A stretch of DNA of 64,000 nt, from NCBI RefSeq assembly GCF_018736065.1, contig NZ_CP076129.1:1116001-1180000 (forward strand). The letters run 5' to 3'. Below the pieces are notes generated by a model. It made no database searches and was not told the DNA's origin. It saw only the letters and a list, made by a program, of their open reading frames with translations. The stretch comes from Flammeovirga kamogawensis. Its GTDB lineage: Bacteria; Bacteroidota; Bacteroidia; Cytophagales; Flammeovirgaceae. Position 1 is the first letter of the stretch. The number at the start of each line of letters is the position of its first letter. This document shows positions 1 through 64,000 of the stretch, piece by piece. The position numbers and the translations under genes were made by a program.

Positions 1-1113
1 TTAGCTGCAGAGTATTTATCTGAAGGTGGTTTAGCTCCAGGGTATCCTAAAAAATATGCTGCCGAAATGCTTTTAGGTAAAGTGTATATGTGGTTAGCTT
101 CTGCAGAAGATAGCGGAGAAGAAGATGTATTAATCTCTGGTGTTCAATACGAAACAGATACAACTTCTGGTACTGAACTTACGTACTGGCAAAGTGCTTT
201 AGCTCATACATCTAAAGTAGAAGGTCAATATATGCTAACTTCTGATTATAGAACATTATTTGCAGGAGCAGATGGTAACCATACAGAAGAAAGTATTTTT
301 GAAGTGAACTTTAACAGCGAAGTTGCTCAGGTTTCTTACACAGCATTATTTACACCAAATAACTGGACAAAAGGTTTAAATAATTATGGTAGAATAGTTG
401 TTAACCCAGAGATTTACGCTAGACATCAAAATACGCATGAAAATGATCCAAGGTTTAAGGGTAACTTCTTGGGAGATTATAATGGGTTTTCTAGAAATCA
501 AAGTACAGGCGAAATTATTGTTGCTCCTTGGGGTACTAATTTTAAAATAAATGATGCGGGTAGATTAAATCTTAAAGCAAACCAAATGGGATTAGGCTAT
601 GCAGTATTAACAAAGCATATGCTAAAAGATAGAGAGCAGACTACTTTAGATTCACCTAAAGGATTTATCATTTTCAGATATGCAGATTTATTATTAATGC
701 TTGCTGAAATTGAAAATGAGTTAGGAAATACTTCTAAAGCAGAAACTTACCTAGCAAAAGTATTAGAAAGAGCAAGAACATCTACATACCTAAATACAAA
801 TGGTGATGTTCAGTCTGGAAATGGTATTGATCCAATATTACAACCAGGTCAATCTCAAGATGAGATGAGAGAGACAATTTTCCAAGAAAGAATATTTGAA
901 TTAGTTGGCGAAGGAGAAGATTGGTATGAAGTAAGAAGAAGAGGCTTTGCTTATTTTACTTCTCATGTGATAGAACCTCATAATAACTTTATCTACTTTA
1001 ATGAAGCTATTGATGTTAAGTTAAATACTACAAATAAAGGAATGCTATTTCCAATTCCTTTATCAGAGATTGCAAATAATCAAGCTTTATCAGAGCAAAA
1101 CCCTGGTTACTAA
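1..1113 (+). CDS. SusD/RagB-like nutrient-binding outer-membrane lipoprotein (5' partial)
   Basis: This is the C-terminal part of a SusD-family protein; the reading frame is open from the first base, so the start lies outside the window. SusD proteins are lipoproteins that form the lid of a SusC TonB-dependent transporter and help capture oligosaccharides. Visible family traits are the helical TPR-like segments (KYAAEMLLGKVYMW near the start; FIIFRYADLLLMLAEIENELG in the middle), the late ERIFELVGEGEDWYEVRRRG stretch typical of SusD C-termini (usually followed by the FPIP motif, here LFPIPLSEI), and the standard ending QNPGY. A SusC partner would be expected just upstream. The next gene is a putative surface glycan-binding lipoprotein, 71 bases downstream and probably in the same operon. 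The substrate is unknown. Confidence 0.92.
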   Translation, partial: LAAEYLSEGGLAPGYPKKYAAEMLLGKVYMWLASAEDSGEEDVLISGVQYETDTTSGTELTYWQSALAHTSKVEGQYMLTSDYRTLFAGADGNHTEESIFEVNFNSEVAQVSYTALFTPNNWTKGLNNYGRIVVNPEIYARHQNTHENDPRFKGNFLGDYNGFSRNQSTGEIIVAPWGTNFKINDAGRLNLKANQMGLGYAVLTKHMLKDREQTTLDSPKGFIIFRYADLLLMLAEIENELGNTSKAETYLAKVLERARTSTYLNTNGDVQSGNGIDPILQPGQSQDEMRETIFQERIFELVGEGEDWYEVRRRGFAYFTSHVIEPHNNFIYFNEAIDVKLNTTNKGMLFPIPLSEIANNQALSEQNPGY

Positions 1114-1184
1114 TAAAAACTACATTCACTCAGGTAAACTACTATTTACCTGAGTGATCATAAAAACATTAAGTATTTCAGATC

Positions 1185-3158
1185 ATGAAAAATATTTATA
1201 TATATAGTTTCTTAGCTTTCATTTTAGCTTTTACAAGCTGTACTAAAGAGCAAGAGATAATAGAAGGAGTTGAATCGGATATTTCAAATCCGCCTCAAAA
1301 TGTAACATACAATAGCTTAACAACAAGCTATGCAGATACTATAATAACAGAGAAACCATCGCTATCAGGAGGTACAACAAATGTAGCTTACGGTATTGAA
1401 TACCCAGTAAGAGTGTTTATTGGTGGCGAGGAAGTGGACTATGCTACAACTTCAATTGTAGATAGTGCAATGGTACAATTCTTATTTACTACCGATGCGA
1501 AAACTGGTGAAGTAATTATTAGAGATACACCAAACTTTAGTGTTACAGATTTACCATATGGTGATTACGTAGTTTCTGTATATACAGATTATAGAGGGGG
1601 CACAGTTGTTCATGATTCTGCATCAACAATCCATCTTGTAAACTTAGGTTTAGAGTTAGAGCAACCGTCGTATACAAATACTGTAAATACATCTTTTACA
1701 GGTGTTTATGAAACTGTAAAAGCAATTGTTACAGATCTAGAAACTTCGGATTTAGAAATCTTATCTTATGCCTTAATTAATGATCCAGTAGAAGGTTTTT
1801 CTATAGATTCTTTAACAGGAGAGCTTTCTAAAGAATCTGTATTAATTGCACCTGGTACTTATCAATTTGGTGTAAAAGTGAATACAACATATGGAGATAA
1901 ATATTTTGATAGTACTTTAATTGCAACCGTTAATCCTTTGGATATTGCAATGTCTTACACATCAAAAAGCTTGGGTTTCTTAGAAACTGGTTCTTTAGGT
2001 TTACCTACTTTATCGGGTTCTGAATTAGATGCAGCTGATCAATCTTCGTTTAGATATTCATTTACAGAAGAGTATGTAGGTTTTACAATTGACTCATTAA
2101 CGGGAGAAATTTCTAGACCAAACTTACTTGCAGCAGAAACTTCTTATTCTTTAGAAGTAGCTTTAGTTACAAATATTGGGGTAGTACCAAATACTACTTT
2201 AGAGATTACAATTGCAGAAAAGCCTGCTATGACTTTTACAAAAGATGGTGTATCGACTACTTCGGTTGAAGTATCTCCTTGGACTGCTTTTACAGGTTTA
2301 CAGGTTAATTTAGAGCAATTAGGCAATGAAGCTCAGACTTACTCTATCATTTCAGATTTAGAAGGTCTAACAATTAATACAACAACTGGTGCTATTGCAT
2401 TGGCTGCAGATCAAAATTATACTGACGGTGAGTATGCTGTTACTGTAGTAGCCAACTCTCCAGGTAATGATCCTCTTCCTTATGCAGATGCTTACACTAT
2501 TAAAGTAGTAACAAAAGAATTTGAAACAGAAACAATTACAGGTGGTTACCAAGAAATTGTTGATATTGATCCTCCTTTTAATGGAATGGTAGGAAGAGTA
2601 TTTGACGATATGATAATACCAACTTGGGCAGCACCAACAGTTATTGGAGCTCATGCAGATCATCCAACTTCTACCCCTTGGATTAAATCAGTACAAGGAG
2701 CAGGAGCTACATTTTCAACAGGAATTTATGGAGTTGTATTAGAAGTGCCTTTAGCTGGAGTACATGGTGAGATTAAAACATTGGAAGTGAAGTACAAAGA
2801 TGGCTTACACAATACTCATGGATGGGGTGCTGGTTCTAAATTTAATAGATCATTTAGAGTATCGGATGCTTATACTTCGTCAAGTTTTGTGGCTAGTGAG
2901 TGGACTACTTTAGAAGAAGAAAATAACGGTACTTGGACGACTGGTTATGGCGCTACTAATATGTCATCTAATGAATATGTACTACCAACAGAAGACCTAG
3001 ATGAAATATCTTACTCTAGAGAAATTACTGAAGGAGAAACAGGTTCATTATTCTTTGGTATTTTTGTTGAAGTTATTGAAACAACATGGGGAAATACATT
3101 TGCAATAGTAGATTTAAAATATACTACTGTTGAAGTTTATGATGCTATTTTTGAATAG
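1185..3158 (+). CDS. putative surface glycan-binding lipoprotein (SGBP) with Ig/cadherin-like repeats
   Basis: A 657-residue lipoprotein. The signal peptide ends in a lipobox with Cys19 (AFTSC), followed by the acidic TKEQE, which suits export to the cell surface. The body consists of beta-rich modules. A short motif of the form IDSLTGEL or IDSLTGEI recurs at about residues 205 and 305, with a looser copy (INTTTGAIA) near 395, as in cadherin-like or putative-Ig repeats. The last 190 residues or so form a different, aromatic-rich domain (HNTHGWGAGSKFNRSF, TWTTGYGATN), plausibly the glycan-binding part. Position just after a SusD gene is the usual place for a SusE/SGBP protein, and this is the main basis for the call. 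No enzyme motif is seen. The exact family is not recognised and the ligand cannot be told. Confidence 0.6.
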   Translation: MKNIYIYSFLAFILAFTSCTKEQEIIEGVESDISNPPQNVTYNSLTTSYADTIITEKPSLSGGTTNVAYGIEYPVRVFIGGEEVDYATTSIVDSAMVQFLFTTDAKTGEVIIRDTPNFSVTDLPYGDYVVSVYTDYRGGTVVHDSASTIHLVNLGLELEQPSYTNTVNTSFTGVYETVKAIVTDLETSDLEILSYALINDPVEGFSIDSLTGELSKESVLIAPGTYQFGVKVNTTYGDKYFDSTLIATVNPLDIAMSYTSKSLGFLETGSLGLPTLSGSELDAADQSSFRYSFTEEYVGFTIDSLTGEISRPNLLAAETSYSLEVALVTNIGVVPNTTLEITIAEKPAMTFTKDGVSTTSVEVSPWTAFTGLQVNLEQLGNEAQTYSIISDLEGLTINTTTGAIALAADQNYTDGEYAVTVVANSPGNDPLPYADAYTIKVVTKEFETETITGGYQEIVDIDPPFNGMVGRVFDDMIIPTWAAPTVIGAHADHPTSTPWIKSVQGAGATFSTGIYGVVLEVPLAGVHGEIKTLEVKYKDGLHNTHGWGAGSKFNRSFRVSDAYTSSSFVASEWTTLEEENNGTWTTGYGATNMSSNEYVLPTEDLDEISYSREITEGETGSLFFGIFVEVIETTWGNTFAIVDLKYTTVEVYDAIFE

Positions 3159-3186
3159 GATTTAGACATAAAAGTATTTTTTATAG

Positions 3187-3227
3187 AAACAGATCATCGC
3201 ATTTATTGTGGTGATCTGTTTTTTTTT
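3187..3227 (+). terminator. rho-independent terminator after the first PUL operon
   Basis: A 12-bp stem (left arm 3187-3198, right arm 3210-3221, one G-T pair) is followed directly by a run of T. It sits 29 bases after the stop of the glycan-binding lipoprotein, so the SusD/lipoprotein transcript ends here and the beta-helix gene downstream needs its own promoter. Confidence 0.8.
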
Positions 3228-3365
3228 AATGTCAATAAAAGACTTAATAAGGTCTATCAAATACTGATAATAACTACCATTATTAACTAGTTTGCACATA
3301 TACGGTTAACTGTATTCTGTACAGTTATTTTTTAAAAAACTACATGATACTACTTCACTAACAAT

Positions 3366-6278
3366 ATGGGAAAAATAATTACAGTGGCTCTACTCTGCTT
3401 ATTAACTACTATATCAGGGTTTGCATCAGACTACTATGTAGATGCAATTAATGGGAATGATTCTAATAATGGAATATCAGAAAATACAGCTTGGAAAACT
3501 TTAGATAAAGTAAATGCTTTAACACTAAAAGCTGGTGATGCACTTTATTTTAAAGCTGGTGTTGAAATCTACGGGACATTAAAGCCTAAAGGATCTGGTA
3601 ATTCAGAAAACCCAATTATTATTGGTAAGTATGGTGGAGAGGCTTATGCAAAAATAAATGGAGAAGGGTATACTTCCGTGATCACGTTATCTAATGTACA
3701 AGGATATATTTTAAAAGATTTAGAACTTGTAAATGATCAGGGTGCTGCTTTAGAAGACAATGCTTTAACAGAAAGAGTAGGGGTAACACTAAGTAATAGT
3801 ACTGATGGAATCAAATATTTTTTTAAGTTTTCTAATTTAAAAATGCATGATATCTATCCTAACAACCCAACAGGTGATGAAGCAAACGACCCTGCTTATA
3901 AAGGTTACGGTTTTAAGATAACAACCTATGGAAATAAAGAAACTTATATCGACGGGGTAACTATAGAGAATTGCGAAATCTATGATATTGGTTACAGAGG
4001 TATAATTGGAGGTAGATGGAGTACCGTTGCTCCGGAGTATGCTATGAATAAAAATATTGTAATTAGAAATAACCATATTCATAATATTGGAGGGGCAGGG
4101 ATTGTACCTATGCACATGGAAAACCTACTTGTTGAAGATAATATTGTTGATCATCCCGGAGATACTTCAGACCCGAGAATGATTGGTAGAGGAAGTGGAA
4201 TTTGGCCCCTAAGATGCAAAAATGTGCTCATCCAACGTAATCAGTTTTTATCAGCAAGAGGTAAACAAGATTCTTGTGGAGCACATATTGATATTGGAAA
4301 TGAAGATATCACTATTCAATATAATTACAGTTATGACAATGAAGGTGGCTTTGTAGAAGTTCTTGGAGGAAATAAGAATTCAATTTATCGTTATAATATT
4401 TCTGTAAACGATGGATGGAGAACAGGTAATCATTTAGGTGCTATCTTTTGGGTTGGGGGCTATATGGGGAATAATTTAGATCCAGAAGGCTCTGTAAATA
4501 CCCAAGTTTATAATAATACAATTTATGTAGGAGAAGGAATTACAACGTATATTTTATTACAATATGGCACAGAAAATATGTTTAAAAATAACATTGTACA
4601 TATTCATAAAAATGCCAACTTAATTTATAGAAATTACAGTTACGAAAATACCTTTGAAAAGGTAGATGTAGATTTTGATCATAATATCTTTTATAAAGAA
4701 GATGCAAATGGTAACCCAACTACTACACCTATAGATAAAGATGCTAAAAGTGTAATTGCTATGCCTTACGGCGATAATGATGCCTTTATAGACCCACTTA
4801 TAAAAATGCCAGGTAGTACTGCAGCAGACGATTATAAGTTAGACTATTTTTCTCCTGCAAAATCGGCTGGAGAAGTTATTGAAAATGCCGGTGCTTATGA
4901 TTATTGGCAATCACTTTTACCTAAAGATATTAATCCAACAATTGGTGGTCAAGAATTGGTTGAGGTAGAAAGAACAGAAAGTGCGGCTTATTATTTAGAT
5001 GTAGAAAATGGAAATGATAATAATGATGGTTTATCAATTTCAACTCCTTTTAAATCAATTGATAGGATAAATGAACTCACTCTATTGGCAGGAGATTCTA
5101 TTTTATTTAAAGGGGGAACTACTTTTGATGGTCAACTAACTATTTCTGCTAAAGGTACCGTAGAGAAACCAATCATTATTGATATATATGGAACAGAAAA
5201 GGCAGTTTTAAATGCAAGTATGAATACATCCGCTTTAAAAATAAGTAAAGCAAGTTATGTAACTATAAGGAACATTTCATTTCAGAATGGAGTAGCTTCT
5301 TCTACTATCCAATACGGTATTGAAGTATTGAATTCAGATAATATTAAATTTTCTGAGTGTAGGTTATCAGGAATAGAAACAGTAGAGAGTGCTATTATCA
5401 TGGATGGAACGTCCGATGTAATAATAGAAAAATCTGAAATTGTAGGTACTACAGAAGGCTACGCTTTTTTACTTAAAAATGAGAATAGAAATATAACTTT
5501 ACAGTACAATTACCTTTTAGAAAATAAAGGTGGAGTAGTAAAAGCATCAGGTATATTATCAGCACTAAATTTTCGGTATAACCTGTCTATTAATAATGAA
5601 GGGTATTTTGTATGGATGGATGAACTTACTTCTGCAGAAACTATTTCTATGTACAATAACACAGTTTACACAAAAGAAAACATTACTTCACGTTTTCAAA
5701 TAGGAGAAGGTGTACAAGTAATGTTTAAGAATAATATTGTTCAAGCTGAAGGTACATTTATTGTAAATACTGAGGAAGATCAAAATGACTTTAATCACAA
5801 TAATTATTTTGGTGCTATAGTTGGTTTCCCAACAGGAGATAACGATTTAATTATCAATCCATTACTAATTAATCCAGGAACTGCATTTGATACCGATTAC
5901 ATTCTGGCTGCAAATTCACCATTAATTGGTAAGGGAATTGCTATAAATAATCATGGAACCGAAGATTACTTTGGTAACATAATAACTAATACAGAGAATT
6001 GGAATATTGGTGCAAATCAAGTGGCATCAGAAGAAGAAATCATTACAGATGTAGTGAGTGATTTTGATGTAGAACAGATTGTAATTTATCCAAATCCAAC
6101 AACTGATTTCATTTATTTAAAAAATGTACCAAATGGAGAAGTAGTTCAATTAATTACTCTTCTTGGTAAGACATTACAGCGAGAAGTTAAACATCAATCT
6201 ATCTCATTAGAGGATTTGGTTGATGGTGTTTATATTTTAAAAATCGGAAATCATGTAACCCGTATAATAAAGTATTAA
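3366..6278 (+). CDS. secreted tandem parallel beta-helix protein with T9SS sorting tail (polysaccharide lyase-like)
   Basis: A 970-residue exported protein with a cleavable signal peptide (to about FASDYY). It contains two homologous right-handed beta-helix halves. The first starts at residue ~23 with YYVDAINGNDSNNG, the second at ~541 with YYLDVENGNDNNDG, and both continue with the same W/FKT-or-KSxD, LxAGD and FKxGxxxxGxL pattern. Such N-terminal caps are common in polysaccharide lyase-like and DUF1565-type proteins. The first half is longer and richer in His and Arg (NNHIHNIGGAGIVP), and may be the catalytic half; no catalytic set can be assigned with confidence. Residues ~905-970 (IYPNPTTDFIYL to RIIKY) are a T9SS type A sorting domain, so the protein is released or held at the cell surface. 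It follows a PUL operon terminator, and a role in glycan cleavage is inferred. Confidence 0.7.
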   Translation: MGKIITVALLCLLTTISGFASDYYVDAINGNDSNNGISENTAWKTLDKVNALTLKAGDALYFKAGVEIYGTLKPKGSGNSENPIIIGKYGGEAYAKINGEGYTSVITLSNVQGYILKDLELVNDQGAALEDNALTERVGVTLSNSTDGIKYFFKFSNLKMHDIYPNNPTGDEANDPAYKGYGFKITTYGNKETYIDGVTIENCEIYDIGYRGIIGGRWSTVAPEYAMNKNIVIRNNHIHNIGGAGIVPMHMENLLVEDNIVDHPGDTSDPRMIGRGSGIWPLRCKNVLIQRNQFLSARGKQDSCGAHIDIGNEDITIQYNYSYDNEGGFVEVLGGNKNSIYRYNISVNDGWRTGNHLGAIFWVGGYMGNNLDPEGSVNTQVYNNTIYVGEGITTYILLQYGTENMFKNNIVHIHKNANLIYRNYSYENTFEKVDVDFDHNIFYKEDANGNPTTTPIDKDAKSVIAMPYGDNDAFIDPLIKMPGSTAADDYKLDYFSPAKSAGEVIENAGAYDYWQSLLPKDINPTIGGQELVEVERTESAAYYLDVENGNDNNDGLSISTPFKSIDRINELTLLAGDSILFKGGTTFDGQLTISAKGTVEKPIIIDIYGTEKAVLNASMNTSALKISKASYVTIRNISFQNGVASSTIQYGIEVLNSDNIKFSECRLSGIETVESAIIMDGTSDVIIEKSEIVGTTEGYAFLLKNENRNITLQYNYLLENKGGVVKASGILSALNFRYNLSINNEGYFVWMDELTSAETISMYNNTVYTKENITSRFQIGEGVQVMFKNNIVQAEGTFIVNTEEDQNDFNHNNYFGAIVGFPTGDNDLIINPLLINPGTAFDTDYILAANSPLIGKGIAINNHGTEDYFGNIITNTENWNIGANQVASEEEIITDVVSDFDVEQIVIYPNPTTDFIYLKNVPNGEVVQLITLLGKTLQREVKHQSISLEDLVDGVYILKIGNHVTRIIKY

Positions 6279-6308
6279 CTAACTTACTTTTAGCTAACCA
6301 ATTTAATT

Positions 6309-6341
6309 AGCTTCCTCATTATATGAGGGGGCTTTTTTTTT
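6309..6341 (+). terminator. rho-independent terminator of the beta-helix gene
   Basis: An 11-bp stem with two G-T pairs (6309-6319 with 6323-6333) and a tight 3-base loop is followed by eight or more T. It lies 31 bases after the stop of the beta-helix gene. Confidence 0.85.
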
Positions 6342-6420
6342 GTTATAATAATGCTAAACACTTTGTTTACGTACAATTATCAAATGTCTAAAAACTAAAC
6401 TAATCAGCTTAAAAATTATC

Positions 6421-6981
6421 ATGAAAAGTATCTTTTTCTTTCTTACTCTCTTTTTTGCAGTCAATTTTGCACAAGCTCAAATGAATTTTTACGGGATTAA
6501 AATGAACCTCGAAAAAACAAAAAAAGCTGCCATAATTAAAGAATTTTACGGTAAAAAAATTGCATTTAATAAGCTTGTAACAAAAGACAGACAACTAGCG
6601 GGGATTTCTACAGCATCACTTAATTTAAATGGTTACGATTACAATTGGTATTCAGAAGAAACAATTTTAAGAGTGGTAACAGATTTAGAACGTGCCCTAA
6701 AAATTAAACTGAACAAATATGAGTTAACCAATACTGATGAAGATCCTACTATTTATAATGGGTTACCATTTATAACATACTCTGGAGTTCAGACTGTAGG
6801 AGGTAGGTTATACCATTTTACGATCAATGTATTTAGATTCACAGATTATGTTGGAGCCTCTAAGAAACGCTTTTATTCTATGTCAGTCAGTTGTCAGGAT
6901 GATTTGTTAATGGAGAAATATTTTAATGATTATCCAAAGAGGAAAAAGAATTTCTTCACAGCACAGAAAGAGGTAAATTAA
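6421..6981 (+). CDS. secreted protein of unknown function
   Basis: A 186-residue protein with a clear signal peptide (MKSIFFFLTLFFAVNFAQA, cut before QMNFYG). No family is recognised. The mature part mixes short basic helices with beta segments (FITYSGVQTVGGRLYHFTINVFRF) and ends in a lysine-rich tail (YPKRKKNFFTAQKEVN). The start follows a short A-rich leader as is usual here. It stands alone between a strong terminator and the DUF4269 gene 57 bases downstream, with which it may be co-transcribed. Codon use does not stand out from its neighbours. Confidence 0.75.
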   Translation: MKSIFFFLTLFFAVNFAQAQMNFYGIKMNLEKTKKAAIIKEFYGKKIAFNKLVTKDRQLAGISTASLNLNGYDYNWYSEETILRVVTDLERALKIKLNKYELTNTDEDPTIYNGLPFITYSGVQTVGGRLYHFTINVFRFTDYVGASKKRFYSMSVSCQDDLLMEKYFNDYPKRKKNFFTAQKEVN

Positions 6982-7038
6982 TAATGTAAAAAGTATCTAC
7001 TTTTGTTAAAAAACGGTTTAACCTAATAAATATAAAAT

Positions 7039-7587
7039 ATGATGAATACAGAAATTGATTTTAAAGATATAGTGTATTTAAATTCAGGTAACAATAAGCA
7101 AAAAAAAGCATTTAAGGTTTTGACTAATAATAAAATAATATCCTCACTAAAAGATTTTAGCCCAATACTAATAGGTACTATTCCCATTAACATAGCTATT
7201 GAGAATAGTGATTTGGATATTATTTGCCATTTTACAGATGAAAACTATTTTAGAAAATTGTTGATTGAAAAATTTAGTAACTATGAAAAGTTTAAAATAT
7301 ATGAGAATACTTCACAAGAATCATTAGCTATTGTTGCTAATTTTTTTATTGATGACTTTGAAATAGAAATTTTTGGACAAGATATTCCAACAAGTCAACA
7401 ACGAGGATATCTACATATGCTAATCGAACATAGAATTCTGCTAGAAAAAGGAAATGATTTTAGGAAACGAATTATTAAATTAAAAGAACAAGGCTATAAA
7501 ACAGAACCTGCTTTTGCTCATGAACTTGGTTTGGAAGGAGACCCATATGAAGCTGTTTTGAGTTTAGATAAATATAATGGTGATTAA
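7039..7587 (+). CDS. DUF4269 family protein (nucleotidyltransferase-like fold)
   Basis: A 182-residue cytosolic protein. The sequence IGTIPINIAIENSDLDIIC (about residues 49-67) is the core of the DUF4269 family and resembles the nucleotidyltransferase pattern in which a glycine-containing strand is followed by S-D-L-D acidic residues that would bind metal. Later FEIEIFGQDIPTSQQRGYLH and HELGLEGDPYEAVL are also family hallmarks. Length matches the family (about 175-185 residues). No substrate is known. The double Met at the start leaves the exact first codon uncertain by one. No partner gene typical of a toxin-antitoxin pair lies next to it, so a housekeeping or stand-alone role is as likely. 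Confidence 0.8.
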   Translation: MMNTEIDFKDIVYLNSGNNKQKKAFKVLTNNKIISSLKDFSPILIGTIPINIAIENSDLDIICHFTDENYFRKLLIEKFSNYEKFKIYENTSQESLAIVANFFIDDFEIEIFGQDIPTSQQRGYLHMLIEHRILLEKGNDFRKRIIKLKEQGYKTEPAFAHELGLEGDPYEAVLSLDKYNGD

Positions 7588-7817
7588 AGTGTAACCTTGT
7601 AAAATAATAAGTACACTTCTGCTCTCTTTTTACTAAAGTTTTTATCCACTAATTAACATTATTCATAATAAATAATACAAAATTAAGCTTTATCTTTCGG
7701 CAAGACCTTTCAATAATTATCTATTATTCTGAAGGTTTTCTACACTACTTATTGGTACTATTTTACTTTATTTTAAAGTGAAATTCACACTATTTTTTCG
7801 ATATAATTTTTTAAGGT

Positions 7818-10800
7818 ATGTATAGCAAGCTTACATTGTTTTTATTCAGTTTAATCTTTGTATTTCAACCATTATTTGGTCAAGAGATCTATTTCTCTTC
7901 CTTATCTATGCGAGATGGATTGCCCTCTAATATTATTGCAGATATAACACAAGACAAGTATGGCTTTTTATGGGTAGCAACAAGAAATGGTTTAACACGT
8001 TACGATGGAAACGAGTTTACATATTTTAGAAACGACTCTTCAGAATATAGTTTACCTAGTAACGAATTAACGTCTACTTTAGCAATTGATGAAACTATTT
8101 GGGTAGGTAGCTGGAATGGGTTAAGTTGTATAAATAATAAGACTTTAAAGATTAACCGAGTTGATTTACCCTTCAATAAAATTAGAACAATTTGTAAAGG
8201 AGAAGGAGATATTTTATGGGTTGGTTCTGCAAATGGAGTGATCAAGTATAATACTAAAGATAAAACTTACAAAGTATTTGATTCTACAAAGAACTTATCA
8301 CATAATATGGTAAGGAGTATCTTTTTAGATAAAGAAGGTAATGTTTGGGTAGGTACATTTGATGGAATTAATTTTTTAGAAAAAGGAAAAAAAACTTTCA
8401 AATCAATCCCTTTACTTCAAAAGAAAAAATCTAACCTACTTGTTTTAGATATTAAAGAAGATAGAAGTAACACTAATTTATGGGTAGGTACTGAGAAGGG
8501 TTTATTTTCAATTGATAAAAAAGACTATAAAGTAACTTCTTATTTATCTGAAAATGATAAATTTTCTAATGCTGTTATTAAAGAAATTTATCAAGATAGG
8601 TCTGGTAACTTATTTTTAGGAACTGATTTTGGTCTAAATATTTTTTCTCCTAAATCATCTACAAATGCAGTATATTTTCATAATCCCAGAAAATCTTATT
8701 CTATCACTAATAATGCAATAAGACAAATTTTTGAAGATAGAAATGGTACACTTTGGTTTTCTACATTAAATGGTATAAGTACATTAAATACCCAAAATAC
8801 ATCTTATACAGCTAATGAATTATCATATCATAGCAATGGAAAACGTACAGGCCATAAGGTGAAATCTATACTTGTAGATAGTAAAGGTAACATATGGTTT
8901 GCCACTACTCATGGAGTAATCCGTAAAGATGTACAAAAGAATAAAGAAGTAGTCTTTAGCCAAAATGCTATAAAAAGTAGAAGAATATTAATGGATAATG
9001 TTTCTACTTTAATGGAAGACAAATGGGGTAGAATTTGGATGGGAACTGCATCTGGAATTAGTATTTGGGATGAAAAAATAAATAAAATAACATCTATAAA
9101 TGTTGACTCGAAGGTTGGCTTACAATCAAATTACATAGGTAATATTACACAGCAGAAAGACGGAACTATTTGGGTAAGTGCATGGGAAGGAGGTATTTAT
9201 AAGGTAGAAGGTGATGTTGGAAATTTAAAAAACCTGTCGTTTAAAAAAATAAAAAACCACTCTTCAGATTCTGAAAAATTTATTGCTTTTAATAACAATA
9301 TCTGGCTTTTAGATAAAAATAGACTCTTTAGGGTGGGTGACCTTACTTTAAAAGTGATAGAGATAGAAGAATACAATACTAAATTTAAAAACAGTGAAGC
9401 ATACTCTTTATATAGCTCTGGTGATGGTAATTTATGGATAGGTACTTTAAATGGAATAATACAATATTCTATTGAGACAAAGCAAACCAAATTTTATGCT
9501 ATTAATACAAGACGTGACGAAATTGTAAGAGCATGTATAAAAGACAAACAAGGAACAATTTGGGGTATAACTAATTTATCAATTGTCCGACTTAATGCTA
9601 AGGCAGGGAATGTAAATGTCTACCCTCTTAAATACACATTACCCATTAAAAACTTTCACTATGGTTGTGTAACCATAAAAGAAAACAATGAAATACTATT
9701 TGGAGGTGATAATGGTTATCTCTCTTTTTATCCTAAAGATATTAAGAATGAAACTAGTAAATCAGCGGTACTGATTACAGGGTTAGAAATAAACAATAAG
9801 AAAATTGGTATTGATCAAGAAGTTGACGGTAGAGTATTATTAGAGAAGAGCATCTCTTTTATCAATAAGTTAATTCTTAATTATGATGAAAGATCTTTTA
9901 CAATTAATTTTTCTAGCTTAGATTTTTCACATTCCATCAAAAATATTTATGCTTACAAGCTAAAAGGTTTTGATGAAAATTGGCATCAGGTATCTGGTAT
10001 TGATAATAAGGCAATTTACTCAAAAGTGAAGCCGGGGGAATATATCTTTAGTGTAAAATCTATAAATAATTTAGATGAAACAGTAGCAGAATCTAAACCG
10101 CTTTCTATAACTATTAAACGTCCATTTTTCTTACAGAACATCTTCTTAGTGTTATATTTATTTTTAATTTTAGGAATAGTATTTACCCTTTTTAGAATGT
10201 ACACAAATAGGTTAAAACTAGAAAGTCAACTTCATATTACACAAATGGAAGTGCTGCATTCAGAAGAATTAGAAAAGACGAAAGAAGACTACTTCACTAA
10301 TATCTCGCACGAGTTACGAACACCAATTAGTTTAATTCTACCCCCACTTCACCAACTTCAAAAGAAGGCACAATTAGACGGTGATAGCTTAACGTTACTT
10401 AATCTTGCAGAGAAGAACGCAAAGAGATTAAAAAAACTAGTTAACCAGATCTTAGATTTTAATAAAATGCAATACGAAAAACTTTCTTTAAAATTTAAGA
10501 AAGTGGATTTTATTGAATTTAGTGAGAATGTATTTTTATTGTTTACAGATAAAGCTTCCCGAAAAGGGATTAATTATACCTTTAAATCTGAAATAGAGGA
10601 ACAAATTTTATGGGTTGATGTAGAAAAGATGGAAACCATATTATTTAATCTATTATCTAATGCTTTTAAATTTACAAAAGAAGGAGGGGATATCTCTTTT
10701 GTATTGACGAAAACGAAAATTAATAATCCATATAAAGAAGGAGGAATTAATATTAAAATTTCAGATACTGGTATTGGTATTTCAGAAGAAGATCAGTTGC

Positions 10801-11882
10801 ATATTTTTGATCGTTTTTATCAGGCAAAGAAACAAAACATAAAAGAGAATGGCTCTGGAATTGGTTTAACGTTAGTTGCAGAATTTGTAGAATTGCATTA
10901 CGGACAAATTAGTATAGAAAGTAAAGTAAATTTAGGTACTTCTTTTACTTTAGATTTACCTTTAGGTACAGATCATTTACCTGTAGATCAGTTAGAGCAA
11001 GATGAAATAGAACTTACTTTATCTCCTGTAACACATCATTTAGATAATAAAATTACATCTTACAAATTAGATTTAAATTCTGATAAACCACTTTTACTTT
11101 TGGTAGATGATAACCAAGATATTATTGCCTTCATTAGAAATAGCCTAAAAGAAAAGTACAATTTAATAGTAGCAGAAAATGGACAAGAAGGAGTTACTAA
11201 GGCCAATAGGTTTTTGCCTCAATTAATTATTTCTGATATTATGATGCCTGTAATGGATGGATTATCTTTTACAGATAAGGTGAAGAAGAACCCTAAAACA
11301 AGTGCTATTCCTATCATTTTATTGACTGCAAAATCGTTGCCCTCTCAAAAAGTAGATGGTTTAACAGCAGGAGCTGATATTTACCTTACTAAGCCAATAG
11401 AAATTGAATTATTAGAGGTTTACATCACAAAATTATTATCAAGAAAAATAGAATTAGAAGAGCATTTTAAAGAAGAGATTTTTAATAAATCGGAAGAAAT
11501 GAATCCTTTAAAAAATGAGGATACCATTTTTGTAAATAAAGTAATGCAAATTATAGAGGCCAATATTTCTAATACAGAACTTAGTGTAGAAATGATAAGT
11601 CAAGAACTATCTATGAGTACTACACATCTGTATCGGAAACTAAAAGCAACTACAAACCATACTGCTAAAGATGTAATTAAAAAACATCGTTTAAAGAAAG
11701 CATCTCAATTATTACAAAATAGAGAAGGGAATATAACAGAGATTGTAGACCAAGTTGGTTTCTCTAGCCTTTCTTATTTTTCGAGAGTATTTAAGGCTGA
11801 ATTTAAAATTTCACCTAAAAAATATCAAGAGAAATTTAATAGTGATAATTTTGATTTAAATAATCAAAAAACGACTTCTTAG
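7818..11882 (+). CDS. hybrid two-component system sensor/AraC regulator (HTCS)
   Basis: A 1354-residue one-protein phosphorelay that senses a glycan fragment in the periplasm and drives PUL transcription. Order of parts: signal peptide (1-21, ending FGQ); two seven-bladed Reg_prop beta-propellers with repeated GxLWxGT or GNVWVGT motifs (about 25-680); Y_Y_Y domain (about 690-765, FTINFSSLDFS); one membrane helix (about 772-795); histidine kinase with phospho-acceptor His831 in NISHELRTP; ATPase domain with SDTGIGI and GSGIGLTL; receiver domain with VDDN and phospho-acceptor Asp1140 in SDIMMPVMDG; C-terminal AraC-type helix-turn-helix (about 1240-1345, FSSLSYFSRVFKAEF, SPKKYQ). It is followed 99 bases later by a GH2 beta-galactosidase and 8.6 kb later by the galactan SusC/D operon, which it most likely controls. 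The ligand is probably a galacto-oligosaccharide (inference). Confidence 0.95.
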   Translation: MYSKLTLFLFSLIFVFQPLFGQEIYFSSLSMRDGLPSNIIADITQDKYGFLWVATRNGLTRYDGNEFTYFRNDSSEYSLPSNELTSTLAIDETIWVGSWNGLSCINNKTLKINRVDLPFNKIRTICKGEGDILWVGSANGVIKYNTKDKTYKVFDSTKNLSHNMVRSIFLDKEGNVWVGTFDGINFLEKGKKTFKSIPLLQKKKSNLLVLDIKEDRSNTNLWVGTEKGLFSIDKKDYKVTSYLSENDKFSNAVIKEIYQDRSGNLFLGTDFGLNIFSPKSSTNAVYFHNPRKSYSITNNAIRQIFEDRNGTLWFSTLNGISTLNTQNTSYTANELSYHSNGKRTGHKVKSILVDSKGNIWFATTHGVIRKDVQKNKEVVFSQNAIKSRRILMDNVSTLMEDKWGRIWMGTASGISIWDEKINKITSINVDSKVGLQSNYIGNITQQKDGTIWVSAWEGGIYKVEGDVGNLKNLSFKKIKNHSSDSEKFIAFNNNIWLLDKNRLFRVGDLTLKVIEIEEYNTKFKNSEAYSLYSSGDGNLWIGTLNGIIQYSIETKQTKFYAINTRRDEIVRACIKDKQGTIWGITNLSIVRLNAKAGNVNVYPLKYTLPIKNFHYGCVTIKENNEILFGGDNGYLSFYPKDIKNETSKSAVLITGLEINNKKIGIDQEVDGRVLLEKSISFINKLILNYDERSFTINFSSLDFSHSIKNIYAYKLKGFDENWHQVSGIDNKAIYSKVKPGEYIFSVKSINNLDETVAESKPLSITIKRPFFLQNIFLVLYLFLILGIVFTLFRMYTNRLKLESQLHITQMEVLHSEELEKTKEDYFTNISHELRTPISLILPPLHQLQKKAQLDGDSLTLLNLAEKNAKRLKKLVNQILDFNKMQYEKLSLKFKKVDFIEFSENVFLLFTDKASRKGINYTFKSEIEEQILWVDVEKMETILFNLLSNAFKFTKEGGDISFVLTKTKINNPYKEGGINIKISDTGIGISEEDQLHIFDRFYQAKKQNIKENGSGIGLTLVAEFVELHYGQISIESKVNLGTSFTLDLPLGTDHLPVDQLEQDEIELTLSPVTHHLDNKITSYKLDLNSDKPLLLLVDDNQDIIAFIRNSLKEKYNLIVAENGQEGVTKANRFLPQLIISDIMMPVMDGLSFTDKVKKNPKTSAIPIILLTAKSLPSQKVDGLTAGADIYLTKPIEIELLEVYITKLLSRKIELEEHFKEEIFNKSEEMNPLKNEDTIFVNKVMQIIEANISNTELSVEMISQELSMSTTHLYRKLKATTNHTAKDVIKKHRLKKASQLLQNREGNITEIVDQVGFSSLSYFSRVFKAEFKISPKKYQEKFNSDNFDLNNQKTTS

Positions 11883-11981
11883 TGTTAAATATGACTGTTT
11901 TTTTAAAAAAAATGGTTGATTTCTACAACAAAAATTCATACTAAAATAATGTAATTGCATTATATTAAATAGTATGAGACA

Positions 11982-14393
11982 ATGAACAAATTAACATTCA
12001 TAATAGGTATTCTCTTATGCAATATATGTATTGCACAGAGAACGGAAACGTTATTAAAAGACAATTGGAAATTTAGTAAAGGTAGTATTGATTCAGCTTT
12101 TACAAGTAACTTTGACGATAGCCAATGGGAAACAATTTCTATCCCTCATGATTGGGCAATTACAGGACCTTTTGATAAGGAAAATGATATACAACGTGTA
12201 GCTATTTTACAGGACGGAGAAAAATCTGCCACCGAAAAATCAGGAAGAACTGGAGCTTTACCTTATATGGGAACTGCTTGGTACCGTTTAAATTTTACCT
12301 CTCCAAAATTAGAAGATGACCAAAAAATATTGTTGCATTTTGACGGGGCAATGAGTGAAGCAAAAGTATACATTAATGGTAAATTTGTTGGAGAACACCC
12401 TTACGGATATGCCTATTTTTATTTTGATATTACAAAGTACATCACTACTAAAGGAGAAAATACTTTAGCTGTACGCTTACATAATGAACCAAAATCTTCG
12501 CGATGGTATCCGGGAGCAGGTATTTATAGAAATGTAAAACTTATTGTAAAAAATAATAATGGAATTGCACACTGGGGTACTACTGTTACAACACCTTTGG
12601 TAGATAATGAGGTAGCAAAAGTAGTTGTTAAAACCAACACAACGGGATCTGTAGATAAAGTAAAAACAGAAATACAAACGCTAGATGGTAAAGTAATTAG
12701 TACAGTAGAATCGAAGGTTAAATTTGCTGATCAATTTGAAAATACTTTGCAAGTAAAACACCCTCAATTATGGAGTCCAGAAACTCCTTATTTATATAAA
12801 GTGATTACAACAACATATAAAAATGAGAAAATTACAGACCAAGCAACGGAGCGTTTTGGTATTCGTACTATTTCTTATACTTCTGAAAAAGGCTTTGAGT
12901 TAAACGGAAAACAAAGAAAATTTAAAGGTGTTTGCTTACATCATGATTTAGGTCCTTTGGGTATTGCAGTTAATAAAGCAGCAATTAAAAGACAACTTAT
13001 TTTAATGAAAGAAATGGGAACAGATGCCATAAGAACAGCACATAATATGCCTTCAATAGAGCAATTAGAATTATGTGATGAACTTGGTTTAATGGTAGTT
13101 GCAGAAAGCTTTGATGAGTGGAAAAAACCAAAAGTTGACAATGGATATCATCGCTTTTTTGACGAATGGGCAAAAAAAGATATTCAAAATTTAGTGAGAG
13201 CCACTAAAAACCATCCTTCTATTGTAATGTGGAGTGCAGGGAACGAAGTACCTGACCAATGGGGTAATGAAGGGGTGAAAAGAGCGAAATGGTTACAAGA
13301 TATTTTTCATAAGGAAGACCCTACTCGCCCGGTAACTGTAGGTATGGACCAAGTGAAGTCTGTAATGGAAAATGGGTTTGGTGCAATCTTAGATATTCCT
13401 GGTTTAAATTATAGAACACATTTATATGATGAAGCCTATGAGAAATTTCCTCAAGGATTTGTACTCGGTTCTGAAACAGCATCTACTGTTAGTTCAAGAG
13501 GAGTGTATAAATTTCCGGTAGAGGAATTTAAAGCAAAAAAATACTCAGATTTACAAAGTTCTTCCTATGATTTAGAAGCGTGTTCGTGGTCTAATATACC
13601 CGAAGATGATTTTATTTTACAAGATGATAAGTCATGGGTTTTAGGAGAATTTGTATGGACAGGTTTTGATTATTTAGGAGAACCATCTCCCTATAATGAA
13701 GAGTGGCCTTCTAGAAGTTCTTATTTTGGTATTTGTGATTTAGCTGGCATTCCAAAAGATCGTTATTATTTATATAAAAGTAGATGGGATACAAATAATG
13801 AAACCTTACATATTTTACCCCATTGGAATTGGAAAGGAAGAGAGGGTGAAATTACTCCAGTTTTTGTTTATACTAATTATGAGAAGGCAGAATTATTTAT
13901 AAATGGAAAGAGCCAAGGTATTCGTGAAAAAGATAAATCTACAAGGCTTGATAGGTATAGGTTAAGATGGATGGATGTAAAATATGAAGCAGGTACGGTT
14001 AAAGTAGTAGCCTATGATAGTACAGATAAAATTGTAGCAACAAAAGAAATACATACGGCAGGAAAACCACATCATTTAAAACTAGAAGCAGACAAAACTA
14101 CGTTAATTGCAAATGGAGAGGATTTGAGTTTTGTAACGGTAACCGTAGTAGACAAAGATGGAAATACTTGTCCAACTGCCAACCTACCATTGTCATTTAA
14201 AGTAAATGGTAATGCAACATTTAAAGCGGTTTGTAACGGAGATCCAACTTCATTAGAAATGTTCCATTTACCTAGGATGAAAACTTTTAATGGGAAATTA
14301 GTAGTAATTGTACAATCAAAAGATAGCAATGGTACTGCAACATTAGAAATTAAAGGGTTAAAAACAGGTAAAGAGACCTTTATTATTCAATAG
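11982..14393 (+). CDS. GH2 family exported beta-galactosidase-like enzyme
   Basis: An 803-residue glycoside hydrolase family 2 enzyme with a signal peptide (MNKLTFIIGILLCNICIAQ), so periplasmic. Domains: N-terminal jelly roll (DNWKFSKG, PHDWAITGPFD, GTAWYRL), Ig-like sandwich, TIM barrel with KGVCLHHDLGPLG, and two C-terminal Ig-like/DUF4982-type domains. The acid/base is Glu422 in WSAGNEVP and the nucleophile is Glu498 in LGSETAST; FVWTGFDYLGEPSPY is a family landmark. Length fits the Bacteroidota GH2 beta-galactosidase group. Clustering with the sensor and near two GH53 endo-galactanases supports release of galactose from beta-galacto-oligosaccharides; beta-mannosidase and beta-glucuronidase are less likely family activities. 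The strong terminator after it ends the sensor/GH2 unit. Confidence 0.9.
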   Translation: MNKLTFIIGILLCNICIAQRTETLLKDNWKFSKGSIDSAFTSNFDDSQWETISIPHDWAITGPFDKENDIQRVAILQDGEKSATEKSGRTGALPYMGTAWYRLNFTSPKLEDDQKILLHFDGAMSEAKVYINGKFVGEHPYGYAYFYFDITKYITTKGENTLAVRLHNEPKSSRWYPGAGIYRNVKLIVKNNNGIAHWGTTVTTPLVDNEVAKVVVKTNTTGSVDKVKTEIQTLDGKVISTVESKVKFADQFENTLQVKHPQLWSPETPYLYKVITTTYKNEKITDQATERFGIRTISYTSEKGFELNGKQRKFKGVCLHHDLGPLGIAVNKAAIKRQLILMKEMGTDAIRTAHNMPSIEQLELCDELGLMVVAESFDEWKKPKVDNGYHRFFDEWAKKDIQNLVRATKNHPSIVMWSAGNEVPDQWGNEGVKRAKWLQDIFHKEDPTRPVTVGMDQVKSVMENGFGAILDIPGLNYRTHLYDEAYEKFPQGFVLGSETASTVSSRGVYKFPVEEFKAKKYSDLQSSSYDLEACSWSNIPEDDFILQDDKSWVLGEFVWTGFDYLGEPSPYNEEWPSRSSYFGICDLAGIPKDRYYLYKSRWDTNNETLHILPHWNWKGREGEITPVFVYTNYEKAELFINGKSQGIREKDKSTRLDRYRLRWMDVKYEAGTVKVVAYDSTDKIVATKEIHTAGKPHHLKLEADKTTLIANGEDLSFVTVTVVDKDGNTCPTANLPLSFKVNGNATFKAVCNGDPTSLEMFHLPRMKTFNGKLVVIVQSKDSNGTATLEIKGLKTGKETFIIQ

Positions 14394-14435
14394 ATAAAGG
14401 TTTTGACTAAATAAACCGTATTCTTAAAGAAAATA

Positions 14436-14480
14436 TAAAACCATCTGCATATTTCCATAAAATGTAGATGGTTTTATTTT
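14436..14480 (+). terminator. rho-independent terminator after the GH2 gene
   Basis: A 15-bp stem (14436-14450 with 14462-14476, one G-T pair), 11-base loop, then T residues. It closes the sensor/GH2 transcript. Confidence 0.85.
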
Positions 14481-14837
14481 ATCAGACTATTTTAATAAAA
14501 ACGATCTCGATAGTATTAGTAGTAGCAAAATAAAAATTTGTATTTCAATCACTTTATTAACAACTTACCTACAGTTAATAAACTTCTCTTTTTGTTTACT
14601 AAAACTTCCATAAAACAAACTATAATTTATAAAAGAGGGGTTTACTATTTAGTTAAAAATATAAACGGTAATATGTTTTTTTATTGTTGGGAATCATGCT
14701 AAAATGATGAAAATTAAAAACATAGATATTATAAAGAATCGATTTTAATGTAATTCAAACTTTGTACTCAACCTCAAGTTTATTGCTTCGATATCGCCAA
14801 TTTTTCATATACAAAACATTGCACTTAATACAAGAAC
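14481..14837. other. intergenic stretch with no gene seen
   Basis: An AT-rich 357-base spacer. I see no open frame with recognisable protein similarity, no RNA gene and no repeat. A short leader just before 14838 probably holds the promoter of the next gene but no convincing box pair was found. Confidence 0.5.
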
Positions 14838-15353
14838 ATGAAAGACGAAAACATTAAAATATGGATGACTAAATTCTTATTTATTTTTTTAACAAGTTTT
14901 ACTGTGTCAACATATGGACAGGAACATAATATTTACCATATAAAGTTTGATTACTATCATGCTATGCGAATTCCGAACCACCATGTTTCAGTTGAATTTC
15001 TTAGATATGGTGATAGTATATCAGTTCATTTACTTTCAGAGCCAATGAAAGCTTTGGATAATAAATGGAATCACACAAAAATTGACACGACTTTCAATCT
15101 AGCTAAATCAGATTTTGACAAAATAGTTACAGCTGTGAAACAAGTAAATTGTGTTGACATAACGAATGGAATGGATGTTATTGGACTTGATGGTAGTACT
15201 TGTGAACTAATTTATGGTGGTATGTCAACAGGAGTTTCATATAAAGTACCATCTCCTGATTCTGACACAGAAAAAAGGAATCTAAATGATTTTATGTTTG
15301 CTTGTAAAGCAATTTTACATACAGTCGAACTTGACCCAAAAGAAATTTTTTAA
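14838..15353 (+). CDS. exported protein of unknown function
   Basis: A 171-residue protein with an N-terminal signal peptide (KFLFIFLTSFTVSTYGQ). A second in-frame ATG at 14865 (residue 10, MTKFLFIF) would give a more typical signal peptide, and may be the true start. The mature part has a beta-rich look and a glycine-containing stretch (DVIGLDGSTCELIYGGMSTG) followed by a predicted helix. No family is recognised. The gene stands alone, with about 280 bases of non-coding sequence after it. Confidence 0.65.
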   Translation: MKDENIKIWMTKFLFIFLTSFTVSTYGQEHNIYHIKFDYYHAMRIPNHHVSVEFLRYGDSISVHLLSEPMKALDNKWNHTKIDTTFNLAKSDFDKIVTAVKQVNCVDITNGMDVIGLDGSTCELIYGGMSTGVSYKVPSPDSDTEKRNLNDFMFACKAILHTVELDPKEIF

Positions 15354-15631
15354 AAGAAATGCACATGGGTAATAACATAGCAATACATAGCAAATATGTT
15401 CGGTTGTTTATGAGAGTTCGTGCTATCTATCCCCCCAAAACTGTACAATTTCACCCTTAATAATGCATTTCTCGTTTTGTATTACATTGAGGATTATCTC
15501 TCAATGGGCTAGCTAGCAGTAGAGTGATTATTTTAAATGTAAAAGGAATTTTATACTAAAATAAATACTATAATTAAATTAGTAGAGTCCATTACTTCTG
15601 TAAGTTTATATTAGTAATAAATCTTATATCT

Positions 15632-16267
15632 ATGAAACATTTCAATATTCTACTATTTCTATTAATCTTATTGGTCTCATGTAAAGACAAGGAGAATACA
15701 AGAATAATATTTTTTATACATAATCGCTTTATTGAAAACCATAACTTAAATGAAGAACATCCAGAGTATGGTAAAGCTGAGTACAAGGAGATAATTAGTA
15801 AGTTCGAAGAAAGTGGTTTTACAGTACTAAGTGAGAAGAGATCTAGAAATACGGATTCTTATAATTATGCTAAAAAGATTGTGGATCATATTGAAATTTT
15901 AATTGAAGAAGGAATACCAGCAAAAAATATAACAATTGTAGGCACTTCAAAAGGTGGGTATATAGCACAATATGTTTCGACTTATGCTAATAATCCTAAT
16001 TTGAATTTTGTTTTTGTAGCAAGTTTTACAAATGCAGATATTAAGTCATTACCTGAAATCAATTACTGTGGTAATATATTAACTATATATGAAAAAACAG
16101 ATCCTTATGGAGAATCTGCAATTGAAAGAGTAAAAACTTCAAATTGTAATATTAATCATTTTAAAGAAATAGCGTTAAATACTGGTTTAAAACACGGCTT
16201 TCAATTTAAAGCAATGGATCAATGGTTAGACCCAATAATAAAGTGGTCTAATGGGAACTACGATTAA
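15632..16267 (+). CDS. alpha/beta hydrolase-fold lipoprotein
   Basis: A 211-residue lipoprotein (lipobox LLVSC, Cys17) with the alpha/beta hydrolase core. The oxyanion strand FFIHNRF (28-34) is followed by the nucleophile elbow VGTSKGG with Ser106, then a candidate acid Asp157 (EKTDPYGES) and base His188 (GLKHGF), in the order and spacing expected for a catalytic triad. It is short for the fold, with little or no cap domain. The serine elbow with K-G-G is common in small Bacteroidota hydrolases of unknown substrate. It runs convergently with the membrane protein gene that ends 28 bases downstream. Confidence 0.8.
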   Translation: MKHFNILLFLLILLVSCKDKENTRIIFFIHNRFIENHNLNEEHPEYGKAEYKEIISKFEESGFTVLSEKRSRNTDSYNYAKKIVDHIEILIEEGIPAKNITIVGTSKGGYIAQYVSTYANNPNLNFVFVASFTNADIKSLPEINYCGNILTIYEKTDPYGESAIERVKTSNCNINHFKEIALNTGLKHGFQFKAMDQWLDPIIKWSNGNYD

Positions 16268-16294
16268 CTATTAACTAAGCCCAAGTTAAAAGAA

Positions 16295-17674
16295 TTACCT
16301 CTTAATAATAGACCAATTATCTAAAGCTATTTTATCATCATTAGATTGTAACCAAACCGTACTTTTTTTTAAAGTTGAAGGATTTATTACGATCTTAAAA
16401 GAGACATCATTTTTATGTGTTTTAGAAAAAGATTCAAATTGTTTGAGTAACTCTTTCTTATCAAACATAATAGTTATCCAGTGATATTGATCTTTGTTGT
16501 CTATATGTTTAACCCTAATTAAGCTTGGTAATGGTGTAGTGCTTATTTTCTTTAAAAATTTAGAAGATCTTGAATATTGATTTAAATAAAAATCAACAAC
16601 TGTTATATCTTTAAATTCAGAAATAGTTTCCTCTTTTTGTAGTAATTCAATCTCAACTCCATAAGCATATACACTTCTAAAACTCAATATTTCTTCTGGA
16701 GATAGGTTTCTAACTGTTCCTGCTTTTAAACGTTCAAAATCAATATTCAAATTACTATAATTTATACTTTGTTCATCAACTTGTGAGTGTTTTTTCCAAA
16801 TAGTATCAATACTTTGTCCATCAACGGGAGTAAAAGCAACATCAAAATAAGCCCCTAAATGAGTATAATTTGTATACTCCTTTTTTAATACATCTACATT
16901 TCCATCAGGTAATATATTAATCAACAGGTCACTAATAGTTAAATATCCATCGTAGTTCTCATCTATTTTTAATTTTTTCTGATCTATTGGAAAAATGTCT
17001 TTATAGAATCTACTTTCTGATATTGAGTACCAAGATAACTCAAAAGAATCGAACCCGATTGGAATTAAAGTAGGACTCAATTGTGTATAATATCTTTGAT
17101 ATCGCATCTGTTCGTTGTCAGCACTAAAGCCTTCAACTTGTTTCATCTTTCTATCATTTTCATGAAATCTATAAGACACAGAAGATGCTTTATTTGATTT
17201 AGAATCAAAGAATTTTATTCGGTCAATTAGTATAGGGAAATCTATGGCATGTACTATAATAATATCAGTAGTATAATTTTTTTTCTGAACATTATATAGG
17301 TTCACAGCAGCACTAACAAACAAATATGTAGGGTAACCTATCAGTATAACAAACCAAAAAAGTAATTGAATTTTATAGCCATCAATACCATAAGTTACCT
17401 GTCTAAGACAAAAAGAACCATAAGCAATAAAAGTATACAGAGCTGCAAAGGAAAGAAACAGAATTATTATCTCAAGGTCTATAGAAGTTGGAGTAGTACT
17501 ATTAGCAAAAGATTTACCCAAGGCCTTCCCATATAAGAGCAGATAACTGCTAATTCCAGTTAAGAGTAAAGTGACAATTGTTAGCATTACTTTACCTCCA
17601 ATAAATGCAGATGGAACAAGAAATAGAAGTCCTACACCAATCATGATAAGAAGTGTAGTAAGAAAGTCAGACAT
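16295..17674 (-). CDS. membrane protein of unknown function with four N-terminal helices
   Basis: A 459-residue protein. Four membrane helices are evident at about residues 5-25, 27-50, 68-90 and 102-124, followed by a soluble domain of some 320 residues. Within that domain the segment IPIGFDSFELSWYSISESRFYKD recalls DUF2931-type Bacteroidota proteins (proline-glycine-aspartate turn then a W/Y-rich strand), but this is a weak resemblance and I would not assign the family. A second strand-rich segment ends the protein (STVWLQSNDDKIALDNWSIIKR). Isolated gene, transcribed against its neighbours on both sides. Confidence 0.7.
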   Translation of the reverse strand: MSDFLTTLLIMIGVGLLFLVPSAFIGGKVMLTIVTLLLTGISSYLLLYGKALGKSFANSTTPTSIDLEIIILFLSFAALYTFIAYGSFCLRQVTYGIDGYKIQLLFWFVILIGYPTYLFVSAAVNLYNVQKKNYTTDIIIVHAIDFPILIDRIKFFDSKSNKASSVSYRFHENDRKMKQVEGFSADNEQMRYQRYYTQLSPTLIPIGFDSFELSWYSISESRFYKDIFPIDQKKLKIDENYDGYLTISDLLINILPDGNVDVLKKEYTNYTHLGAYFDVAFTPVDGQSIDTIWKKHSQVDEQSINYSNLNIDFERLKAGTVRNLSPEEILSFRSVYAYGVEIELLQKEETISEFKDITVVDFYLNQYSRSSKFLKKISTTPLPSLIRVKHIDNKDQYHWITIMFDKKELLKQFESFSKTHKNDVSFKIVINPSTLKKSTVWLQSNDDKIALDNWSIIKR

Positions 17675-17914
17675 TGATTAAAGAATTTAGATAATAGTTC
17701 TACTTTATTCTATTGTGCACAGAACAGTTAGATAAAAGTAAGTAAACAACAAAGAATAAACAGAATATTTTGGATATAAAAAATGTAGACAATAATGACA
17801 ATCTACTCATTAATTCAAATGGTTGAGTAACTCTACAACAGGGTGTTCTGATTCACATTTGGTGGAAACCTTTTTTAACATTTGAGCAGATGAGATATTA
17901 TTAATTTCGTTATT

Positions 17915-18200
17915 ATGATATTACTCTCTACTTTTTTTAATTTTGATTCTTTTGAATTTGATGAATTTTCTATCAATGAATCTAATACTATAAGGAAAAG
18001 AATCATTCATTTGAAATCTATATCTCCTTGTTGTCAAATAGAAAGTAATTCGAAACATAGCTATTATGTATGTAATCTCAAAGATTTATCCTGGTCAGAT
18101 TCTAGTCAAAGAGTTTAAAAGTTTTGATTTAGTAGAGTATACAATTTCAGGAATAGAAACGGTAAGAATGATACAAAAAGATCAACTTTCTGACTAGAAG
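17915..18200 (+). pseudogene. possible remnant of an ISL3-type transposase N-terminus
   Basis: The frame 17915-18118 encodes 67 residues with the pattern HLKSISPCCQIESNSKHSYY followed by LKDLSWSDSS. ISL3-family transposases start with a zinc-binding Cys-x2-Cys region, then HS-x-Y-x-R-x-L-x-DLPW, and this looks like a decayed copy with one Cys pair disturbed. The frame then stops and the following 80 bases give only broken pieces. There is no visible inverted repeat or target duplication. The match is short and judged by eye, so the call is tentative; it may be a chance open frame. Confidence 0.3.
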
Positions 18201-18702
18201 GGTATGTCTAATTTCGAAGTTTTCAAAAGCTTATCTATTTATTGAAACGAAAGAAATTGAAAAAAAAGTTCTTCGAATCAATGCGACAAAACCAATTTTT
18301 AATCCTTCATCTCTAATGAATTTTCTAAAGGTAGGGAAGTGTTTTTTTTAATACCGGATTCAAAACCCAGTTCGAAAACCCTAATAAGGATGTAACATAT
18401 AAATACACCAATGGAAAATTTTTTCATACCTTTATTTACTTTTGAATGTTTATCAATTTTATTATTAGTCATAATATTTGCTTTATATTTATAAAGTTAA
18501 GTTGCAATTTTAATAGAATTCTAAAAATTACATTTTGAATTATACACTTCATTTTCTTATACTTTATACAACATCTTTACTACATTATTAAAATAATAAT
18601 ATAAAAACTAAATAAAATCTATTACAAGTTTCTTACATCCGGAGAATATCCAAAGCTTCTAAAACTTTTGTACCTGCTATATTTTATTGGACATTAAGTT
18701 AA
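18201..18702. other. decayed or non-coding stretch
   Basis: All frames carry frequent stops. No recognisable gene, RNA or repeat is seen. It lies between a transposase-like remnant and a truncated acetyltransferase, so it is most simply read as eroded sequence. Confidence 0.4.
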
Positions 18703-19089
18703 GACTCTATTATTCATAAAGGGGTTGCTCATGCATGTTATACGCCAATCACGATAGATGAGGCACCTGATTTGAAATGTTATGTATTAGCTCCATTAGC
18801 AGTACTGCCAGAATTCCAAAGGAAAGGTTTAGCAACCCAATTAATGGATTTAGTAGAAAAAGAACTACAACCCGATGTAGTATTTATTGCTGGAGAGAAA
18901 CATCATTACGGAAGAAGATACAATACACCTCATAAAATAGGCTTACCAGTAAAATCTGAAATGCCTTTAGAAAATTGGTTCGCTAAAGAATTTAAAGCAG
19001 GAATACTTCAGGGAATCGTATCAAATACAACCGTTACAGGTCCTTATTCAAATCCTAAGCAATGGGCACACCCATCTGAACAATTTTAA
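18703..19089 (+). pseudogene. GNAT N-acetyltransferase, N-terminally truncated
   Basis: The frame directly after a TAA at 18700-18702 reads HKGVAHACYTPITI, then CYVLAPLAVLPEFQRKGLAT, which is the acetyl-CoA binding core of YhbS-like GNAT enzymes (the R/Q-x-x-G-x-G/A loop is QRKGLAT). The C-terminus is intact to ENWFAKEFKAGILQG and beyond. A normal enzyme has about 60 more residues before this point and a real start codon; here only a TTG at 18772 is available and it would start inside the core. The gene is therefore probably dead, in line with the eroded DNA upstream. Confidence 0.65.
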
Positions 19090-19222
19090 GGTATAATAAT
19101 GTAAAAATTGATTTGTACATGTCTTTAAATTATCTCATTTAAGAAGCCTTTTAAAACGTGATTTTAGGTAAAATAATGAGGATTGAATACTAATTTAAGA
19201 CAAATAAAGGAGTACAAAATAT

Positions 19223-19266
19223 ATAAACTAAAGGCATTGCTTTTTAATCGAGCAGTGCCTTAGTTG
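19223..19266 (+). terminator. terminator-like hairpin, first copy of a repeated element
   Basis: A hairpin formed by ACTAAAGGCATTGCT and AGCAGTGCCTTAGT with mismatches lies upstream of the OB-fold lipoprotein gene. Its left arm plus loop (19223-19247) is identical at 24 of 25 positions to 20122-20146 downstream of the same gene, so a terminator-like cassette flanks that gene on both sides. Confidence 0.6.
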
Positions 19267-19293
19267 TATCTAAAAATCATTTGAGTAAATTTA
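19264..19293 (+). promoter_or_regulatory. Bacteroidota-type promoter for the OB-fold lipoprotein gene
   Basis: TTG at 19264-19266 and TAAATTTA at 19286-19293 are separated by exactly 19 bases, matching the -33/-7 layout of Bacteroidota primary-sigma promoters (TTG, 19 bases, TAnnTTTG) except for the last base. The -7 box ends 25 bases before the ATG. The -33 box overlaps the end of the upstream hairpin. Confidence 0.5.
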
Positions 19294-19318
19294 CCTAAAA
19301 TCAAAAATTGAAAGAATA

Positions 19319-20056
19319 ATGAAAATCTATAGTACATTTATTTTAACTGCACTTTGCTTTTTAGCAAGTTGTAACGATTCAAAACAAACACAATCAAATG
19401 AGGATAAAACATCTTCTTCTGAAGTAATTAACACCGTAAATTCTGAGGAGGTATTAGGTGAAAACACACATAAAATTGTTGTAACCGAAAAGATTGCTTC
19501 TGGCGGGTATATATATATTAAAGTTTCTGAAAAAGGAAATGATTATTGGATGGCAGTGCCAGGTAGACAGATAGAAATTGGAGCTACCTATTATTATGAT
19601 GGCGGCATGGAAATGAGAAATTTTGAGAGTAAGACTTTAAACCGAACTTTTGAGAGTGTCATTTTTGCTGAAGGTATTAGAGATACAAATAAAAAAGGTG
19701 TTGCAAAAGCCAATACAAACAGTAATCCAGAAGGAAAGTCAAGCGTAGACCATATAGAAAAAGCACCAAACGGAATAAGTGTTGCAGAACTTTTTGAAAA
19801 CCCTAAATCTTACTTAAACAAACAAGTGATAATTAAAGGGAAAGTGGTAAAAGTAAACAATGGTGTGATGAAAGTTAATTTTGTCCATTTACAAGACGGA
19901 TCAATAGGAAATGGAAAATACGATATTACCATTACTACAAATGATGATTTTAAAGTTGGAGAAGTTGTAACTATTAAAGGTACTGTTACTTTGGATAAAG
20001 ACTTTGGATCGGGTTATGTTTACGATGTACTAATTGAAAAAGCAGTTATTATTTAA
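19319..20056 (+). CDS. lipoprotein with C-terminal OB-fold domain
   Basis: A 245-residue lipoprotein (lipobox FLASC, Cys18) followed by a Ser/Thr/Asn-rich linker (about 20-50). Two beta-barrel-like domains follow. The first (about 55-125) contains YIYIKVSEKGNDYWMAVPG. The second (about 155-245: VAELFENPKSYLNKQVIIKGKV, then GEVVTIKGTV) has the strand pattern of the bacterial OB-fold proteins near NrfJ that are often annotated as nucleic-acid or GW-like domain proteins. Such proteins are periplasmic or outer-membrane attached; their ligand is not known. The gene has its own promoter and is boxed by two copies of a hairpin element. Confidence 0.7.
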   Translation: MKIYSTFILTALCFLASCNDSKQTQSNEDKTSSSEVINTVNSEEVLGENTHKIVVTEKIASGGYIYIKVSEKGNDYWMAVPGRQIEIGATYYYDGGMEMRNFESKTLNRTFESVIFAEGIRDTNKKGVAKANTNSNPEGKSSVDHIEKAPNGISVAELFENPKSYLNKQVIIKGKVVKVNNGVMKVNFVHLQDGSIGNGKYDITITTNDDFKVGEVVTIKGTVTLDKDFGSGYVYDVLIEKAVII

Positions 20057-20083
20057 TACAATAATTCTACTTTAATAAATACA

Positions 20084-20125
20084 TTATCGTATTCTACACA
20101 AATTAAATTGTGTAGAATACGATAA
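20084..20125 (+). terminator. perfect 18-bp hairpin downstream of the OB-fold gene
   Basis: Arms 20084-20101 and 20108-20125 are exact reverse complements around a 6-base loop. It lacks a long T run of its own and is followed at once by a second hairpin with a T run, so the two probably act together as a tandem terminator or an RNA-stabilising 3' end. Confidence 0.7.
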
Positions 20126-20163
20126 ACTAGAGGCATTGCTTTTTAAAGGGCAATGCTTTTTTT
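20122..20163 (+). terminator. rho-independent terminator, second copy of the repeated element
   Basis: A 7-bp stem (20133-20139 with 20150-20156) followed by seven T. Bases 20122-20146 repeat 19223-19247 with one change. Confidence 0.8.
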
Positions 20164-20508
20164 ATCTCTAAATTGTATTATGTTTAATATTAATCATATA
20201 CTATAATAGTAAGAGTATTCTGTACTCTATTCTAGGAATGTAAAATTTGAATGTAATAAATGAATTACAAATAGAGAATAAAAGAGTTTTCCCTTAATAT
20301 TTATTGATTCTTTTTAATAAATATATTCTTCTCATTTATATATGTTTACAATCATTTTATAATTTTTTGTAATAAAAACACGTAATTTTTGTCTTATTTA
20401 GCCTAAATGTTATAAAATTTAAACTTTATGTAAGAAAAGTGAAAGTGTAAAAGAGACTCTTTAACCTATGTTTGCAGTGTTCGAAATAATTAACTGTAAA
20501 CAAATGAA
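20164..20508. promoter_or_regulatory. leader region of the galactan PUL operon
   Basis: A 345-base AT-rich spacer before SusC without a gene. The likely promoter is at its 3' end: GTG at 20445-20447, 19 bases, then TATGTTTG at 20467-20474, a perfect TAnnTTTG -7 box with a poor -33 box. A weak -33 box is what one expects where an activator, here the hybrid sensor/AraC protein encoded upstream, is needed. No clear binding repeat for that regulator could be picked out by eye. Confidence 0.5.
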
Positions 20509-23500
20509 ATGAAGAAGCTATTACTATTTTTTAGTTTTATATTTGTAAGTGCTCTCGCTACAAATGCACAGGTTATTGTTAAAGGTCATATCACAGAAAA
20601 AGGCCAAGGTACTGGAATTCCAGGTGTCGCAATTTTAGAAAAAGGTACTACCAATGGAACGGTAACTGATTTTGATGGCGACTATTCTTTATCCGTAAGT
20701 AATAGAGAAGCTACATTAGTAATTTCTTATATAGGTTACCTTACAAAAGAAATTAATGTTTCTACTTTAGGGCGAATTGATGTAGAATTAGAAGTCGATT
20801 TACAAACCTTAGAAGAGGTAGTTGTAATTGGTTATGGCGAAGTAGAAAAAACTGACGTAACAGGCGCAGTTTCTACTTTAGGAGATACCGATTTTATTCA
20901 AGGTGTTACTACTTCTCCTCAAGATTTATTAACGGGTAAAATTGCGGGAGTAAATATCACAAGGAATACAGGTGCACCGGGTAGTGGTTCTACAATTCGT
21001 ATTCGTGGAGGTTCTTCTTTAGGAGGAGCTACAAACGATCCACTTATTGTAATTGATGGCTTTCCTGTAGATGATGGTGATGTTTCAGGATTATCAAATC
21101 CATTGAATACATTAAACCCAAGTGATATTGAATCTTTTACTGTTTTAAAAGATGCATCTGCTGCAGCAATTTATGGTTCTAGAGCTTCTAACGGTGTAAT
21201 ATTAATTACAACGAAGAAAGGTTCTACAGACAAGATGAAAGTTACTTTCGATAATCAAGTGTCCATTAGTACACCAACAAAGTATGTGGATAATTTATCT
21301 GGAGATGAGTACAGAACATTAGTAAAAGGATTATCCGATAATGGATTTAGTGGTATTGATGCAAATGCTATCAAGAAATTAGGTTCGGAAAATACAGATT
21401 GGCAAAAAGAAATTTTTAGAAATTCTGTTTCTTATGCAACCAACTTGAGCTTATCAGGAAAAGTGAAAAATGCACCTTACAGAGTATCATATGGTTATAA
21501 TGATGAGAACGGTATCTTAAAGACAACTTCAACAAAACGTCATACTGTATCATTAAATATTAACCCTAAATTCTTTGATGAACATTTAGCGGTAAATGTG
21601 AACGCAAAAGGTACTGCAGCAAATACAAATTTTGGAGACCCAGGAGCGGTAGGAATGGCAGTAGATTACGATCCAACACAACCTGTAAGAAATGGAAGTA
21701 ATAAATATAAAGGCTTCTTTGCTTATACATCGTCAACATTGGCAGATGGTAGTATTGACCCTGAAGGTCCTGCAAATACCTTTATTACTAACCCAGTTTC
21801 TATGTTAGAATTAAGAGAAAACATAGCAGACGTTAAACGTTTTACGGGTAATGTACAATTAGATTACAAATTCCATTTTCTAGAAGATTTAAAAGCCAAC
21901 CTTAATTTAGGTATGGACAATACAAATACTGATGGGGTAGACAATGCTAAACCGGGTACTACATGGACTTACCGTGATTATACAGGAGAAGAAGGTGGTA
22001 GATTACTAGACTATACATCAAAAACAGAATCGCAACTTTTAGAATTCTTCTTAAACTATAATAAATCTTTTGGTAAGCATAGTGTTGATGTAATAGGTGG
22101 TTATTCTTGGCAACATTGGAAAAGAAGCGGTACTACGTTTGATAGAAATACTGCAGGAGATCAAATTATCCAAGATTCTCAATACATGAACGAGAATTAT
22201 TTAGTGTCTATGTTTGGCAGAATGATTTACTCTTTCGATAAAAGATATGTTGTTACAGCAACGGTTAGGAGAGATGGATCTTCTCGTTTTGCTGAAGGAA
22301 ACCAATGGGGTACTTTCCCTTCTCTAGCCTTTGCTTGGAATATTAATAATGAAGCTTTTTTAAGCAATGTTGATCAATTAACTAGCTTAAAACTTAGAGT
22401 TGGTTACGGTATTACTGGGCAACAAGGTTTATCTCCAAATGTAGGAGACCCATACTACCCTGCAATTCCTAAATACAGAAGAAGTATAGAAGGGGCGTAT
22501 TATCAGTTTGGAAACGAATTTTATAATACACTTCGTCCATCACCTTATGATGCAAATTTAAAATGGGAAGAAACAACGACAATTAACTTAGGTGTTGATT
22601 TTGGACTTTGGGATGATAAGTTAACGGGTACAATAGAAGGGTATCAGAAAGAAACGGATGATCTTTTAAATAGAGTGCCAATTGCAGACGGAAGTAATTT
22701 TTCTAATTATTTGGTTACCAATGTAGGAACCATGGAAATTAAAGGTCTTGAGGTGACGTTAATGGGAAGACTTATTTCTAGTAATGACCTTACATGGTCT
22801 TTAGGAGGTAACTTTACTTACAATACAAGAGAGATCACGAAACTAAATAAAGTAGATAACCCAGAAGATCCAGGTGTACCAACAGGTGCAATTTCTGGTG
22901 GGCAGGGTAACATGGTTCAAATTCATTCAGTTGGGCAATCACCTAACTCATTCTATGTGTTCCAACAAGTATATAACGAAGCAGGAAAACCAGTAGAAGG
23001 GTTATATGCAAATAGAACAGGTGGTACAGGTGAAGTAGGTAGTAATGAATTTAATAAATACCATGCAAACAATCCAAATCCAGAATTTTTAATTGGGTTA
23101 AATACAAGGGTTAGTTATAAAAACTTTGATTTTTCAATGTCAGGAAGATGGAGTATTGGCAACAAAGTGTATAATAATGGTTTGGCCAATAACTCGTTAT
23201 CAGGTTTATATCAATCTGCAGCAAATGGATACTTTACTAACATAAGAAAAGAAGCTGTTGATATTGGGTTTGTTAACCCTCAATATTGGTCTGATATGTA
23301 TGTACAAGATGCCTCTTTCTTTAAACTAGATAATGTTAGTTTAGGCTATACGCTAACTAAATTATTCAATAATAAAATTGATGCAAGAATGAGTTTTACA
23401 ATTCAGAATGCATTAGTAGTAACAGATTATGAAGGCATTGACCCAGAAGTTGGTTATGGTATCGATAATAATATTTATCCAGTACCAAGAACATATCAAT

Positions 23501-23523
23501 TTGGACTAAACCTTAACTTTTAA
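20509..23523 (+). CDS. SusC/RagA-type TonB-dependent oligosaccharide transporter
   Basis: A 1004-residue outer-membrane transporter. After the signal peptide (1-21, ending TNAQ) comes a carboxypeptidase-regulatory-like domain (about 23-100: VKGHITEKGQGTGIPGVAIL, then TDFDGDYSLSV), a TonB-box region with the SusC hallmark EEVVVIGYGEVEKTDVTGAV, the plug domain (LTGKIAGVNITRNTG, IRIRGGSSL, VLKDASAAAIYGSRASNGVI) and the beta-barrel that ends in QFGLNLNF with terminal Phe. An ATG at 20504 runs into a stop at once, so 20509 is the start. It forms an operon with SusD (11 bases apart), the SusE-like gene and the GH53. Imports galacto-oligosaccharides by context (inference). Confidence 0.97.
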   Translation: MKKLLLFFSFIFVSALATNAQVIVKGHITEKGQGTGIPGVAILEKGTTNGTVTDFDGDYSLSVSNREATLVISYIGYLTKEINVSTLGRIDVELEVDLQTLEEVVVIGYGEVEKTDVTGAVSTLGDTDFIQGVTTSPQDLLTGKIAGVNITRNTGAPGSGSTIRIRGGSSLGGATNDPLIVIDGFPVDDGDVSGLSNPLNTLNPSDIESFTVLKDASAAAIYGSRASNGVILITTKKGSTDKMKVTFDNQVSISTPTKYVDNLSGDEYRTLVKGLSDNGFSGIDANAIKKLGSENTDWQKEIFRNSVSYATNLSLSGKVKNAPYRVSYGYNDENGILKTTSTKRHTVSLNINPKFFDEHLAVNVNAKGTAANTNFGDPGAVGMAVDYDPTQPVRNGSNKYKGFFAYTSSTLADGSIDPEGPANTFITNPVSMLELRENIADVKRFTGNVQLDYKFHFLEDLKANLNLGMDNTNTDGVDNAKPGTTWTYRDYTGEEGGRLLDYTSKTESQLLEFFLNYNKSFGKHSVDVIGGYSWQHWKRSGTTFDRNTAGDQIIQDSQYMNENYLVSMFGRMIYSFDKRYVVTATVRRDGSSRFAEGNQWGTFPSLAFAWNINNEAFLSNVDQLTSLKLRVGYGITGQQGLSPNVGDPYYPAIPKYRRSIEGAYYQFGNEFYNTLRPSPYDANLKWEETTTINLGVDFGLWDDKLTGTIEGYQKETDDLLNRVPIADGSNFSNYLVTNVGTMEIKGLEVTLMGRLISSNDLTWSLGGNFTYNTREITKLNKVDNPEDPGVPTGAISGGQGNMVQIHSVGQSPNSFYVFQQVYNEAGKPVEGLYANRTGGTGEVGSNEFNKYHANNPNPEFLIGLNTRVSYKNFDFSMSGRWSIGNKVYNNGLANNSLSGLYQSAANGYFTNIRKEAVDIGFVNPQYWSDMYVQDASFFKLDNVSLGYTLTKLFNNKIDARMSFTIQNALVVTDYEGIDPEVGYGIDNNIYPVPRTYQFGLNLNF

Positions 23524-23534
23524 TCGAAATTAAA

Positions 23535-25076
23535 ATGAAATCTCTATATATATTTATATTATCAGCTTTACTTCTGCAGCTAACATCATGCGTGAACGAT
23601 CTTAAAGTATCACCTATCGATGAAAATGTAATTAACTCTGCCAATGTGTATAATACTACAGCAGATTACAAAGAAGGACTCGCAAAACTTTACGCAACAT
23701 TTGCTATTTCTGGTCAAAAAGGACCAGATGGTATGGCTGATATAGAAGGTATTGATGAAGGGTTTGGCAACTATTTAAGACAATATTGGAACCTTCAAGA
23801 ATTAACTACAGACGAAGCAGTTTTGTCTTGGAACGATGCTACAATTAAGGATTTCCATTGGCATACATGGACACCAACAGATACATTTATAGCAGCTATG
23901 CACTCTAGAATAATGTACACCGTTGCATTATGTAATGAATACATTAGAGCTACAAGTGACAACGAGGATGAAGAAATTAAAAGGTTCCAAGCAGAAGCTC
24001 GTTTCCTAAGAGCTTTGGCTTATTGGCATGGTATCGACTTTTTTGGAGCAATGCCTTTTGTTACAGAAAAAGATCTTCCGGGAGCTTTTTTCCCAGAGCG
24101 TATAGAAAGAATCGATCTATTTAACTATGTTGAAAGTGAACTTCTAGCAATTAAAGACGAGTTGGGTACTCCAAAATTTGAATACGGAAGAGCTGATAAA
24201 GCTGTAGCAGGGATGTTACTTTCAAAGTTATATTTAAATGCAGAAATATACACTGGCACAAGTAGATATGATGATTGCTTAACGGCACTACAAGCGGTAT
24301 TGTCAGCACCTTATACTATCCCTACAGAATACAGACATAATTTTGTTGCCGATAACCATACTAGTCCAGAAATGATTTTTCCAATTACTTATGATGGAAA
24401 TATGACACAAACTTGGGGGGGCATAGTTTATCTAGTACATGCTCAGATTGGTGGTACAATGGATGCTAAGGGTATGTTTGGAACAGGTGATGCTTGGTCT
24501 GGTTTAAGAACAACAAAAGCGTTGGTAAATAAATTTGATCTAGATAATGATTACCGAGCTTTATTCTGGACAGACGGACAAAATTTAGAAATTGATGATA
24601 TTGGATTATTTACAGATGGGTACGGAATAACAAAATTTCGTAATAGAAAGTTAAATGGCGATTTATCAGACTCAAACCATAATGTTCAGATAGATACTGA
24701 TTGGCCTATGTTTAGACTTTCAGATGCTTACTTAATGTATGCAGAAGCTGTAGTAAGAGGTGGCGCAGGAGGTTCTCAAAGCCAAGCTGTTGACTATATC
24801 AATGTACTACGTACAAGAGCAAATACAAGCAATATTACGGCAGCAGATTTAGATTTACCGTTTATTTTGGATGAGCGTGCAAGAGAACTATTCTGGGAAG
24901 GGCATAGACGTACAGATTTAATACGCTTTAATCAGTTTACTGATGGTGACTACCAATGGCCTTGGAAAGGAAAAGTAAAGGAAGGTATTCCAACGGCAAG
25001 TCATAGAGACTTATTTCCAATCCCGTCTAATCAACTGACAGCAAATCCGAACTTAAAACAAAACGTAGGCTATTAA
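23535..25076 (+). CDS. SusD-like oligosaccharide-binding lipoprotein
   Basis: A 513-residue lipoprotein (lipobox LTSC, Cys19) that caps the SusC channel at the cell surface. Family features: LKVSPIDEN after the Cys, RFQAEARFLRALAYWHGIDFFG, AVAGMLLSKLYLNAEIYTG, MFRLSDAYLMYAEAVVRGG, ERARELFWEGHRRTDLIRF and the FPIPSNQLTANPNLKQNVGY ending. Length is usual for SusD. It is translationally close to both neighbours (11 and 10 bases). It differs from the partial SusD at the window start, so two separate SusC/D systems exist in this region. Confidence 0.96.
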   Translation: MKSLYIFILSALLLQLTSCVNDLKVSPIDENVINSANVYNTTADYKEGLAKLYATFAISGQKGPDGMADIEGIDEGFGNYLRQYWNLQELTTDEAVLSWNDATIKDFHWHTWTPTDTFIAAMHSRIMYTVALCNEYIRATSDNEDEEIKRFQAEARFLRALAYWHGIDFFGAMPFVTEKDLPGAFFPERIERIDLFNYVESELLAIKDELGTPKFEYGRADKAVAGMLLSKLYLNAEIYTGTSRYDDCLTALQAVLSAPYTIPTEYRHNFVADNHTSPEMIFPITYDGNMTQTWGGIVYLVHAQIGGTMDAKGMFGTGDAWSGLRTTKALVNKFDLDNDYRALFWTDGQNLEIDDIGLFTDGYGITKFRNRKLNGDLSDSNHNVQIDTDWPMFRLSDAYLMYAEAVVRGGAGGSQSQAVDYINVLRTRANTSNITAADLDLPFILDERARELFWEGHRRTDLIRFNQFTDGDYQWPWKGKVKEGIPTASHRDLFPIPSNQLTANPNLKQNVGY

Positions 25077-25086
25077 TTCTATACGT

Positions 25087-26163
25087 ATGAAAAATATATC
25101 AAAACTATTGATTCTTTTATTCGGCATTATCAGTTGCATATCGTGCCAAGAATCTGAAATAGAAAAAGCAATATTAAAAAGTGAAGTGGCTGCAAATGAT
25201 CTGCTTCCATTAAGTGCAACATCTTTTGTATTATCAGAAGAAAAAAGTGAAGAGAATTTTGATTCTTTGACATGGACTCCTACTGATTATGGGTTTCAAT
25301 CTGCCGTAAATTATACTGTGCAGTTTGATGTGGAAGGGAATGCTTTTGCAACACCAATTAATCTAGCCAATACCTTTGAACTGACTTCTGGATTTACAGT
25401 AGGTAATATTAATAAAAGCTTATTAGAAAAGGGAGTTGCAGGTGGTACAGCTGTAAATGTAGAATTTAGAGTAGTGTCTTTAATAAATGAAGAAGTAGCA
25501 GAAGTTTACTCTTCTGTAGAAAAAGTAGAAATAACTCCTTATGCTCCTTCTGTACTTTCTCCTCTTTATATTAATGGAGACGACCAAGGTTGGAATTTCG
25601 ATACTTCTTTAGATTTTAATGTTCTCGGAATTGGAGAGTTTGAAGTAATAGGAACGTTTACTAATGGTAGTTATTTCCGTTTCTTTGAAGAAAAATCTTG
25701 GGAGGCTAGTCAGTTAGGCTATGGAGATTTTGAAGTAGTTGATGCTAACTTAACCGAAGCAGGAGATGGAGACGATAACTTTATTTTTTCTGGTACAACA
25801 GGTGTATATACAATGACGGTATCTTATGCTACCAAAACAATAACTATGACTGCGGCTTCAACGCCAGAATTATACATCGTTGGCGATCAAAATGGTTGGT
25901 CTTTTGATGCTGTTACATGGCTTGGTGGTGGTAAATACGAAGGAACTGTAACAATAACCAACGGACAAATATTTAGGTTTTTTACAGTAGATGGAGATTG
26001 GGGATCTCAACAATACAATTACACTTATTTTATGGATGGTACACTTAGCGATAATTTAACGGGTACTACAGAAGGAGATGCAAACTTTACTTATGTTGGT
26101 GCAGATGGTACTTATAAGTATACAGTAGATCTTTATTCTAAATCTTTTATCATTCAAGAATAG
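25087..26163 (+). CDS. SusE-like surface glycan-binding lipoprotein
   Basis: A 358-residue lipoprotein (Cys20 in SCISC). The N-terminal third is the SusE-type Ig domain (LSATSFVLSEEKSEENFDSL, TWTPTDYGFQSAVNYTVQFD). Two repeated carbohydrate-binding-like domains follow, recognised by parallel motifs: LYINGDDQGWNFDTS near residue 160 and LYIVGDQNGWSFDAV near 260, each followed by a RFF motif (SYFRFFEEKSW; QIFRFFTVDGDW). These Trp-bearing loops are the sort that bind glycans in SusE and SusF. Position third in the SusC-SusD operon fits. Ligand by context is beta-1,4-galactan. Confidence 0.88.
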   Translation: MKNISKLLILLFGIISCISCQESEIEKAILKSEVAANDLLPLSATSFVLSEEKSEENFDSLTWTPTDYGFQSAVNYTVQFDVEGNAFATPINLANTFELTSGFTVGNINKSLLEKGVAGGTAVNVEFRVVSLINEEVAEVYSSVEKVEITPYAPSVLSPLYINGDDQGWNFDTSLDFNVLGIGEFEVIGTFTNGSYFRFFEEKSWEASQLGYGDFEVVDANLTEAGDGDDNFIFSGTTGVYTMTVSYATKTITMTAASTPELYIVGDQNGWSFDAVTWLGGGKYEGTVTITNGQIFRFFTVDGDWGSQQYNYTYFMDGTLSDNLTGTTEGDANFTYVGADGTYKYTVDLYSKSFIIQE

Positions 26164-26179
26164 ATTAAATAATAAGACA

Positions 26180-27397
26180 ATGAACTATAAAAATTTAATG
26201 ATAAGCCTTTTTGTAACAGTTTTAATAATGAGCTGTTCTGAAGCAAAAGAAATAACGGAATCTATTGGGGAAGAGTCACTTATTCCTTCTGATTCAACAA
26301 CAGAAAACTCATTCTATTTTGGAGCAGACTTGTCTTATGTAAATCAAATTCTTGATGAAGGCGGACAGTATAAAGTAGACAATAGACAAGAAAACCCCTA
26401 TCAGATTTTTGCTGATAGGGGCACTAATCTAGTTCGTTTAAGGTTATGGCATACGCCTAAATGGAGTCAAAGTTTAGACAATGATCAAGATGCAAAACTA
26501 TACAGTGATCTTGCTGATGTAGAAAAAGCAATGGTTGAAGCCAAAGCAAAAGGAATGGAAGTAGTATTGGATTTTCATTATTCAGATACTTGGGCAGACC
26601 CAGATAAACAACATGTTCCAGAAGCTTGGAAAAATATTGAGAGTTTAAGTGTTTTGTCAGATTCTATATATAACTACACTTTCAGCACGCTTACTTATTT
26701 AAACAGCAAAGGGTTAATGCCAAGTTTTGTGCAAATTGGGAACGAGACGAATTGTGGAATGATGTATACTGATGCATCAAATACTTTCCCTAAATGTAAC
26801 GTTTGCGATGGGAATTGGGCAAATTTGAAAACAGTTTTAAGCAGTGCAATATCTGCTGTACATGCTGTTAACGATACGGCCTTAACAACTACAAAAACAA
26901 TTTTACATGTTGCTGATCCAAAAAATATAGAATGGTGGTTTGAGAACATTACGAGTGGAGACGATGCCGTAAATTTTGATATTATTGGGATTTCTTATTA
27001 TCCAATTTGGCACAATACAATTGCATTTAATCAAATGGAAACTACTGTAAAAGGCATTAAAAGCAAATTTAATAAGGAGGTAATGATAGTAGAAATTGCT
27101 TACCCTTGGACTACTGAAGCAGATGATGATTACAATAATATTTTTGGGTATGGAGATATAGTTCAAGGCTATCCATATACTCCAGAAGGTCATCTAAATT
27201 TAATGAAGTCGTTTACGCAGAGTATGATAAATGCAGGAGCATTAGGAGTAATTTATTGGGAACCTGCTTGGATAGCTGTGCCTATTAAAACGTTATGGGG
27301 AACGGGTTCTTCTTGGGAAAATTGTGCCTTCTTTGATTATAATGGAAATGCAACTAGCATTTTTGACTACATGACTTACGAATACACTGGTTTATAA
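26180..27397 (+). CDS. GH53 endo-beta-1,4-galactanase, lipoprotein form
   Basis: A 405-residue lipoprotein (lipobox IMSC, Cys19) of glycoside hydrolase family 53, which cuts beta-1,4-galactan inside the chain. The TIM barrel spans about 45-400. Family motifs are FGADLSYVNQILDEGG, LVRLRLWHTPKW, VVLDFHYSDTWADPDKQHVP, acid/base Glu189 in QIGNETNCGM, nucleophile Glu305 in IVEIAYPW, and VIYWEPAWI. An extra Cys-containing loop (FPKCNVCDGNW) is present. As a lipoprotein in the SusC/D operon it probably sits on the cell surface and makes oligosaccharides for import. A second GH53 of different architecture is encoded at 31498. Confidence 0.95.
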   Translation: MNYKNLMISLFVTVLIMSCSEAKEITESIGEESLIPSDSTTENSFYFGADLSYVNQILDEGGQYKVDNRQENPYQIFADRGTNLVRLRLWHTPKWSQSLDNDQDAKLYSDLADVEKAMVEAKAKGMEVVLDFHYSDTWADPDKQHVPEAWKNIESLSVLSDSIYNYTFSTLTYLNSKGLMPSFVQIGNETNCGMMYTDASNTFPKCNVCDGNWANLKTVLSSAISAVHAVNDTALTTTKTILHVADPKNIEWWFENITSGDDAVNFDIIGISYYPIWHNTIAFNQMETTVKGIKSKFNKEVMIVEIAYPWTTEADDDYNNIFGYGDIVQGYPYTPEGHLNLMKSFTQSMINAGALGVIYWEPAWIAVPIKTLWGTGSSWENCAFFDYNGNATSIFDYMTYEYTGL

Positions 27398-27416
27398 ACT
27401 TAGACAAGAAGCATTT

Positions 27417-27469
27417 TTAGAACTACTCTTTTTTTAGAAAGCTTTTTTACAGAAAGAGTAATGTTCTAA
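27417..27469 (+). terminator. imperfect hairpin between GH53 and GH5-like genes
   Basis: TTAGAACTACTCTTT (27417-27431) pairs with AAAGAGTAATGTTCTAA (27453-27469) with a 2-base bulge. There is no T run after it, so it may be a processing or stability element that lowers the downstream message rather than a full terminator. Confidence 0.4.
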
Positions 27470-27495
27470 GTATCTTCTTAAAAACTGAAATCGAA

Positions 27496-30054
27496 ATGAA
27501 TAAATTATATATATACCTTTTATGTACATTACTAACAGCTAACCTTTTTGGACAAGAAAAAAAAGATGTTTATGTAGATAAAGAGGGAGTTATGCGCTGG
27601 CCAAATACTACTGAAGTGAAGGGGTTTGGTGTAAATTACACAGGTCCTTTTGCACATGCTTACCGGTCTTCTAAGAAATTAGGTGTTAACCTAAAAGAGG
27701 CAATTGATAATGATATCTACCACTTCTCTAGACTAGGTTTTGATGCCTATAGAGTACATGTTTGGGATACAGAAATTAGTGATTCTTTAGGGAATATTTT
27801 AGAAAATGAGCACTTAGAGTTATTTGATTACCTAGTAGCAGAGTTAAAAAAGAGAAATATTAACTGCTTAATTACTCCCATAGCATTCTGGGGAAATGGT
27901 TGGCCAGAGAAAGATACGTATTCTCCAGGTTTCTCTCATAAATATGGAAAGGAAGCATGTTTAACAAATGCAGCAGCTATTAAAGCACAGGCAAACTATT
28001 TAGCTCAATTTTTAAATCATAAAAATAAATATACAGGTATTGCCTACAAAAATGAGCCAAGTATTGTAGCGTTTGAAGTAAGTAATGAGCCACATCATGC
28101 AGGTACTCCAGAACAAGTAACTGCCTATATTTCTACTATGGTGGAGTCCATGAAAAATACAGGTTGCTTAAAACCTATACTTTATAACGTTAGTCATAGT
28201 ATAGAATTAGTAGATGCATATTATAATGCAGGTATTGATGGAGGTACATTCCAATGGTACCCTACAAACTTGGTTTCAGAAGCAGAATTAGGAGGGAATT
28301 TATTGCCCAATGCAGACAACTATAAAATACCTTTTGCAAATAATAAAGCATTTAAAAGCCATGCAAAAATAGTATATGAATTTGATCCAGCAGATACTCA
28401 TAAAGCATATATATACCCTGCAATGGCAAGAAGTTTTAGAACTGCGGGTATACAATGGGCAACACAATTTGCTTATGACCCAACGTTTTTAGCCAATAAA
28501 AATACAGAATACAACACTCATTATATGAATCTTTCATATACTCCACATAAAGCTTTAAGTTTAAAAATTTGTAGCGAGATATTTCACGAGATGCCAATGT
28601 ATAAAAGTTATGGAGCTTTCCCAGAAAACACAACATTTGATAATGTATCTATCTCTTATGATAAAGACTTGGTTGAATATATGTCTGATGAAAAATTCTT
28701 TTATACAAACTCAACAATAACATCACCTAAGAAAGTAAAGCAACTAAAGGAAATTGCAGGAGTGGGAAGTTCAAAACTTATTGATTATGAAGGAACAGGG
28801 GCATATTTTTTAGATGAATTAGAAACAGGAGTTTGGCGTTTAGAGGTACAGCCTGATGTTTTAATTACAAAGAATCCTTATGGTAAAAATAGTTTAAAGA
28901 AAAAGGTAGCAGAAATTATTTGGAACAATTGGGAGATGTCGGTAAAACTACCACAACTAGGCAACGATTTTACAGTAAAGGCAGTAAATGAGAATAATCA
29001 ATTATCAAGTACTGCAGAAAAACATACTTTTACGGTTTATCCGGGAACATACATCTTAGCTAAAAAAGGGAAGAAGCATAAATGGACGGCAGAAAGTAAT
29101 TTTGGGGCTATTAAAGTCGGAGAATACTATGCTCCTAAATCAGAATTCGAAAACTTTACAGTTGTGCATACACCAAAAAAAGAAGTGTTCTCAGATACCT
29201 CATTTACTATAGAAGCTACACTAGTAAATACAACATTACCGCACAGTTTAAAGTTGATAGGATATACAAATAATCAGCAAAAAGAATACACTTTAAAACA
29301 CTTAAAAGGATATACATATGGTGTAGAAATTCCTAAAGATGATATTGGAGAAGGCTATTTTAATTATTTTATTGTAGCAGATGTAAACAACACTGTAATC
29401 ACTTTCCCAAATGCCATAAAAGGTAAACCTTCTGATTGGGATTTTACATCAACAGAAATGTACGAAACGAGGATAATTGCTCCTTTGTCTTCGATTACAC
29501 TTTTTGATGCTTCAAAAGATTTTGAGAAACTAAATAAAACATGGAATACTAATGTAACTTTAGCACCAAATTTCCGAACTGCTAAAGATGCTCTGAAGAT
29601 TAATCTGGATAGTATACCAACCGATTTAGGAAATACAGTACCTAATTATGCGTTGCGTTATTATTTTAGTAATACATTAAAAACAAGTAATACAACCATT
29701 GGTAATTATACACAACTTGAAATAATAGGAAATGCATTGGTAGATACACCACAAAAAATTGAAATAGCATTAGTAGGGAACGATGGAACTGCATTTGGTG
29801 CTATTGTAGAAATGACAGAGAAAAAAGGAATATATGTGGTGAAATTAGACACCTTACGTCCTACAAAATTAGTAACACTTCCTAGACCATATCCAGATTT
29901 CTTACCTTATTATTTTTCTCCTACTACTGTAAAAACGGAAATAGATTGGCGTAAAATAGAATCCATTCAACTTGCAACAGTAGAAAAACACTGTCAGATA
30001 AATATAGAAAGTATACGCTTGGTGTATACTACTTCCTCTTTCAGTAGTTTATAA
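27496..30054 (+). CDS. GH5-like clan A glycoside hydrolase, exported
   Basis: An 852-residue protein with a signal peptide (ends LFGQ). The N-terminal TIM barrel (about 25-390) has clan GH-A features: GFGVNYTGPF and FDAYRVHVWD early, acid/base Glu198 in EVSNEPHH and probable nucleophile Glu295 in IVYEFDPADTH. The remaining 460 residues are beta-sandwich modules (from about LIDYEGTGAYFLDELETGVW) that may bind substrate or pack on the barrel. No activity can be read from the sequence; a cellulase-superfamily exo- or endo-galactosidase role follows from the PUL context only. Related clan A families (for example GH147-like galactosidases) should be considered. It is followed by an unusual long-loop hairpin. 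Confidence 0.75.
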   Translation: MNKLYIYLLCTLLTANLFGQEKKDVYVDKEGVMRWPNTTEVKGFGVNYTGPFAHAYRSSKKLGVNLKEAIDNDIYHFSRLGFDAYRVHVWDTEISDSLGNILENEHLELFDYLVAELKKRNINCLITPIAFWGNGWPEKDTYSPGFSHKYGKEACLTNAAAIKAQANYLAQFLNHKNKYTGIAYKNEPSIVAFEVSNEPHHAGTPEQVTAYISTMVESMKNTGCLKPILYNVSHSIELVDAYYNAGIDGGTFQWYPTNLVSEAELGGNLLPNADNYKIPFANNKAFKSHAKIVYEFDPADTHKAYIYPAMARSFRTAGIQWATQFAYDPTFLANKNTEYNTHYMNLSYTPHKALSLKICSEIFHEMPMYKSYGAFPENTTFDNVSISYDKDLVEYMSDEKFFYTNSTITSPKKVKQLKEIAGVGSSKLIDYEGTGAYFLDELETGVWRLEVQPDVLITKNPYGKNSLKKKVAEIIWNNWEMSVKLPQLGNDFTVKAVNENNQLSSTAEKHTFTVYPGTYILAKKGKKHKWTAESNFGAIKVGEYYAPKSEFENFTVVHTPKKEVFSDTSFTIEATLVNTTLPHSLKLIGYTNNQQKEYTLKHLKGYTYGVEIPKDDIGEGYFNYFIVADVNNTVITFPNAIKGKPSDWDFTSTEMYETRIIAPLSSITLFDASKDFEKLNKTWNTNVTLAPNFRTAKDALKINLDSIPTDLGNTVPNYALRYYFSNTLKTSNTTIGNYTQLEIIGNALVDTPQKIEIALVGNDGTAFGAIVEMTEKKGIYVVKLDTLRPTKLVTLPRPYPDFLPYYFSPTTVKTEIDWRKIESIQLATVEKHCQINIESIRLVYTTSSFSSL

Positions 30055-30084
30055 CTACTTTATACAGATCAATTTTGAGAAAAC

Positions 30085-30142
30085 GATAGAGTGAAAAATT
30101 AAGGTAATTGCATAAATTATTGTCTTAGTTTTTCACTCTATC
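30085..30142 (+). terminator. 14-bp perfect hairpin with 30-base loop
   Basis: Arms 30085-30098 and 30129-30142 are exact reverse complements, separated by 30 bases, and followed by TGCTTTT. It may end or attenuate the operon before the GH43-like gene. The long loop is unusual for a plain terminator. Confidence 0.5.
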
Positions 30143-30183
30143 TGCTTTTAAATAAACCAACATATTTAATTATTAAAGAAAAG

Positions 30184-31170
30184 ATGATAAACAAATTTAT
30201 AAAAAGTAGCTTGTTCTTATGTGCGGTACTCATAAGTAGTTTACTATCTAATTGTACTCAAAATAAAGAACTAAATGAAGAGGCTTATCTTTTTACTTAC
30301 TTTACAGGAAATAAAATTACTGACGAAAAAGTACACTTTGCCCTTAGTACTGATGGATATACATTTACAGCCTTAAATAATAACTCTGCAGTGCTTAACT
30401 CTAAAAAAATAAGCAAAACAGGAGGAGTACGAGACCCTCATATTTTAAGAGGAGAAAACGGGGTATTTTACATGGCTCTTACAGATATGGTATCAAGTAA
30501 GGGGTGGGATACTAACAGAGGATTAATTTTATTAAAATCAAAAGATCTAATAAACTGGTCTTCATCTGCTATTCATTTTCCAGCACGTTTTAAAAACCAA
30601 GAAAATTTAAAAAGTGTGTGGGCGCCTCAAACTATTTATGATAAAGAAAGTGGTAAATATATAATCTATTGGTCGTCCAAATATGGTACTAAAGAGGAGG
30701 TACTTTATTATGCATTTGTAAATTCAGATTTCACAGATTTAGAAGGGTACCCTACGCCACTTTTTATCCCTAAAAATAAAGCACATTGTATAGATGGAGA
30801 TATAATTATTAAAGACGATTTATACTATCTTTTTTATAAGACAAGTAATGAAAACGGCAAGGGTATAAAAGTGGCGACAGCAACATCTTTAACTGCAAAT
30901 AAATGGAAAGAGTACCCTAATTTTCTTCAAAAAACAGATAAGCAAGTAGAAGGTTCTGGCATTTTTAAACGTAACAATTCAACTGATTATATTTTAATGT
31001 ACGATCTTTTTCAAGATCATGGTTATGAGTTTTGTAAAAGCAAAGACCTCCTAAATTTTGTTCCTACCGAAAAGAAAGTAAAACTCAATTTTAGCCCAAG
31101 ACACGGTACAATTCTTCCTATTACGGGCAAAGAATATGATTTATTACTTGAAAAGTGGGGAATGCAATAA
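30184..31170 (+). CDS. GH43-like five-bladed beta-propeller hydrolase, lipoprotein
   Basis: A 328-residue lipoprotein (lipobox LLSNC, Cys24). The rest is a five-bladed propeller of the GH43/GH32 type. Candidate catalytic residues are in the usual order: Asp84 in GGVRDPHIL (base), Asp204 or Asp206 in HCIDGDIII (pKa modulator) and Glu256 in VEGSGIF (acid). Blade motifs GVFYMALTDM, KYIIYWSSKYG and DLYYLFYKTSNE are clear. The group that contains this arrangement includes alpha-L-arabinofuranosidases and exo-galactanases; in this PUL it could remove arabinose side chains from galactan or act on beta-1,3-galactan. Which of these is true cannot be told. Confidence 0.8.
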   Translation: MINKFIKSSLFLCAVLISSLLSNCTQNKELNEEAYLFTYFTGNKITDEKVHFALSTDGYTFTALNNNSAVLNSKKISKTGGVRDPHILRGENGVFYMALTDMVSSKGWDTNRGLILLKSKDLINWSSSAIHFPARFKNQENLKSVWAPQTIYDKESGKYIIYWSSKYGTKEEVLYYAFVNSDFTDLEGYPTPLFIPKNKAHCIDGDIIIKDDLYYLFYKTSNENGKGIKVATATSLTANKWKEYPNFLQKTDKQVEGSGIFKRNNSTDYILMYDLFQDHGYEFCKSKDLLNFVPTEKKVKLNFSPRHGTILPITGKEYDLLLEKWGMQ

Positions 31171-31497
31171 TTCATAAAATAAATAAGCTTTTTATTAGAA
31201 AACCTTAATAATAGCTCTTAAATAGCCTTTAAAAGCGTTAGTGTATGATTAACACTAATTTGTGTATGAAAATGAAAACTAATTAGAATAAGAACTACCT
31301 ACATTTGATACATACTTAACAACACTATAAAATAGTTGTTGAGTTTTTTTAAAGAGCATGTATGAAAGAATAAATTAAGTTGAAATTCTTGATTTTAATA
31401 TGTGATAAGCAATTACATACCACATTTAAAATTTAGAGAAAATCAATTATAAATTATTTTGAGTAAGTGCATTTAGCTATGAAATGTAAATGAAATT
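31171..31497. other. spacer with terminator, no gene
   Basis: A 327-base non-coding stretch. It holds a small hairpin (TTAGTGT with ACACTAA, about 31239-31258) and the terminator listed separately. The second GH53 therefore probably has its own promoter, which I could not identify. Confidence 0.55.
31315..31350 (+). terminator. rho-independent terminator after the GH43-like gene
   Basis: A 9-bp stem with one G-T pair (31315-31323 with 31335-31343), 11-base loop, then seven T. It separates the second GH53 from the main PUL operon. Confidence 0.8.
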
Positions 31498-33519
31498 ATG
31501 AAAACAACTACACTACTATTAATCATCTTATTCTTGTCTACATTTAAAATGTCGGCACAAGTTTTTTACAAAGGAGCAGACCTGTCTTATGTAAATCAAT
31601 TGGAAGATTGTGGAGCCGTTTATTACGACGAGGGTATTTCTACAGATCCATTTGAAATTATGGCCAATCATGGTGCAAATCTTATTCGGGTAAGGTTATG
31701 GCATAACCCAATGGCCCATTCCGAATTCCCTACCAATTATTCTTCTTTTGAAGATGCGGTAATAACTATTACAAGAGCAAAAAATGAAGGAATGCATGTA
31801 CTATTGGATTTTCATTATTCTGATAGTTGGGCAGACCCAGGAAAACAGACTATTCCTGCAGCTTGGGCCTCTTTAGTAGATGACACCCCAGCTTTAGAAA
31901 CAAAAATGTACGATTATACCTATAAAGTACTTACAGATTTGGACGCTATGGGTTTAATGCCAGAAATGGTACAAGTCGGTAACGAGTCTAATGGACAAAT
32001 GTTAAGTGCCGAAGGTGTGAATATTAAAACAGTAAACTGGGAAAGACAAAGTGCACTGCTTAAAGCTGGTATTGCAGGAGTGAGAGCAGCAGGTAATGTA
32101 TCTTCTATTCAACCTCAAATTGTTTTACATATTGCTAATCCAGCACATGGCGATGATTGGTTTGGAAATGCAATTAGTAATGGAGTCACAGATTTTGATA
32201 TCATGGGCTTTTCTTTATATCCAGAGTGGCATGGAGGAAATGTTGGACAAGCAGGTAACACCATTGAATACCTGAAAGAGAAATATAACAAAGAAGTTTT
32301 ACTCGTAGAAGTTGGTTTACCTTTTACGCTAGATTATAATGATACTGCTCCAAACATGCTATCTGCTATGCCTAGTGGGTACGAAGTGAGTGCAACAGGA
32401 CAGAGAGATTGGTTGATAGATATTACCACAGAAGTGTACAATAGAGGAGGAATGGGTGTAGTGTATTGGGAACCAGCATGGGTTTCTACAAGTTGTGAAA
32501 CAGAATGGGGAACTGGATCGCACTGGGAAAATGGAGCATTTTTCAATTTTAGTAATGAATTAATTTTGGATGGTGGCATTCAATTTTTGGAACAGCAGTA
32601 TGTGCCAGATGTAATAAACAATGTTACTTTTAGAGTGGATATGTCGGCAGAAACAGGAGTAACTGAAGCCTTCATAACAGGAGATTTTACAGGAACATCA
32701 GAATGGGAAATTTTGCCTATGATTGCTCAAGGAGATGGGATTTTTACATATACAACTACAATTTTAGAAGGAACAACAGGAGGTTATTTTTTTCTAAAAG
32801 GAAGCAATTGGACAGAAAGAGAAACGGTACCAACAGCATGTGCTTTAATGTGGGATAATGATAGACAATATACAATTACAAGTGGAGAGAATATTTTTTC
32901 TTATGCTTGGCAAGATTGTACACCTCAATTAACTAGAGAAGTTACTTTTCAAGTTGACATGACAGGTACTACAGCTTCTGGAGCCTTCATAACAGGAGAT
33001 TTTACTGGAGAAACTAGTTGGGAAATTTTACCAATGGAACATCAAGGAAATAATATTTATACATATACTACAACTTTAGAAATAGGAGAGACTGGCGCAT
33101 TTTATTTCTTAAAAGAAAACAATTGGTCAGATAGGGAAATAGTACCTATAGAATGTGCAATAATGTGGGGTGTTGATAGACAATACATTGTAGGAAATAC
33201 AAATAATACAATTGAACTTATGTGGGAAAGTTGTACAAATACATCGTCTGCTAGAGTAATTGATGAATCATTGGAAACAGAACTTTCATCACAAATATCT
33301 CTATACCCTAACCCATCAAAATCCTTTATTAAAGTGAAAGGGGTAACTCAATCAAATTATCAATTATATAGTTTAGAAGGTGTTACAGTTTTAGAAGGAA
33401 TACTAGAGAATGGAAACTCGTCCATAAATATAGAACAGCTTCCTAAAGGAATGTATGTTTTGCATCTGACAAAAAAAGGTACACAGACTAGTAATGTTTT
33501 CAGATTCTTAAAAGATTAG
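31498..33519 (+). CDS. GH53 endo-beta-1,4-galactanase with two accessory domains and T9SS tail
   Basis: A 673-residue secreted enzyme. Signal peptide ends at SAQ (about residue 21). The GH53 barrel (about 22-365) has acid/base Glu163 in QVGNESNGQM, nucleophile Glu271 in LLVEVGLPF, and VVYWEPAWV. Two tandem ~100-residue beta domains follow (about 374-476 and 480-580); they share VTFRVDMSA or VTFQVDMTG, AFITGDFTG, WEILPM, YTYTTT and NWTERE or NWSDRE, so they are close duplicates, probably galactan-binding. Residues ~600-673 (SLYPNPSKSFIKV to FRFLKD) are a T9SS type A sorting domain. This enzyme is thus sent out through T9SS, while its paralogue at 26180 is a lipoprotein. Confidence 0.95.
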   Translation: MKTTTLLLIILFLSTFKMSAQVFYKGADLSYVNQLEDCGAVYYDEGISTDPFEIMANHGANLIRVRLWHNPMAHSEFPTNYSSFEDAVITITRAKNEGMHVLLDFHYSDSWADPGKQTIPAAWASLVDDTPALETKMYDYTYKVLTDLDAMGLMPEMVQVGNESNGQMLSAEGVNIKTVNWERQSALLKAGIAGVRAAGNVSSIQPQIVLHIANPAHGDDWFGNAISNGVTDFDIMGFSLYPEWHGGNVGQAGNTIEYLKEKYNKEVLLVEVGLPFTLDYNDTAPNMLSAMPSGYEVSATGQRDWLIDITTEVYNRGGMGVVYWEPAWVSTSCETEWGTGSHWENGAFFNFSNELILDGGIQFLEQQYVPDVINNVTFRVDMSAETGVTEAFITGDFTGTSEWEILPMIAQGDGIFTYTTTILEGTTGGYFFLKGSNWTERETVPTACALMWDNDRQYTITSGENIFSYAWQDCTPQLTREVTFQVDMTGTTASGAFITGDFTGETSWEILPMEHQGNNIYTYTTTLEIGETGAFYFLKENNWSDREIVPIECAIMWGVDRQYIVGNTNNTIELMWESCTNTSSARVIDESLETELSSQISLYPNPSKSFIKVKGVTQSNYQLYSLEGVTVLEGILENGNSSINIEQLPKGMYVLHLTKKGTQTSNVFRFLKD

Positions 33520-33566
33520 ATTATGTGTTTTAATAGATAAGTTTCTTAACTCCGACTACTTATCAG

Positions 33567-33600
33567 AGCTCTCTTACAACTTGTGAGAGAGCTTATTTTG
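33567..33600 (+). terminator. terminator at the end of the galactan region
   Basis: An 11-bp stem with one G-T pair (33567-33577 with 33583-33593) and a T-rich tail (TATTTTG) after the second GH53. Confidence 0.6.
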
Positions 33601-33808
33601 TTGGATTAATGAATAAGGTGAGTACAACAAGTAATTTAAACTGATGTAATCGGTTATCAAATTAAAAGCTGGAATTGAATTAAGAAAAGTTGTAATTGAT
33701 ACATCATATTTATTTACTTAAAAACAATTTTTTAATAAATTGTCCTCTTTTCAATTTTCTTAATAATTAGTTATATTTAATTAGCACATACCTAAATACT
33801 AATTAAAT

Positions 33809-34945
33809 ATGCGTTATATCTTTATTACCCTATACTTTATTACTATAATTTCTTGTAATAAACCTACTAGCTCATTAACAACAGAAAAATACTTAAAGGA
33901 GTACGAGACTACCCCATCAGAATTTATAATTAAGAAATTTAAAACCAATACGGTTGTTCTATTAGGAGAAGACCACGGTATTAAAAATAACCTTGATTTT
34001 GTAAGTCAGTTAATTCCTAAATTATACAAGGCAGGAGTTTATAATTTAGGAATGGAGTTTGGCGCTTCGGAAATGCAACATAAAGTAGATTCTCTATTAT
34101 CAGCCCCTCAGTTTGATGAAGAACTTATGAGAAATATAATGTTCTTTTATAACGTTGGATGGCCTTATAAAGAATATATGGATGTCTATAAAAATGCTTG
34201 GAAATTTAATACAACATTAAAAGCTAATGATAAGAAATTTAGAATAATAAACCTTAGCTACCAATACAATTGGAGTAATTACTTAGGTGAAAATACACCC
34301 GAAGAAAAAGCTGAAATATTTAATAAAGGAGAAGCAGATCTTTATCGAGCTAAGGTTGTGGAAAAAGAAGTTTTTGATAAAAATGAGAAAGCACTTTTAC
34401 TAGTAGGTACTCCACATGCATTTACAAAGTTTTTAAATAGAAATTTAGAAAATAAGATTTCAGAAAATTGTCCCGCAGAAGCCATTTATTTAGGACACCG
34501 TTTACTAGATAAACATCCCGATAAAGTATATACTATCTTATTGCATCAAGCATTTTATGGAACAGAAAAATCTAATTATAAGTTGATGTCACCTGCACAT
34601 GGAAATATTGAAAAAGCAATGGCATTAAATGGAAATAAGCCGATAGCATTTGATCTAGTTCATTCACCAATGGGGCTGTTAGAAGATAATAGTTTTTATG
34701 CATCATGTAATGATACATTTAGGTTAAATCAATTTTTTGATGCCTACATCTTTCTAGTACCTTTTGATCAAATGGATGGTTGTACATACGATGCTCATTT
34801 TTATGATAACCATAATTGGGAAGACATTAGAGTACAAATACCTGATCCTAATTGGAATCCTCGTCCATCAACACAACAAAAATACCAAGAGCAGAGAAGA
34901 GCGTTTGTTGATATAAAAGAGAGATATAAAGATGTGATAAATTAA
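33809..34945 (+). CDS. EreA/ChaN-like lipoprotein of unknown function
   Basis: A 378-residue lipoprotein (lipobox IISC, Cys16). The motif VVLLGEDHGIKNN (Glu54, His56) followed by LGMEFGASE (Glu83) and the late LLLVGTPHAFTKF is the pattern of the erythromycin esterase/ChaN/TraB-like fold, where these Glu and His residues line the active or haem site. The rest is helical with a C-terminal Trp/Pro-rich part (DPNWNPRPSTQQK). Macrolide hydrolysis is not implied, as most family members have unknown roles. A larger protein with the same N-terminal motif lies at 55150. It ends against a bidirectional terminator. Confidence 0.65.
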   Translation: MRYIFITLYFITIISCNKPTSSLTTEKYLKEYETTPSEFIIKKFKTNTVVLLGEDHGIKNNLDFVSQLIPKLYKAGVYNLGMEFGASEMQHKVDSLLSAPQFDEELMRNIMFFYNVGWPYKEYMDVYKNAWKFNTTLKANDKKFRIINLSYQYNWSNYLGENTPEEKAEIFNKGEADLYRAKVVEKEVFDKNEKALLLVGTPHAFTKFLNRNLENKISENCPAEAIYLGHRLLDKHPDKVYTILLHQAFYGTEKSNYKLMSPAHGNIEKAMALNGNKPIAFDLVHSPMGLLEDNSFYASCNDTFRLNQFFDAYIFLVPFDQMDGCTYDAHFYDNHNWEDIRVQIPDPNWNPRPSTQQKYQEQRRAFVDIKERYKDVIN

Positions 34946-34963
34946 ATATTTTATGCAATACGT

Positions 34964-35000
34964 AAACGGCTCATCAAGAAAAATACTTGATGAGCCGTTT
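34964..35000. terminator. bidirectional terminator between convergent genes
   Basis: A perfect 15-bp stem (34964-34978 with 34986-35000) with a 7-base loop. It is flanked by T-rich sequence on the plus side and A-rich on the left arm, and serves both the EreA-like gene and the convergent decarboxylase gene ending at 35014. Confidence 0.9.
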
Positions 35001-35013
35001 TATTTTCTACTAA

Positions 35014-36237
35014 TTATTGAACGGAAAGTTCTTCTATTAGTGGTTCTAATTTTTCTATTGTAACGTGTTCCATTACTACCACTTTATACCATTTTGGATT
35101 ATGGTGAACATCGGGTACTAAACCAAATCGTTTGGCTGTTTCCGGACGAATTTTATCGGCATGCATAGTAACAATATTAGAATCTTTACTCCTAAAATAA
35201 GAAATACCAATTTCGTCTAATTTATGAGTAAACCAGTCTGCTCTTTTAGATAAAATATAAATCTTTTCCCGCATTCCATATGGGCCGTACGTCATTAAAA
35301 TCATCCAAATGGCAATAGCATTTGCACCAGACCTAGAACCTATCAGTGTAAAGTCATCACCTTCTACATAATCTGCTTTAGTATTGGCATAATGCATCCA
35401 GTCTTTTCTAATTAAAAACACGCCAGTTCCATAAGGTGCTTGCAACATTTTATGAGCATCCAAAGTAACAGATGTCACTTTTGGGTTTCTAAAATCTAAC
35501 TGATGTTGCTTATGTGAGAAAGGGAAAAAGAACCCTCCGTAGGCACCATCAATATGTAGTTTATAATTTAAATTATGAGCATCAAGGTAATCAGTAAATA
35601 AATCTACTTTATCTACAGAACCATACATTGTTGTCATCATATTAGCAATAATGATAAAATATTTTTTACCATCTACTTGTGCCTTTTCAATACAACTTCC
35701 TACTGTATCTTCTGAGACCTCTCTTGTATCAAAATCAACAGAAATTCTATAATAAGCAAGCGATAAAATATTAGAAGCTTTGGCCATTGAATAATGACTA
35801 TCTTCAGAAGAGATGATCGCAATTTCATCGTTAGAAGCATTAAATTCTTGCTTATAATAATTTCGATATATCCATATTGCCTGCATGTTAGCTTCAGTCC
35901 CTCCAGAGGCAACATACCCGTCAATAGTATTAATTTCTGCGTTTAGAATATCAGTCCCACAAACTTCAATAAGCTCTCTTTCAATAGATTGAGTTCCTTT
36001 AAAGAAGCTTTCGGAAATACCTTGTGTGTGACAACCAATATGGTTAGGATTGTGTAATAGAGTAGTTATAAATGGAGCCTCTTTTAAAAATGGGGCATCG
36101 TCTGGGAAAACTTTACTATCTAAGTGAGAGCCAGGAACTCCCAACGATTGATTTCCAAAATAATCTGTATTGTTATCTAAGGCTTCAAAAATTCTCTCTT
36201 GAATTTCTGCGCGTGATTTCTTTTTCCAAATGTGCAT
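35014..36237 (-). CDS. PLP-dependent group II decarboxylase-like enzyme
   Basis: A 407-residue cytosolic enzyme of the fold type I pyridoxal-phosphate decarboxylase family (glutamate/histidine/tyrosine decarboxylases). The cofactor Lys is in TLDAHKMLQAPYG; the preceding HIDGAYGG holds the Asp that contacts the pyridine nitrogen; SGGTEANMQAIW binds phosphate and SSEDSHYSMAKAS carries the stacking His. I choose the ATG at 36237 (MHIWKKKS) because the frame otherwise opens only with a TTG at 36273. The substrate is not evident; members of this clade in Bacteroidota are often annotated loosely as aspartate aminotransferase or glutamate decarboxylase. Single-gene unit. Confidence 0.88.
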   Translation of the reverse strand: MHIWKKKSRAEIQERIFEALDNNTDYFGNQSLGVPGSHLDSKVFPDDAPFLKEAPFITTLLHNPNHIGCHTQGISESFFKGTQSIERELIEVCGTDILNAEINTIDGYVASGGTEANMQAIWIYRNYYKQEFNASNDEIAIISSEDSHYSMAKASNILSLAYYRISVDFDTREVSEDTVGSCIEKAQVDGKKYFIIIANMMTTMYGSVDKVDLFTDYLDAHNLNYKLHIDGAYGGFFFPFSHKQHQLDFRNPKVTSVTLDAHKMLQAPYGTGVFLIRKDWMHYANTKADYVEGDDFTLIGSRSGANAIAIWMILMTYGPYGMREKIYILSKRADWFTHKLDEIGISYFRSKDSNIVTMHADKIRPETAKRFGLVPDVHHNPKWYKVVVMEHVTIEKLEPLIEELSVQ

Positions 36238-36350
36238 TCTAGTATGTAATATGTGGTGCACAAAGATAGTCAATTCGTTACATCGCCAAATTTTTTATAA
36301 AGGATAATTACCTATTCCTTATATTTACATAGGTATTACAATGCTTTTGT

Positions 36351-37700
36351 ATGAAAATTAATAACAAACTTTTACTCTTGCTTGTGGCATTACTTGGTTA
36401 TTTAGCCACGAATGCACAAACATACGATCAACCAGAATTATCTGAGAGCGTGCAATATGCACTAATTATTGGTACAGATAAGTACGATGGAAAGCCCATG
36501 TGGCCAAACCTAGATAATGCAGAAAATGATGCAAAGAGCATTAATACAGTATTAAAAAAAGAATATGATTTTTCTACAAAATTATTATTATCTCCAACTT
36601 TAGAAGAGGTGGAGAAAGCAATTCTTACGTATCATCAGTTCATAAAACCTAAAGATAGGTTTCTAATATATATTGCTGGCCATGGAGATTATGATCAAAA
36701 ACAATTTGATGATGGATTCCTAGTATTTAAAGACAGTAAAACCACAAGAAAAGATCCTACTAGAAAATCTTATCTTCAGTACAGAAGGTTAAATGGTTTA
36801 TTAAACGCTTTAGAAGCAAACCATGTGGCATTGGTATTAGATGTTTGCTTTGGAGGGAGTTTTAATGAAAAACTAAGAGATGAAACACCTAAATATAGAG
36901 GTAAGGTAGAAGATGAAATGGTAACGGGTCGTTTTCTTAAAAAGAAGATGAATAAGGTGACAAGGGTTTATTTAACATCTGGTGCTTTAGAAAGAGTATC
37001 TGATGGTGTTGATGGACATTCTCCTTTTTGTAGTGCCATTCTCAATGTTCTTGATAACGACCAGAACACACTTTTTACATTATCTGATGTACACCAACAG
37101 ACAAAACGATCGATGTCGGAAAGTATGTACGGTTCTTTTGGTAAAAATGAGTTAGGAAGTGAATATATTTTTAGCAGATCAAATTCTTCTACATTGTCCA
37201 ATGTACAGACAGGGAAAGAGGAGATTGCTATGGAAAATAATTTAACAAGAGGCCAGAAAAAAGAAGATAATATTCTACTCTATTGTATCGTCTTGGTGAT
37301 CGCAATTGGAGCTACGATCAACTTTTTTGTTATTAAAAAGCGTAAAGAACAACCTCAAAATTCAGAAGAGGAGGTAAATCAAATAGTACCAGAGAAAACA
37401 GAAAGTACCTCTACAGAAAAAGCTGAACTTGTAGAAGTTGAAGAGTTATTACCAGACACGGTAGAAGGTCAATTATCATCTATAACAAAAAGACCTTTTG
37501 ATCAGATAGAGATAAAAAATAAAGTTGAAGTGGAACATCAATTAAAATTGTATACCATCCATCAAAAAAATCTGCGTGCAGCATTAGAAGCAAAAGCTAA
37601 ATATGGTGATATGGCACCTCCAATTTTAATACATAGAATAAATGATGCGAAAGCAGAATTGGAGAAAATAAAAACGGAACTACTGAAATACATCCAATAA
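36351..37700 (+). CDS. membrane-anchored caspase-like (C14) protease with C-terminal coupling module
   Basis: A 449-residue protein. Parts in order: signal peptide (1-23, ending NAQ); caspase-like domain (about 33-275) with SVQYALIIGTDKYDG, catalytic His111 in YIAGHGDYD and Cys166 in LVLDVCFGGSF; membrane helix (about 307-328) followed by basic KKRK; acidic linker (335-380); helical C-terminal module (394-449). By the positive-inside rule the protease should be periplasmic and the C-terminal module cytosolic. The module contains KAKYG at 415-419, then M-x-P, and is repeated in the next gene, which overlaps this one by one base (TAATG). This points to physical coupling of the two proteins. The function is unknown; it resembles the effector part of bacterial conflict or cell-death systems. 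Confidence 0.85.
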   Translation: MKINNKLLLLLVALLGYLATNAQTYDQPELSESVQYALIIGTDKYDGKPMWPNLDNAENDAKSINTVLKKEYDFSTKLLLSPTLEEVEKAILTYHQFIKPKDRFLIYIAGHGDYDQKQFDDGFLVFKDSKTTRKDPTRKSYLQYRRLNGLLNALEANHVALVLDVCFGGSFNEKLRDETPKYRGKVEDEMVTGRFLKKKMNKVTRVYLTSGALERVSDGVDGHSPFCSAILNVLDNDQNTLFTLSDVHQQTKRSMSESMYGSFGKNELGSEYIFSRSNSSTLSNVQTGKEEIAMENNLTRGQKKEDNILLYCIVLVIAIGATINFFVIKKRKEQPQNSEEEVNQIVPEKTESTSTEKAELVEVEELLPDTVEGQLSSITKRPFDQIEIKNKVEVEHQLKLYTIHQKNLRAALEAKAKYGDMAPPILIHRINDAKAELEKIKTELLKYIQ

Positions 37701-38728
37701 TGGAACATAACAAAGCAACATACTATATAGGTGGATCAAAATTTAATTTGATCTATGACGATATCACTCAGGTACCATCAGATGCTATTGTGAGTTCTGA
37801 CGATGAAATGATTACAATGGGTGGAGGAGTATCTGCCACTATCCGTAGAAATGGTGGTCCATATATTCAAGAAGATGCTCAAAAACATACAGCTCTTTCT
37901 TTGGGTGACGTAGTGGTTTCTTCGGCAGGGACTTTACAAATGAAATATGTTTTCCATGCCATAACTATAAACTACCAAAATGAAGAGTACCTTGATGAAG
38001 ATGCTCTAAAAATGATTATGGATAATGTGCTTTCATTAAGTAAAGCACTAAAAATAAAAAGGATATCGTTACCTGCAATTGGAACTGGAGCTGCACGGTT
38101 TAGCTTTACTGATGCTGTGAAGATTATTACACAATCAATTGCCTCATTTTTACAACAAAACGAATGTATCGAAGCCTTTAATTTATGTCTTCTAAAAGAT
38201 GATGACGTAACCAAGGAAAAGGTGAATAAATTGTTTGAAGAATCTGTAAGTTACTTTTCTATCTCTCAGCAAAATAATACAATTAAAAACTTATTGACAG
38301 AAGCCAACGAGTCGTTAAAAGTACAAGAGAAAGTGGATGTTGCTTTAGTAAAAAAACTAGAAGATGGTTTTGCTAGAATTAATGAAATTGAGCAAACAAA
38401 AAGTAATGTAATTTTACCAAATTCAATTCCTACTTTATTAGAGGATCTTGGATTCCTACATGAACTTCTACATTCTGTAAATACAAATAAGCACAGAATA
38501 GAACAATTAAGAGAGGATAAAAATGTGTTAGAGCAGAAAATGAACTACCAAAGAACTGCTTTAAGGCATTATGAACTAGAAAAAGCGAAGTATGGCGGAG
38601 AGATGGTTCCTTTTAGATTATTAATGCAAATTGAAGAAGTTGAAAAGGAAATAGATACTACAGAAAAAAGCATAAATGAGATGAATGCTGAATTAAAATC
38701 TTATATTGAAGTAGCAGGTTTGAAATAA
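37700..38728 (+). CDS. macro-domain protein with the same C-terminal module as the caspase
   Basis: A 342-residue cytosolic protein. A macro domain (about 12-185) is shown by IYDDITQVPSDAIVSSDDEM, MGGGVSATIRRNGGP, LSLGDVVVSSAGTL, YVFHAITINY and LPAIGTGAARF, the loops that hold ADP-ribose or a related nucleotide. In place of the usual N-A-A-N after DAIV it has S-S-D-D, a form I associate with macro domains of bacterial conflict systems rather than housekeeping de-ADP-ribosylases. A helical linker (186-270) leads to a C-terminal module (281-335) with KAKYG at 295-299 followed by M-x-P, matching the module of the upstream caspase protein. Start overlaps the caspase stop. Likely a nucleotide sensor or eraser that talks to the caspase (inference). 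Confidence 0.85.
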   Translation: MEHNKATYYIGGSKFNLIYDDITQVPSDAIVSSDDEMITMGGGVSATIRRNGGPYIQEDAQKHTALSLGDVVVSSAGTLQMKYVFHAITINYQNEEYLDEDALKMIMDNVLSLSKALKIKRISLPAIGTGAARFSFTDAVKIITQSIASFLQQNECIEAFNLCLLKDDDVTKEKVNKLFEESVSYFSISQQNNTIKNLLTEANESLKVQEKVDVALVKKLEDGFARINEIEQTKSNVILPNSIPTLLEDLGFLHELLHSVNTNKHRIEQLREDKNVLEQKMNYQRTALRHYELEKAKYGGEMVPFRLLMQIEEVEKEIDTTEKSINEMNAELKSYIEVAGLK

Positions 38729-38746
38729 GAATCAAATAATAGAATA

Positions 38747-39034
38747 ATGAAAAAAAGACCTACTGGTAAAACTATTGGGGGACGTGCTTTTGGGACTAAA
38801 AAAATATCTAAAGCAGAAGAGTTAAGAGGTGTTCAAGATGTTATAGTTGATAAGTTTGACCGCTTAGCTCGTACTCGAAAAGATTTAGAATTAGATAAGC
38901 GATTAGGAAAAGAGATACGTGCTTATTTAACGAAAAGAAGAGAGCGAAAAATGCCTGTAGATCAGAAAATGCTAAAGCAATATATTGTACAGCTTAAACG
39001 AAAAATGCTTCAAGAAATCACTTTTAAAAAGTAA
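38747..39034 (+). CDS. small, very basic protein of unknown function
   Basis: A 95-residue protein rich in Lys and Arg (KKRPTGKTIGGRAFGTKK at the start; RLARTRKDLELDKR and TKRRERKMPVDQK later), predicted mainly helical. No family is recognised and no signal peptide is seen. It starts 18 bases after the macro gene and is followed 38 bases later by a GH3 gene, so it is part of the same run. Its charge suggests binding to nucleic acid, phospholipid or an acidic partner such as the acidic linker of the caspase protein; this is inference only. Confidence 0.75.
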   Translation: MKKRPTGKTIGGRAFGTKKISKAEELRGVQDVIVDKFDRLARTRKDLELDKRLGKEIRAYLTKRRERKMPVDQKMLKQYIVQLKRKMLQEITFKK

Positions 39035-39072
39035 GCGATCAATTTTTTTAAACCTATCAATACCCCTAAAAT

Positions 39073-40740
39073 ATGTACCCTCCATTTCATAATCATAGAA
39101 ACGATTCATGGGTGAAAAAAACACTCAAAAATATGTCTTTAGAACAGAAAATTGGTCAACTTTTTCAAGTAGCTGCCTTTTCTAATAGAGATGAAAAGCA
39201 CGAAGAAGAAATTCTTACATTAATTGAAAAATACCATTTAGGAGGGCTAACATTTTTTCAGGGAGAACCATTCAAGCAGGTAGAATTAACCAATAAATAC
39301 CAGTCTAAAAGTAGTGTGCCTTTGTTTATAAATATAGATGCAGAATGGGGATTAGCCATGCGATTACAAGGCACAACACAGTTTCCGTATCAGATGGCTT
39401 TAGGTGCGATTGCGGATGATGCTTTAATTTTTAAAATGGCACGAAAAATAGGAGAGCATTGTAAAAGAATAGGAGTTTGTTCTCCGTTGGCTCCTGTAGT
39501 AGATGTAAATAACAACCCTAAAAATCCTGTAATTAATTATCGTTCTTTTGGAGAAGATAAGGTTAAAGTAGCAAATAAAGGGATAGCTTATATGAAGGGT
39601 TTACAATCTGTACATGTATTAGATAATGCAAAGCACTTTCCGGGTCATGGTGATACAGCTACAGATTCACATTTAGATTTGCCACGTTTATCACATTCTT
39701 CTGAGCGTTTAAATGCAATTGAATTATATCCATTTAAAGAGCTTATAAAGAATGGTTTAAGTAGTATAATGACGGCACATCTAGAAATTCCTGTTTGGGA
39801 TAAAAGAGATAACATGCCTACAACATTGTCTAATAAAATTCTTTCTTCTATCCTTTTTGATCAATTAGATTTTAAAGGGCTAGCCATTACAGACGCAATG
39901 GATATGCAAGGAATTACTAAATATTATAAGGATGGTGAGGCTGATTTAATGGCAATTTTAGCAGGAAATCATATCATTACAAATAGCAGAAGTGTACCAA
40001 AAGGTGTTGAGAAGATAAAGCAAGCACTTGTAAATGGTGATTTTTCTGAAGAGCAATTAGATGAAATTGTAACTAATTTATTGGCCATGAAAAAGTGGGT
40101 AGGTTTAGATCAATTGAAAGAAATTAATTCAAGAAATTTATCAGCTGATCTAAATGATGAGGAAAGCAAACAACTAAACAAAGCGTTGGCAGAGGCATCC
40201 ATCACTTATTTGGGAAAATCACCTATGCAGCCTATAGATAAAGACAAAACAATCTACTTAAAGTTGGTTGGAGAGCATCAGACAATAAGTACTAGAGAAC
40301 AAGTTGCTCATCATTTAAAAGAAATAAGAAAAGAAGAAAAGAATGTGTTATTTAATGGCTTAAGAGCTTTAGAAGTCACTACTTTAACATGGAATGAAAG
40401 GGAGGGAGAAGCATCATTAAAAAAGCTACTTGAAAAAGTAGAAAATTATGAACGTGTAATTCTGAGTATACATGGAATTAATATTAAGCCTTTTAACCAC
40501 TTTGATCTCCCTGAAATTATAAGAAAGCAAGTATTAGATTTTCTTTCTAATAAACAGGTAACTCTACTCTTTTTTGGAAATGCGTATGGCCTAGATGAAA
40601 TTGAAAACATCGAAATTGCAAAAGAAGTACTATTAACTTATCAAGATTCTGAGTTTATGCAAGAAGCCGCACTTCGAGTTTTAAGCGGTGAGATAGAGTG
40701 TAAAGGGGAGTTACCAGTTAGCCTCAAAAAATTACCATAA
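39073..40740 (+). CDS. cytosolic GH3 beta-N-acetylhexosaminidase (NagZ-type)
   Basis: A 555-residue glycoside hydrolase family 3 enzyme with no signal peptide. The barrel (about 15-350) carries the NagZ-type loop KHFPGHGDTATDSH (187-200), whose Asp198-His200 dyad acts as acid/base in this subgroup, and the nucleophile Asp274 in AITDAMDMQGI. An extra alpha/beta domain (about 365-555) follows, as in many Bacteroidota members. NagZ enzymes remove GlcNAc from peptidoglycan fragments during cell wall recycling, which fits a cytosolic site. It ends the run caspase-macro-basic protein-GH3 and is followed by a terminator. Whether it belongs to that system or is a neighbour with its own promoter is open. 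Confidence 0.85.
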   Translation: MYPPFHNHRNDSWVKKTLKNMSLEQKIGQLFQVAAFSNRDEKHEEEILTLIEKYHLGGLTFFQGEPFKQVELTNKYQSKSSVPLFINIDAEWGLAMRLQGTTQFPYQMALGAIADDALIFKMARKIGEHCKRIGVCSPLAPVVDVNNNPKNPVINYRSFGEDKVKVANKGIAYMKGLQSVHVLDNAKHFPGHGDTATDSHLDLPRLSHSSERLNAIELYPFKELIKNGLSSIMTAHLEIPVWDKRDNMPTTLSNKILSSILFDQLDFKGLAITDAMDMQGITKYYKDGEADLMAILAGNHIITNSRSVPKGVEKIKQALVNGDFSEEQLDEIVTNLLAMKKWVGLDQLKEINSRNLSADLNDEESKQLNKALAEASITYLGKSPMQPIDKDKTIYLKLVGEHQTISTREQVAHHLKEIRKEEKNVLFNGLRALEVTTLTWNEREGEASLKKLLEKVENYERVILSIHGINIKPFNHFDLPEIIRKQVLDFLSNKQVTLLFFGNAYGLDEIENIEIAKEVLLTYQDSEFMQEAALRVLSGEIECKGELPVSLKKLP

Positions 40741-40773
40741 AAAAAGGAGCACTCCAATGGAAAGCTCCTTTTT
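40741..40773 (+). terminator. rho-independent terminator of the caspase/macro/GH3 run
   Basis: A 10-bp stem (40741-40750 with 40764-40773) starting at the base after the GH3 stop codon, with AAAAAGGAGC as left arm and a right arm that ends in five T. Confidence 0.85.
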
Positions 40774-41130
40774 GATATTACTACATTTTACTACTTAACT
40801 ACTTTAAATCATAGCCCTATTTCAGGCTTAATAATTTTCTATCACTTTATCTTTAATAGAACTGCTTTAAATGCTTACATAATGTAGACAGCTATGCCAA
40901 TTTATGTGACAGTACGATTGAATTTTATTAACATTAAAGGAGTGTATTTATTTTATTCTGAAGTGTTTAATTTGTTGTAATCACCTTATTATGAGTTGTT
41001 TGTGTTGTTTAAAAAAATAAACATAAAAAAGAAAAAATAAGAAACCACAGTGTTTTTTTGATAAAAGTTTCAGTAAGTAAAATTTATTTATAACTTCGAG
41101 TACACTAACTATTACTATTTTTTGCTAAAA
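40774..41130. other. intergenic stretch with no gene seen
   Basis: A 357-base AT-rich spacer between the GH3 terminator and the broken GLPGLI gene. No frame, RNA or repeat is recognised. Confidence 0.5.
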
Positions 41131-42027
41131 ATGAAAAACTATTTCACTCTACTTTTGCTATTAAAAGCAACATTACTTTTCTCTCAAGATACAATAACAC
41201 CGAAGGGTCAATCAAAAATGAAATGTATTTATATGCATACATTTCAACCTTTTGTAGATGACACAACTAAAGTAAACGAAAAGTTTGTTTTGTATTTGAA
41301 TGATCAATTTTCAGAATACAATAACTATAATGATTATTTAATTGGTATTGAGATAAAACGAGCTTATGCAGCAAGCAAATTAGATAAAAATAGTTCTGTC
41401 TTCGATATTCTAAATATGAAACTGGATAACATTTCAGAGCCGGAGAGTAATAATTTTAAAGTATTTAAAGACAATACTTCTCAAAAAGTAATTTATACAC
41501 ATGGCTTTGGTGTGCTTTGTTCATTTTAAGAAAGTTATGATGAAATGATTTGGGAAGTAACAGATGAAAGCAAAATTATAGATAACAATCATTGTATTAA
41601 AGCATTAACAACTTTCGGTCAATATAAATTTGAAGCATGGTTTACACCTGAAATTCCAATTGCTGACGGACCATATATGTTTAGAGGGTTACCAGGTTTG
41701 ATTGTTGCTGTGAATGATACTCAAAATTTACATAAGTTTGAAATGATAAGTATTGAAACCGATACTACTTATGAATTACGAGACACATCAACTGGTAGAG
41801 AATTTCTTAATCCTATTAAACAAAAGTTAGCTTTAAGAAATGTAATAAAGCAAAAAAATAAACTTGAAGCAGGTTATGATATAAGTTTTGACTTTACTTC
41901 AAAACATAGAATTGAAAGACCATACCTTGAAGATTCATCTGAAGAAAACATTAAAAAACAAAAATTGAAATATACTTTATATGACTATCTACTTTTTAGA
42001 GAATACACTCTTCAAAAAGGTCTTTAA
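41131..42027 (+). pseudogene. GLPGLI family secreted protein interrupted by one in-frame stop
   Basis: The frame from the ATG at 41131 (signal peptide MKNYFTLLLLLKATLLFSQ) stays open to a TAA at 41527-41529 and continues in the same frame to 42027. The second part holds the family core: WEVTDESKIIDNNHCIKALT, FEAWFTPEIPIADGPYMF and RGLPGLIVAVND. Together the two parts give about 297 residues, the normal size for this exported Bacteroidota family (TIGR01200). There is no frameshift, only the stop. GLPGLI proteins are usually paired with a downstream outer-membrane beta-barrel protein with a carboxypeptidase-regulatory-like domain; here that neighbour is also broken. Readthrough or a sequencing error is possible but less likely given the state of the neighbour. 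Confidence 0.8.
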
Positions 42028-42047
42028 TTTGCGAATATTTGAACTAA

Positions 42048-42597
42048 ATGAAAAACTATCTAACACTATTTATTACTCTTTAAAACTTCAATCCTATTTA
42101 CATAAACTTCAGTTCAAGGTGTCATTAAAAATCAAAAAGGAGAAGTAATTCATGGCGTTACTATTATTGCCTATGAGATACAAAAGGAAAATATCTTAGG
42201 TTTTGAAGTATATAATAATAGAGGTAGGGAATAGCTTTTATAAAATAAATACTTATTTGGTGTATTCAAATACAACAGAGAAAATAGATACCACTAAATA
42301 AAGTAGATTGGTCGTAGCGAATTATAGGTATGGATATTCAATTCTCAAAAAAGAAATACCATTATTAAATGGAATAATAAATGGATTGCTCATACTTTTA
42401 TCGATAATGATTTTTAGTACATAAACTTTTCTTACCAGTATAAGTTTAATAAGAAAACAAGACTACTATTTATAGTTCAAAACCTTCTCGATCACTGTTT
42501 TTATACACAAACAGCAATGAATGCATTCCAAAGTAATCAATCTTTTTATACTTTAACCCAAAGGCAATTAATGGTGGAGGTGAAGTTTAAAATATAG
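42048..42597 (+). pseudogene. outer-membrane beta-barrel protein with regulatory-like domain, internally deleted remnant
   Basis: The ATG at 42048 starts a signal peptide (MKNYLTLFITL) that hits a stop. In another frame 42115-42234 encodes QGVIKNQKGEVIHGVTIIAY, the start of a carboxypeptidase-regulatory-like domain. The same frame further on (42418-42597) encodes YINFSYQYKFNKKTR, then QNLLDH and LTQRQLMVEVKFKI followed by a stop, which is the typical C-terminus of a TonB-receptor-like beta-barrel. An intact gene of this class is about 2.4 kb, so some 1.8 kb of the middle has been lost. It is the usual partner of GLPGLI genes and sits right after one that is also dead. Confidence 0.65.
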
Positions 42598-42824
42598 TAC
42601 TGAAATTATACGATTGTATTTATTCCACTAACCCAACCCACCTCTTCTTTACCACCTTTTAAAAACAAAATGTTTAAAAAATTAGAATTTTTAATGTTTA
42701 AATTTTGAACATTAAAATAAAATTGATTAAATTTGAAACATCAAGAAAATAAAAAATATAAGTTTCTATTCTCTTGATTGAAGATTACTATAATATGTAT
42801 TACATAAATATAAAAGCTACAAAA

Positions 42825-43142
42825 ATGAAAAATTTATTTGTTATCATCTTTACTGTTTTAGGTGTTTGTTTTACTACAAATGCAATGTCTGACACAACAG
42901 ATCCAAAAAATGAAAATGATAAATATAATTACCATGTACCAGCACAGTATAAAACAGTACAAAAGTATCAGATTAGTGTAGGGAGAGGTGCTACTTTTTT
43001 TGGAATTTCTAAAGAGTTATCAAAAGTTTCAGGTAAAGAATGGTCGTGGGAAATTGTAGACAGAGTAATAGAAAGTCATCATTATAAATATGGAAAAAAT
43101 GAAATTTTAAAACCAGAGCAAATATTCCTAGTGTCAATTTAA
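42825..43142 (+). CDS. small secreted LysM-like protein
   Basis: A 105-residue exported protein. I start it at the ATG at 42825 (MKNLFVIIFTVLGVCFTTNA, a good signal peptide) and not at the upstream TTG at 42774. The mature part YQISVGRGATFFGISKELSK, then LKPEQIFLVSI, follows the outline of a LysM domain (V-x-x-GDTLWGI, L-x-PGQ-x-L-x-I) with Asp replaced in the G-D-T turn. If real, it would bind peptidoglycan or chitin-like GlcNAc polymers. It is one domain only, without an enzyme. The similarity is judged by pattern, so moderate. Confidence 0.65.
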   Translation: MKNLFVIIFTVLGVCFTTNAMSDTTDPKNENDKYNYHVPAQYKTVQKYQISVGRGATFFGISKELSKVSGKEWSWEIVDRVIESHHYKYGKNEILKPEQIFLVSI

Positions 43143-43363
43143 CAAATATAAAATTATTGCCTAAAACTATTTCTTACAAATGCTTTTTAAGTCCTATATA
43201 ATTATAGGACTTATTTGTTGCATATTAATATGTTTCTACCTAGTACCTTACCACTTTTGTTAGTGTATTTAAACAAAAAGGAACTATAATTGTATTACTA
43301 TCAGTTATATATAGTTTGTGTAAATGCTTTGAAAGCTATTCCTTATCAATTAACCTTTTAAAA

Positions 43364-43834
43364 ATGAAAACGCTATTTACTATCTTATTCCTAATTTCTG
43401 TGCAATTTTCTTCATTTTCTCAACGTGTAATAGTAGACAATAATGGAGGAGAAAATACAGATTACTTAAACTTACAGATTGCTATAAATAATGCAAACCA
43501 TGGAGACAGTATTATTGTAAGACCATCTGAAGTAAGCTACGGAGAAATTGCCATTTCTAAACATATTGTACTTCTCTCTGAAGATATTGTATTGAAAAAT
43601 GAAAAATTGAATACTACGAGAATTGAGAAGCTTATTTTAGAGAATATTAGCTACGATAAATCGGATGCATCTAATAGCACAATTTGTGGATTTGAAATTC
43701 ATAAATTAGAAGCAATTTCAGACCCTGATAACTCAGTAAAGAATATCACTTTTGTAAAAAACAGATTAAAAAATAAACCACAAATAAAAGACATTAAAAC
43801 CTGGATTATCACTCAGAATACTAGAATTTATTAG
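43364..43834 (+). CDS. small secreted protein with beta-helix-like start
   Basis: A 156-residue protein started at the ATG at 43364 (MKTLFTILFLISVQFSSFSQ, signal peptide). The segment TDYLNLQIAINNANHGDSII, then SYGEIAISKHIVLLSE, matches the N-terminal cap of parallel beta-helix proteins (AIxAAxxGDTIxVxPGxYxExIxIxK). The helix would have only about four turns before the protein ends, so it may be a short member or a shortened relic of a larger lyase-like protein. The frame itself is clean. It ends before a plus-strand terminator. Confidence 0.6.
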   Translation: MKTLFTILFLISVQFSSFSQRVIVDNNGGENTDYLNLQIAINNANHGDSIIVRPSEVSYGEIAISKHIVLLSEDIVLKNEKLNTTRIEKLILENISYDKSDASNSTICGFEIHKLEAISDPDNSVKNITFVKNRLKNKPQIKDIKTWIITQNTRIY

Positions 43835-43879
43835 TACCTAACTAGTAAAATGTTTAAAATATACCCATTTCACCTATTT

Positions 43880-43910
43880 AGTGATGTCTATTCTTAGGCA
43901 TCACTTTTTT
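43880..43910 (+). terminator. plus-strand rho-independent terminator
   Basis: A 7-bp stem (AGTGATG 43880-43886 with CATCACT 43899-43905) followed by T residues, after the small beta-helix-like gene. Confidence 0.8.
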
Positions 43911-43912
43911 TA

Positions 43913-43948
43913 CAAAAAAATAGTTCGTCCTTATTAAAGACGAACTAT
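43913..43948 (-). terminator. minus-strand rho-independent terminator of the sulfatase pair
   Basis: A perfect 10-bp stem (43920-43929 with 43939-43948) with a run of A to its left, that is a T run when read on the minus strand. It ends the two-sulfatase transcript that comes from the right. Confidence 0.8.
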
Positions 43949-44057
43949 CCCAATGTTAAACCTAAATAATTTCTTCAGGTAATCTTCAATCAATTTTATT
44001 ACTCTCATTAATAGAAGTGTTTTTTGTTTGCAAAACCCCTATTAAAACAAATAATTT

Positions 44058-45464
44058 TTAATTGATAGGATGGATATAAGCTGGGTTTACTCTTGGTAAC
44101 TCTGCATTGGTATCCTCTTTCCATTTTTGAAGAAGTGCACTCAACTCTTTAATTTTTTGAGGTAAAACATTAGTTATTTCATTTTGTTCATAAGGGTCCG
44201 TGGTTAAATCAAATAATTTATAGGTATTGTTTTCCACAAACTCAGTCATTTTAAAACCTTTATATTGAATTACATTCACCCACTCAGCGGTAAACTTTTT
44301 ACTTTTTTTATTGAATCGAGAATAATTTGTGTATTGCCAAATAAGCTTTCTATCAGCAATTAACTTCTTTTCACCTGTTGTAATAGGCTGTAAATTCACC
44401 CCATCAAGTACATGTTTTTTTGGTAGAAGCGTGTTTGTAAACGATAAAATGGTGGGATAAATATCTACGTGAATTATTGGAGAAGTAGAAACCTGGTTTG
44501 CTTTAATCTTCTTACTATATTTCATGATATAAGGTACTCTTATACCTCCTTCTAACGTATTGCCTTTATAACCTTGGTAAGGTTTTGTAAACATTCCATT
44601 GCTTGTTTTATAATGCCCATTATCCGAAGCAAAAATTATTAAAGTATTGTCTTCAATATTTAACTTTTTGAGACTAGAAAGAACCTTAGCAACACTTTCA
44701 TCAAGGTTTTTTATCATTGCCAAAACTTTCGTTGTTTCTTCATCAAAGTTATATTTATCTTTAAAGTAGGTGTAAGTTTCTAGTTTTGGTTCTAAGGGTT
44801 TATGTACTAAATAGTAAGGTAAAAACAAGAAAAATGGAGTGTTGTTATTAACTTGTTTCTCTATAAATGCAATCCCTTTTTTTGTAATATAATCCGCATT
44901 ATAATCATTTTCTAGAACATCAGTTTGTGTAGGAAAGTGCGTAAAGTTATAATGCTTTTTTGTTTCAATGGCTTCATCAAAACCTTGGTTTTGCATACTT
45001 AACTCTTTGGTACCAAGGTGCCATTTCCCAAAACCCGCAGTTGCATAACCATTTTCTTTTAATGCTTCCGGAATTAATACTTTATCTAGACTTAAACCAA
45101 CCCCTTTTCCATTCGGTTTATTGTTTTCTGGAGGCAAATATTGCATGTTTTGAAGTGTTGCCTGATCTTTTTTGTACCGGTCAGACACTCTATATATTTT
45201 ATGACGAGGAACATACTGACCTGTCATAATAGAAGCTCTTGATGGGGCACAAGTAGGATCGTTAGAATAAGCATTTGTAAACCGAATACCTTCTTTTGCT
45301 AATTGATCTATTGCAGGAGTTTCTACAAAATCATTTCCATAACACCCTAGTGCATTTACTCCTAAATCATCCGCTAAAATAAATACAACATTTGGACGAT
45401 CTATTTGAGCAAAACAATGTATAGAAGCTAAAAGAATGACAACAATATTTAGCATTGATTTCAT
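44058..45464 (-). CDS. S1 family sulfatase, exported
   Basis: A 468-residue arylsulfatase-fold enzyme. I start it at the ATG at 45464, which gives a proper signal peptide (MKSMLNIVVILLASIHCFAQ) and lies one base after the stop of the upstream sulfatase, so the two are translationally coupled. The active-site Cys72 in TCAPSRASIMTG is the residue matured to formylglycine; the metal-binding start is FILADDLG, and GKWHLG and FASDNGHYK are further active-site pieces. S1 sulfatases remove sulfate esters from glycans such as carrageenan, ulvan, fucoidan or host glycans. The target is unknown. The maturase is not in the window. Confidence 0.93.
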   Translation of the reverse strand: MKSMLNIVVILLASIHCFAQIDRPNVVFILADDLGVNALGCYGNDFVETPAIDQLAKEGIRFTNAYSNDPTCAPSRASIMTGQYVPRHKIYRVSDRYKKDQATLQNMQYLPPENNKPNGKGVGLSLDKVLIPEALKENGYATAGFGKWHLGTKELSMQNQGFDEAIETKKHYNFTHFPTQTDVLENDYNADYITKKGIAFIEKQVNNNTPFFLFLPYYLVHKPLEPKLETYTYFKDKYNFDEETTKVLAMIKNLDESVAKVLSSLKKLNIEDNTLIIFASDNGHYKTSNGMFTKPYQGYKGNTLEGGIRVPYIMKYSKKIKANQVSTSPIIHVDIYPTILSFTNTLLPKKHVLDGVNLQPITTGEKKLIADRKLIWQYTNYSRFNKKSKKFTAEWVNVIQYKGFKMTEFVENNTYKLFDLTTDPYEQNEITNVLPQKIKELSALLQKWKEDTNAELPRVNPAYIHPIN

Positions 45465-45465
45465 T

Positions 45466-47085
45466 TTAATTGATGAGGTTAACGGATACAACTTCAGATT
45501 CTTTATAACCAATACGAATTGCTTTAACTTCTATTTTTGATGCCTTATTAATAGCAATAGGAGTTGTATAAAGTTTCCATTTTCCTCCATTTATTTGATA
45601 CCCAATTGATGCACCCTGAGTTGAGCAAGTTAAAGTGAGGAGATTAGCATGAATACTAGTTTTTACCTTATTTGTAACAGGTTGCTGATTATTTGGCCAC
45701 ATTGAGGTAATCATTTCAGCTTCAGGCTGAATACATAAATCAGGAGTTTGTTTTTGCCATTTTGCTAATTGTTTTCTGAAACGCTTAACTTCTGCTGAAT
45801 AATTTTGATGATGAATTAAATTGACTGTTTCGTAAGGATCGATTTCTAAATCGAAGAGCTGTTCTTTCTCTTGTAAAGGGCTAAACCATTCCGCCTGTAT
45901 TTGATTTAATTCTCCATTTAAGTACGCATTTTTAAGGTTTTCCATAATTGGTACTTGGATTCTATATGCTATATCTTGATAGCTAGAAGGAATAGGGAAA
46001 AGGTATTTTACATATAAATATTTTCCATCTGTAACACTTCTTCTTGCTGATGTAAACTCGTCCATTCGATCTCTAGCGGCAAAAGAATACTTTCTTGACG
46101 TCTTTAAAATACTTTGTCCTTGTATGTGTTTAGGAATTTCAACTCCAGCCATTTCTAAAACGGTGGGAGCAAGGTCAATAAAATTAATCAGTTGATCTGT
46201 TTTACCACTATTTACACCTTTAGGGTATTTGATAAAGAAAGGGACATGCAAGCCAGAAGCAATAACTTCTCTTTTCTGACGTGGAAGAGGGCCTCCATGA
46301 TCAGAGAAAAAGAAGATAATTGTATTGTCATATAGATCATCTTCTTTTAATTGATTAATAATTTTAGCAACACGTTTATCTAAAAGCTCCAAATTACTAT
46401 ACATTCTAGCTAAATCTGTACGGGTTGTGTCGTTATCAATATAGTATGGAGGAACAGGTACATCTTCTTTTGCTACAGTTAGAGGCAGGTGCTTATTTTT
46501 CCAAATCTTAGATTCGTGTGTTTCATTAAAATTAAATACAGCAAAGAACGGTTGTCCTTCAGCTCTATTCCTCCAATGTGCCTTACCATCGTTTTCATCC
46601 CAAGCAGTAAATGGAGCTGCAAACTGATAATCTGTTTTTGCATTATTCGTAGTGTAGTATCCATTTGCTCTTAGATATTCTGGGAAACATTTTACTTCTT
46701 TGGGAACTACTGCACTGTACTCTCTAACATTATTATTTTCTCTATCTACAACATTTTTATTCTCTCTATATTTCCTGCTTCCTATACCAGTAATATCTCT
46801 GCCTGTTCGCATATGATTTGTACCAATTGTACTTGGGTACATTCCAGTTATAATTGCACTTCTACTAGGTGCACATACACCAGCTGTAGAAAACGCATTC
46901 ATAAAAATCTTACTCTCTTTTGCTAACTGATTTATTGTTGGAAGTTGAGCTGTGCTATCTCCATAAGAGGGTAAGTAAACACCAGTATCTTCAAAAGAAA
47001 TCCAGACAATGTTGGGTTGCTTTTTCTGAGCAAATGTAAAGGAAACTACTTGTGAAAAGAATAGATAAAATAAAAGTGTTCTCAT
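45466..47085 (-). CDS. S1 family sulfatase, exported
   Basis: A 539-residue sulfatase with signal peptide (ends TFAQ). Catalytic Cys71 is in GVCAPSRSAIITGMYP. The metal-binding region reads WISFEDTGVYLPSYGD, that is Glu-Asp in place of the more common Asp-Asp, a variant found in several S1 subfamilies. FFFSDHGGPLPRQK is the late metal/substrate motif. The last ~80 residues form a small extra beta domain (INGGKWKLYTTPIAINKASK), resembling a chitobiase/beta-hexosaminidase C-terminal (FN3-like CHB_HEX) domain, which is an uncommon add-on. First gene of the minus-strand pair. Confidence 0.92.
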   Translation of the reverse strand: MRTLLFYLFFSQVVSFTFAQKKQPNIVWISFEDTGVYLPSYGDSTAQLPTINQLAKESKIFMNAFSTAGVCAPSRSAIITGMYPSTIGTNHMRTGRDITGIGSRKYRENKNVVDRENNNVREYSAVVPKEVKCFPEYLRANGYYTTNNAKTDYQFAAPFTAWDENDGKAHWRNRAEGQPFFAVFNFNETHESKIWKNKHLPLTVAKEDVPVPPYYIDNDTTRTDLARMYSNLELLDKRVAKIINQLKEDDLYDNTIIFFFSDHGGPLPRQKREVIASGLHVPFFIKYPKGVNSGKTDQLINFIDLAPTVLEMAGVEIPKHIQGQSILKTSRKYSFAARDRMDEFTSARRSVTDGKYLYVKYLFPIPSSYQDIAYRIQVPIMENLKNAYLNGELNQIQAEWFSPLQEKEQLFDLEIDPYETVNLIHHQNYSAEVKRFRKQLAKWQKQTPDLCIQPEAEMITSMWPNNQQPVTNKVKTSIHANLLTLTCSTQGASIGYQINGGKWKLYTTPIAINKASKIEVKAIRIGYKESEVVSVNLIN

Positions 47086-47564
47086 GGTATTCTGTTGTTT
47101 TTAAATGAAAAAAGGTGAGAAAAATTATACATTATCCTCACCAGTTTTGTAATTAGAAGTAGTCACAATAAAAATATAAATGTATTCTAAATCAATAGAT
47201 AATTAGAATGGTTTGTTAAACAAATGTAGAATGAATACGTCAAAATGTGGATGAATAAACGTTCCAAATACACCACGAATGATTCTTAAACTATTTATAT
47301 AGTCTAATTGATTAATATATAGGTGGTTATAGTTTTTTAAGGTAATTTTATTGAACCATAATTCAACCTAGTAGAGTAATTATTTAACATACAAAAAAAA
47401 TGAAAACTGTAAAATTGTAATATCAAAACAAATTAGTATTGATTGTATTCAGAAAACGGATACTGATTTTATAGATCAAGATTTAACTTCCCTAATTTAT
47501 CATGTAAACATTTAGTTGTTTGTTTGGTGAGTTAGAATATTACAACTTTTTAATTTAAGTAGAA
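47086..47564. other. divergent intergenic region between sulfatase genes
   Basis: A 479-base non-coding stretch between a minus-strand and a plus-strand sulfatase. It must hold the promoters of both units. I see no clear -33/-7 pair, repeat or regulator site. Confidence 0.5.
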
Positions 47565-49205
47565 ATGAATAGAATTCTTATCAACTTAACCGTATTATCT
47601 GCATTTATCACGTTGTTTGGTTGTGCTAAAAATACGCATGAAACAACAAAGGCAAAACAGCCAAACATCATTTTTATTATGAGTGATGACCATGCTACAA
47701 ATGCAATTTCTGCTTATGGTGGAAGGTTAGCAGAACAGTTCCCAGATCTTACTCCAAATATAGACCGTTTGGCAAATGAGGGAATGATAATGCAAAACAC
47801 TTTTTGTACTAATGCAATATGTGGCCCTTCAAGAGCTGCGATATTAACAGGTAAATTTAGTCATGTAAATGGCTTTTTTAAAAACGAAAGTGGAGGAGAC
47901 TTTGATGGTACGCAACAAACATTCCCAAAGTTATTACAGAAAGCAGGTTACCAAACAGCAGTTATAGGTAAATGGCATTTAGGTACTGCACCAACTGGAT
48001 TTAATTATTCTAAGGTAATGATTAACCATGGTGGACAAGGAACTTACCACAACACAGTTTTTTTAGAGAACGGAAAAGATACTGTTCAAGAAAATTCTTT
48101 TCACTCTACAAGACAAGTTTGGGAAGATGCAAAGAAATGGTTAACTGGTGGTAGAGATCAAGAAAAACCATTTATGTTGATGTATCAGTTTAAGGCACCA
48201 CACAGACCTTGGACTCCAGATGAGCAATTTCAACATGTATTTGATGATGTTGAGATTGTAGAGCCAGAAACATTTAATGATACTTATGAAGGAAAAATAG
48301 CTGCAGGTAATACATGGCAAACTATAGAAAGAAATTTAAATAGAAAAGACTTGAAAGTAGCTCCTCCTCATCCTGAAACAATGACAAAAAAGGAGATTGC
48401 AGCTTGGTACAAGTACGGTAATAACAACGAAGAACCATGGTCGCCAAATGATGAACTGAAAGGACAAGCATTAAAAAAATGGAAGTACCAAAAGTACATG
48501 AAAGAATACTTAGGGTGTGTGAAAGGTGTGGACCATTATATTGGTGAGATGTTAAACTATTTAGATGAAAATGGACTTGCTGAAAACACAATTGTAATTT
48601 ATACTTCTGACCAAGGTTTCTATTTAGGCGAGCACGGTTGGTTTGATAAACGAATGATGTATGAAGAGTCATTTAAAATGCCTTTTTTAATTCGTTACCC
48701 AAATCATATTGCACCAAAAACAGTGTCTAAGAAGTTAGCAATGAACGTAGATTTTGCACCAACACTTTTAGATTTCGCAGGTGTAGAAATTCCTTCAGAT
48801 ATTCAAGGTAGAAGTATTAAATCAATTGTTGAAGGTGAAGAACCAGAAAATGATTGGAGAGACGCAGTGTATTATCATTATTATGAATTCCCTTGGTGGC
48901 ACCATGTTTTACCTCATTACGGGGTAAGAACAGAAAGATATAAACTAATTCATTTCTACTATAATCCTGAAATTGCAAAAGAGCAATGGAGAGAAAATGA
49001 TTGGGAATTATTTGATCTAGAGAAAGACCCGAATGAGTTACATAATCTTTATGGTAAAGCAGGTTATGAAGAGATAACACAACAATTAAAAACCAAATTG
49101 CAAGCAATGCAAAAGGAGTACAATGAGGATTCTCAAGAAGATATGATGAAGAAAACAGACATCCGTATTGGTAGAGTGTACGAGCATGCAAAATATGGAA
49201 AATAA
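47565..49205 (+). CDS. S1 family sulfatase lipoprotein
   Basis: A 546-residue lipoprotein (lipobox LFGC, Cys20). Metal-binding FIMSDDHATN, catalytic Cys86 in AICGPSRAAILTGKFS, GKWHLG and YTSDQGFYLGEHGWFDKRMM are standard. The GEHGWFDKR motif and the long C-terminal YYHYYEFPWWHHVLPHYGVR segment are reminiscent of the S1 group that contains N-acetylglucosamine-6-sulfatases and related exo-sulfatases, but the subfamily should be set by alignment. It is a single gene with its own terminator and is transcribed away from the other two sulfatases. Confidence 0.93.
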   Translation: MNRILINLTVLSAFITLFGCAKNTHETTKAKQPNIIFIMSDDHATNAISAYGGRLAEQFPDLTPNIDRLANEGMIMQNTFCTNAICGPSRAAILTGKFSHVNGFFKNESGGDFDGTQQTFPKLLQKAGYQTAVIGKWHLGTAPTGFNYSKVMINHGGQGTYHNTVFLENGKDTVQENSFHSTRQVWEDAKKWLTGGRDQEKPFMLMYQFKAPHRPWTPDEQFQHVFDDVEIVEPETFNDTYEGKIAAGNTWQTIERNLNRKDLKVAPPHPETMTKKEIAAWYKYGNNNEEPWSPNDELKGQALKKWKYQKYMKEYLGCVKGVDHYIGEMLNYLDENGLAENTIVIYTSDQGFYLGEHGWFDKRMMYEESFKMPFLIRYPNHIAPKTVSKKLAMNVDFAPTLLDFAGVEIPSDIQGRSIKSIVEGEEPENDWRDAVYYHYYEFPWWHHVLPHYGVRTERYKLIHFYYNPEIAKEQWRENDWELFDLEKDPNELHNLYGKAGYEEITQQLKTKLQAMQKEYNEDSQEDMMKKTDIRIGRVYEHAKYGK

Positions 49206-49251
49206 ACAATAATAGTAGCTTAGTTAGAGTAATAATAATAGTTAGAAATAG

Positions 49252-49283
49252 AAAGTCACCAATAGCTTATTGGTGACTTTTTT
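49252..49283 (+). terminator. rho-independent terminator of the third sulfatase
   Basis: A perfect 13-bp stem (49252-49264 with 49268-49280), 3-base loop and a T run. Confidence 0.9.
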
Positions 49284-49456
49284 ATGTGATTACAATTCTT
49301 CTCGAATCATATAAAGTATATGAATATTAGTGATTTATGTAGAATTTTCTGTTTGATTTGAAAACTACTTGATGCTAACTTTTAGAATGAAATCACTATT
49401 TATTATTTTAATTGGGTAAAATATTTAACGAGCACCATAATTTTATAATCATAGAA

Positions 49457-50380
49457 ATGAGTAAAATTTTACTTTATCTTCTTATTGGAATTAGTTTAAA
49501 TGGATTTGCCCAGCAAAAGAAAATTACTAAAAAAGGTTCTTTTGTTTGGTTAAATAAGAAGATCAAAATTCCTGAAAATACTAGATATATTGTTACTGGG
49601 TCAATACATGCAAATGGTAAAACGAGAGTAGTTTTAGGAAAGAACTCTACATTACAAATAAAAGGTAGCCATACATTAAAAGCTTCAAATTTTGAAGGTG
49701 ATGTTTGCAATATGAAGACAGGTAAACCTAATGTTAAAATTAAAGGCAAACCTAAATTTTTAATGAAACATTGTTTAGGAACAAAACTTCCTGTGGAATT
49801 ATCAGATTTTGATGTTCAATTGCATAATGAAAATAAGATTGCACTAAATTGGGTAACTCAAATGGAATTAAATAATAGTCACTTCATAATTGAGCGTTCT
49901 CAAGATGGTAAACATTATGAATTGGTACAAGATTCAATTATTGGAGCAGGAAATTCAAATACAGCGATTGAATATTCATTTCATGATGAAAACCCACTAA
50001 AAGGAAAGTCATTCTATAGATTAACACAAGTAGATTTTGATAATACTAAAGAAATTTGGGTGCAAAGTGTATATAATGGAGAGGAAGTAATTGAAGAAAG
50101 TGTTAATATATATCCGAATCCAGCTCAATATGAAATGAATGTTTTACTAACTACTCACAAAGATAACGTTCCTACCTTTCAATTAATAAGTACATCAAAT
50201 GGACAGACTATTCAGTCTATTCCTTATGAGGTTGATGGTATTAAGTATACGTTCAACATCTCTGCAATTAAGCCAGGAAGTTATGTATTGGTAATTTCAA
50301 TGAATGGAACAATTAAACACAAAGAGAAGGTAATTATTATAGGAAATAAAAGTAGAGGAAATAAAAAAGAAAAGGATTAG
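49457..50380 (+). CDS. T9SS-secreted protein with fibronectin-like domain, unknown function
   Basis: A 307-residue exported protein. The ATG at 49457 (MSKILLYLLIGISLNGFAQ) gives the signal peptide; an upstream TTG was ignored. The N-terminal part (about 20-115) is rich in Lys and Gly with short beta repeats. At about 120-200 comes the segment LPVELSDFDVQLHNENKIAL, WVTQMELNNSHFIIERSQDG, a fibronectin-like unit often found right before T9SS tails. Residues ~225-300 (NIYPNPAQYEMNV to GSYVLVISMNG) form the T9SS type A sorting domain. Its last two codons and stop lie in a 72-bp direct repeat. Role unknown; adhesin or cell-surface scaffold is a guess. Confidence 0.75.
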   Translation: MSKILLYLLIGISLNGFAQQKKITKKGSFVWLNKKIKIPENTRYIVTGSIHANGKTRVVLGKNSTLQIKGSHTLKASNFEGDVCNMKTGKPNVKIKGKPKFLMKHCLGTKLPVELSDFDVQLHNENKIALNWVTQMELNNSHFIIERSQDGKHYELVQDSIIGAGNSNTAIEYSFHDENPLKGKSFYRLTQVDFDNTKEIWVQSVYNGEEVIEESVNIYPNPAQYEMNVLLTTHKDNVPTFQLISTSNGQTIQSIPYEVDGIKYTFNISAIKPGSYVLVISMNGTIKHKEKVIIIGNKSRGNKKEKD

Positions 50381-50441
50381 ATAATTAAACCTAATCCTTC
50401 CCGTTTTAAAGAATTACTATCTATTTCTCTATTAATTCAAA
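50370..50441. repeat. 72-bp direct repeat, copy 1 (vestigial gene junction)
   Basis: Identical to 51342-51413 except for one base. It holds a hairpin (50372-50380 with 50391-50399) and, on the minus strand, the codons for FELIEK plus stop, which are the C-terminus of the GH3 gene whose real end lies in copy 2. So copy 1 is a relic of the GH3 3' end placed 972 bases away. Confidence 0.95.
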
Positions 50442-50453
50442 ATATATTGTTCT

Positions 50454-51110
50454 TTAATTGGGATTTTGACCGTCATCACAAGGTATTGCAAATTTTCTTG
50501 TAGAATATTCCCTTGATTTTCCTTTATAAGTTACTCTAGCTGTTAAAGAAACATTTCCGACACTACTTGGTTGTACTAAAGCTCTTGTATCACCACTTTC
50601 TCCTAAATATGCATTAGTAGCTGACCAAATTACTGTAGCTCCAGATGGTAAATTTGCTATGCTAAAAATCGGTAATGGATGATACATAGGGTAACACAAA
50701 GATTTGTTATTTGTAATATATAAACCATCAAAGGGGTCTGATAATTGATATATTTCTGTTGTTGTACAAGTCTCATCACCTTGAACTGATACATTAATAG
50801 ATAGTTGACTAGCATCACTAATTGAGATAGTTACTGAGTTTCCAGATTGACTAACTTTTGTTCCGCCAGAAATTGTCCATTCATATCTATCTACATTCGA
50901 AATATTACTTGATACAGTAAATACAGCTTGGTAGTTATTATAAACTTTACCATCATTACTAATACTACAATTAGTTGAAAATGATGTTGAAATTCTTGAA
51001 TTAGATTCTTCAATATTAAAATCATTTAATACTGAATCAGTTTGGTTTTGGCATGACAATATACAAGCAAGAAGTAAGCTTGTAAGCCATGATAGCTTAA
51101 GCGATTTCAT
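50454..51110 (-). CDS. Ig/PKD-like surface lipoprotein lying between direct repeats
   Basis: A 218-residue lipoprotein (lipobox CILSC, Cys20). It has two beta-sandwich units with PKD/Ig-like traits: DRYEWTISGGTKVSQSGNSV and LPSGATVIWSATNAY. Four further Cys residues may form disulfides. Surface-exposed adhesin-like modules of this kind are common in Bacteroidota, and no enzyme motif is seen. The gene, with its upstream region, is enclosed by two 72-bp direct repeats made of the junction between its two neighbours, so it is an insertion between the T9SS protein gene and the GH3 gene. Confidence 0.7.
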   Translation of the reverse strand: MKSLKLSWLTSLLLACILSCQNQTDSVLNDFNIEESNSRISTSFSTNCSISNDGKVYNNYQAVFTVSSNISNVDRYEWTISGGTKVSQSGNSVTISISDASQLSINVSVQGDETCTTTEIYQLSDPFDGLYITNNKSLCYPMYHPLPIFSIANLPSGATVIWSATNAYLGESGDTRALVQPSSVGNVSLTARVTYKGKSREYSTRKFAIPCDDGQNPN

Positions 51111-51341
51111 TTTTTTAAAGTTAAATTGATTATTTAGAAGTCAATTTTTAATAGTTAATAATATTGAGTTAAAGTCAGTTGTTATTCTTAAATAACTTCT
51201 TAGTAATTATAGTTTTTTTGACTTCTTTAGTTTTAATTGATAATCTAATTTGGAAGAATACTGAATAAATAACAAGGTTTCTTAAAACATTATTTACAAA
51301 CAATTCTTAATGATTGTAATTGAGAAAAACTTATAATCACA

Positions 51342-51413
51342 AAAAGGATTAGATAATTAAACCTAATCCTTCCCGTTTTAAAGAATTACTATCTACTTCT
51401 CTATTAATTCAAA
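51342..51413. repeat. 72-bp direct repeat, copy 2 (active GH3 3' end and terminator)
   Basis: Second copy, 972 bases from the first. It includes the last codons and stop of the GH3 gene (51393-51413) and a 9-bp hairpin (51344-51352 with 51363-51371) followed on the minus strand by T residues, so it serves as the GH3 terminator. The single base difference to copy 1 is a third-position change in the final Lys codon (AAG here, AAA in copy 1). Confidence 0.95.
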
Positions 51414-53672
51414 GTGCTGGTATGGATTATTTTCTCCTGAGTTAGGTGCTAGCCAAAGTTTAAATTTACCTGCATCAACTCTTGGTTTCATGTCAGGACC
51501 AATGTATGCTAAGTCTAACATTGGGAGTTCAAAGTGAATTGTTTTTTCTTCATCAATACCTAGTTGAACCTGTTGAAATCCTTTTAAAACTTTTACAGGT
51601 TGGACTAATTCTGCCACTTCATCTTGAATATAAAGCTGAACAGTTTCTGTAGTGGAGTATTTTCCTAAATTTTTGACTTTTACAGAAGCCTTCACTGTTC
51701 CATTCCATTGTATTTTTTTTGATACAGTAAGTGCAGAATAACTAACATTACTATAACTTAATCCAAAACCAAAAGGCCATTGTGGTAACCTTCCAATTTC
51801 TAAATAATGAGACGTATTACCTAAAGAAGATTGCCAAGCTTCTACAGGGATTTCGTCTATTAAAACTACACTTTCATCAGTTGCGGGCCTTCCAGTGTTG
51901 GTGTGATTGTAGTACATAGGTACTTGTCCAGTTGCTTTTGGCCATGTAATAGGTAACCTTCCAGATGGGTTAGATACTCCAGTTAATACATCCCAAATTG
52001 CAGGTCCCGCCATTGTTCCGGCATGCCATCCCATCACTACAGCATCAACCTTTTCAAGTAAATGATTAACAATTAAAGGACGTCCTGCCATAAGCACGAG
52101 AACAATTGGTTTATTTAATTTTGATAATTCTTGTAATAACTCTTCTTGAACACCTGGTAATTTAAGGTTAGACCTTGAATGAGCTTCTCCTGATAAGATA
52201 GCTTCTTCTCCTACTGCTAAAACGATAATATCTGCTTTTTTCGCTTTTTTTATAGCCTGTTTAAAGTTGCTTTTTATTTTATCGCGACTATAATTAAGGG
52301 CTTTTTCAAAATAGATAGTATTTGATTTTGAAGTTGTTGCAGCAGTTAAAAGGGTTATTGATTCTTCTTTTTTACCGTCAAAGATCCAAGTGCCTAATTG
52401 ATCTAAAGGAGCATCGGCTAATGGACCAATTAAAGCTACTTTCTGATTATTTAAAATTGGTAAAACATTATTTTCATTTTTTAATAGAACAATACTTTTA
52501 GTAGCAACTTCTTTAGCAATGGCAAGATATTCTTGAGGTAACGAATTGATTTCCTTAAGATCAGCAAAAGGGGTATCAAATAGTCCTAATCTATATTTTA
52601 CTCTAAGAATACGACGAACTGCCTCGTCAATTTTATCTATCGTTATTACTTTCTCTTCTAAAAGGTTTTCTAAATTTTCAGCATACGCATCAGAAGTCAT
52701 TTCCATATCAACCCCGGCTTCTATTGCTCTTACGGCAGCTTGTTTTTTATCAGGAGCATATCCGTGAGGAATCATTTCTGTTACAGAATTCCAATCACTA
52801 ACTACAGTTCCATCAAAATTCCATTCTTCTCTAAGTACATTATTTAATAACCATTTATTTCCGGATACAGGTATGCCGTTTAATGCGTTAAAACCAGCCA
52901 TAAAAGTTAAAGCACCGGCATTTACTGCACTTTTAAAAGGGGCTAAGTAAACTTGTCGAAGTGTTGGTTCTGGAATGTAGGTTGCATTGTAATCTCTACC
53001 ACCTTCTGCAGCACCATAACCTGCAAAGTGCTTTGCACAAGCTGCAATATTATACTCTTTAGTGAGGTCACCTTGAAAACCATCTATACTTGCATTACCT
53101 AGAACGGAAGTAAGGTAAGGGTCTTCACCAAAAGACTCCGCAATTCGTCCCCATCTAGGATCTCTAGAAATATCAATCATCGGAGCAAAAGTCCAACGTA
53201 TTCCTTGGCTACTTGCTTCTTTTGCAGCAACTTCTGCAGCTTTTTTAACACCGTTAGCATCCCAACTTGCAGCCTGACCTAAAGGGATTGGAAATATAGT
53301 TCTAAAGCCATGAATTACGTCTCTTGCAAATAATAGAGGAATGCCATTTGGGCTTTCTTCAACGGCAATCTTTTGTAATTCTTTTAGGTTGTTGTGGTTC
53401 ATAACATTAAGCATAGAACCTATGTTGCCGTTTCTTACTGCTTGTTTTAATTCTTCGGATAACTTCCCTTTTTCTCTACTAGATGTACCTCTTTGATTTA
53501 ATTGTCCTAATTTCTCTTCTAAAGACATTTTTGAAAGTAAGTTTTCAATAAACTTTTCTTCATTGGTATCTGTTGTTTTTAGCGATTCTGTACCTTGATT
53601 TGTACACGCTCCTAAGCTCCAAAGTATAGTTAATATAACATACATTGATGCAGTTCTAATTTTACAATTCAT
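51393..53672 (-). CDS. GH3 beta-glucosidase/xylosidase-like lipoprotein (BglX-type)
   Basis: A 759-residue lipoprotein (lipobox SLGAC, Cys23) with the full GH3 layout: N-terminal barrel (about 40-370) with RWTFAPMIDISRDPRWGRIA and ACAKHFAGYGAAEGGRDYN, nucleophile Asp293 in GTVVSDWNSV, alpha/beta sandwich domain (about 390-610) with LVLMAGRPLIV, and a fibronectin-like C-terminal domain (about 665-750). It matches periplasmic BglX-type enzymes in length and motifs. Substrate can be beta-glucoside, beta-xyloside or, for some, other exo-linkages. No SusC/D pair is adjacent, so a stand-alone periplasmic exo-glycosidase. The 3' end is part of a duplicated junction. Confidence 0.93.
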   Translation of the reverse strand: MNCKIRTASMYVILTILWSLGACTNQGTESLKTTDTNEEKFIENLLSKMSLEEKLGQLNQRGTSSREKGKLSEELKQAVRNGNIGSMLNVMNHNNLKELQKIAVEESPNGIPLLFARDVIHGFRTIFPIPLGQAASWDANGVKKAAEVAAKEASSQGIRWTFAPMIDISRDPRWGRIAESFGEDPYLTSVLGNASIDGFQGDLTKEYNIAACAKHFAGYGAAEGGRDYNATYIPEPTLRQVYLAPFKSAVNAGALTFMAGFNALNGIPVSGNKWLLNNVLREEWNFDGTVVSDWNSVTEMIPHGYAPDKKQAAVRAIEAGVDMEMTSDAYAENLENLLEEKVITIDKIDEAVRRILRVKYRLGLFDTPFADLKEINSLPQEYLAIAKEVATKSIVLLKNENNVLPILNNQKVALIGPLADAPLDQLGTWIFDGKKEESITLLTAATTSKSNTIYFEKALNYSRDKIKSNFKQAIKKAKKADIIVLAVGEEAILSGEAHSRSNLKLPGVQEELLQELSKLNKPIVLVLMAGRPLIVNHLLEKVDAVVMGWHAGTMAGPAIWDVLTGVSNPSGRLPITWPKATGQVPMYYNHTNTGRPATDESVVLIDEIPVEAWQSSLGNTSHYLEIGRLPQWPFGFGLSYSNVSYSALTVSKKIQWNGTVKASVKVKNLGKYSTTETVQLYIQDEVAELVQPVKVLKGFQQVQLGIDEEKTIHFELPMLDLAYIGPDMKPRVDAGKFKLWLAPNSGENNPYQHFELIEK

Positions 53673-53877
53673 TCTATTTATTTAAAAAAGTATTTAGTTG
53701 GTTTCGTTTATGAATGTCAATTTACAAAAACTAATTGATTAGCTTAAATTAAAATCTAAAATTGAATAATACTTATTTTTTGTATGGTTTAGCACTTCAT
53801 ATTCGATTGATTTTTAGAGAATAAATAAGATTTTTATAGTATACATAAAATATCAAATTTTAAACTTTAGTTTTAGT

Positions 53878-54123
53878 ATGAAAGTTACACATGAACAAGC
53901 CGAAGGAGCTATTAAAGCAATTATTGAAATGGTAAACAAAAGAGGTGCGTCTATTGGAGATTATGTTGAAAACTTTAATAATCACTTTAGCTACTATTAT
54001 AAAACATCTTTAGGAAATGGAAGCATTTCTTTGGTTACTGTAAAAGAAAAAGCAATTGATGGTTTAGAACCATCTGAAGAAACATTAACTTTAATACGAC
54101 AGAACTTTACTTTTGATGAGTAA
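53878..54123 (+). CDS. small conserved-looking protein of unknown function
   Basis: An 81-residue acidic protein without signal peptide. It has an N-terminal helix (EQAEGAIKAIIEMVNKRG), a central strand pair (GNGSISLVTVKEKAID) and a C-terminal helix (PSEETLTLIRQNFTFDE). No family is recognised. It is transcribed divergently from the GH3 gene and ends at a bidirectional terminator shared with the HAD phosphatase gene. Confidence 0.6.
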   Translation: MKVTHEQAEGAIKAIIEMVNKRGASIGDYVENFNNHFSYYYKTSLGNGSISLVTVKEKAIDGLEPSEETLTLIRQNFTFDE

Positions 54124-54158
54124 GCTGTCGTTAATTATTCATAGTAATTACGAAACGT

Positions 54159-54204
54159 AAAAAAGGCTAAAGAAATAGATTTTTCATTTCTTTAGCCTTT
54201 TTTT
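54159..54204. terminator. bidirectional terminator between convergent genes
   Basis: A long stem (54159-54176 with 54186-54203) with A-rich left flank and T-rich right flank. It ends both the small plus-strand gene and the minus-strand HAD gene. Confidence 0.9.
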
Positions 54205-54219
54205 GAGAAAATGATTCTT

Positions 54220-55047
54220 TTAATTAAAAACCATTTGTTCTTTAAGTAGATATTGCTCTACTACTTCAGCCACTCCGTCATCGTTGTTAGATGATACAAT
54301 AACATCAGCTTTGTCTCTTAATTCTGGTGTTACATTATCAACCCAAACACCCAATCCTGCAAATTCTACCATAGAAAGATCGTTTCCTGCATTACCAACT
54401 GCAATAACTTCTTCTTGCTTAATTCCTGTAAATTCGCAAAGTCTTTGAATAGTAGCTGCTTTATCTATTCCATTTTGAGTAACTTCTAAGAAGAATGGTT
54501 TAGAAAAAGAGCAATTTAAATTTGGAAATTCTTTTACCAATAATGGTTTTATCGTTTTTAAATAAGTAGGGTCTTCTAACATTATACACTTAACCGCATC
54601 AAAATCAGTTGCTTTTTTAAAGTCTCCTACCTGATCAAAACGCATTTTAGTAATATCAATTTCAACCTGAATAAACTCAGAGTGAGATTCACTTATAATA
54701 CTATCATTTGTATATGTGATAATATCAACATTATTTTTTTTCGCAAAATCTGATAATGCATGGATATCATTTTTTGATAGACTTTGAGAGAACATTATAC
54801 TCTCGTCTACCATATCTATTAAAGTTCCACCGTTATAAGAAATGATATAAGAACCGAATGTATCTAATTCTAAATCTCTTGCAAACTCTATCATAGCAGG
54901 TGTTGGTCTGCCAGAAGCTAAAACAACTTTAATTCCATTTTCTTGTGCTTTTCTAAGCACAGATTTATTTCTATCCGAGATGGTATGATCGTCTCTTAAT
55001 AAGGTATCATCCATATCAAGGACTAGCATTTTATATCCTAAGTTCAT
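54220..55047 (-). CDS. Cof-type HAD-IIB phosphatase
   Basis: A 275-residue cytosolic haloacid dehalogenase-superfamily enzyme. Motif I is LVLDMDDTLL with nucleophile Asp11 and acid/base Asp13; motif II is VVLASGRP; motif III/IV is IAVGNAGNDLSMVEFAGLGV; the C2-type cap lies between. These are the hallmarks of the Cof/YidA group, which dephosphorylates sugar phosphates, PLP or FMN precursors. In motif IV the usual Gly-Asn-x-x-Asn-Asp reads GNAGNDLSM, so all needed residues are there. Substrate not predictable. Confidence 0.92.
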   Translation of the reverse strand: MNLGYKMLVLDMDDTLLRDDHTISDRNKSVLRKAQENGIKVVLASGRPTPAMIEFARDLELDTFGSYIISYNGGTLIDMVDESIMFSQSLSKNDIHALSDFAKKNNVDIITYTNDSIISESHSEFIQVEIDITKMRFDQVGDFKKATDFDAVKCIMLEDPTYLKTIKPLLVKEFPNLNCSFSKPFFLEVTQNGIDKAATIQRLCEFTGIKQEEVIAVGNAGNDLSMVEFAGLGVWVDNVTPELRDKADVIVSSNNDDGVAEVVEQYLLKEQMVFN

Positions 55048-55149
55048 TTTTTTGTCATAGTTCGTTCAAAAGCACACTAATAGCATGCATAGTTACTAGA
55101 ATAATTTTAAAATTGCTGTTAATGCATTAAAAAGTTAGTTATTAATGTT

Positions 55150-57288
55150 TTATTTAAAAGGCTTTGGGGGCTTATCAGTTAATTTATATGTTGTTTTTGA
55201 TACTATATTTTTCCCTAAATTTGAATGAACCTCATGCTTAGATAAATAATAAAAACCATTGGTTTTCTTATAGTAAAATGTTTCGTGTGAAAACTGTTTG
55301 TTTTTTAAATTTAACTCGTGAAAATTATCAGTCATGATATTTATATCGTTACGAGGGTTGTAAATAGTATTTATAACAGCTTTAGTAATAGCATAATTTG
55401 AGGCATTGACATATAATTTTCCTGAATAATTTTTTATATCAATAAAATCATCTCCTCCTGTGTTTTTGTAACCAGGGTTTTCGGCTTTAAAATAAACTAC
55501 ATAATGTAATTTTTTATTTATATACTCGTTTTCTTGTAGTATAAATTGATAGTTATGTTTTGAGTTTAAAAAATTATGATGTCTAACATCAATTATATCT
55601 TTTAAATTTTGAGATCCAGTTCCAATTATAAAATTTGAATACCTTAAACTATCAAGTTCTTGTTCTGCTACACATGTAATGGATGTATCATTTTTAATAT
55701 ACCTCCATTCATCAACTTTGAACATTAATCTAGTAACATAATTTAAATCTGAATAACCATTAGGATCAATTTCATCGTACAGTCTCCTTTTTAGTATTTT
55801 ATTGTCTGTTTCATTTATTAATTCATTTTCAGCTGCTAGGACAAACCCTTCTTGATTATAATTTTTAGAGATGTTTTTACGAACATTCTTCATTATTTTT
55901 TTTGCACTGATGCCTTTAGAATAAATTTCAACTTCACCTAGAATACGACTATTTTCATTTAAAAATAGAGTATCATTAAGGCTTGAGGTATCAATCGTTT
56001 TTGGTTCATAGCCAATGCCACTAAGTGTGATTATTTCTTTTTTACTATTCAAGAAATTATACTCACCATTAATATCGCAAACACCAATTAATTTATTCTT
56101 ATCATTTAATATATGGAGGTAGGGGATTCCTTGTTTTGTGTTTTGGTCAGCAAAGGTGACATTGGTATAGTCACTAATATTGTGGATTAAAAATAAACCA
56201 TCAAATACATTACTCCAATCGAATGTTATATTCGTATTTAAATCATATGCATAGCTACTAAAGTTTGATTTTTCATTCAAGGATTTATAGCCATATTTAA
56301 AGTTTTTTTTGTGGAAAGATTTTTCAATTGAAGGAGTTATTGTATACATGTCATCAAATCCAGTAATTGCTAAAATAAATACAGACTTATCTCCATATTT
56401 TTCAGTAATTCTTTCCCCCATTGGTTTATATTTTTTGGATTCAGAGGGATCCATAAATTTTGTATCTTTTGCAAAATGACCATTTGCACCAATACAGATT
56501 ATTTTTTTATTAGGGTAATTGTTGCTTAACCTTTCAAGGTTCTCTGCCATTAAAGAGTCTCTTGTGTTACTATTGTAAGCTTTAAAAGTATCATTCGTTA
56601 AGGTATCAATATGATCTCGATAATAATCTTCAATTAAGCTATTAATATTTGATAAAGTAGCTATTAAAAAATCACGTCTTTTTATATCAATTTTTTGATC
56701 TTTATTAATTACCTCAAACAGTTTTTGATGAATAGAGTGTAAATCAGAATAAGTAACTCCCTTTTTTGGAATATATGTTTCTCCAACTTGAATTACTGCT
56801 TCTTCCCACAATTCATAATTCTGTATTTGATCATGATATTTATTAAAGTCACCTGAAATATGTGGCCTTAAATTTCGATTTGTAAATTGGTTATCAAAAC
56901 CTCTTATTTTAATATCTCTATCATCAAGGAAATTAACTAAAGTATCGAAATTAGAATGTTGTGTCCATATAGGAAAAATATTGCTTTTATACTCTGCTGA
57001 TTTAGAAGCTCCTTTTTCAATATTTTCATTAGCTTTTTCAAGGTTATAATAACTACTTTCAAAGGTAACCATATTATATCCCATAGAATCGACTAAGTAT
57101 TTAATAATATCTATCTGTGTATCGAAAATTTTCTTATATCTATGATTTGCTTCTCCTAAAAAAACAAACTTTGTATCATTCGAGATTTCGTTTTTCAAAA
57201 ATGAAAAATCATTCCTTTTAACAGGAGTTACGGTCTGTGCGAAGATCGAAAAAGGAATTAAGACTAGAAATATTATTAATGTTTTCAT
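55150..57288 (-). CDS. erythromycin-esterase-like protein fused to a carboxypeptidase-regulatory-like/DUF5686-like domain
   Basis: A 712-residue exported protein (signal peptide to IFAQ). The N-terminal ~370 residues carry the erythromycin-esterase fold pattern: FVFLGEANHRYKKIF (Glu46, His49), MVTFESSYYN (Glu77) and IICIGANGHFAKD with a conserved late His. From about residue 390 comes a short regulatory-like beta domain (IPYLHILNDKNKLIGVCDIN, then EYNFLNSKKEIITLSGIGYE), and then a longer C-terminal region with the look of Bacteroidota outer-membrane-associated DUF5686-like proteins (ISAKKIMKNVRKNISKNY). The fusion is unusual. The function is unknown. A shorter relative of the first domain lies at 33809. 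Confidence 0.65.
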   Translation of the reverse strand: MKTLIIFLVLIPFSIFAQTVTPVKRNDFSFLKNEISNDTKFVFLGEANHRYKKIFDTQIDIIKYLVDSMGYNMVTFESSYYNLEKANENIEKGASKSAEYKSNIFPIWTQHSNFDTLVNFLDDRDIKIRGFDNQFTNRNLRPHISGDFNKYHDQIQNYELWEEAVIQVGETYIPKKGVTYSDLHSIHQKLFEVINKDQKIDIKRRDFLIATLSNINSLIEDYYRDHIDTLTNDTFKAYNSNTRDSLMAENLERLSNNYPNKKIICIGANGHFAKDTKFMDPSESKKYKPMGERITEKYGDKSVFILAITGFDDMYTITPSIEKSFHKKNFKYGYKSLNEKSNFSSYAYDLNTNITFDWSNVFDGLFLIHNISDYTNVTFADQNTKQGIPYLHILNDKNKLIGVCDINGEYNFLNSKKEIITLSGIGYEPKTIDTSSLNDTLFLNENSRILGEVEIYSKGISAKKIMKNVRKNISKNYNQEGFVLAAENELINETDNKILKRRLYDEIDPNGYSDLNYVTRLMFKVDEWRYIKNDTSITCVAEQELDSLRYSNFIIGTGSQNLKDIIDVRHHNFLNSKHNYQFILQENEYINKKLHYVVYFKAENPGYKNTGGDDFIDIKNYSGKLYVNASNYAITKAVINTIYNPRNDINIMTDNFHELNLKNKQFSHETFYYKKTNGFYYLSKHEVHSNLGKNIVSKTTYKLTDKPPKPFK

Positions 57289-57365
57289 TATTTAGTAAAG
57301 GTCTGTGTTACATATATGACATTTTGATGAGTATTTAGGTTAATTTATAGTTGTTAAAAATTGCA

Positions 57366-57404
57366 AAATCCCCTTTTAGATATTAACTATCTAAAAGGGG
57401 ATTT
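57366..57404. terminator. hairpin between the TPR-caspase and EreA-like genes
   Basis: A perfect 16-bp stem (57366-57381 with 57389-57404), 7-base loop. The long T run is on the plus strand, while on the minus strand, which is transcribed here, only four T follow. It still probably ends the TPR-caspase operon. Confidence 0.7.
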
Positions 57405-57425
57405 TTTTTTATTGAGTATGTAAAT

Positions 57426-59627
57426 TTACTTCCCTTCTTCAATAGTAGGGCTTGCCTTTAAATGAAAGATATATTCTCCGCCTTCATGACCAACATTTCG
57501 TAATGGTTTACCTTGTGGTTCTTGCATTGTATTACTCATTACTGTTTGCCTTACATATAATGCGATACTTGAAATTGTCAGTTTTTCTATCGTATTGTTT
57601 ACTAGGTATTTTGTCAAATAATGATTGAATGGACTATGTTCTCCTGCATTACCATCAGATACTTCTGTTAAACCACCAGATGATAATCCCCATCTCGATT
57701 TAAAGTTTTCTACGCGTTCTGCGTACATCATACCTCTTGATTTTGTGGCAAATAAAGAACCAGAGAAACACGCATCTGCTATTAAAAGCGTATGTTTAGT
57801 ATTTAATCCTTTAATGTAATTCAGAATTGTGGTGTTCGATAAATAAGAAGACATATCATCTTGAGACATTGCAGCACTTGCTGGTACCCAATAACCTTCT
57901 TGTGTGAAATCGTCGTAATAACCATGACCTGAATAATAGATTAGAAGTTTATCTTCTTCACCAATTTTAGTATTGATCTCCCTTACCATCTTCGAAATAT
58001 TTGATTTAGTAACATCACCGTTATAAATCTCAAAAACATTCTCTTTATCGTAGTGGTAGTAAGTGGTTAAAACGTCTTTAATTTTTTTTGCATCGTTTAC
58101 TGCATTTACTAATGGAGTCCATTGTTGATAATCGTTACATGCAATTAACAATAAGTAGTTTTTACCCTGTTGTACTGTTTTTACAGCAACTGCAGGAGTA
58201 GAAGCAGTAGATTCAGATTGGTCTAAGTTCAATACAAACTCTTGCATATCTGATCGGTTATTCAGAGAATCTTGAATCATTACTCTAAACTTATTCTGAG
58301 GAGCTTTAATTGTTTTAAACCCTCTAGATACTGCATTAGGTTTTTCGTAGTGCACAGAAATTTCAACCTGAACACCTTCACCTGGTCCTAAATCTTTTAT
58401 TTCTACTGCTCTATCAAATGATAAACCAGGAACAGACATTGTTGGTAATAACTTTACTATAGGTTTTACAGCAGCTCCTTTACCCCAATTATCAACTCTT
58501 AATTTTATTTTCCCAGAACCCCCTTTTGATAAAGTTGTCACACCTCCTTCATATTCAAAAGCCAAATCAGACATCATTAATTCTGCAGGTGCAGACGGAA
58601 CATTTGCTGGTTTTGGTACAACAGCAACAGGAGTACTTGGTGCTGATGGAGCAACAGTAGGCGTAGGAATAGGTTGTGTAGAAGCAGGAGTACTTTCAGA
58701 AATTGTAATACTTTCTTGGGCAAAACCTGTAGTTGGCGGAATTAATCTTTCTGTAGAGGTTATTGCTAATGTTTCTCTTACATTGTCCATGTGGTCTATT
58801 AAAACCAACGTTGTTTGTAAGAATTCAAATGCATCTGTGGCATTTTTATCTCCAGAAGCAGCCTTATCTATATATGGTTTTGCCATTTTTAAAAGCTCGG
58901 TAGCTTTCATATTATAAGCAAGACTAGATTTTTCAAAATCTTCTAGAGATAGTTCATTAATCTTATTGATTTCTGCAACAGCTTGGTTGTAAAAAACAGT
59001 ACCCAAGTTATAATTAGCATCAAGATGATTTATGTCTAAAGTAGTAGCGATTTCATAATTATCAATTGCTTTTTCAATAGCACCTGTATTCTGATAGATC
59101 ACGCCAAGTGTATAAGCAAATTCTGGATTTTCACTTGTAGGCACTATTCTTTCTAGTAATTTTTGAGCTTCTTCAATTTGATTATTCTCAAAATAAGTAG
59201 CTAATAAAGGACCGGCATAAGCATCGCTATTATTTGGATATTGATTAACGCCAATTTTCAATAATTTTACCAATTCTTCTCCTTCTGCATTAGTTACAGC
59301 ACTCATAAACATAATTTCTGAGTACTCATTAAAAGCAGGGGATGTGTATTTAAATACCGATGTAAACTCTTCTTTTAATTGTTCAAAAGAGTCGTTATTA
59401 TTGGCATAAGCAGCAGATAGTGCTCCTTCTAAATATGCTACAGAATCAGTAGGTAATGTTTCTTTAGCTTTAATGAAATCTTGTAATGCATTTTGGAACT
59501 CATCTATTTCGTACCAATCACGTGCATTTTTCATGTGTTTTTCCCAGATTTCTTCTACACTTTGTGCTTGTGTAAGAAACGGAAATAACAAGAAAAGGAA
59601 ACAGTTTAAAATTACTTTATATTTCAT
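57426..59627 (-). CDS. secreted TPR protein with C-terminal caspase-like (C14) domain
   Basis: A 733-residue exported protein (signal peptide ends QAQ). N-terminal TPR repeats (about 30-290: ARDWYEIDEFQNALQDFIKA, EFAYTLGVIYQNTGAIEKAI, DANYNLGTVFYNQAVAEI) are followed by a Pro/Ala/Thr-rich linker (about 305-345), a CARDB-like Ig domain (about 350-465: LSKGGSGKIKLRVDNWGKGA) and the caspase domain (about 485-725) with His568 in YYSGHGYYDD and Cys620 in ADACFSGS. All parts of the protease dyad are present. It is the last gene of a minus-strand operon, five bases after a large secreted protein and close to a PD40/OmpA protein. The site would be the periplasm or outer membrane. Its target is unknown. 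Confidence 0.88.
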   Translation of the reverse strand: MKYKVILNCFLFLLFPFLTQAQSVEEIWEKHMKNARDWYEIDEFQNALQDFIKAKETLPTDSVAYLEGALSAAYANNNDSFEQLKEEFTSVFKYTSPAFNEYSEIMFMSAVTNAEGEELVKLLKIGVNQYPNNSDAYAGPLLATYFENNQIEEAQKLLERIVPTSENPEFAYTLGVIYQNTGAIEKAIDNYEIATTLDINHLDANYNLGTVFYNQAVAEINKINELSLEDFEKSSLAYNMKATELLKMAKPYIDKAASGDKNATDAFEFLQTTLVLIDHMDNVRETLAITSTERLIPPTTGFAQESITISESTPASTQPIPTPTVAPSAPSTPVAVVPKPANVPSAPAELMMSDLAFEYEGGVTTLSKGGSGKIKLRVDNWGKGAAVKPIVKLLPTMSVPGLSFDRAVEIKDLGPGEGVQVEISVHYEKPNAVSRGFKTIKAPQNKFRVMIQDSLNNRSDMQEFVLNLDQSESTASTPAVAVKTVQQGKNYLLLIACNDYQQWTPLVNAVNDAKKIKDVLTTYYHYDKENVFEIYNGDVTKSNISKMVREINTKIGEEDKLLIYYSGHGYYDDFTQEGYWVPASAAMSQDDMSSYLSNTTILNYIKGLNTKHTLLIADACFSGSLFATKSRGMMYAERVENFKSRWGLSSGGLTEVSDGNAGEHSPFNHYLTKYLVNNTIEKLTISSIALYVRQTVMSNTMQEPQGKPLRNVGHEGGEYIFHLKASPTIEEGK

Positions 59628-59632
59628 CTTAA

Positions 59633-61963
59633 TTATTGGATATTCTTTTCTACAACTTTTAAATTATTTGCTTTCAGTGTTACCAAAATAATATCTCTAT
59701 TACTAAAGTCTGCGTTAGGGTCGTAAGCACCTTTTACACCAATAATATTTATAGTATTATCAAAATCAGTTAGTGCAAATGTGGCTTCGTATGGTGAGGT
59801 AGATTTAAGTATAGTAGCATCTAAAGGCTTTCCAAACGCATCTAATTTTAATAGTGCTGTATTAAACTGACCAAAAGTTTCTGACGTTGCTGTTAAAGTT
59901 GCTTTACCATCTAGTGTAGCAAGTTTATTTACGTTAGCAACAAGAATGTAACTACTTGGCATGCCGATTATATCGTTTATCATACCTTTCATCATAAACT
60001 CAGAATTCCATATTAACTCTCCATCCATTCTTACATTTTGAATAGATAAAGTATCATAATGTTGAAGATTATTTTTAGATTTCCCTTTATAAGCAATTAA
60101 ATAACTTTTTTGCTCTTGTAAAAAGTTGAATGCTCTTGGGTAACGAGCTGTACTTAATGGTTGCTCATGAATAACTTCTCCAGAAGATAAATTAACCACA
60201 CCAACCTTAGAGCTTAACGACATATCTACTGCTTCTGTTTTAATACCTTGAACGGCCATTAAGACATGTAACATTCCACTTTTAATCCTGATTGATGGAA
60301 TATCTATGGTAGGAATACCTTGATATTCTTTTCTATTATAATTAAATGCTTTTACCCAAGTAATTTTTTGAGTAGAATCTAGGTCGGCAACAAAAACACC
60401 AAATTCTTTTTCGTTATTAATAGTACCAATTAAGAGTTTGTGATTGTTTTTATTAGGGCGTACATACATAGTGGTGTATTTACGTTTACCGAATAAATTT
60501 TTATCAGAAACTGGAGTAACAGAAATTGAATCTTTTTTGTAAGGAATAAACTCTGCCTTTTCTACAGGTACTTTAGAGAAATAAGTAACAACAAGCTCTT
60601 TTAAAAGCTTTTCTGATTGTACCGTTTGATCTGCAATAAATTGTTTTTCATAAGTGATATACGACGGTAAGTTATCGTTGTATTTCATTTTATAAAAATT
60701 TGCATGCTTAATGTAGCCAATATCAGCAGAAGATGTATGAATGTTATTTAATGCTTTACTTGCTTTTAAACTCTCTGTCCACACTTCAGCCTGAGATCGA
60801 ATGTATTTTAAATCGACCTTATTACCATTAAATTGTATATTAGAATAAGCAATTTGGTTTAATAGATTGACTTTCTGTTCTTTATATTTGAATATCTCTA
60901 CTGGATAAGCACTCGGATCGTATTTTTTTATTTTACCAATTTTACGAGAATCTAAATAGAATCGATCTTCTGAAGGGGAAGAAGTAGCTTGTTTTTGCTG
61001 AATTATTTTATCTAATTCTGTATCGTAACTATCTACTAACAACCTCATGTTTACAATTTCAGCTTGGTAATATGCAAGAACATCATCATGCCATTTCGCA
61101 TAATCCCATAAGTCAATTTCCATTGTTAGGAAAGAGGTTCTTGTTAAGCCATGAATTCTATAATTCTCAATTGGTTTAATTGTGTATTCTTGCGTGTATC
61201 CTTCAAAAGGGTGGATAGTTGCTGCTGCTTTATAGAGTGCAAAATATTCTAAAGACTTTTCATAGTGCATTTTCATGGTAGCCAATTTTGGGAAAAGGCT
61301 ATCATTTTCTGCCATTATATACAAATCTTTAATAGTAGAATATGTACCACAAACATCTCTAAAAATCTCGTTTGCAATTAAGTATTCATTAATAGAAGCC
61401 TTGAAGTTCATGTAAATACTATCTACTTCAGATTTTTGAAGTGCTAAAACTTCTTTACGTCTTTCTAATTCCTTATTAATATGGAGTAAAGAAACTTTTT
61501 CGTCTATTGTTTCAGCATTGGCAGGGAATTTAAGAAATTCCATGTAATAACGCTTACCTTTCTTTTTTACTTCTTTTTCGTCTAAACGAGCCTGAAACTC
61601 ATTAATATATTGCAATGCAGAATCACAAGTAGAATGTATTGCGTGATATTCTCTTAAAACGTCAAACTCGTCAATTCTTTGGAAGTAATATTCACTAATT
61701 TGAAATATAGGACTTACCTCGAAAGGTTGATATTGTCTAATTTTTTTTAAATCCTGTAATATTGGATCTTCAATTCTAGTATCAAAAGAGGGTTTGATTA
61801 ATGGGAAGTATTTCTTGTAATCAATGTCTTCATACTTTAATCTCTCGGCTTTTGTTACCTCATCTTCTTCTACCTTTTCTGTTTGGGCTGTAACTGATAA
61901 AACAACACCAAATACACCAATTAGGAGCAAAGAAATATATTTATTTAAGGATAATGATTTCAT
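59633..61963 (-). CDS. large secreted protein of unknown function, helical N-half and propeller-like C-half
   Basis: A 776-residue protein with a signal peptide (ends VTAQ). Residues ~30-480 are charged and mainly helical (YRIHGLTRTSFLTMEIDLWD, VNMRLLVDSYDTELDKIIQQ). From ~490 on, repeated strands in the style of a beta-propeller appear (NKNNHKLLIGTIN, KITWVKAFN, LIAYKGKSKN, ELIWNSEFM, SYILVANVN, TALLKLDAFGKP). No family is recognised. It lies between a PD40/OmpA gene (17 bases) and the TPR-caspase gene (5 bases), so the three very likely form one envelope complex. Confidence 0.75.
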   Translation of the reverse strand: MKSLSLNKYISLLLIGVFGVVLSVTAQTEKVEEDEVTKAERLKYEDIDYKKYFPLIKPSFDTRIEDPILQDLKKIRQYQPFEVSPIFQISEYYFQRIDEFDVLREYHAIHSTCDSALQYINEFQARLDEKEVKKKGKRYYMEFLKFPANAETIDEKVSLLHINKELERRKEVLALQKSEVDSIYMNFKASINEYLIANEIFRDVCGTYSTIKDLYIMAENDSLFPKLATMKMHYEKSLEYFALYKAAATIHPFEGYTQEYTIKPIENYRIHGLTRTSFLTMEIDLWDYAKWHDDVLAYYQAEIVNMRLLVDSYDTELDKIIQQKQATSSPSEDRFYLDSRKIGKIKKYDPSAYPVEIFKYKEQKVNLLNQIAYSNIQFNGNKVDLKYIRSQAEVWTESLKASKALNNIHTSSADIGYIKHANFYKMKYNDNLPSYITYEKQFIADQTVQSEKLLKELVVTYFSKVPVEKAEFIPYKKDSISVTPVSDKNLFGKRKYTTMYVRPNKNNHKLLIGTINNEKEFGVFVADLDSTQKITWVKAFNYNRKEYQGIPTIDIPSIRIKSGMLHVLMAVQGIKTEAVDMSLSSKVGVVNLSSGEVIHEQPLSTARYPRAFNFLQEQKSYLIAYKGKSKNNLQHYDTLSIQNVRMDGELIWNSEFMMKGMINDIIGMPSSYILVANVNKLATLDGKATLTATSETFGQFNTALLKLDAFGKPLDATILKSTSPYEATFALTDFDNTINIIGVKGAYDPNADFSNRDIILVTLKANNLKVVEKNIQ

Positions 61964-61980
61964 AATGTTTGCTGTCTTTA

Positions 61981-64000
61981 TTAGTTGTTGATAGAAAGAA
62001 CCATTAATTCTACTCTTCTATTTTTGGCCTTATTCTCTTCCGTATCATTTGTAGTTGATGGTTGAGATTCTCCATATCCTCTAGGGGCAAGTCTTGCTCT
62101 AGGAATATTGAATTGCATAACATACATGGCTACAGTTTGTGCTCTACTTTCAGATAGTTTCTGATTATAATTTTCAGCCCCTACATCATCAGTATGTGCG
62201 GCAAGTTCAACAACAATGTTTGGGTTATCCTTCATTAGCTTAACCAAACGCTTTAATTCTTTGTAAGAACTTTCTATAATTTCTGAAGAATTAGATTCAA
62301 ATAGAATGTCTTTTAATGGTAGCTTCGTATTTGGCTTTAACTCGGTAAGTGCAACATCAAAGTTTTTCTTTTTACCCGCTTTTAGTTTAGAAGAGAAGAA
62401 AGAATACCCTCTAGGACTACGTACTTCAACTTGATAATTTGCACCATCTCTAACTTCAACTTTATATTTACCATCGGCCCCCATTTCTGCAGGAATGGCA
62501 ATACGTTCGTCTGTTTCTGTGTTGTATAAGAAAATCATTGCTTCTAATCCTTCTTGTGTTGCGGCATCGGCAATGTTAAACTCTAATTCTACTTTATTTG
62601 GGGCTAATTCAATAGATTTTTGGAACTTTTGATAAAGTACAAATGAGCTTAAATCAAAATTAAAAACAGATGGCTTAAAGTTATTTTTTGAGATTGTTAG
62701 CTCATATTTATCACCAATTGGCAACATGAGGTGTTTTACATTCTCTTTTTCAATAATTTCAATATCAGTAATAATTTCTTGAGTAGTTAAACTTTTGATT
62801 TGTATATCGGCATTGATTAATTCCATTAAATCCGCATCATAAATTTCTAACTCTAAATCAGTACGGTCAAAAAGTCCAATATCTTTATTAATTTGTTTGT
62901 ATTCTTCTAGTTCCGTTAAATCTTCCGAGAAGATAATATTAGAATAGCCTTCTGCATTTACGCTCGCTTCGTAGTCAATTCCTTCTGTTAATACTAAAGC
63001 ATACTTACCATCTTCGGCAACGGGTAAATCAAATAGTTTTTCTGTTGTAGATCTATCCCTTACACTAATAGTTGCAGATACAGGTGAGTTATCATCGGTA
63101 TTAAATACCTTACCTTGGAAAGTTACGTTTTTATATAGCCTGAAATGTTCTGGTATAAAAGCAGTAAATATATCTTCCTGCCCTTTCATATTTGGGTATT
63201 TCTTTAAAACCTTAGGGTCAACCTCTCCATCATTTAGGAAATAGAGTGTTTCTCCAGATGCAGAAATAGAAGCATATAAATCGTCTCTTTCAGTATTTAC
63301 AAAATCTAAGTTTACAGGTTCAGACCATTCTCCATTAAAACCTAATTTAGACATCCATAAATCGTATTTTCCTTTACCTCCTGCACGAATAGAAGAGAAT
63401 ATTAAAGAACGCCCATCTGATAAGATTCTAGGGGCCTTTTCACAACCTAAATTAATAGGAGCAGGTAATAATACAGGTTCTCCCCAATTTCCTTTTTCAT
63501 CTTTCTTAGCTACTTTAATACTAAAACAACTACTACCTAAAGAGTTTGTACTTACAGTATCGAAACAAATAAAATACATACTTTGCCCATCTGCACTAAC
63601 ACTTGGGAAACCTTCATAAAGTGCTGTATTAATAGGAGCTCCAATATTTTTAGGAGAACTCCATTTATCACCAATACGAGTTGAATAGAAAATATCTTCT
63701 GAACCTAAACTCTCTTTAAACGAGGCAAAATAATAAAGTGTGTTACCATCATAAGAAATCGAAGGACCACCAATTAAGTCATTCGCTTCACCATAATTAT
63801 TGATGCTATCTAAAGATACTGGGTCAGTCCATGTAACACCATTATCAGGTGTTGTTGTTTCATAAATTCCCCAACGGTTATTTTCTCCCATATTTGCTTG
63901 AAAAATCATGATATTTCCTTCAGCATTTAGGGTAGGAGCGTATTCTCTAAAACTACTAGAACTTACATTGTCTGGTAATTTTTTATACTCTCGTTGAGCT
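61981..64000 (-). CDS. PD40-repeat/OmpA-family outer-membrane protein (5' partial)
   Basis: The frame is open to the window end (upstream residues read YKKLPDNVSSSSFREYAPTL, a PD40 start), so the N-terminus is missing. Visible: WD40-like PD40 blades (GGPSISYDGNTLYYFASF, EGFPSVSADGQSMYFICFD, KAPRILSDGRSLIFSSIR, DLYASISASGETLYFLND), a carboxypeptidase-regulatory-like domain (VTFQGKVFNTDDNSPVSATI), further beta modules and a C-terminal OmpA peptidoglycan-binding domain (LFESNSSEIIESSYKELKRL, AAHTDDVGAENYN, LSESRAQTV, ENKAKNRRVELM). The layout recalls PorE of the type IX secretion apparatus, which has TPR-PD40-regulatory-OmpA parts, but many paralogues exist, so no symbol is given. First visible gene of the operon with the TPR-caspase. 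Confidence 0.9.
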   Translation of the reverse strand, partial: AQREYKKLPDNVSSSSFREYAPTLNAEGNIMIFQANMGENNRWGIYETTTPDNGVTWTDPVSLDSINNYGEANDLIGGPSISYDGNTLYYFASFKESLGSEDIFYSTRIGDKWSSPKNIGAPINTALYEGFPSVSADGQSMYFICFDTVSTNSLGSSCFSIKVAKKDEKGNWGEPVLLPAPINLGCEKAPRILSDGRSLIFSSIRAGGKGKYDLWMSKLGFNGEWSEPVNLDFVNTERDDLYASISASGETLYFLNDGEVDPKVLKKYPNMKGQEDIFTAFIPEHFRLYKNVTFQGKVFNTDDNSPVSATISVRDRSTTEKLFDLPVAEDGKYALVLTEGIDYEASVNAEGYSNIIFSEDLTELEEYKQINKDIGLFDRTDLELEIYDADLMELINADIQIKSLTTQEIITDIEIIEKENVKHLMLPIGDKYELTISKNNFKPSVFNFDLSSFVLYQKFQKSIELAPNKVELEFNIADAATQEGLEAMIFLYNTETDERIAIPAEMGADGKYKVEVRDGANYQVEVRSPRGYSFFSSKLKAGKKKNFDVALTELKPNTKLPLKDILFESNSSEIIESSYKELKRLVKLMKDNPNIVVELAAHTDDVGAENYNQKLSESRAQTVAMYVMQFNIPRARLAPRGYGESQPSTTNDTEENKAKNRRVELMVLSINN

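Follow-up and report, generated by a model that had tools for sequence, protein, structure and literature searches.

A caspase and macro-domain gene pair of Flammeovirga with related C-terminal hairpins: a possible link across the inner membrane

The window analysed here, a 64,000-nucleotide stretch of Flammeovirga kamogawensis DNA, contains two overlapping genes whose products, a caspase-domain protein and a macro-domain protein, end in related helical hairpins. The most economical reading of this pair is a switch that works from the inside outwards, in which a cytosolic macro-domain reader would dock on the tail of a membrane-anchored caspase and, by pairing of the two hairpins, control a protease domain on the outer side; we give this reading a probability of about 0.4. 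If it is true, a cytosolic signal of the ADP-ribose type would be passed to a periplasmic protease. Published adaptor domains link adjacent bacterial effector genes, and no case in which the partners lie on opposite sides of a membrane was found in the papers searched.

Organization of the gene pair

Both ORFs lie on the forward strand and share base 37700 within the sequence TAATG, in agreement with the one-base overlap given in a preliminary description of this DNA. Pfam searches identify Peptidase_C14 in the first protein (E 2.4e-17) and Macro in the second (E 7.9e-20), and the C-termini of the two proteins match no Pfam model above its cut-off. The features are as follows.

36351..37700 (+): caspase gene, 449 aa; signal sequence, caspase domain, linker, one membrane helix, basic flank, disordered tail and helical hairpin
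36351..36419 (+): predicted signal peptide of the caspase, aa 1-23, from sequence and hydropathy; no cysteine and therefore no lipobox
36456..37184 (+): caspase (C14) domain, about aa 36-278, with His111 and Cys166
36897..36902 (+): R183-G184, candidate autoprocessing site in the loop that follows the catalytic Cys (modelled with low confidence); invariant in 7/7
37248..37253 (+): R300-G301, candidate self-release site in the juxtamembrane linker of the caspase
37278..37346 (+): predicted membrane helix, aa 310-328, followed by KKRK at 329-332 (hydropathy)
37521..37691 (+): C-terminal helical hairpin of the caspase, aa 391-447, with KAKYG at 37593-37607
37700..38728 (+): macro-domain gene, 342 aa, its first base shared with the caspase stop codon
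37712..38224 (+): macro domain, about aa 5-175; Asp21 and the TG129-130 loop present, NAAN and GGVD residues absent
38225..38491 (+): helical linker of the macro protein, aa 176-264; model partly of low confidence
38492..38710 (+): C-terminal helical hairpin of the macro protein, aa 265-337, with KAKYG at 38582-38596

Between genomes that carry both genes, dN/dS values of 0.04-0.09 indicate purifying selection on each of them. The upstream neighbour of the pair is a divergent gene for a PLP-dependent decarboxylase. Downstream, ORF 38747-39034 (+) encodes a small basic protein; it was considered as a member of the system and rejected, as it is present in 9/9 Flammeovirga genomes (G000-G008) and adjoins the pair just in G000 and G002. 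In G001, the start of a 16S rRNA gene (L003 1-171, -) lies about 0.65 kb past the macro gene, and the contigs of G004, G005 and G006 end about 0.3-0.6 kb from it.

The shared C-terminal hairpin

The preliminary description held that both proteins end in the same helical module, marked by KAKYG at residues 415-419 of the caspase and 295-299 of the macro protein and followed in each by M-x-P. The KAKYG positions are correct and the proline is invariant, but M-x-P is not general. KAKYG itself is invariant among the macro proteins, whereas the caspases have just A-K-(Y/H)-G in common. The likeness of the two modules is borne out by profile searches, a shuffle test and predicted hairpin folds, the pairwise resemblance of caspase and macro protein being weak (BLAST E 0.11, 14/43 identical).

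A profile built from the seven caspase hairpins alone (A1) gives 16 matches at E<=0.1 in nine whole genomes, namely the seven caspases, which are the profile's own rows, seven macro proteins and two truncated proteins (the stubs discussed below). There is one macro match for each pair-bearing genome (7/7; E 5e-6 to 0.0019), and it is always the product of the adjacent macro gene. The reverse profile (A2), built from the macro hairpins, recovers the caspase in one genome of seven (G003, E 0.0037); A2, like A4, contains six of the seven macro proteins, that of G005, whose hairpin equals that of G001, being omitted. Only in G003 is each hairpin of the pair the other's best match. Profile-profile comparison of the two hairpin families gives E 2.7e-8 and a probability of 95%.

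In the shuffle test, the caspase hairpins of G000, G001 and G003, the three examined, each align locally with macro hairpins at a score above all 2000 shuffles, with the observed score taken as the best of seven macro hairpins and the shuffled score as the best of four representatives. For the G007 stub hairpin, 203 of 2000 shuffles reach the observed score, and its likeness to macro hairpins does not rise above that of shuffled sequences. Chance likeness of the two C-termini is rejected on the A1 genome search and this test. A control database of 1075 ORFs contains loci chosen for their resemblance to the module, and its E-values are therefore not used as proof.

AlphaFold2 predicts a two-helix hairpin at the end of each protein. 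The conserved G and P flank the turn, and the helices span residues 391-421 and 424-447 of the caspase and 240-298 and 305-337 of the macro protein. The most conserved 16-residue segment of the macro protein sits in its hairpin (15/16 invariant). The caspase hairpin, with 14/59 invariant positions against 141/244 in the caspase domain, is the less conserved of the two. Among solved structures the hairpin has no match above noise (best E 0.37), and a Pfam scan of 10 hairpin sequences at E<=10 returns four unrelated single matches and no EAD model.

Predicted membrane topology

An N-terminal signal sequence, a hydrophobic helix at residues 310-328 and KKRK at 329-332 are all present in the caspase, as had been described with the helix at 307-328. 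The placement of the protease outside the inner membrane and of the module in the cytosol, which the preliminary description drew from them, is supported as a prediction by the signal peptide, the single helix and a basic flank on the inner side. Each of the seven caspases has an N-terminal hydrophobic stretch without cysteine. One strong helix is found in 9/9 proteins, stubs included, with 3-5 basic residues within the 15 positions after it compared with 0-3 before it. The basic excess behind the helix, although present in 9/9, amounts to one residue in five of the nine, and this slightness counts against the inside-to-outside reading. None of the seven macro proteins has a hydrophobic segment.

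Of 29 caspase-profile proteins surveyed in 28 loci and the window, none but the pair caspase has a strong hydrophobic helix beyond residue 60. The hydropathy threshold of this survey, 1.8, misses weak signal peptides, including that of the window caspase itself (1.5); L162 and L163 gave no listed caspase and L103-L105 were left out. By eye, most of the surveyed paralogues also begin with a hydrophobic stretch. Caspase topology and localization are treated in the accessible text of PMC3501461 and PMC10907252, with PMC13236601 as a further source.

The caspase domain and candidate cleavage sites

The predicted model of the caspase resembles the MALT1 paracaspase fold, and the His/Cys dyad, H111 (AGHGD) and C166 (DVCFGG), is kept in 7/7 caspases. 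The C14 profile, the fold and the dyad place the protein among the caspases, and it would be expected to act as a protease. No solved structure matches it in a phmmer search at E<=0.01.

Only two Arg/Lys-Gly dipeptides are common to all seven caspases, R183-G184 and R300-G301. Both lie in low-confidence segments of the predicted model, which are probably exposed. The linker just outside the membrane has four invariant residues among its 28, and R300-G301 supplies two of them. At the R183 loop, RG is found in 21 and RS in four of the 25 rows of the paralogue alignment A8 that have a caspase domain; the two stub rows, which lack this domain, are not counted, and seven of the 23 paralogue loci L038-L060, all with stops, are omitted (L042, L051, L053-L056 and L059). 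In the alignment that includes the two stub rows, these are misplaced at the membrane helix, where the caspase model may be weaker as a result. For orthocaspases, cleavage after positively charged residues is reported in the available part of PMC6426788; by analogy with them, and given the conserved RG sites, the pair caspase may prefer a basic P1 residue. On their sequence, the two conserved dipeptides are candidate cleavage sites. As there are just two, one after the catalytic Cys and one beside the membrane, self-release by autocleavage is plausible.

Caspases are numerous in the genus, with at least 9 to 17 matches in each of the genomes G000-G008; these counts are lower bounds, the 12 listed for G000 lacking the pair caspase and at least three others. 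High copy numbers of metacaspases/orthocaspases in one Bacteroidetes genome are reported in the accessible text of PMC3501461. Many members in Flammeovirga have hydrophobic N-termini and varied C-terminal regions, and the family appears to be an expanded set of secreted caspases. By eye, the C-terminal regions of these other caspases are SPOR-, Sel1-, propeller- or leucine-rich-like.

The macro domain: reader or hydrolase

Profile and fold (Foldseek 7e-14) agree in assigning the second protein to the macro-domain family. In 7/7 pair macro proteins VSSDD replaces VNAAN and GGVS replaces GGVD; NAAN and GGVD are found in 19/19 aligned macro-only relatives, and Asp21 and the TG loop in all 26 proteins. 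This alignment (A7) omits four of the 23 macro-only loci L008-L030, namely L016, L017, L023 and L027, the last three with stops. The roles of NAAN and of the GGVD Asp are known from MacroD work, and the pair macro proteins have neither of these marks of a MacroD-type ADP-ribosylhydrolase. NAAN also contacts the ligand in many macro domains, so that with its loss ligand binding itself may be gone.

The best fold match of the domain is macroH2A1.1 (E 7e-14), an ADP-ribose reader. Likeness to readers of this type lies in that match and in the absence of the MacroD-type NAAN and GGVD residues; the pair protein differs from them in its bacterial origin and in the long helical adaptor attached to it. 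Matches to bacterial MacroD-type structures are almost as good (one at 3e-13), so the fold does not separate reader from hydrolase. Judged from its residues, the domain is probably an ADP-ribose binder and more likely a reader than an eraser. Pfam detects no other effector domain fused to it.

Distribution and linkage

The pair is present in 7/9 Flammeovirga genomes (G000-G006). Among 147 relatives, a full-length macro protein and a tailed caspase occur in these seven only, and there side by side. That the two genes belong together, as the preliminary description supposed, holds throughout: they are adjacent in 7/7 genomes with either full gene, with overlaps of 1, 4, 11 or 14 bases.

The same description raised the occurrence of the module on other proteins. 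A profile search does find it on the macro partner in 7/7 genomes, but convincingly on no protein outside the genus in 395 genomes of the phylum and 390 of the order. Against the phylum genomes, profile A3 (8 of 14 hairpins) matches its own genome and gives four marginal matches (E 0.001-0.009), all inspected and apparently unrelated; against the order genomes, A6 (10 of 16 hairpins) matches nine Flammeovirga and 23 other genomes at E 0.006-0.1, and the seven loci inspected look unrelated. Plasmids yield no module match and viral contigs no relative, and a peptide-pattern search of genome contigs returns four loci, all from Flammeovirga. Within the nine genus genomes (E<=0.1), the hairpin profile matches, besides the pair and the stubs, just an 808-aa frame in G008 (E 0.052). 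A widespread module was thus not found in the phylum, order, plasmid and viral scans, in which sensitivity is limited by the short profile; the genome searches combine a loose first pass with a profile from one genus, which distant members can escape. Similar K-x-Y-G...P hairpins are presumably carried by TIR, CHAT and STAND proteins of other phyla, and the genome searches here were made within the phylum.

A natural deletion in two genomes

G007 and G008 lack the caspase domain and the macro gene, yet encode a protein of 144-148 residues with the membrane helix, basic flank, tail and hairpin.

L073 1483-1917 (-): stub protein (helix and hairpin) of G008
L074 1237-1683 (+): stub protein (helix and hairpin) of G007

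The stub gene adjoins the GNAT acetyltransferase gene that in G003 comes after the pair. BLAST aligns the G007 stub with the tail of the G003 caspase at E 5e-15. In the RpoB tree G003, G007 and G008 group together (moderate support, 82/75), apart from the other six genomes. With this grouping, the pair is most simply regarded as ancestral to the genus and lost once. No caspase or macro remnant better than E 0.28 was found near the stubs.

The two stubs are 46-49% identical. Their dN/dS, estimated from 144 codons with high dS, is about 0.45, compared with 0.04-0.09 for the pair genes. This fast evolution, together with the lost macro likeness of the G007 hairpin, fits a relaxed constraint after loss of the partner. 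The persistence of an anchored hairpin without caspase and macro protein in 2/9 genomes counts against a strict or purely dedicated coupling, and the hairpin of the stubs may have another partner. The stub N-termini lie near the point at which a cut after R300 would leave an anchored fragment.

Proposed mechanism and alternatives

Under the inside-to-outside reading, the caspase would be exported and held in the inner membrane by its one helix, with the protease outside and the hairpin tail inside. The macro protein would stay in the cytosol, bind ADP-ribose or a relative without hydrolysing it, and dock on the caspase tail, its helical hairpin pairing with the homologous one there. Such docking, dependent on the ligand, would cluster or release the tails, whereupon the outer protease would act; activation might involve a cut after Arg183, in the loop beside the active site, and release from the membrane a cut after Arg300. 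In place of the extracytoplasmic-looking C-terminal modules of the other caspases of the genus, this protein would have a helix and an adaptor extending to a cytosolic reader. A fuller version, in which a cytosolic nucleotide reader controls the extracytoplasmic caspase through the hairpins, the caspase frees itself at the juxtamembrane Arg-Gly and the G007/G008 stubs are retained anchored fragments, is doubtful as a whole.

Several observations argue for signalling outwards. The A1 profile picks out the partner within whole genomes, the genes are adjacent in 7/7 and the topology signals are present in 9/9. The caspase keeps His and Cys, the macro domain has lost the MacroD-type residues and the macro hairpin contains the best conserved segment of its protein. 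Both genes are under purifying selection, and the G007 stub hairpin, from a genome without the macro gene, has no macro likeness above that of shuffled sequences. Finally, the pair caspase is the single one of the 29 surveyed with a strong hydrophobic helix beyond residue 60, and it has two conserved RG sites only, one of them common in the paralogues. Against this reading stand the success of A2 in 1/7 genomes, the reciprocal best match in G003 only and the less conserved caspase hairpin.

An identical anatomy would serve if the macro protein were a brake, bound to the tail and keeping the outer protease apart or inactive until loss of the macro protein, or its ligand, frees the protease. Overlapping genes favour an equal supply of the two proteins, and the joint absence of the macro gene and the caspase domain from G007 and G008 would be expected if an unrestrained caspase is harmful. 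This absence probably reflects one loss event, however, and retention of the stub is unexplained unless it is a leftover; a brake seems rather unlikely. The signal could also travel inwards, the caspase meeting an envelope signal or being cut, and its tail then releasing or recruiting a macro protein that is active in the cytosol. A cut at the membrane-proximal RG would alter the anchored fragment, the stubs resemble such a fragment, and other caspases of the genus look extracytoplasmic with envelope-type domains (by eye). Yet a macro domain without the hydrolase residues has no evident effector activity, and there is no other effector domain on the macro protein, so that inward signalling appears improbable.

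Each hairpin could instead be a private dimerization coiled coil, alike through an old duplication and without contact between the two proteins. Two-helix hairpins are simple, single sequences show little similarity (E 0.11), the caspase hairpin goes undetected by the macro profile in 6/7 genomes and the stub stands alone in two. The resemblance is nevertheless found in every pair-bearing genome and is gone in the G007 stub, and separate coiled coils are considered unlikely. With the natural deletion in G007/G008 and the conserved candidate cleavage sites, the model of outward signalling could be tested in this genus with few constructs.

Comparison with known systems

The preliminary description knew of no system with this design. 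The coupling principle has in fact been published: in EADs, one small domain is carried on adjacent gene products, and coupling by homotypic contact is proposed in the accessible text of two papers (PMC7159879, 2020; Kaur et al., 2021, PMC8195603). The division of the partners across a membrane was not found in the literature as far as the sources could be accessed, and nothing closer to a caspase-macro membrane pair emerged from a search that reached few subscription papers.

As in the EADs of these sources, the hairpin is a small, non-catalytic, mostly helical terminal domain, copied on the adjacent gene product and accompanied by caspase or nucleotide-related domains. Unlike the EADs described there, it is accompanied by no core NTPase/VMAP/GAP1 component in the pair or the scanned neighbours and matches no Pfam EAD model; nor does either protein contain a Pfam domain of the EAD core fusions (VMAP, iSTAND, Ubl, GAP1). 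It also differs in that each pair genome has two copies, carried by proteins that are predicted to have their domains on opposite sides of the membrane. The hairpin would seem to work like an EAD; with no named model, no core component found and two copies per pair genome, it is left outside that group.

According to the available part of PMC8195603, the variable C-terminal domains of EACC2/caspase-type genes include macro domains. The pair shares with the EACC1- and EACC2-caspase two-gene systems, as presented in the accessible text (PMC7159879, PMC8195603), two adjacent genes, a caspase and a membrane element. It differs from them in that neither protein has an EACC domain and the caspase itself bears the signal peptide and helix. 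Against the model of EACC1-associated caspases, the pair caspase scores 67.5 bits, below the cut-off of 140; in the position of an upstream EACC1 gene lies the divergent decarboxylase gene, and the pair is not placed in that group. A caspase domain and, in part of the family, an N-terminal hydrophobic segment are features of bacterial metacaspases/orthocaspases (Asplund-Samuelsson et al., 2012, PMC3501461, available text), from which, as there described, the pair caspase differs in its C-terminal membrane helix, inward adaptor tail and macro partner.

The role in a conflict system suggested in the preliminary description is without local support, since nine proteins near the pair match no PADLOC model (E<=1e-3, G000 neighbourhood only). 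Ten window proteins were scanned, nine of them between 30184 and 43834, with ORF 41545-42027 left out. The generic PADLOC caspase model matches the pair caspase and a second caspase 19 kb away.

This second window caspase (57426-59627, -) ends in a Peptidase_C14 domain (6.1e-17) and also has TPR-like matches and, by eye, a CARDB-like region; it lies in a run with a gene for a PD40/OmpA-like protein (61981-63909, by eye). The window segments 1-34000 and 44000-49300 contain, by eye, SusC/SusD-like, glycoside hydrolase and sulfatase genes, and look like polysaccharide utilization loci.
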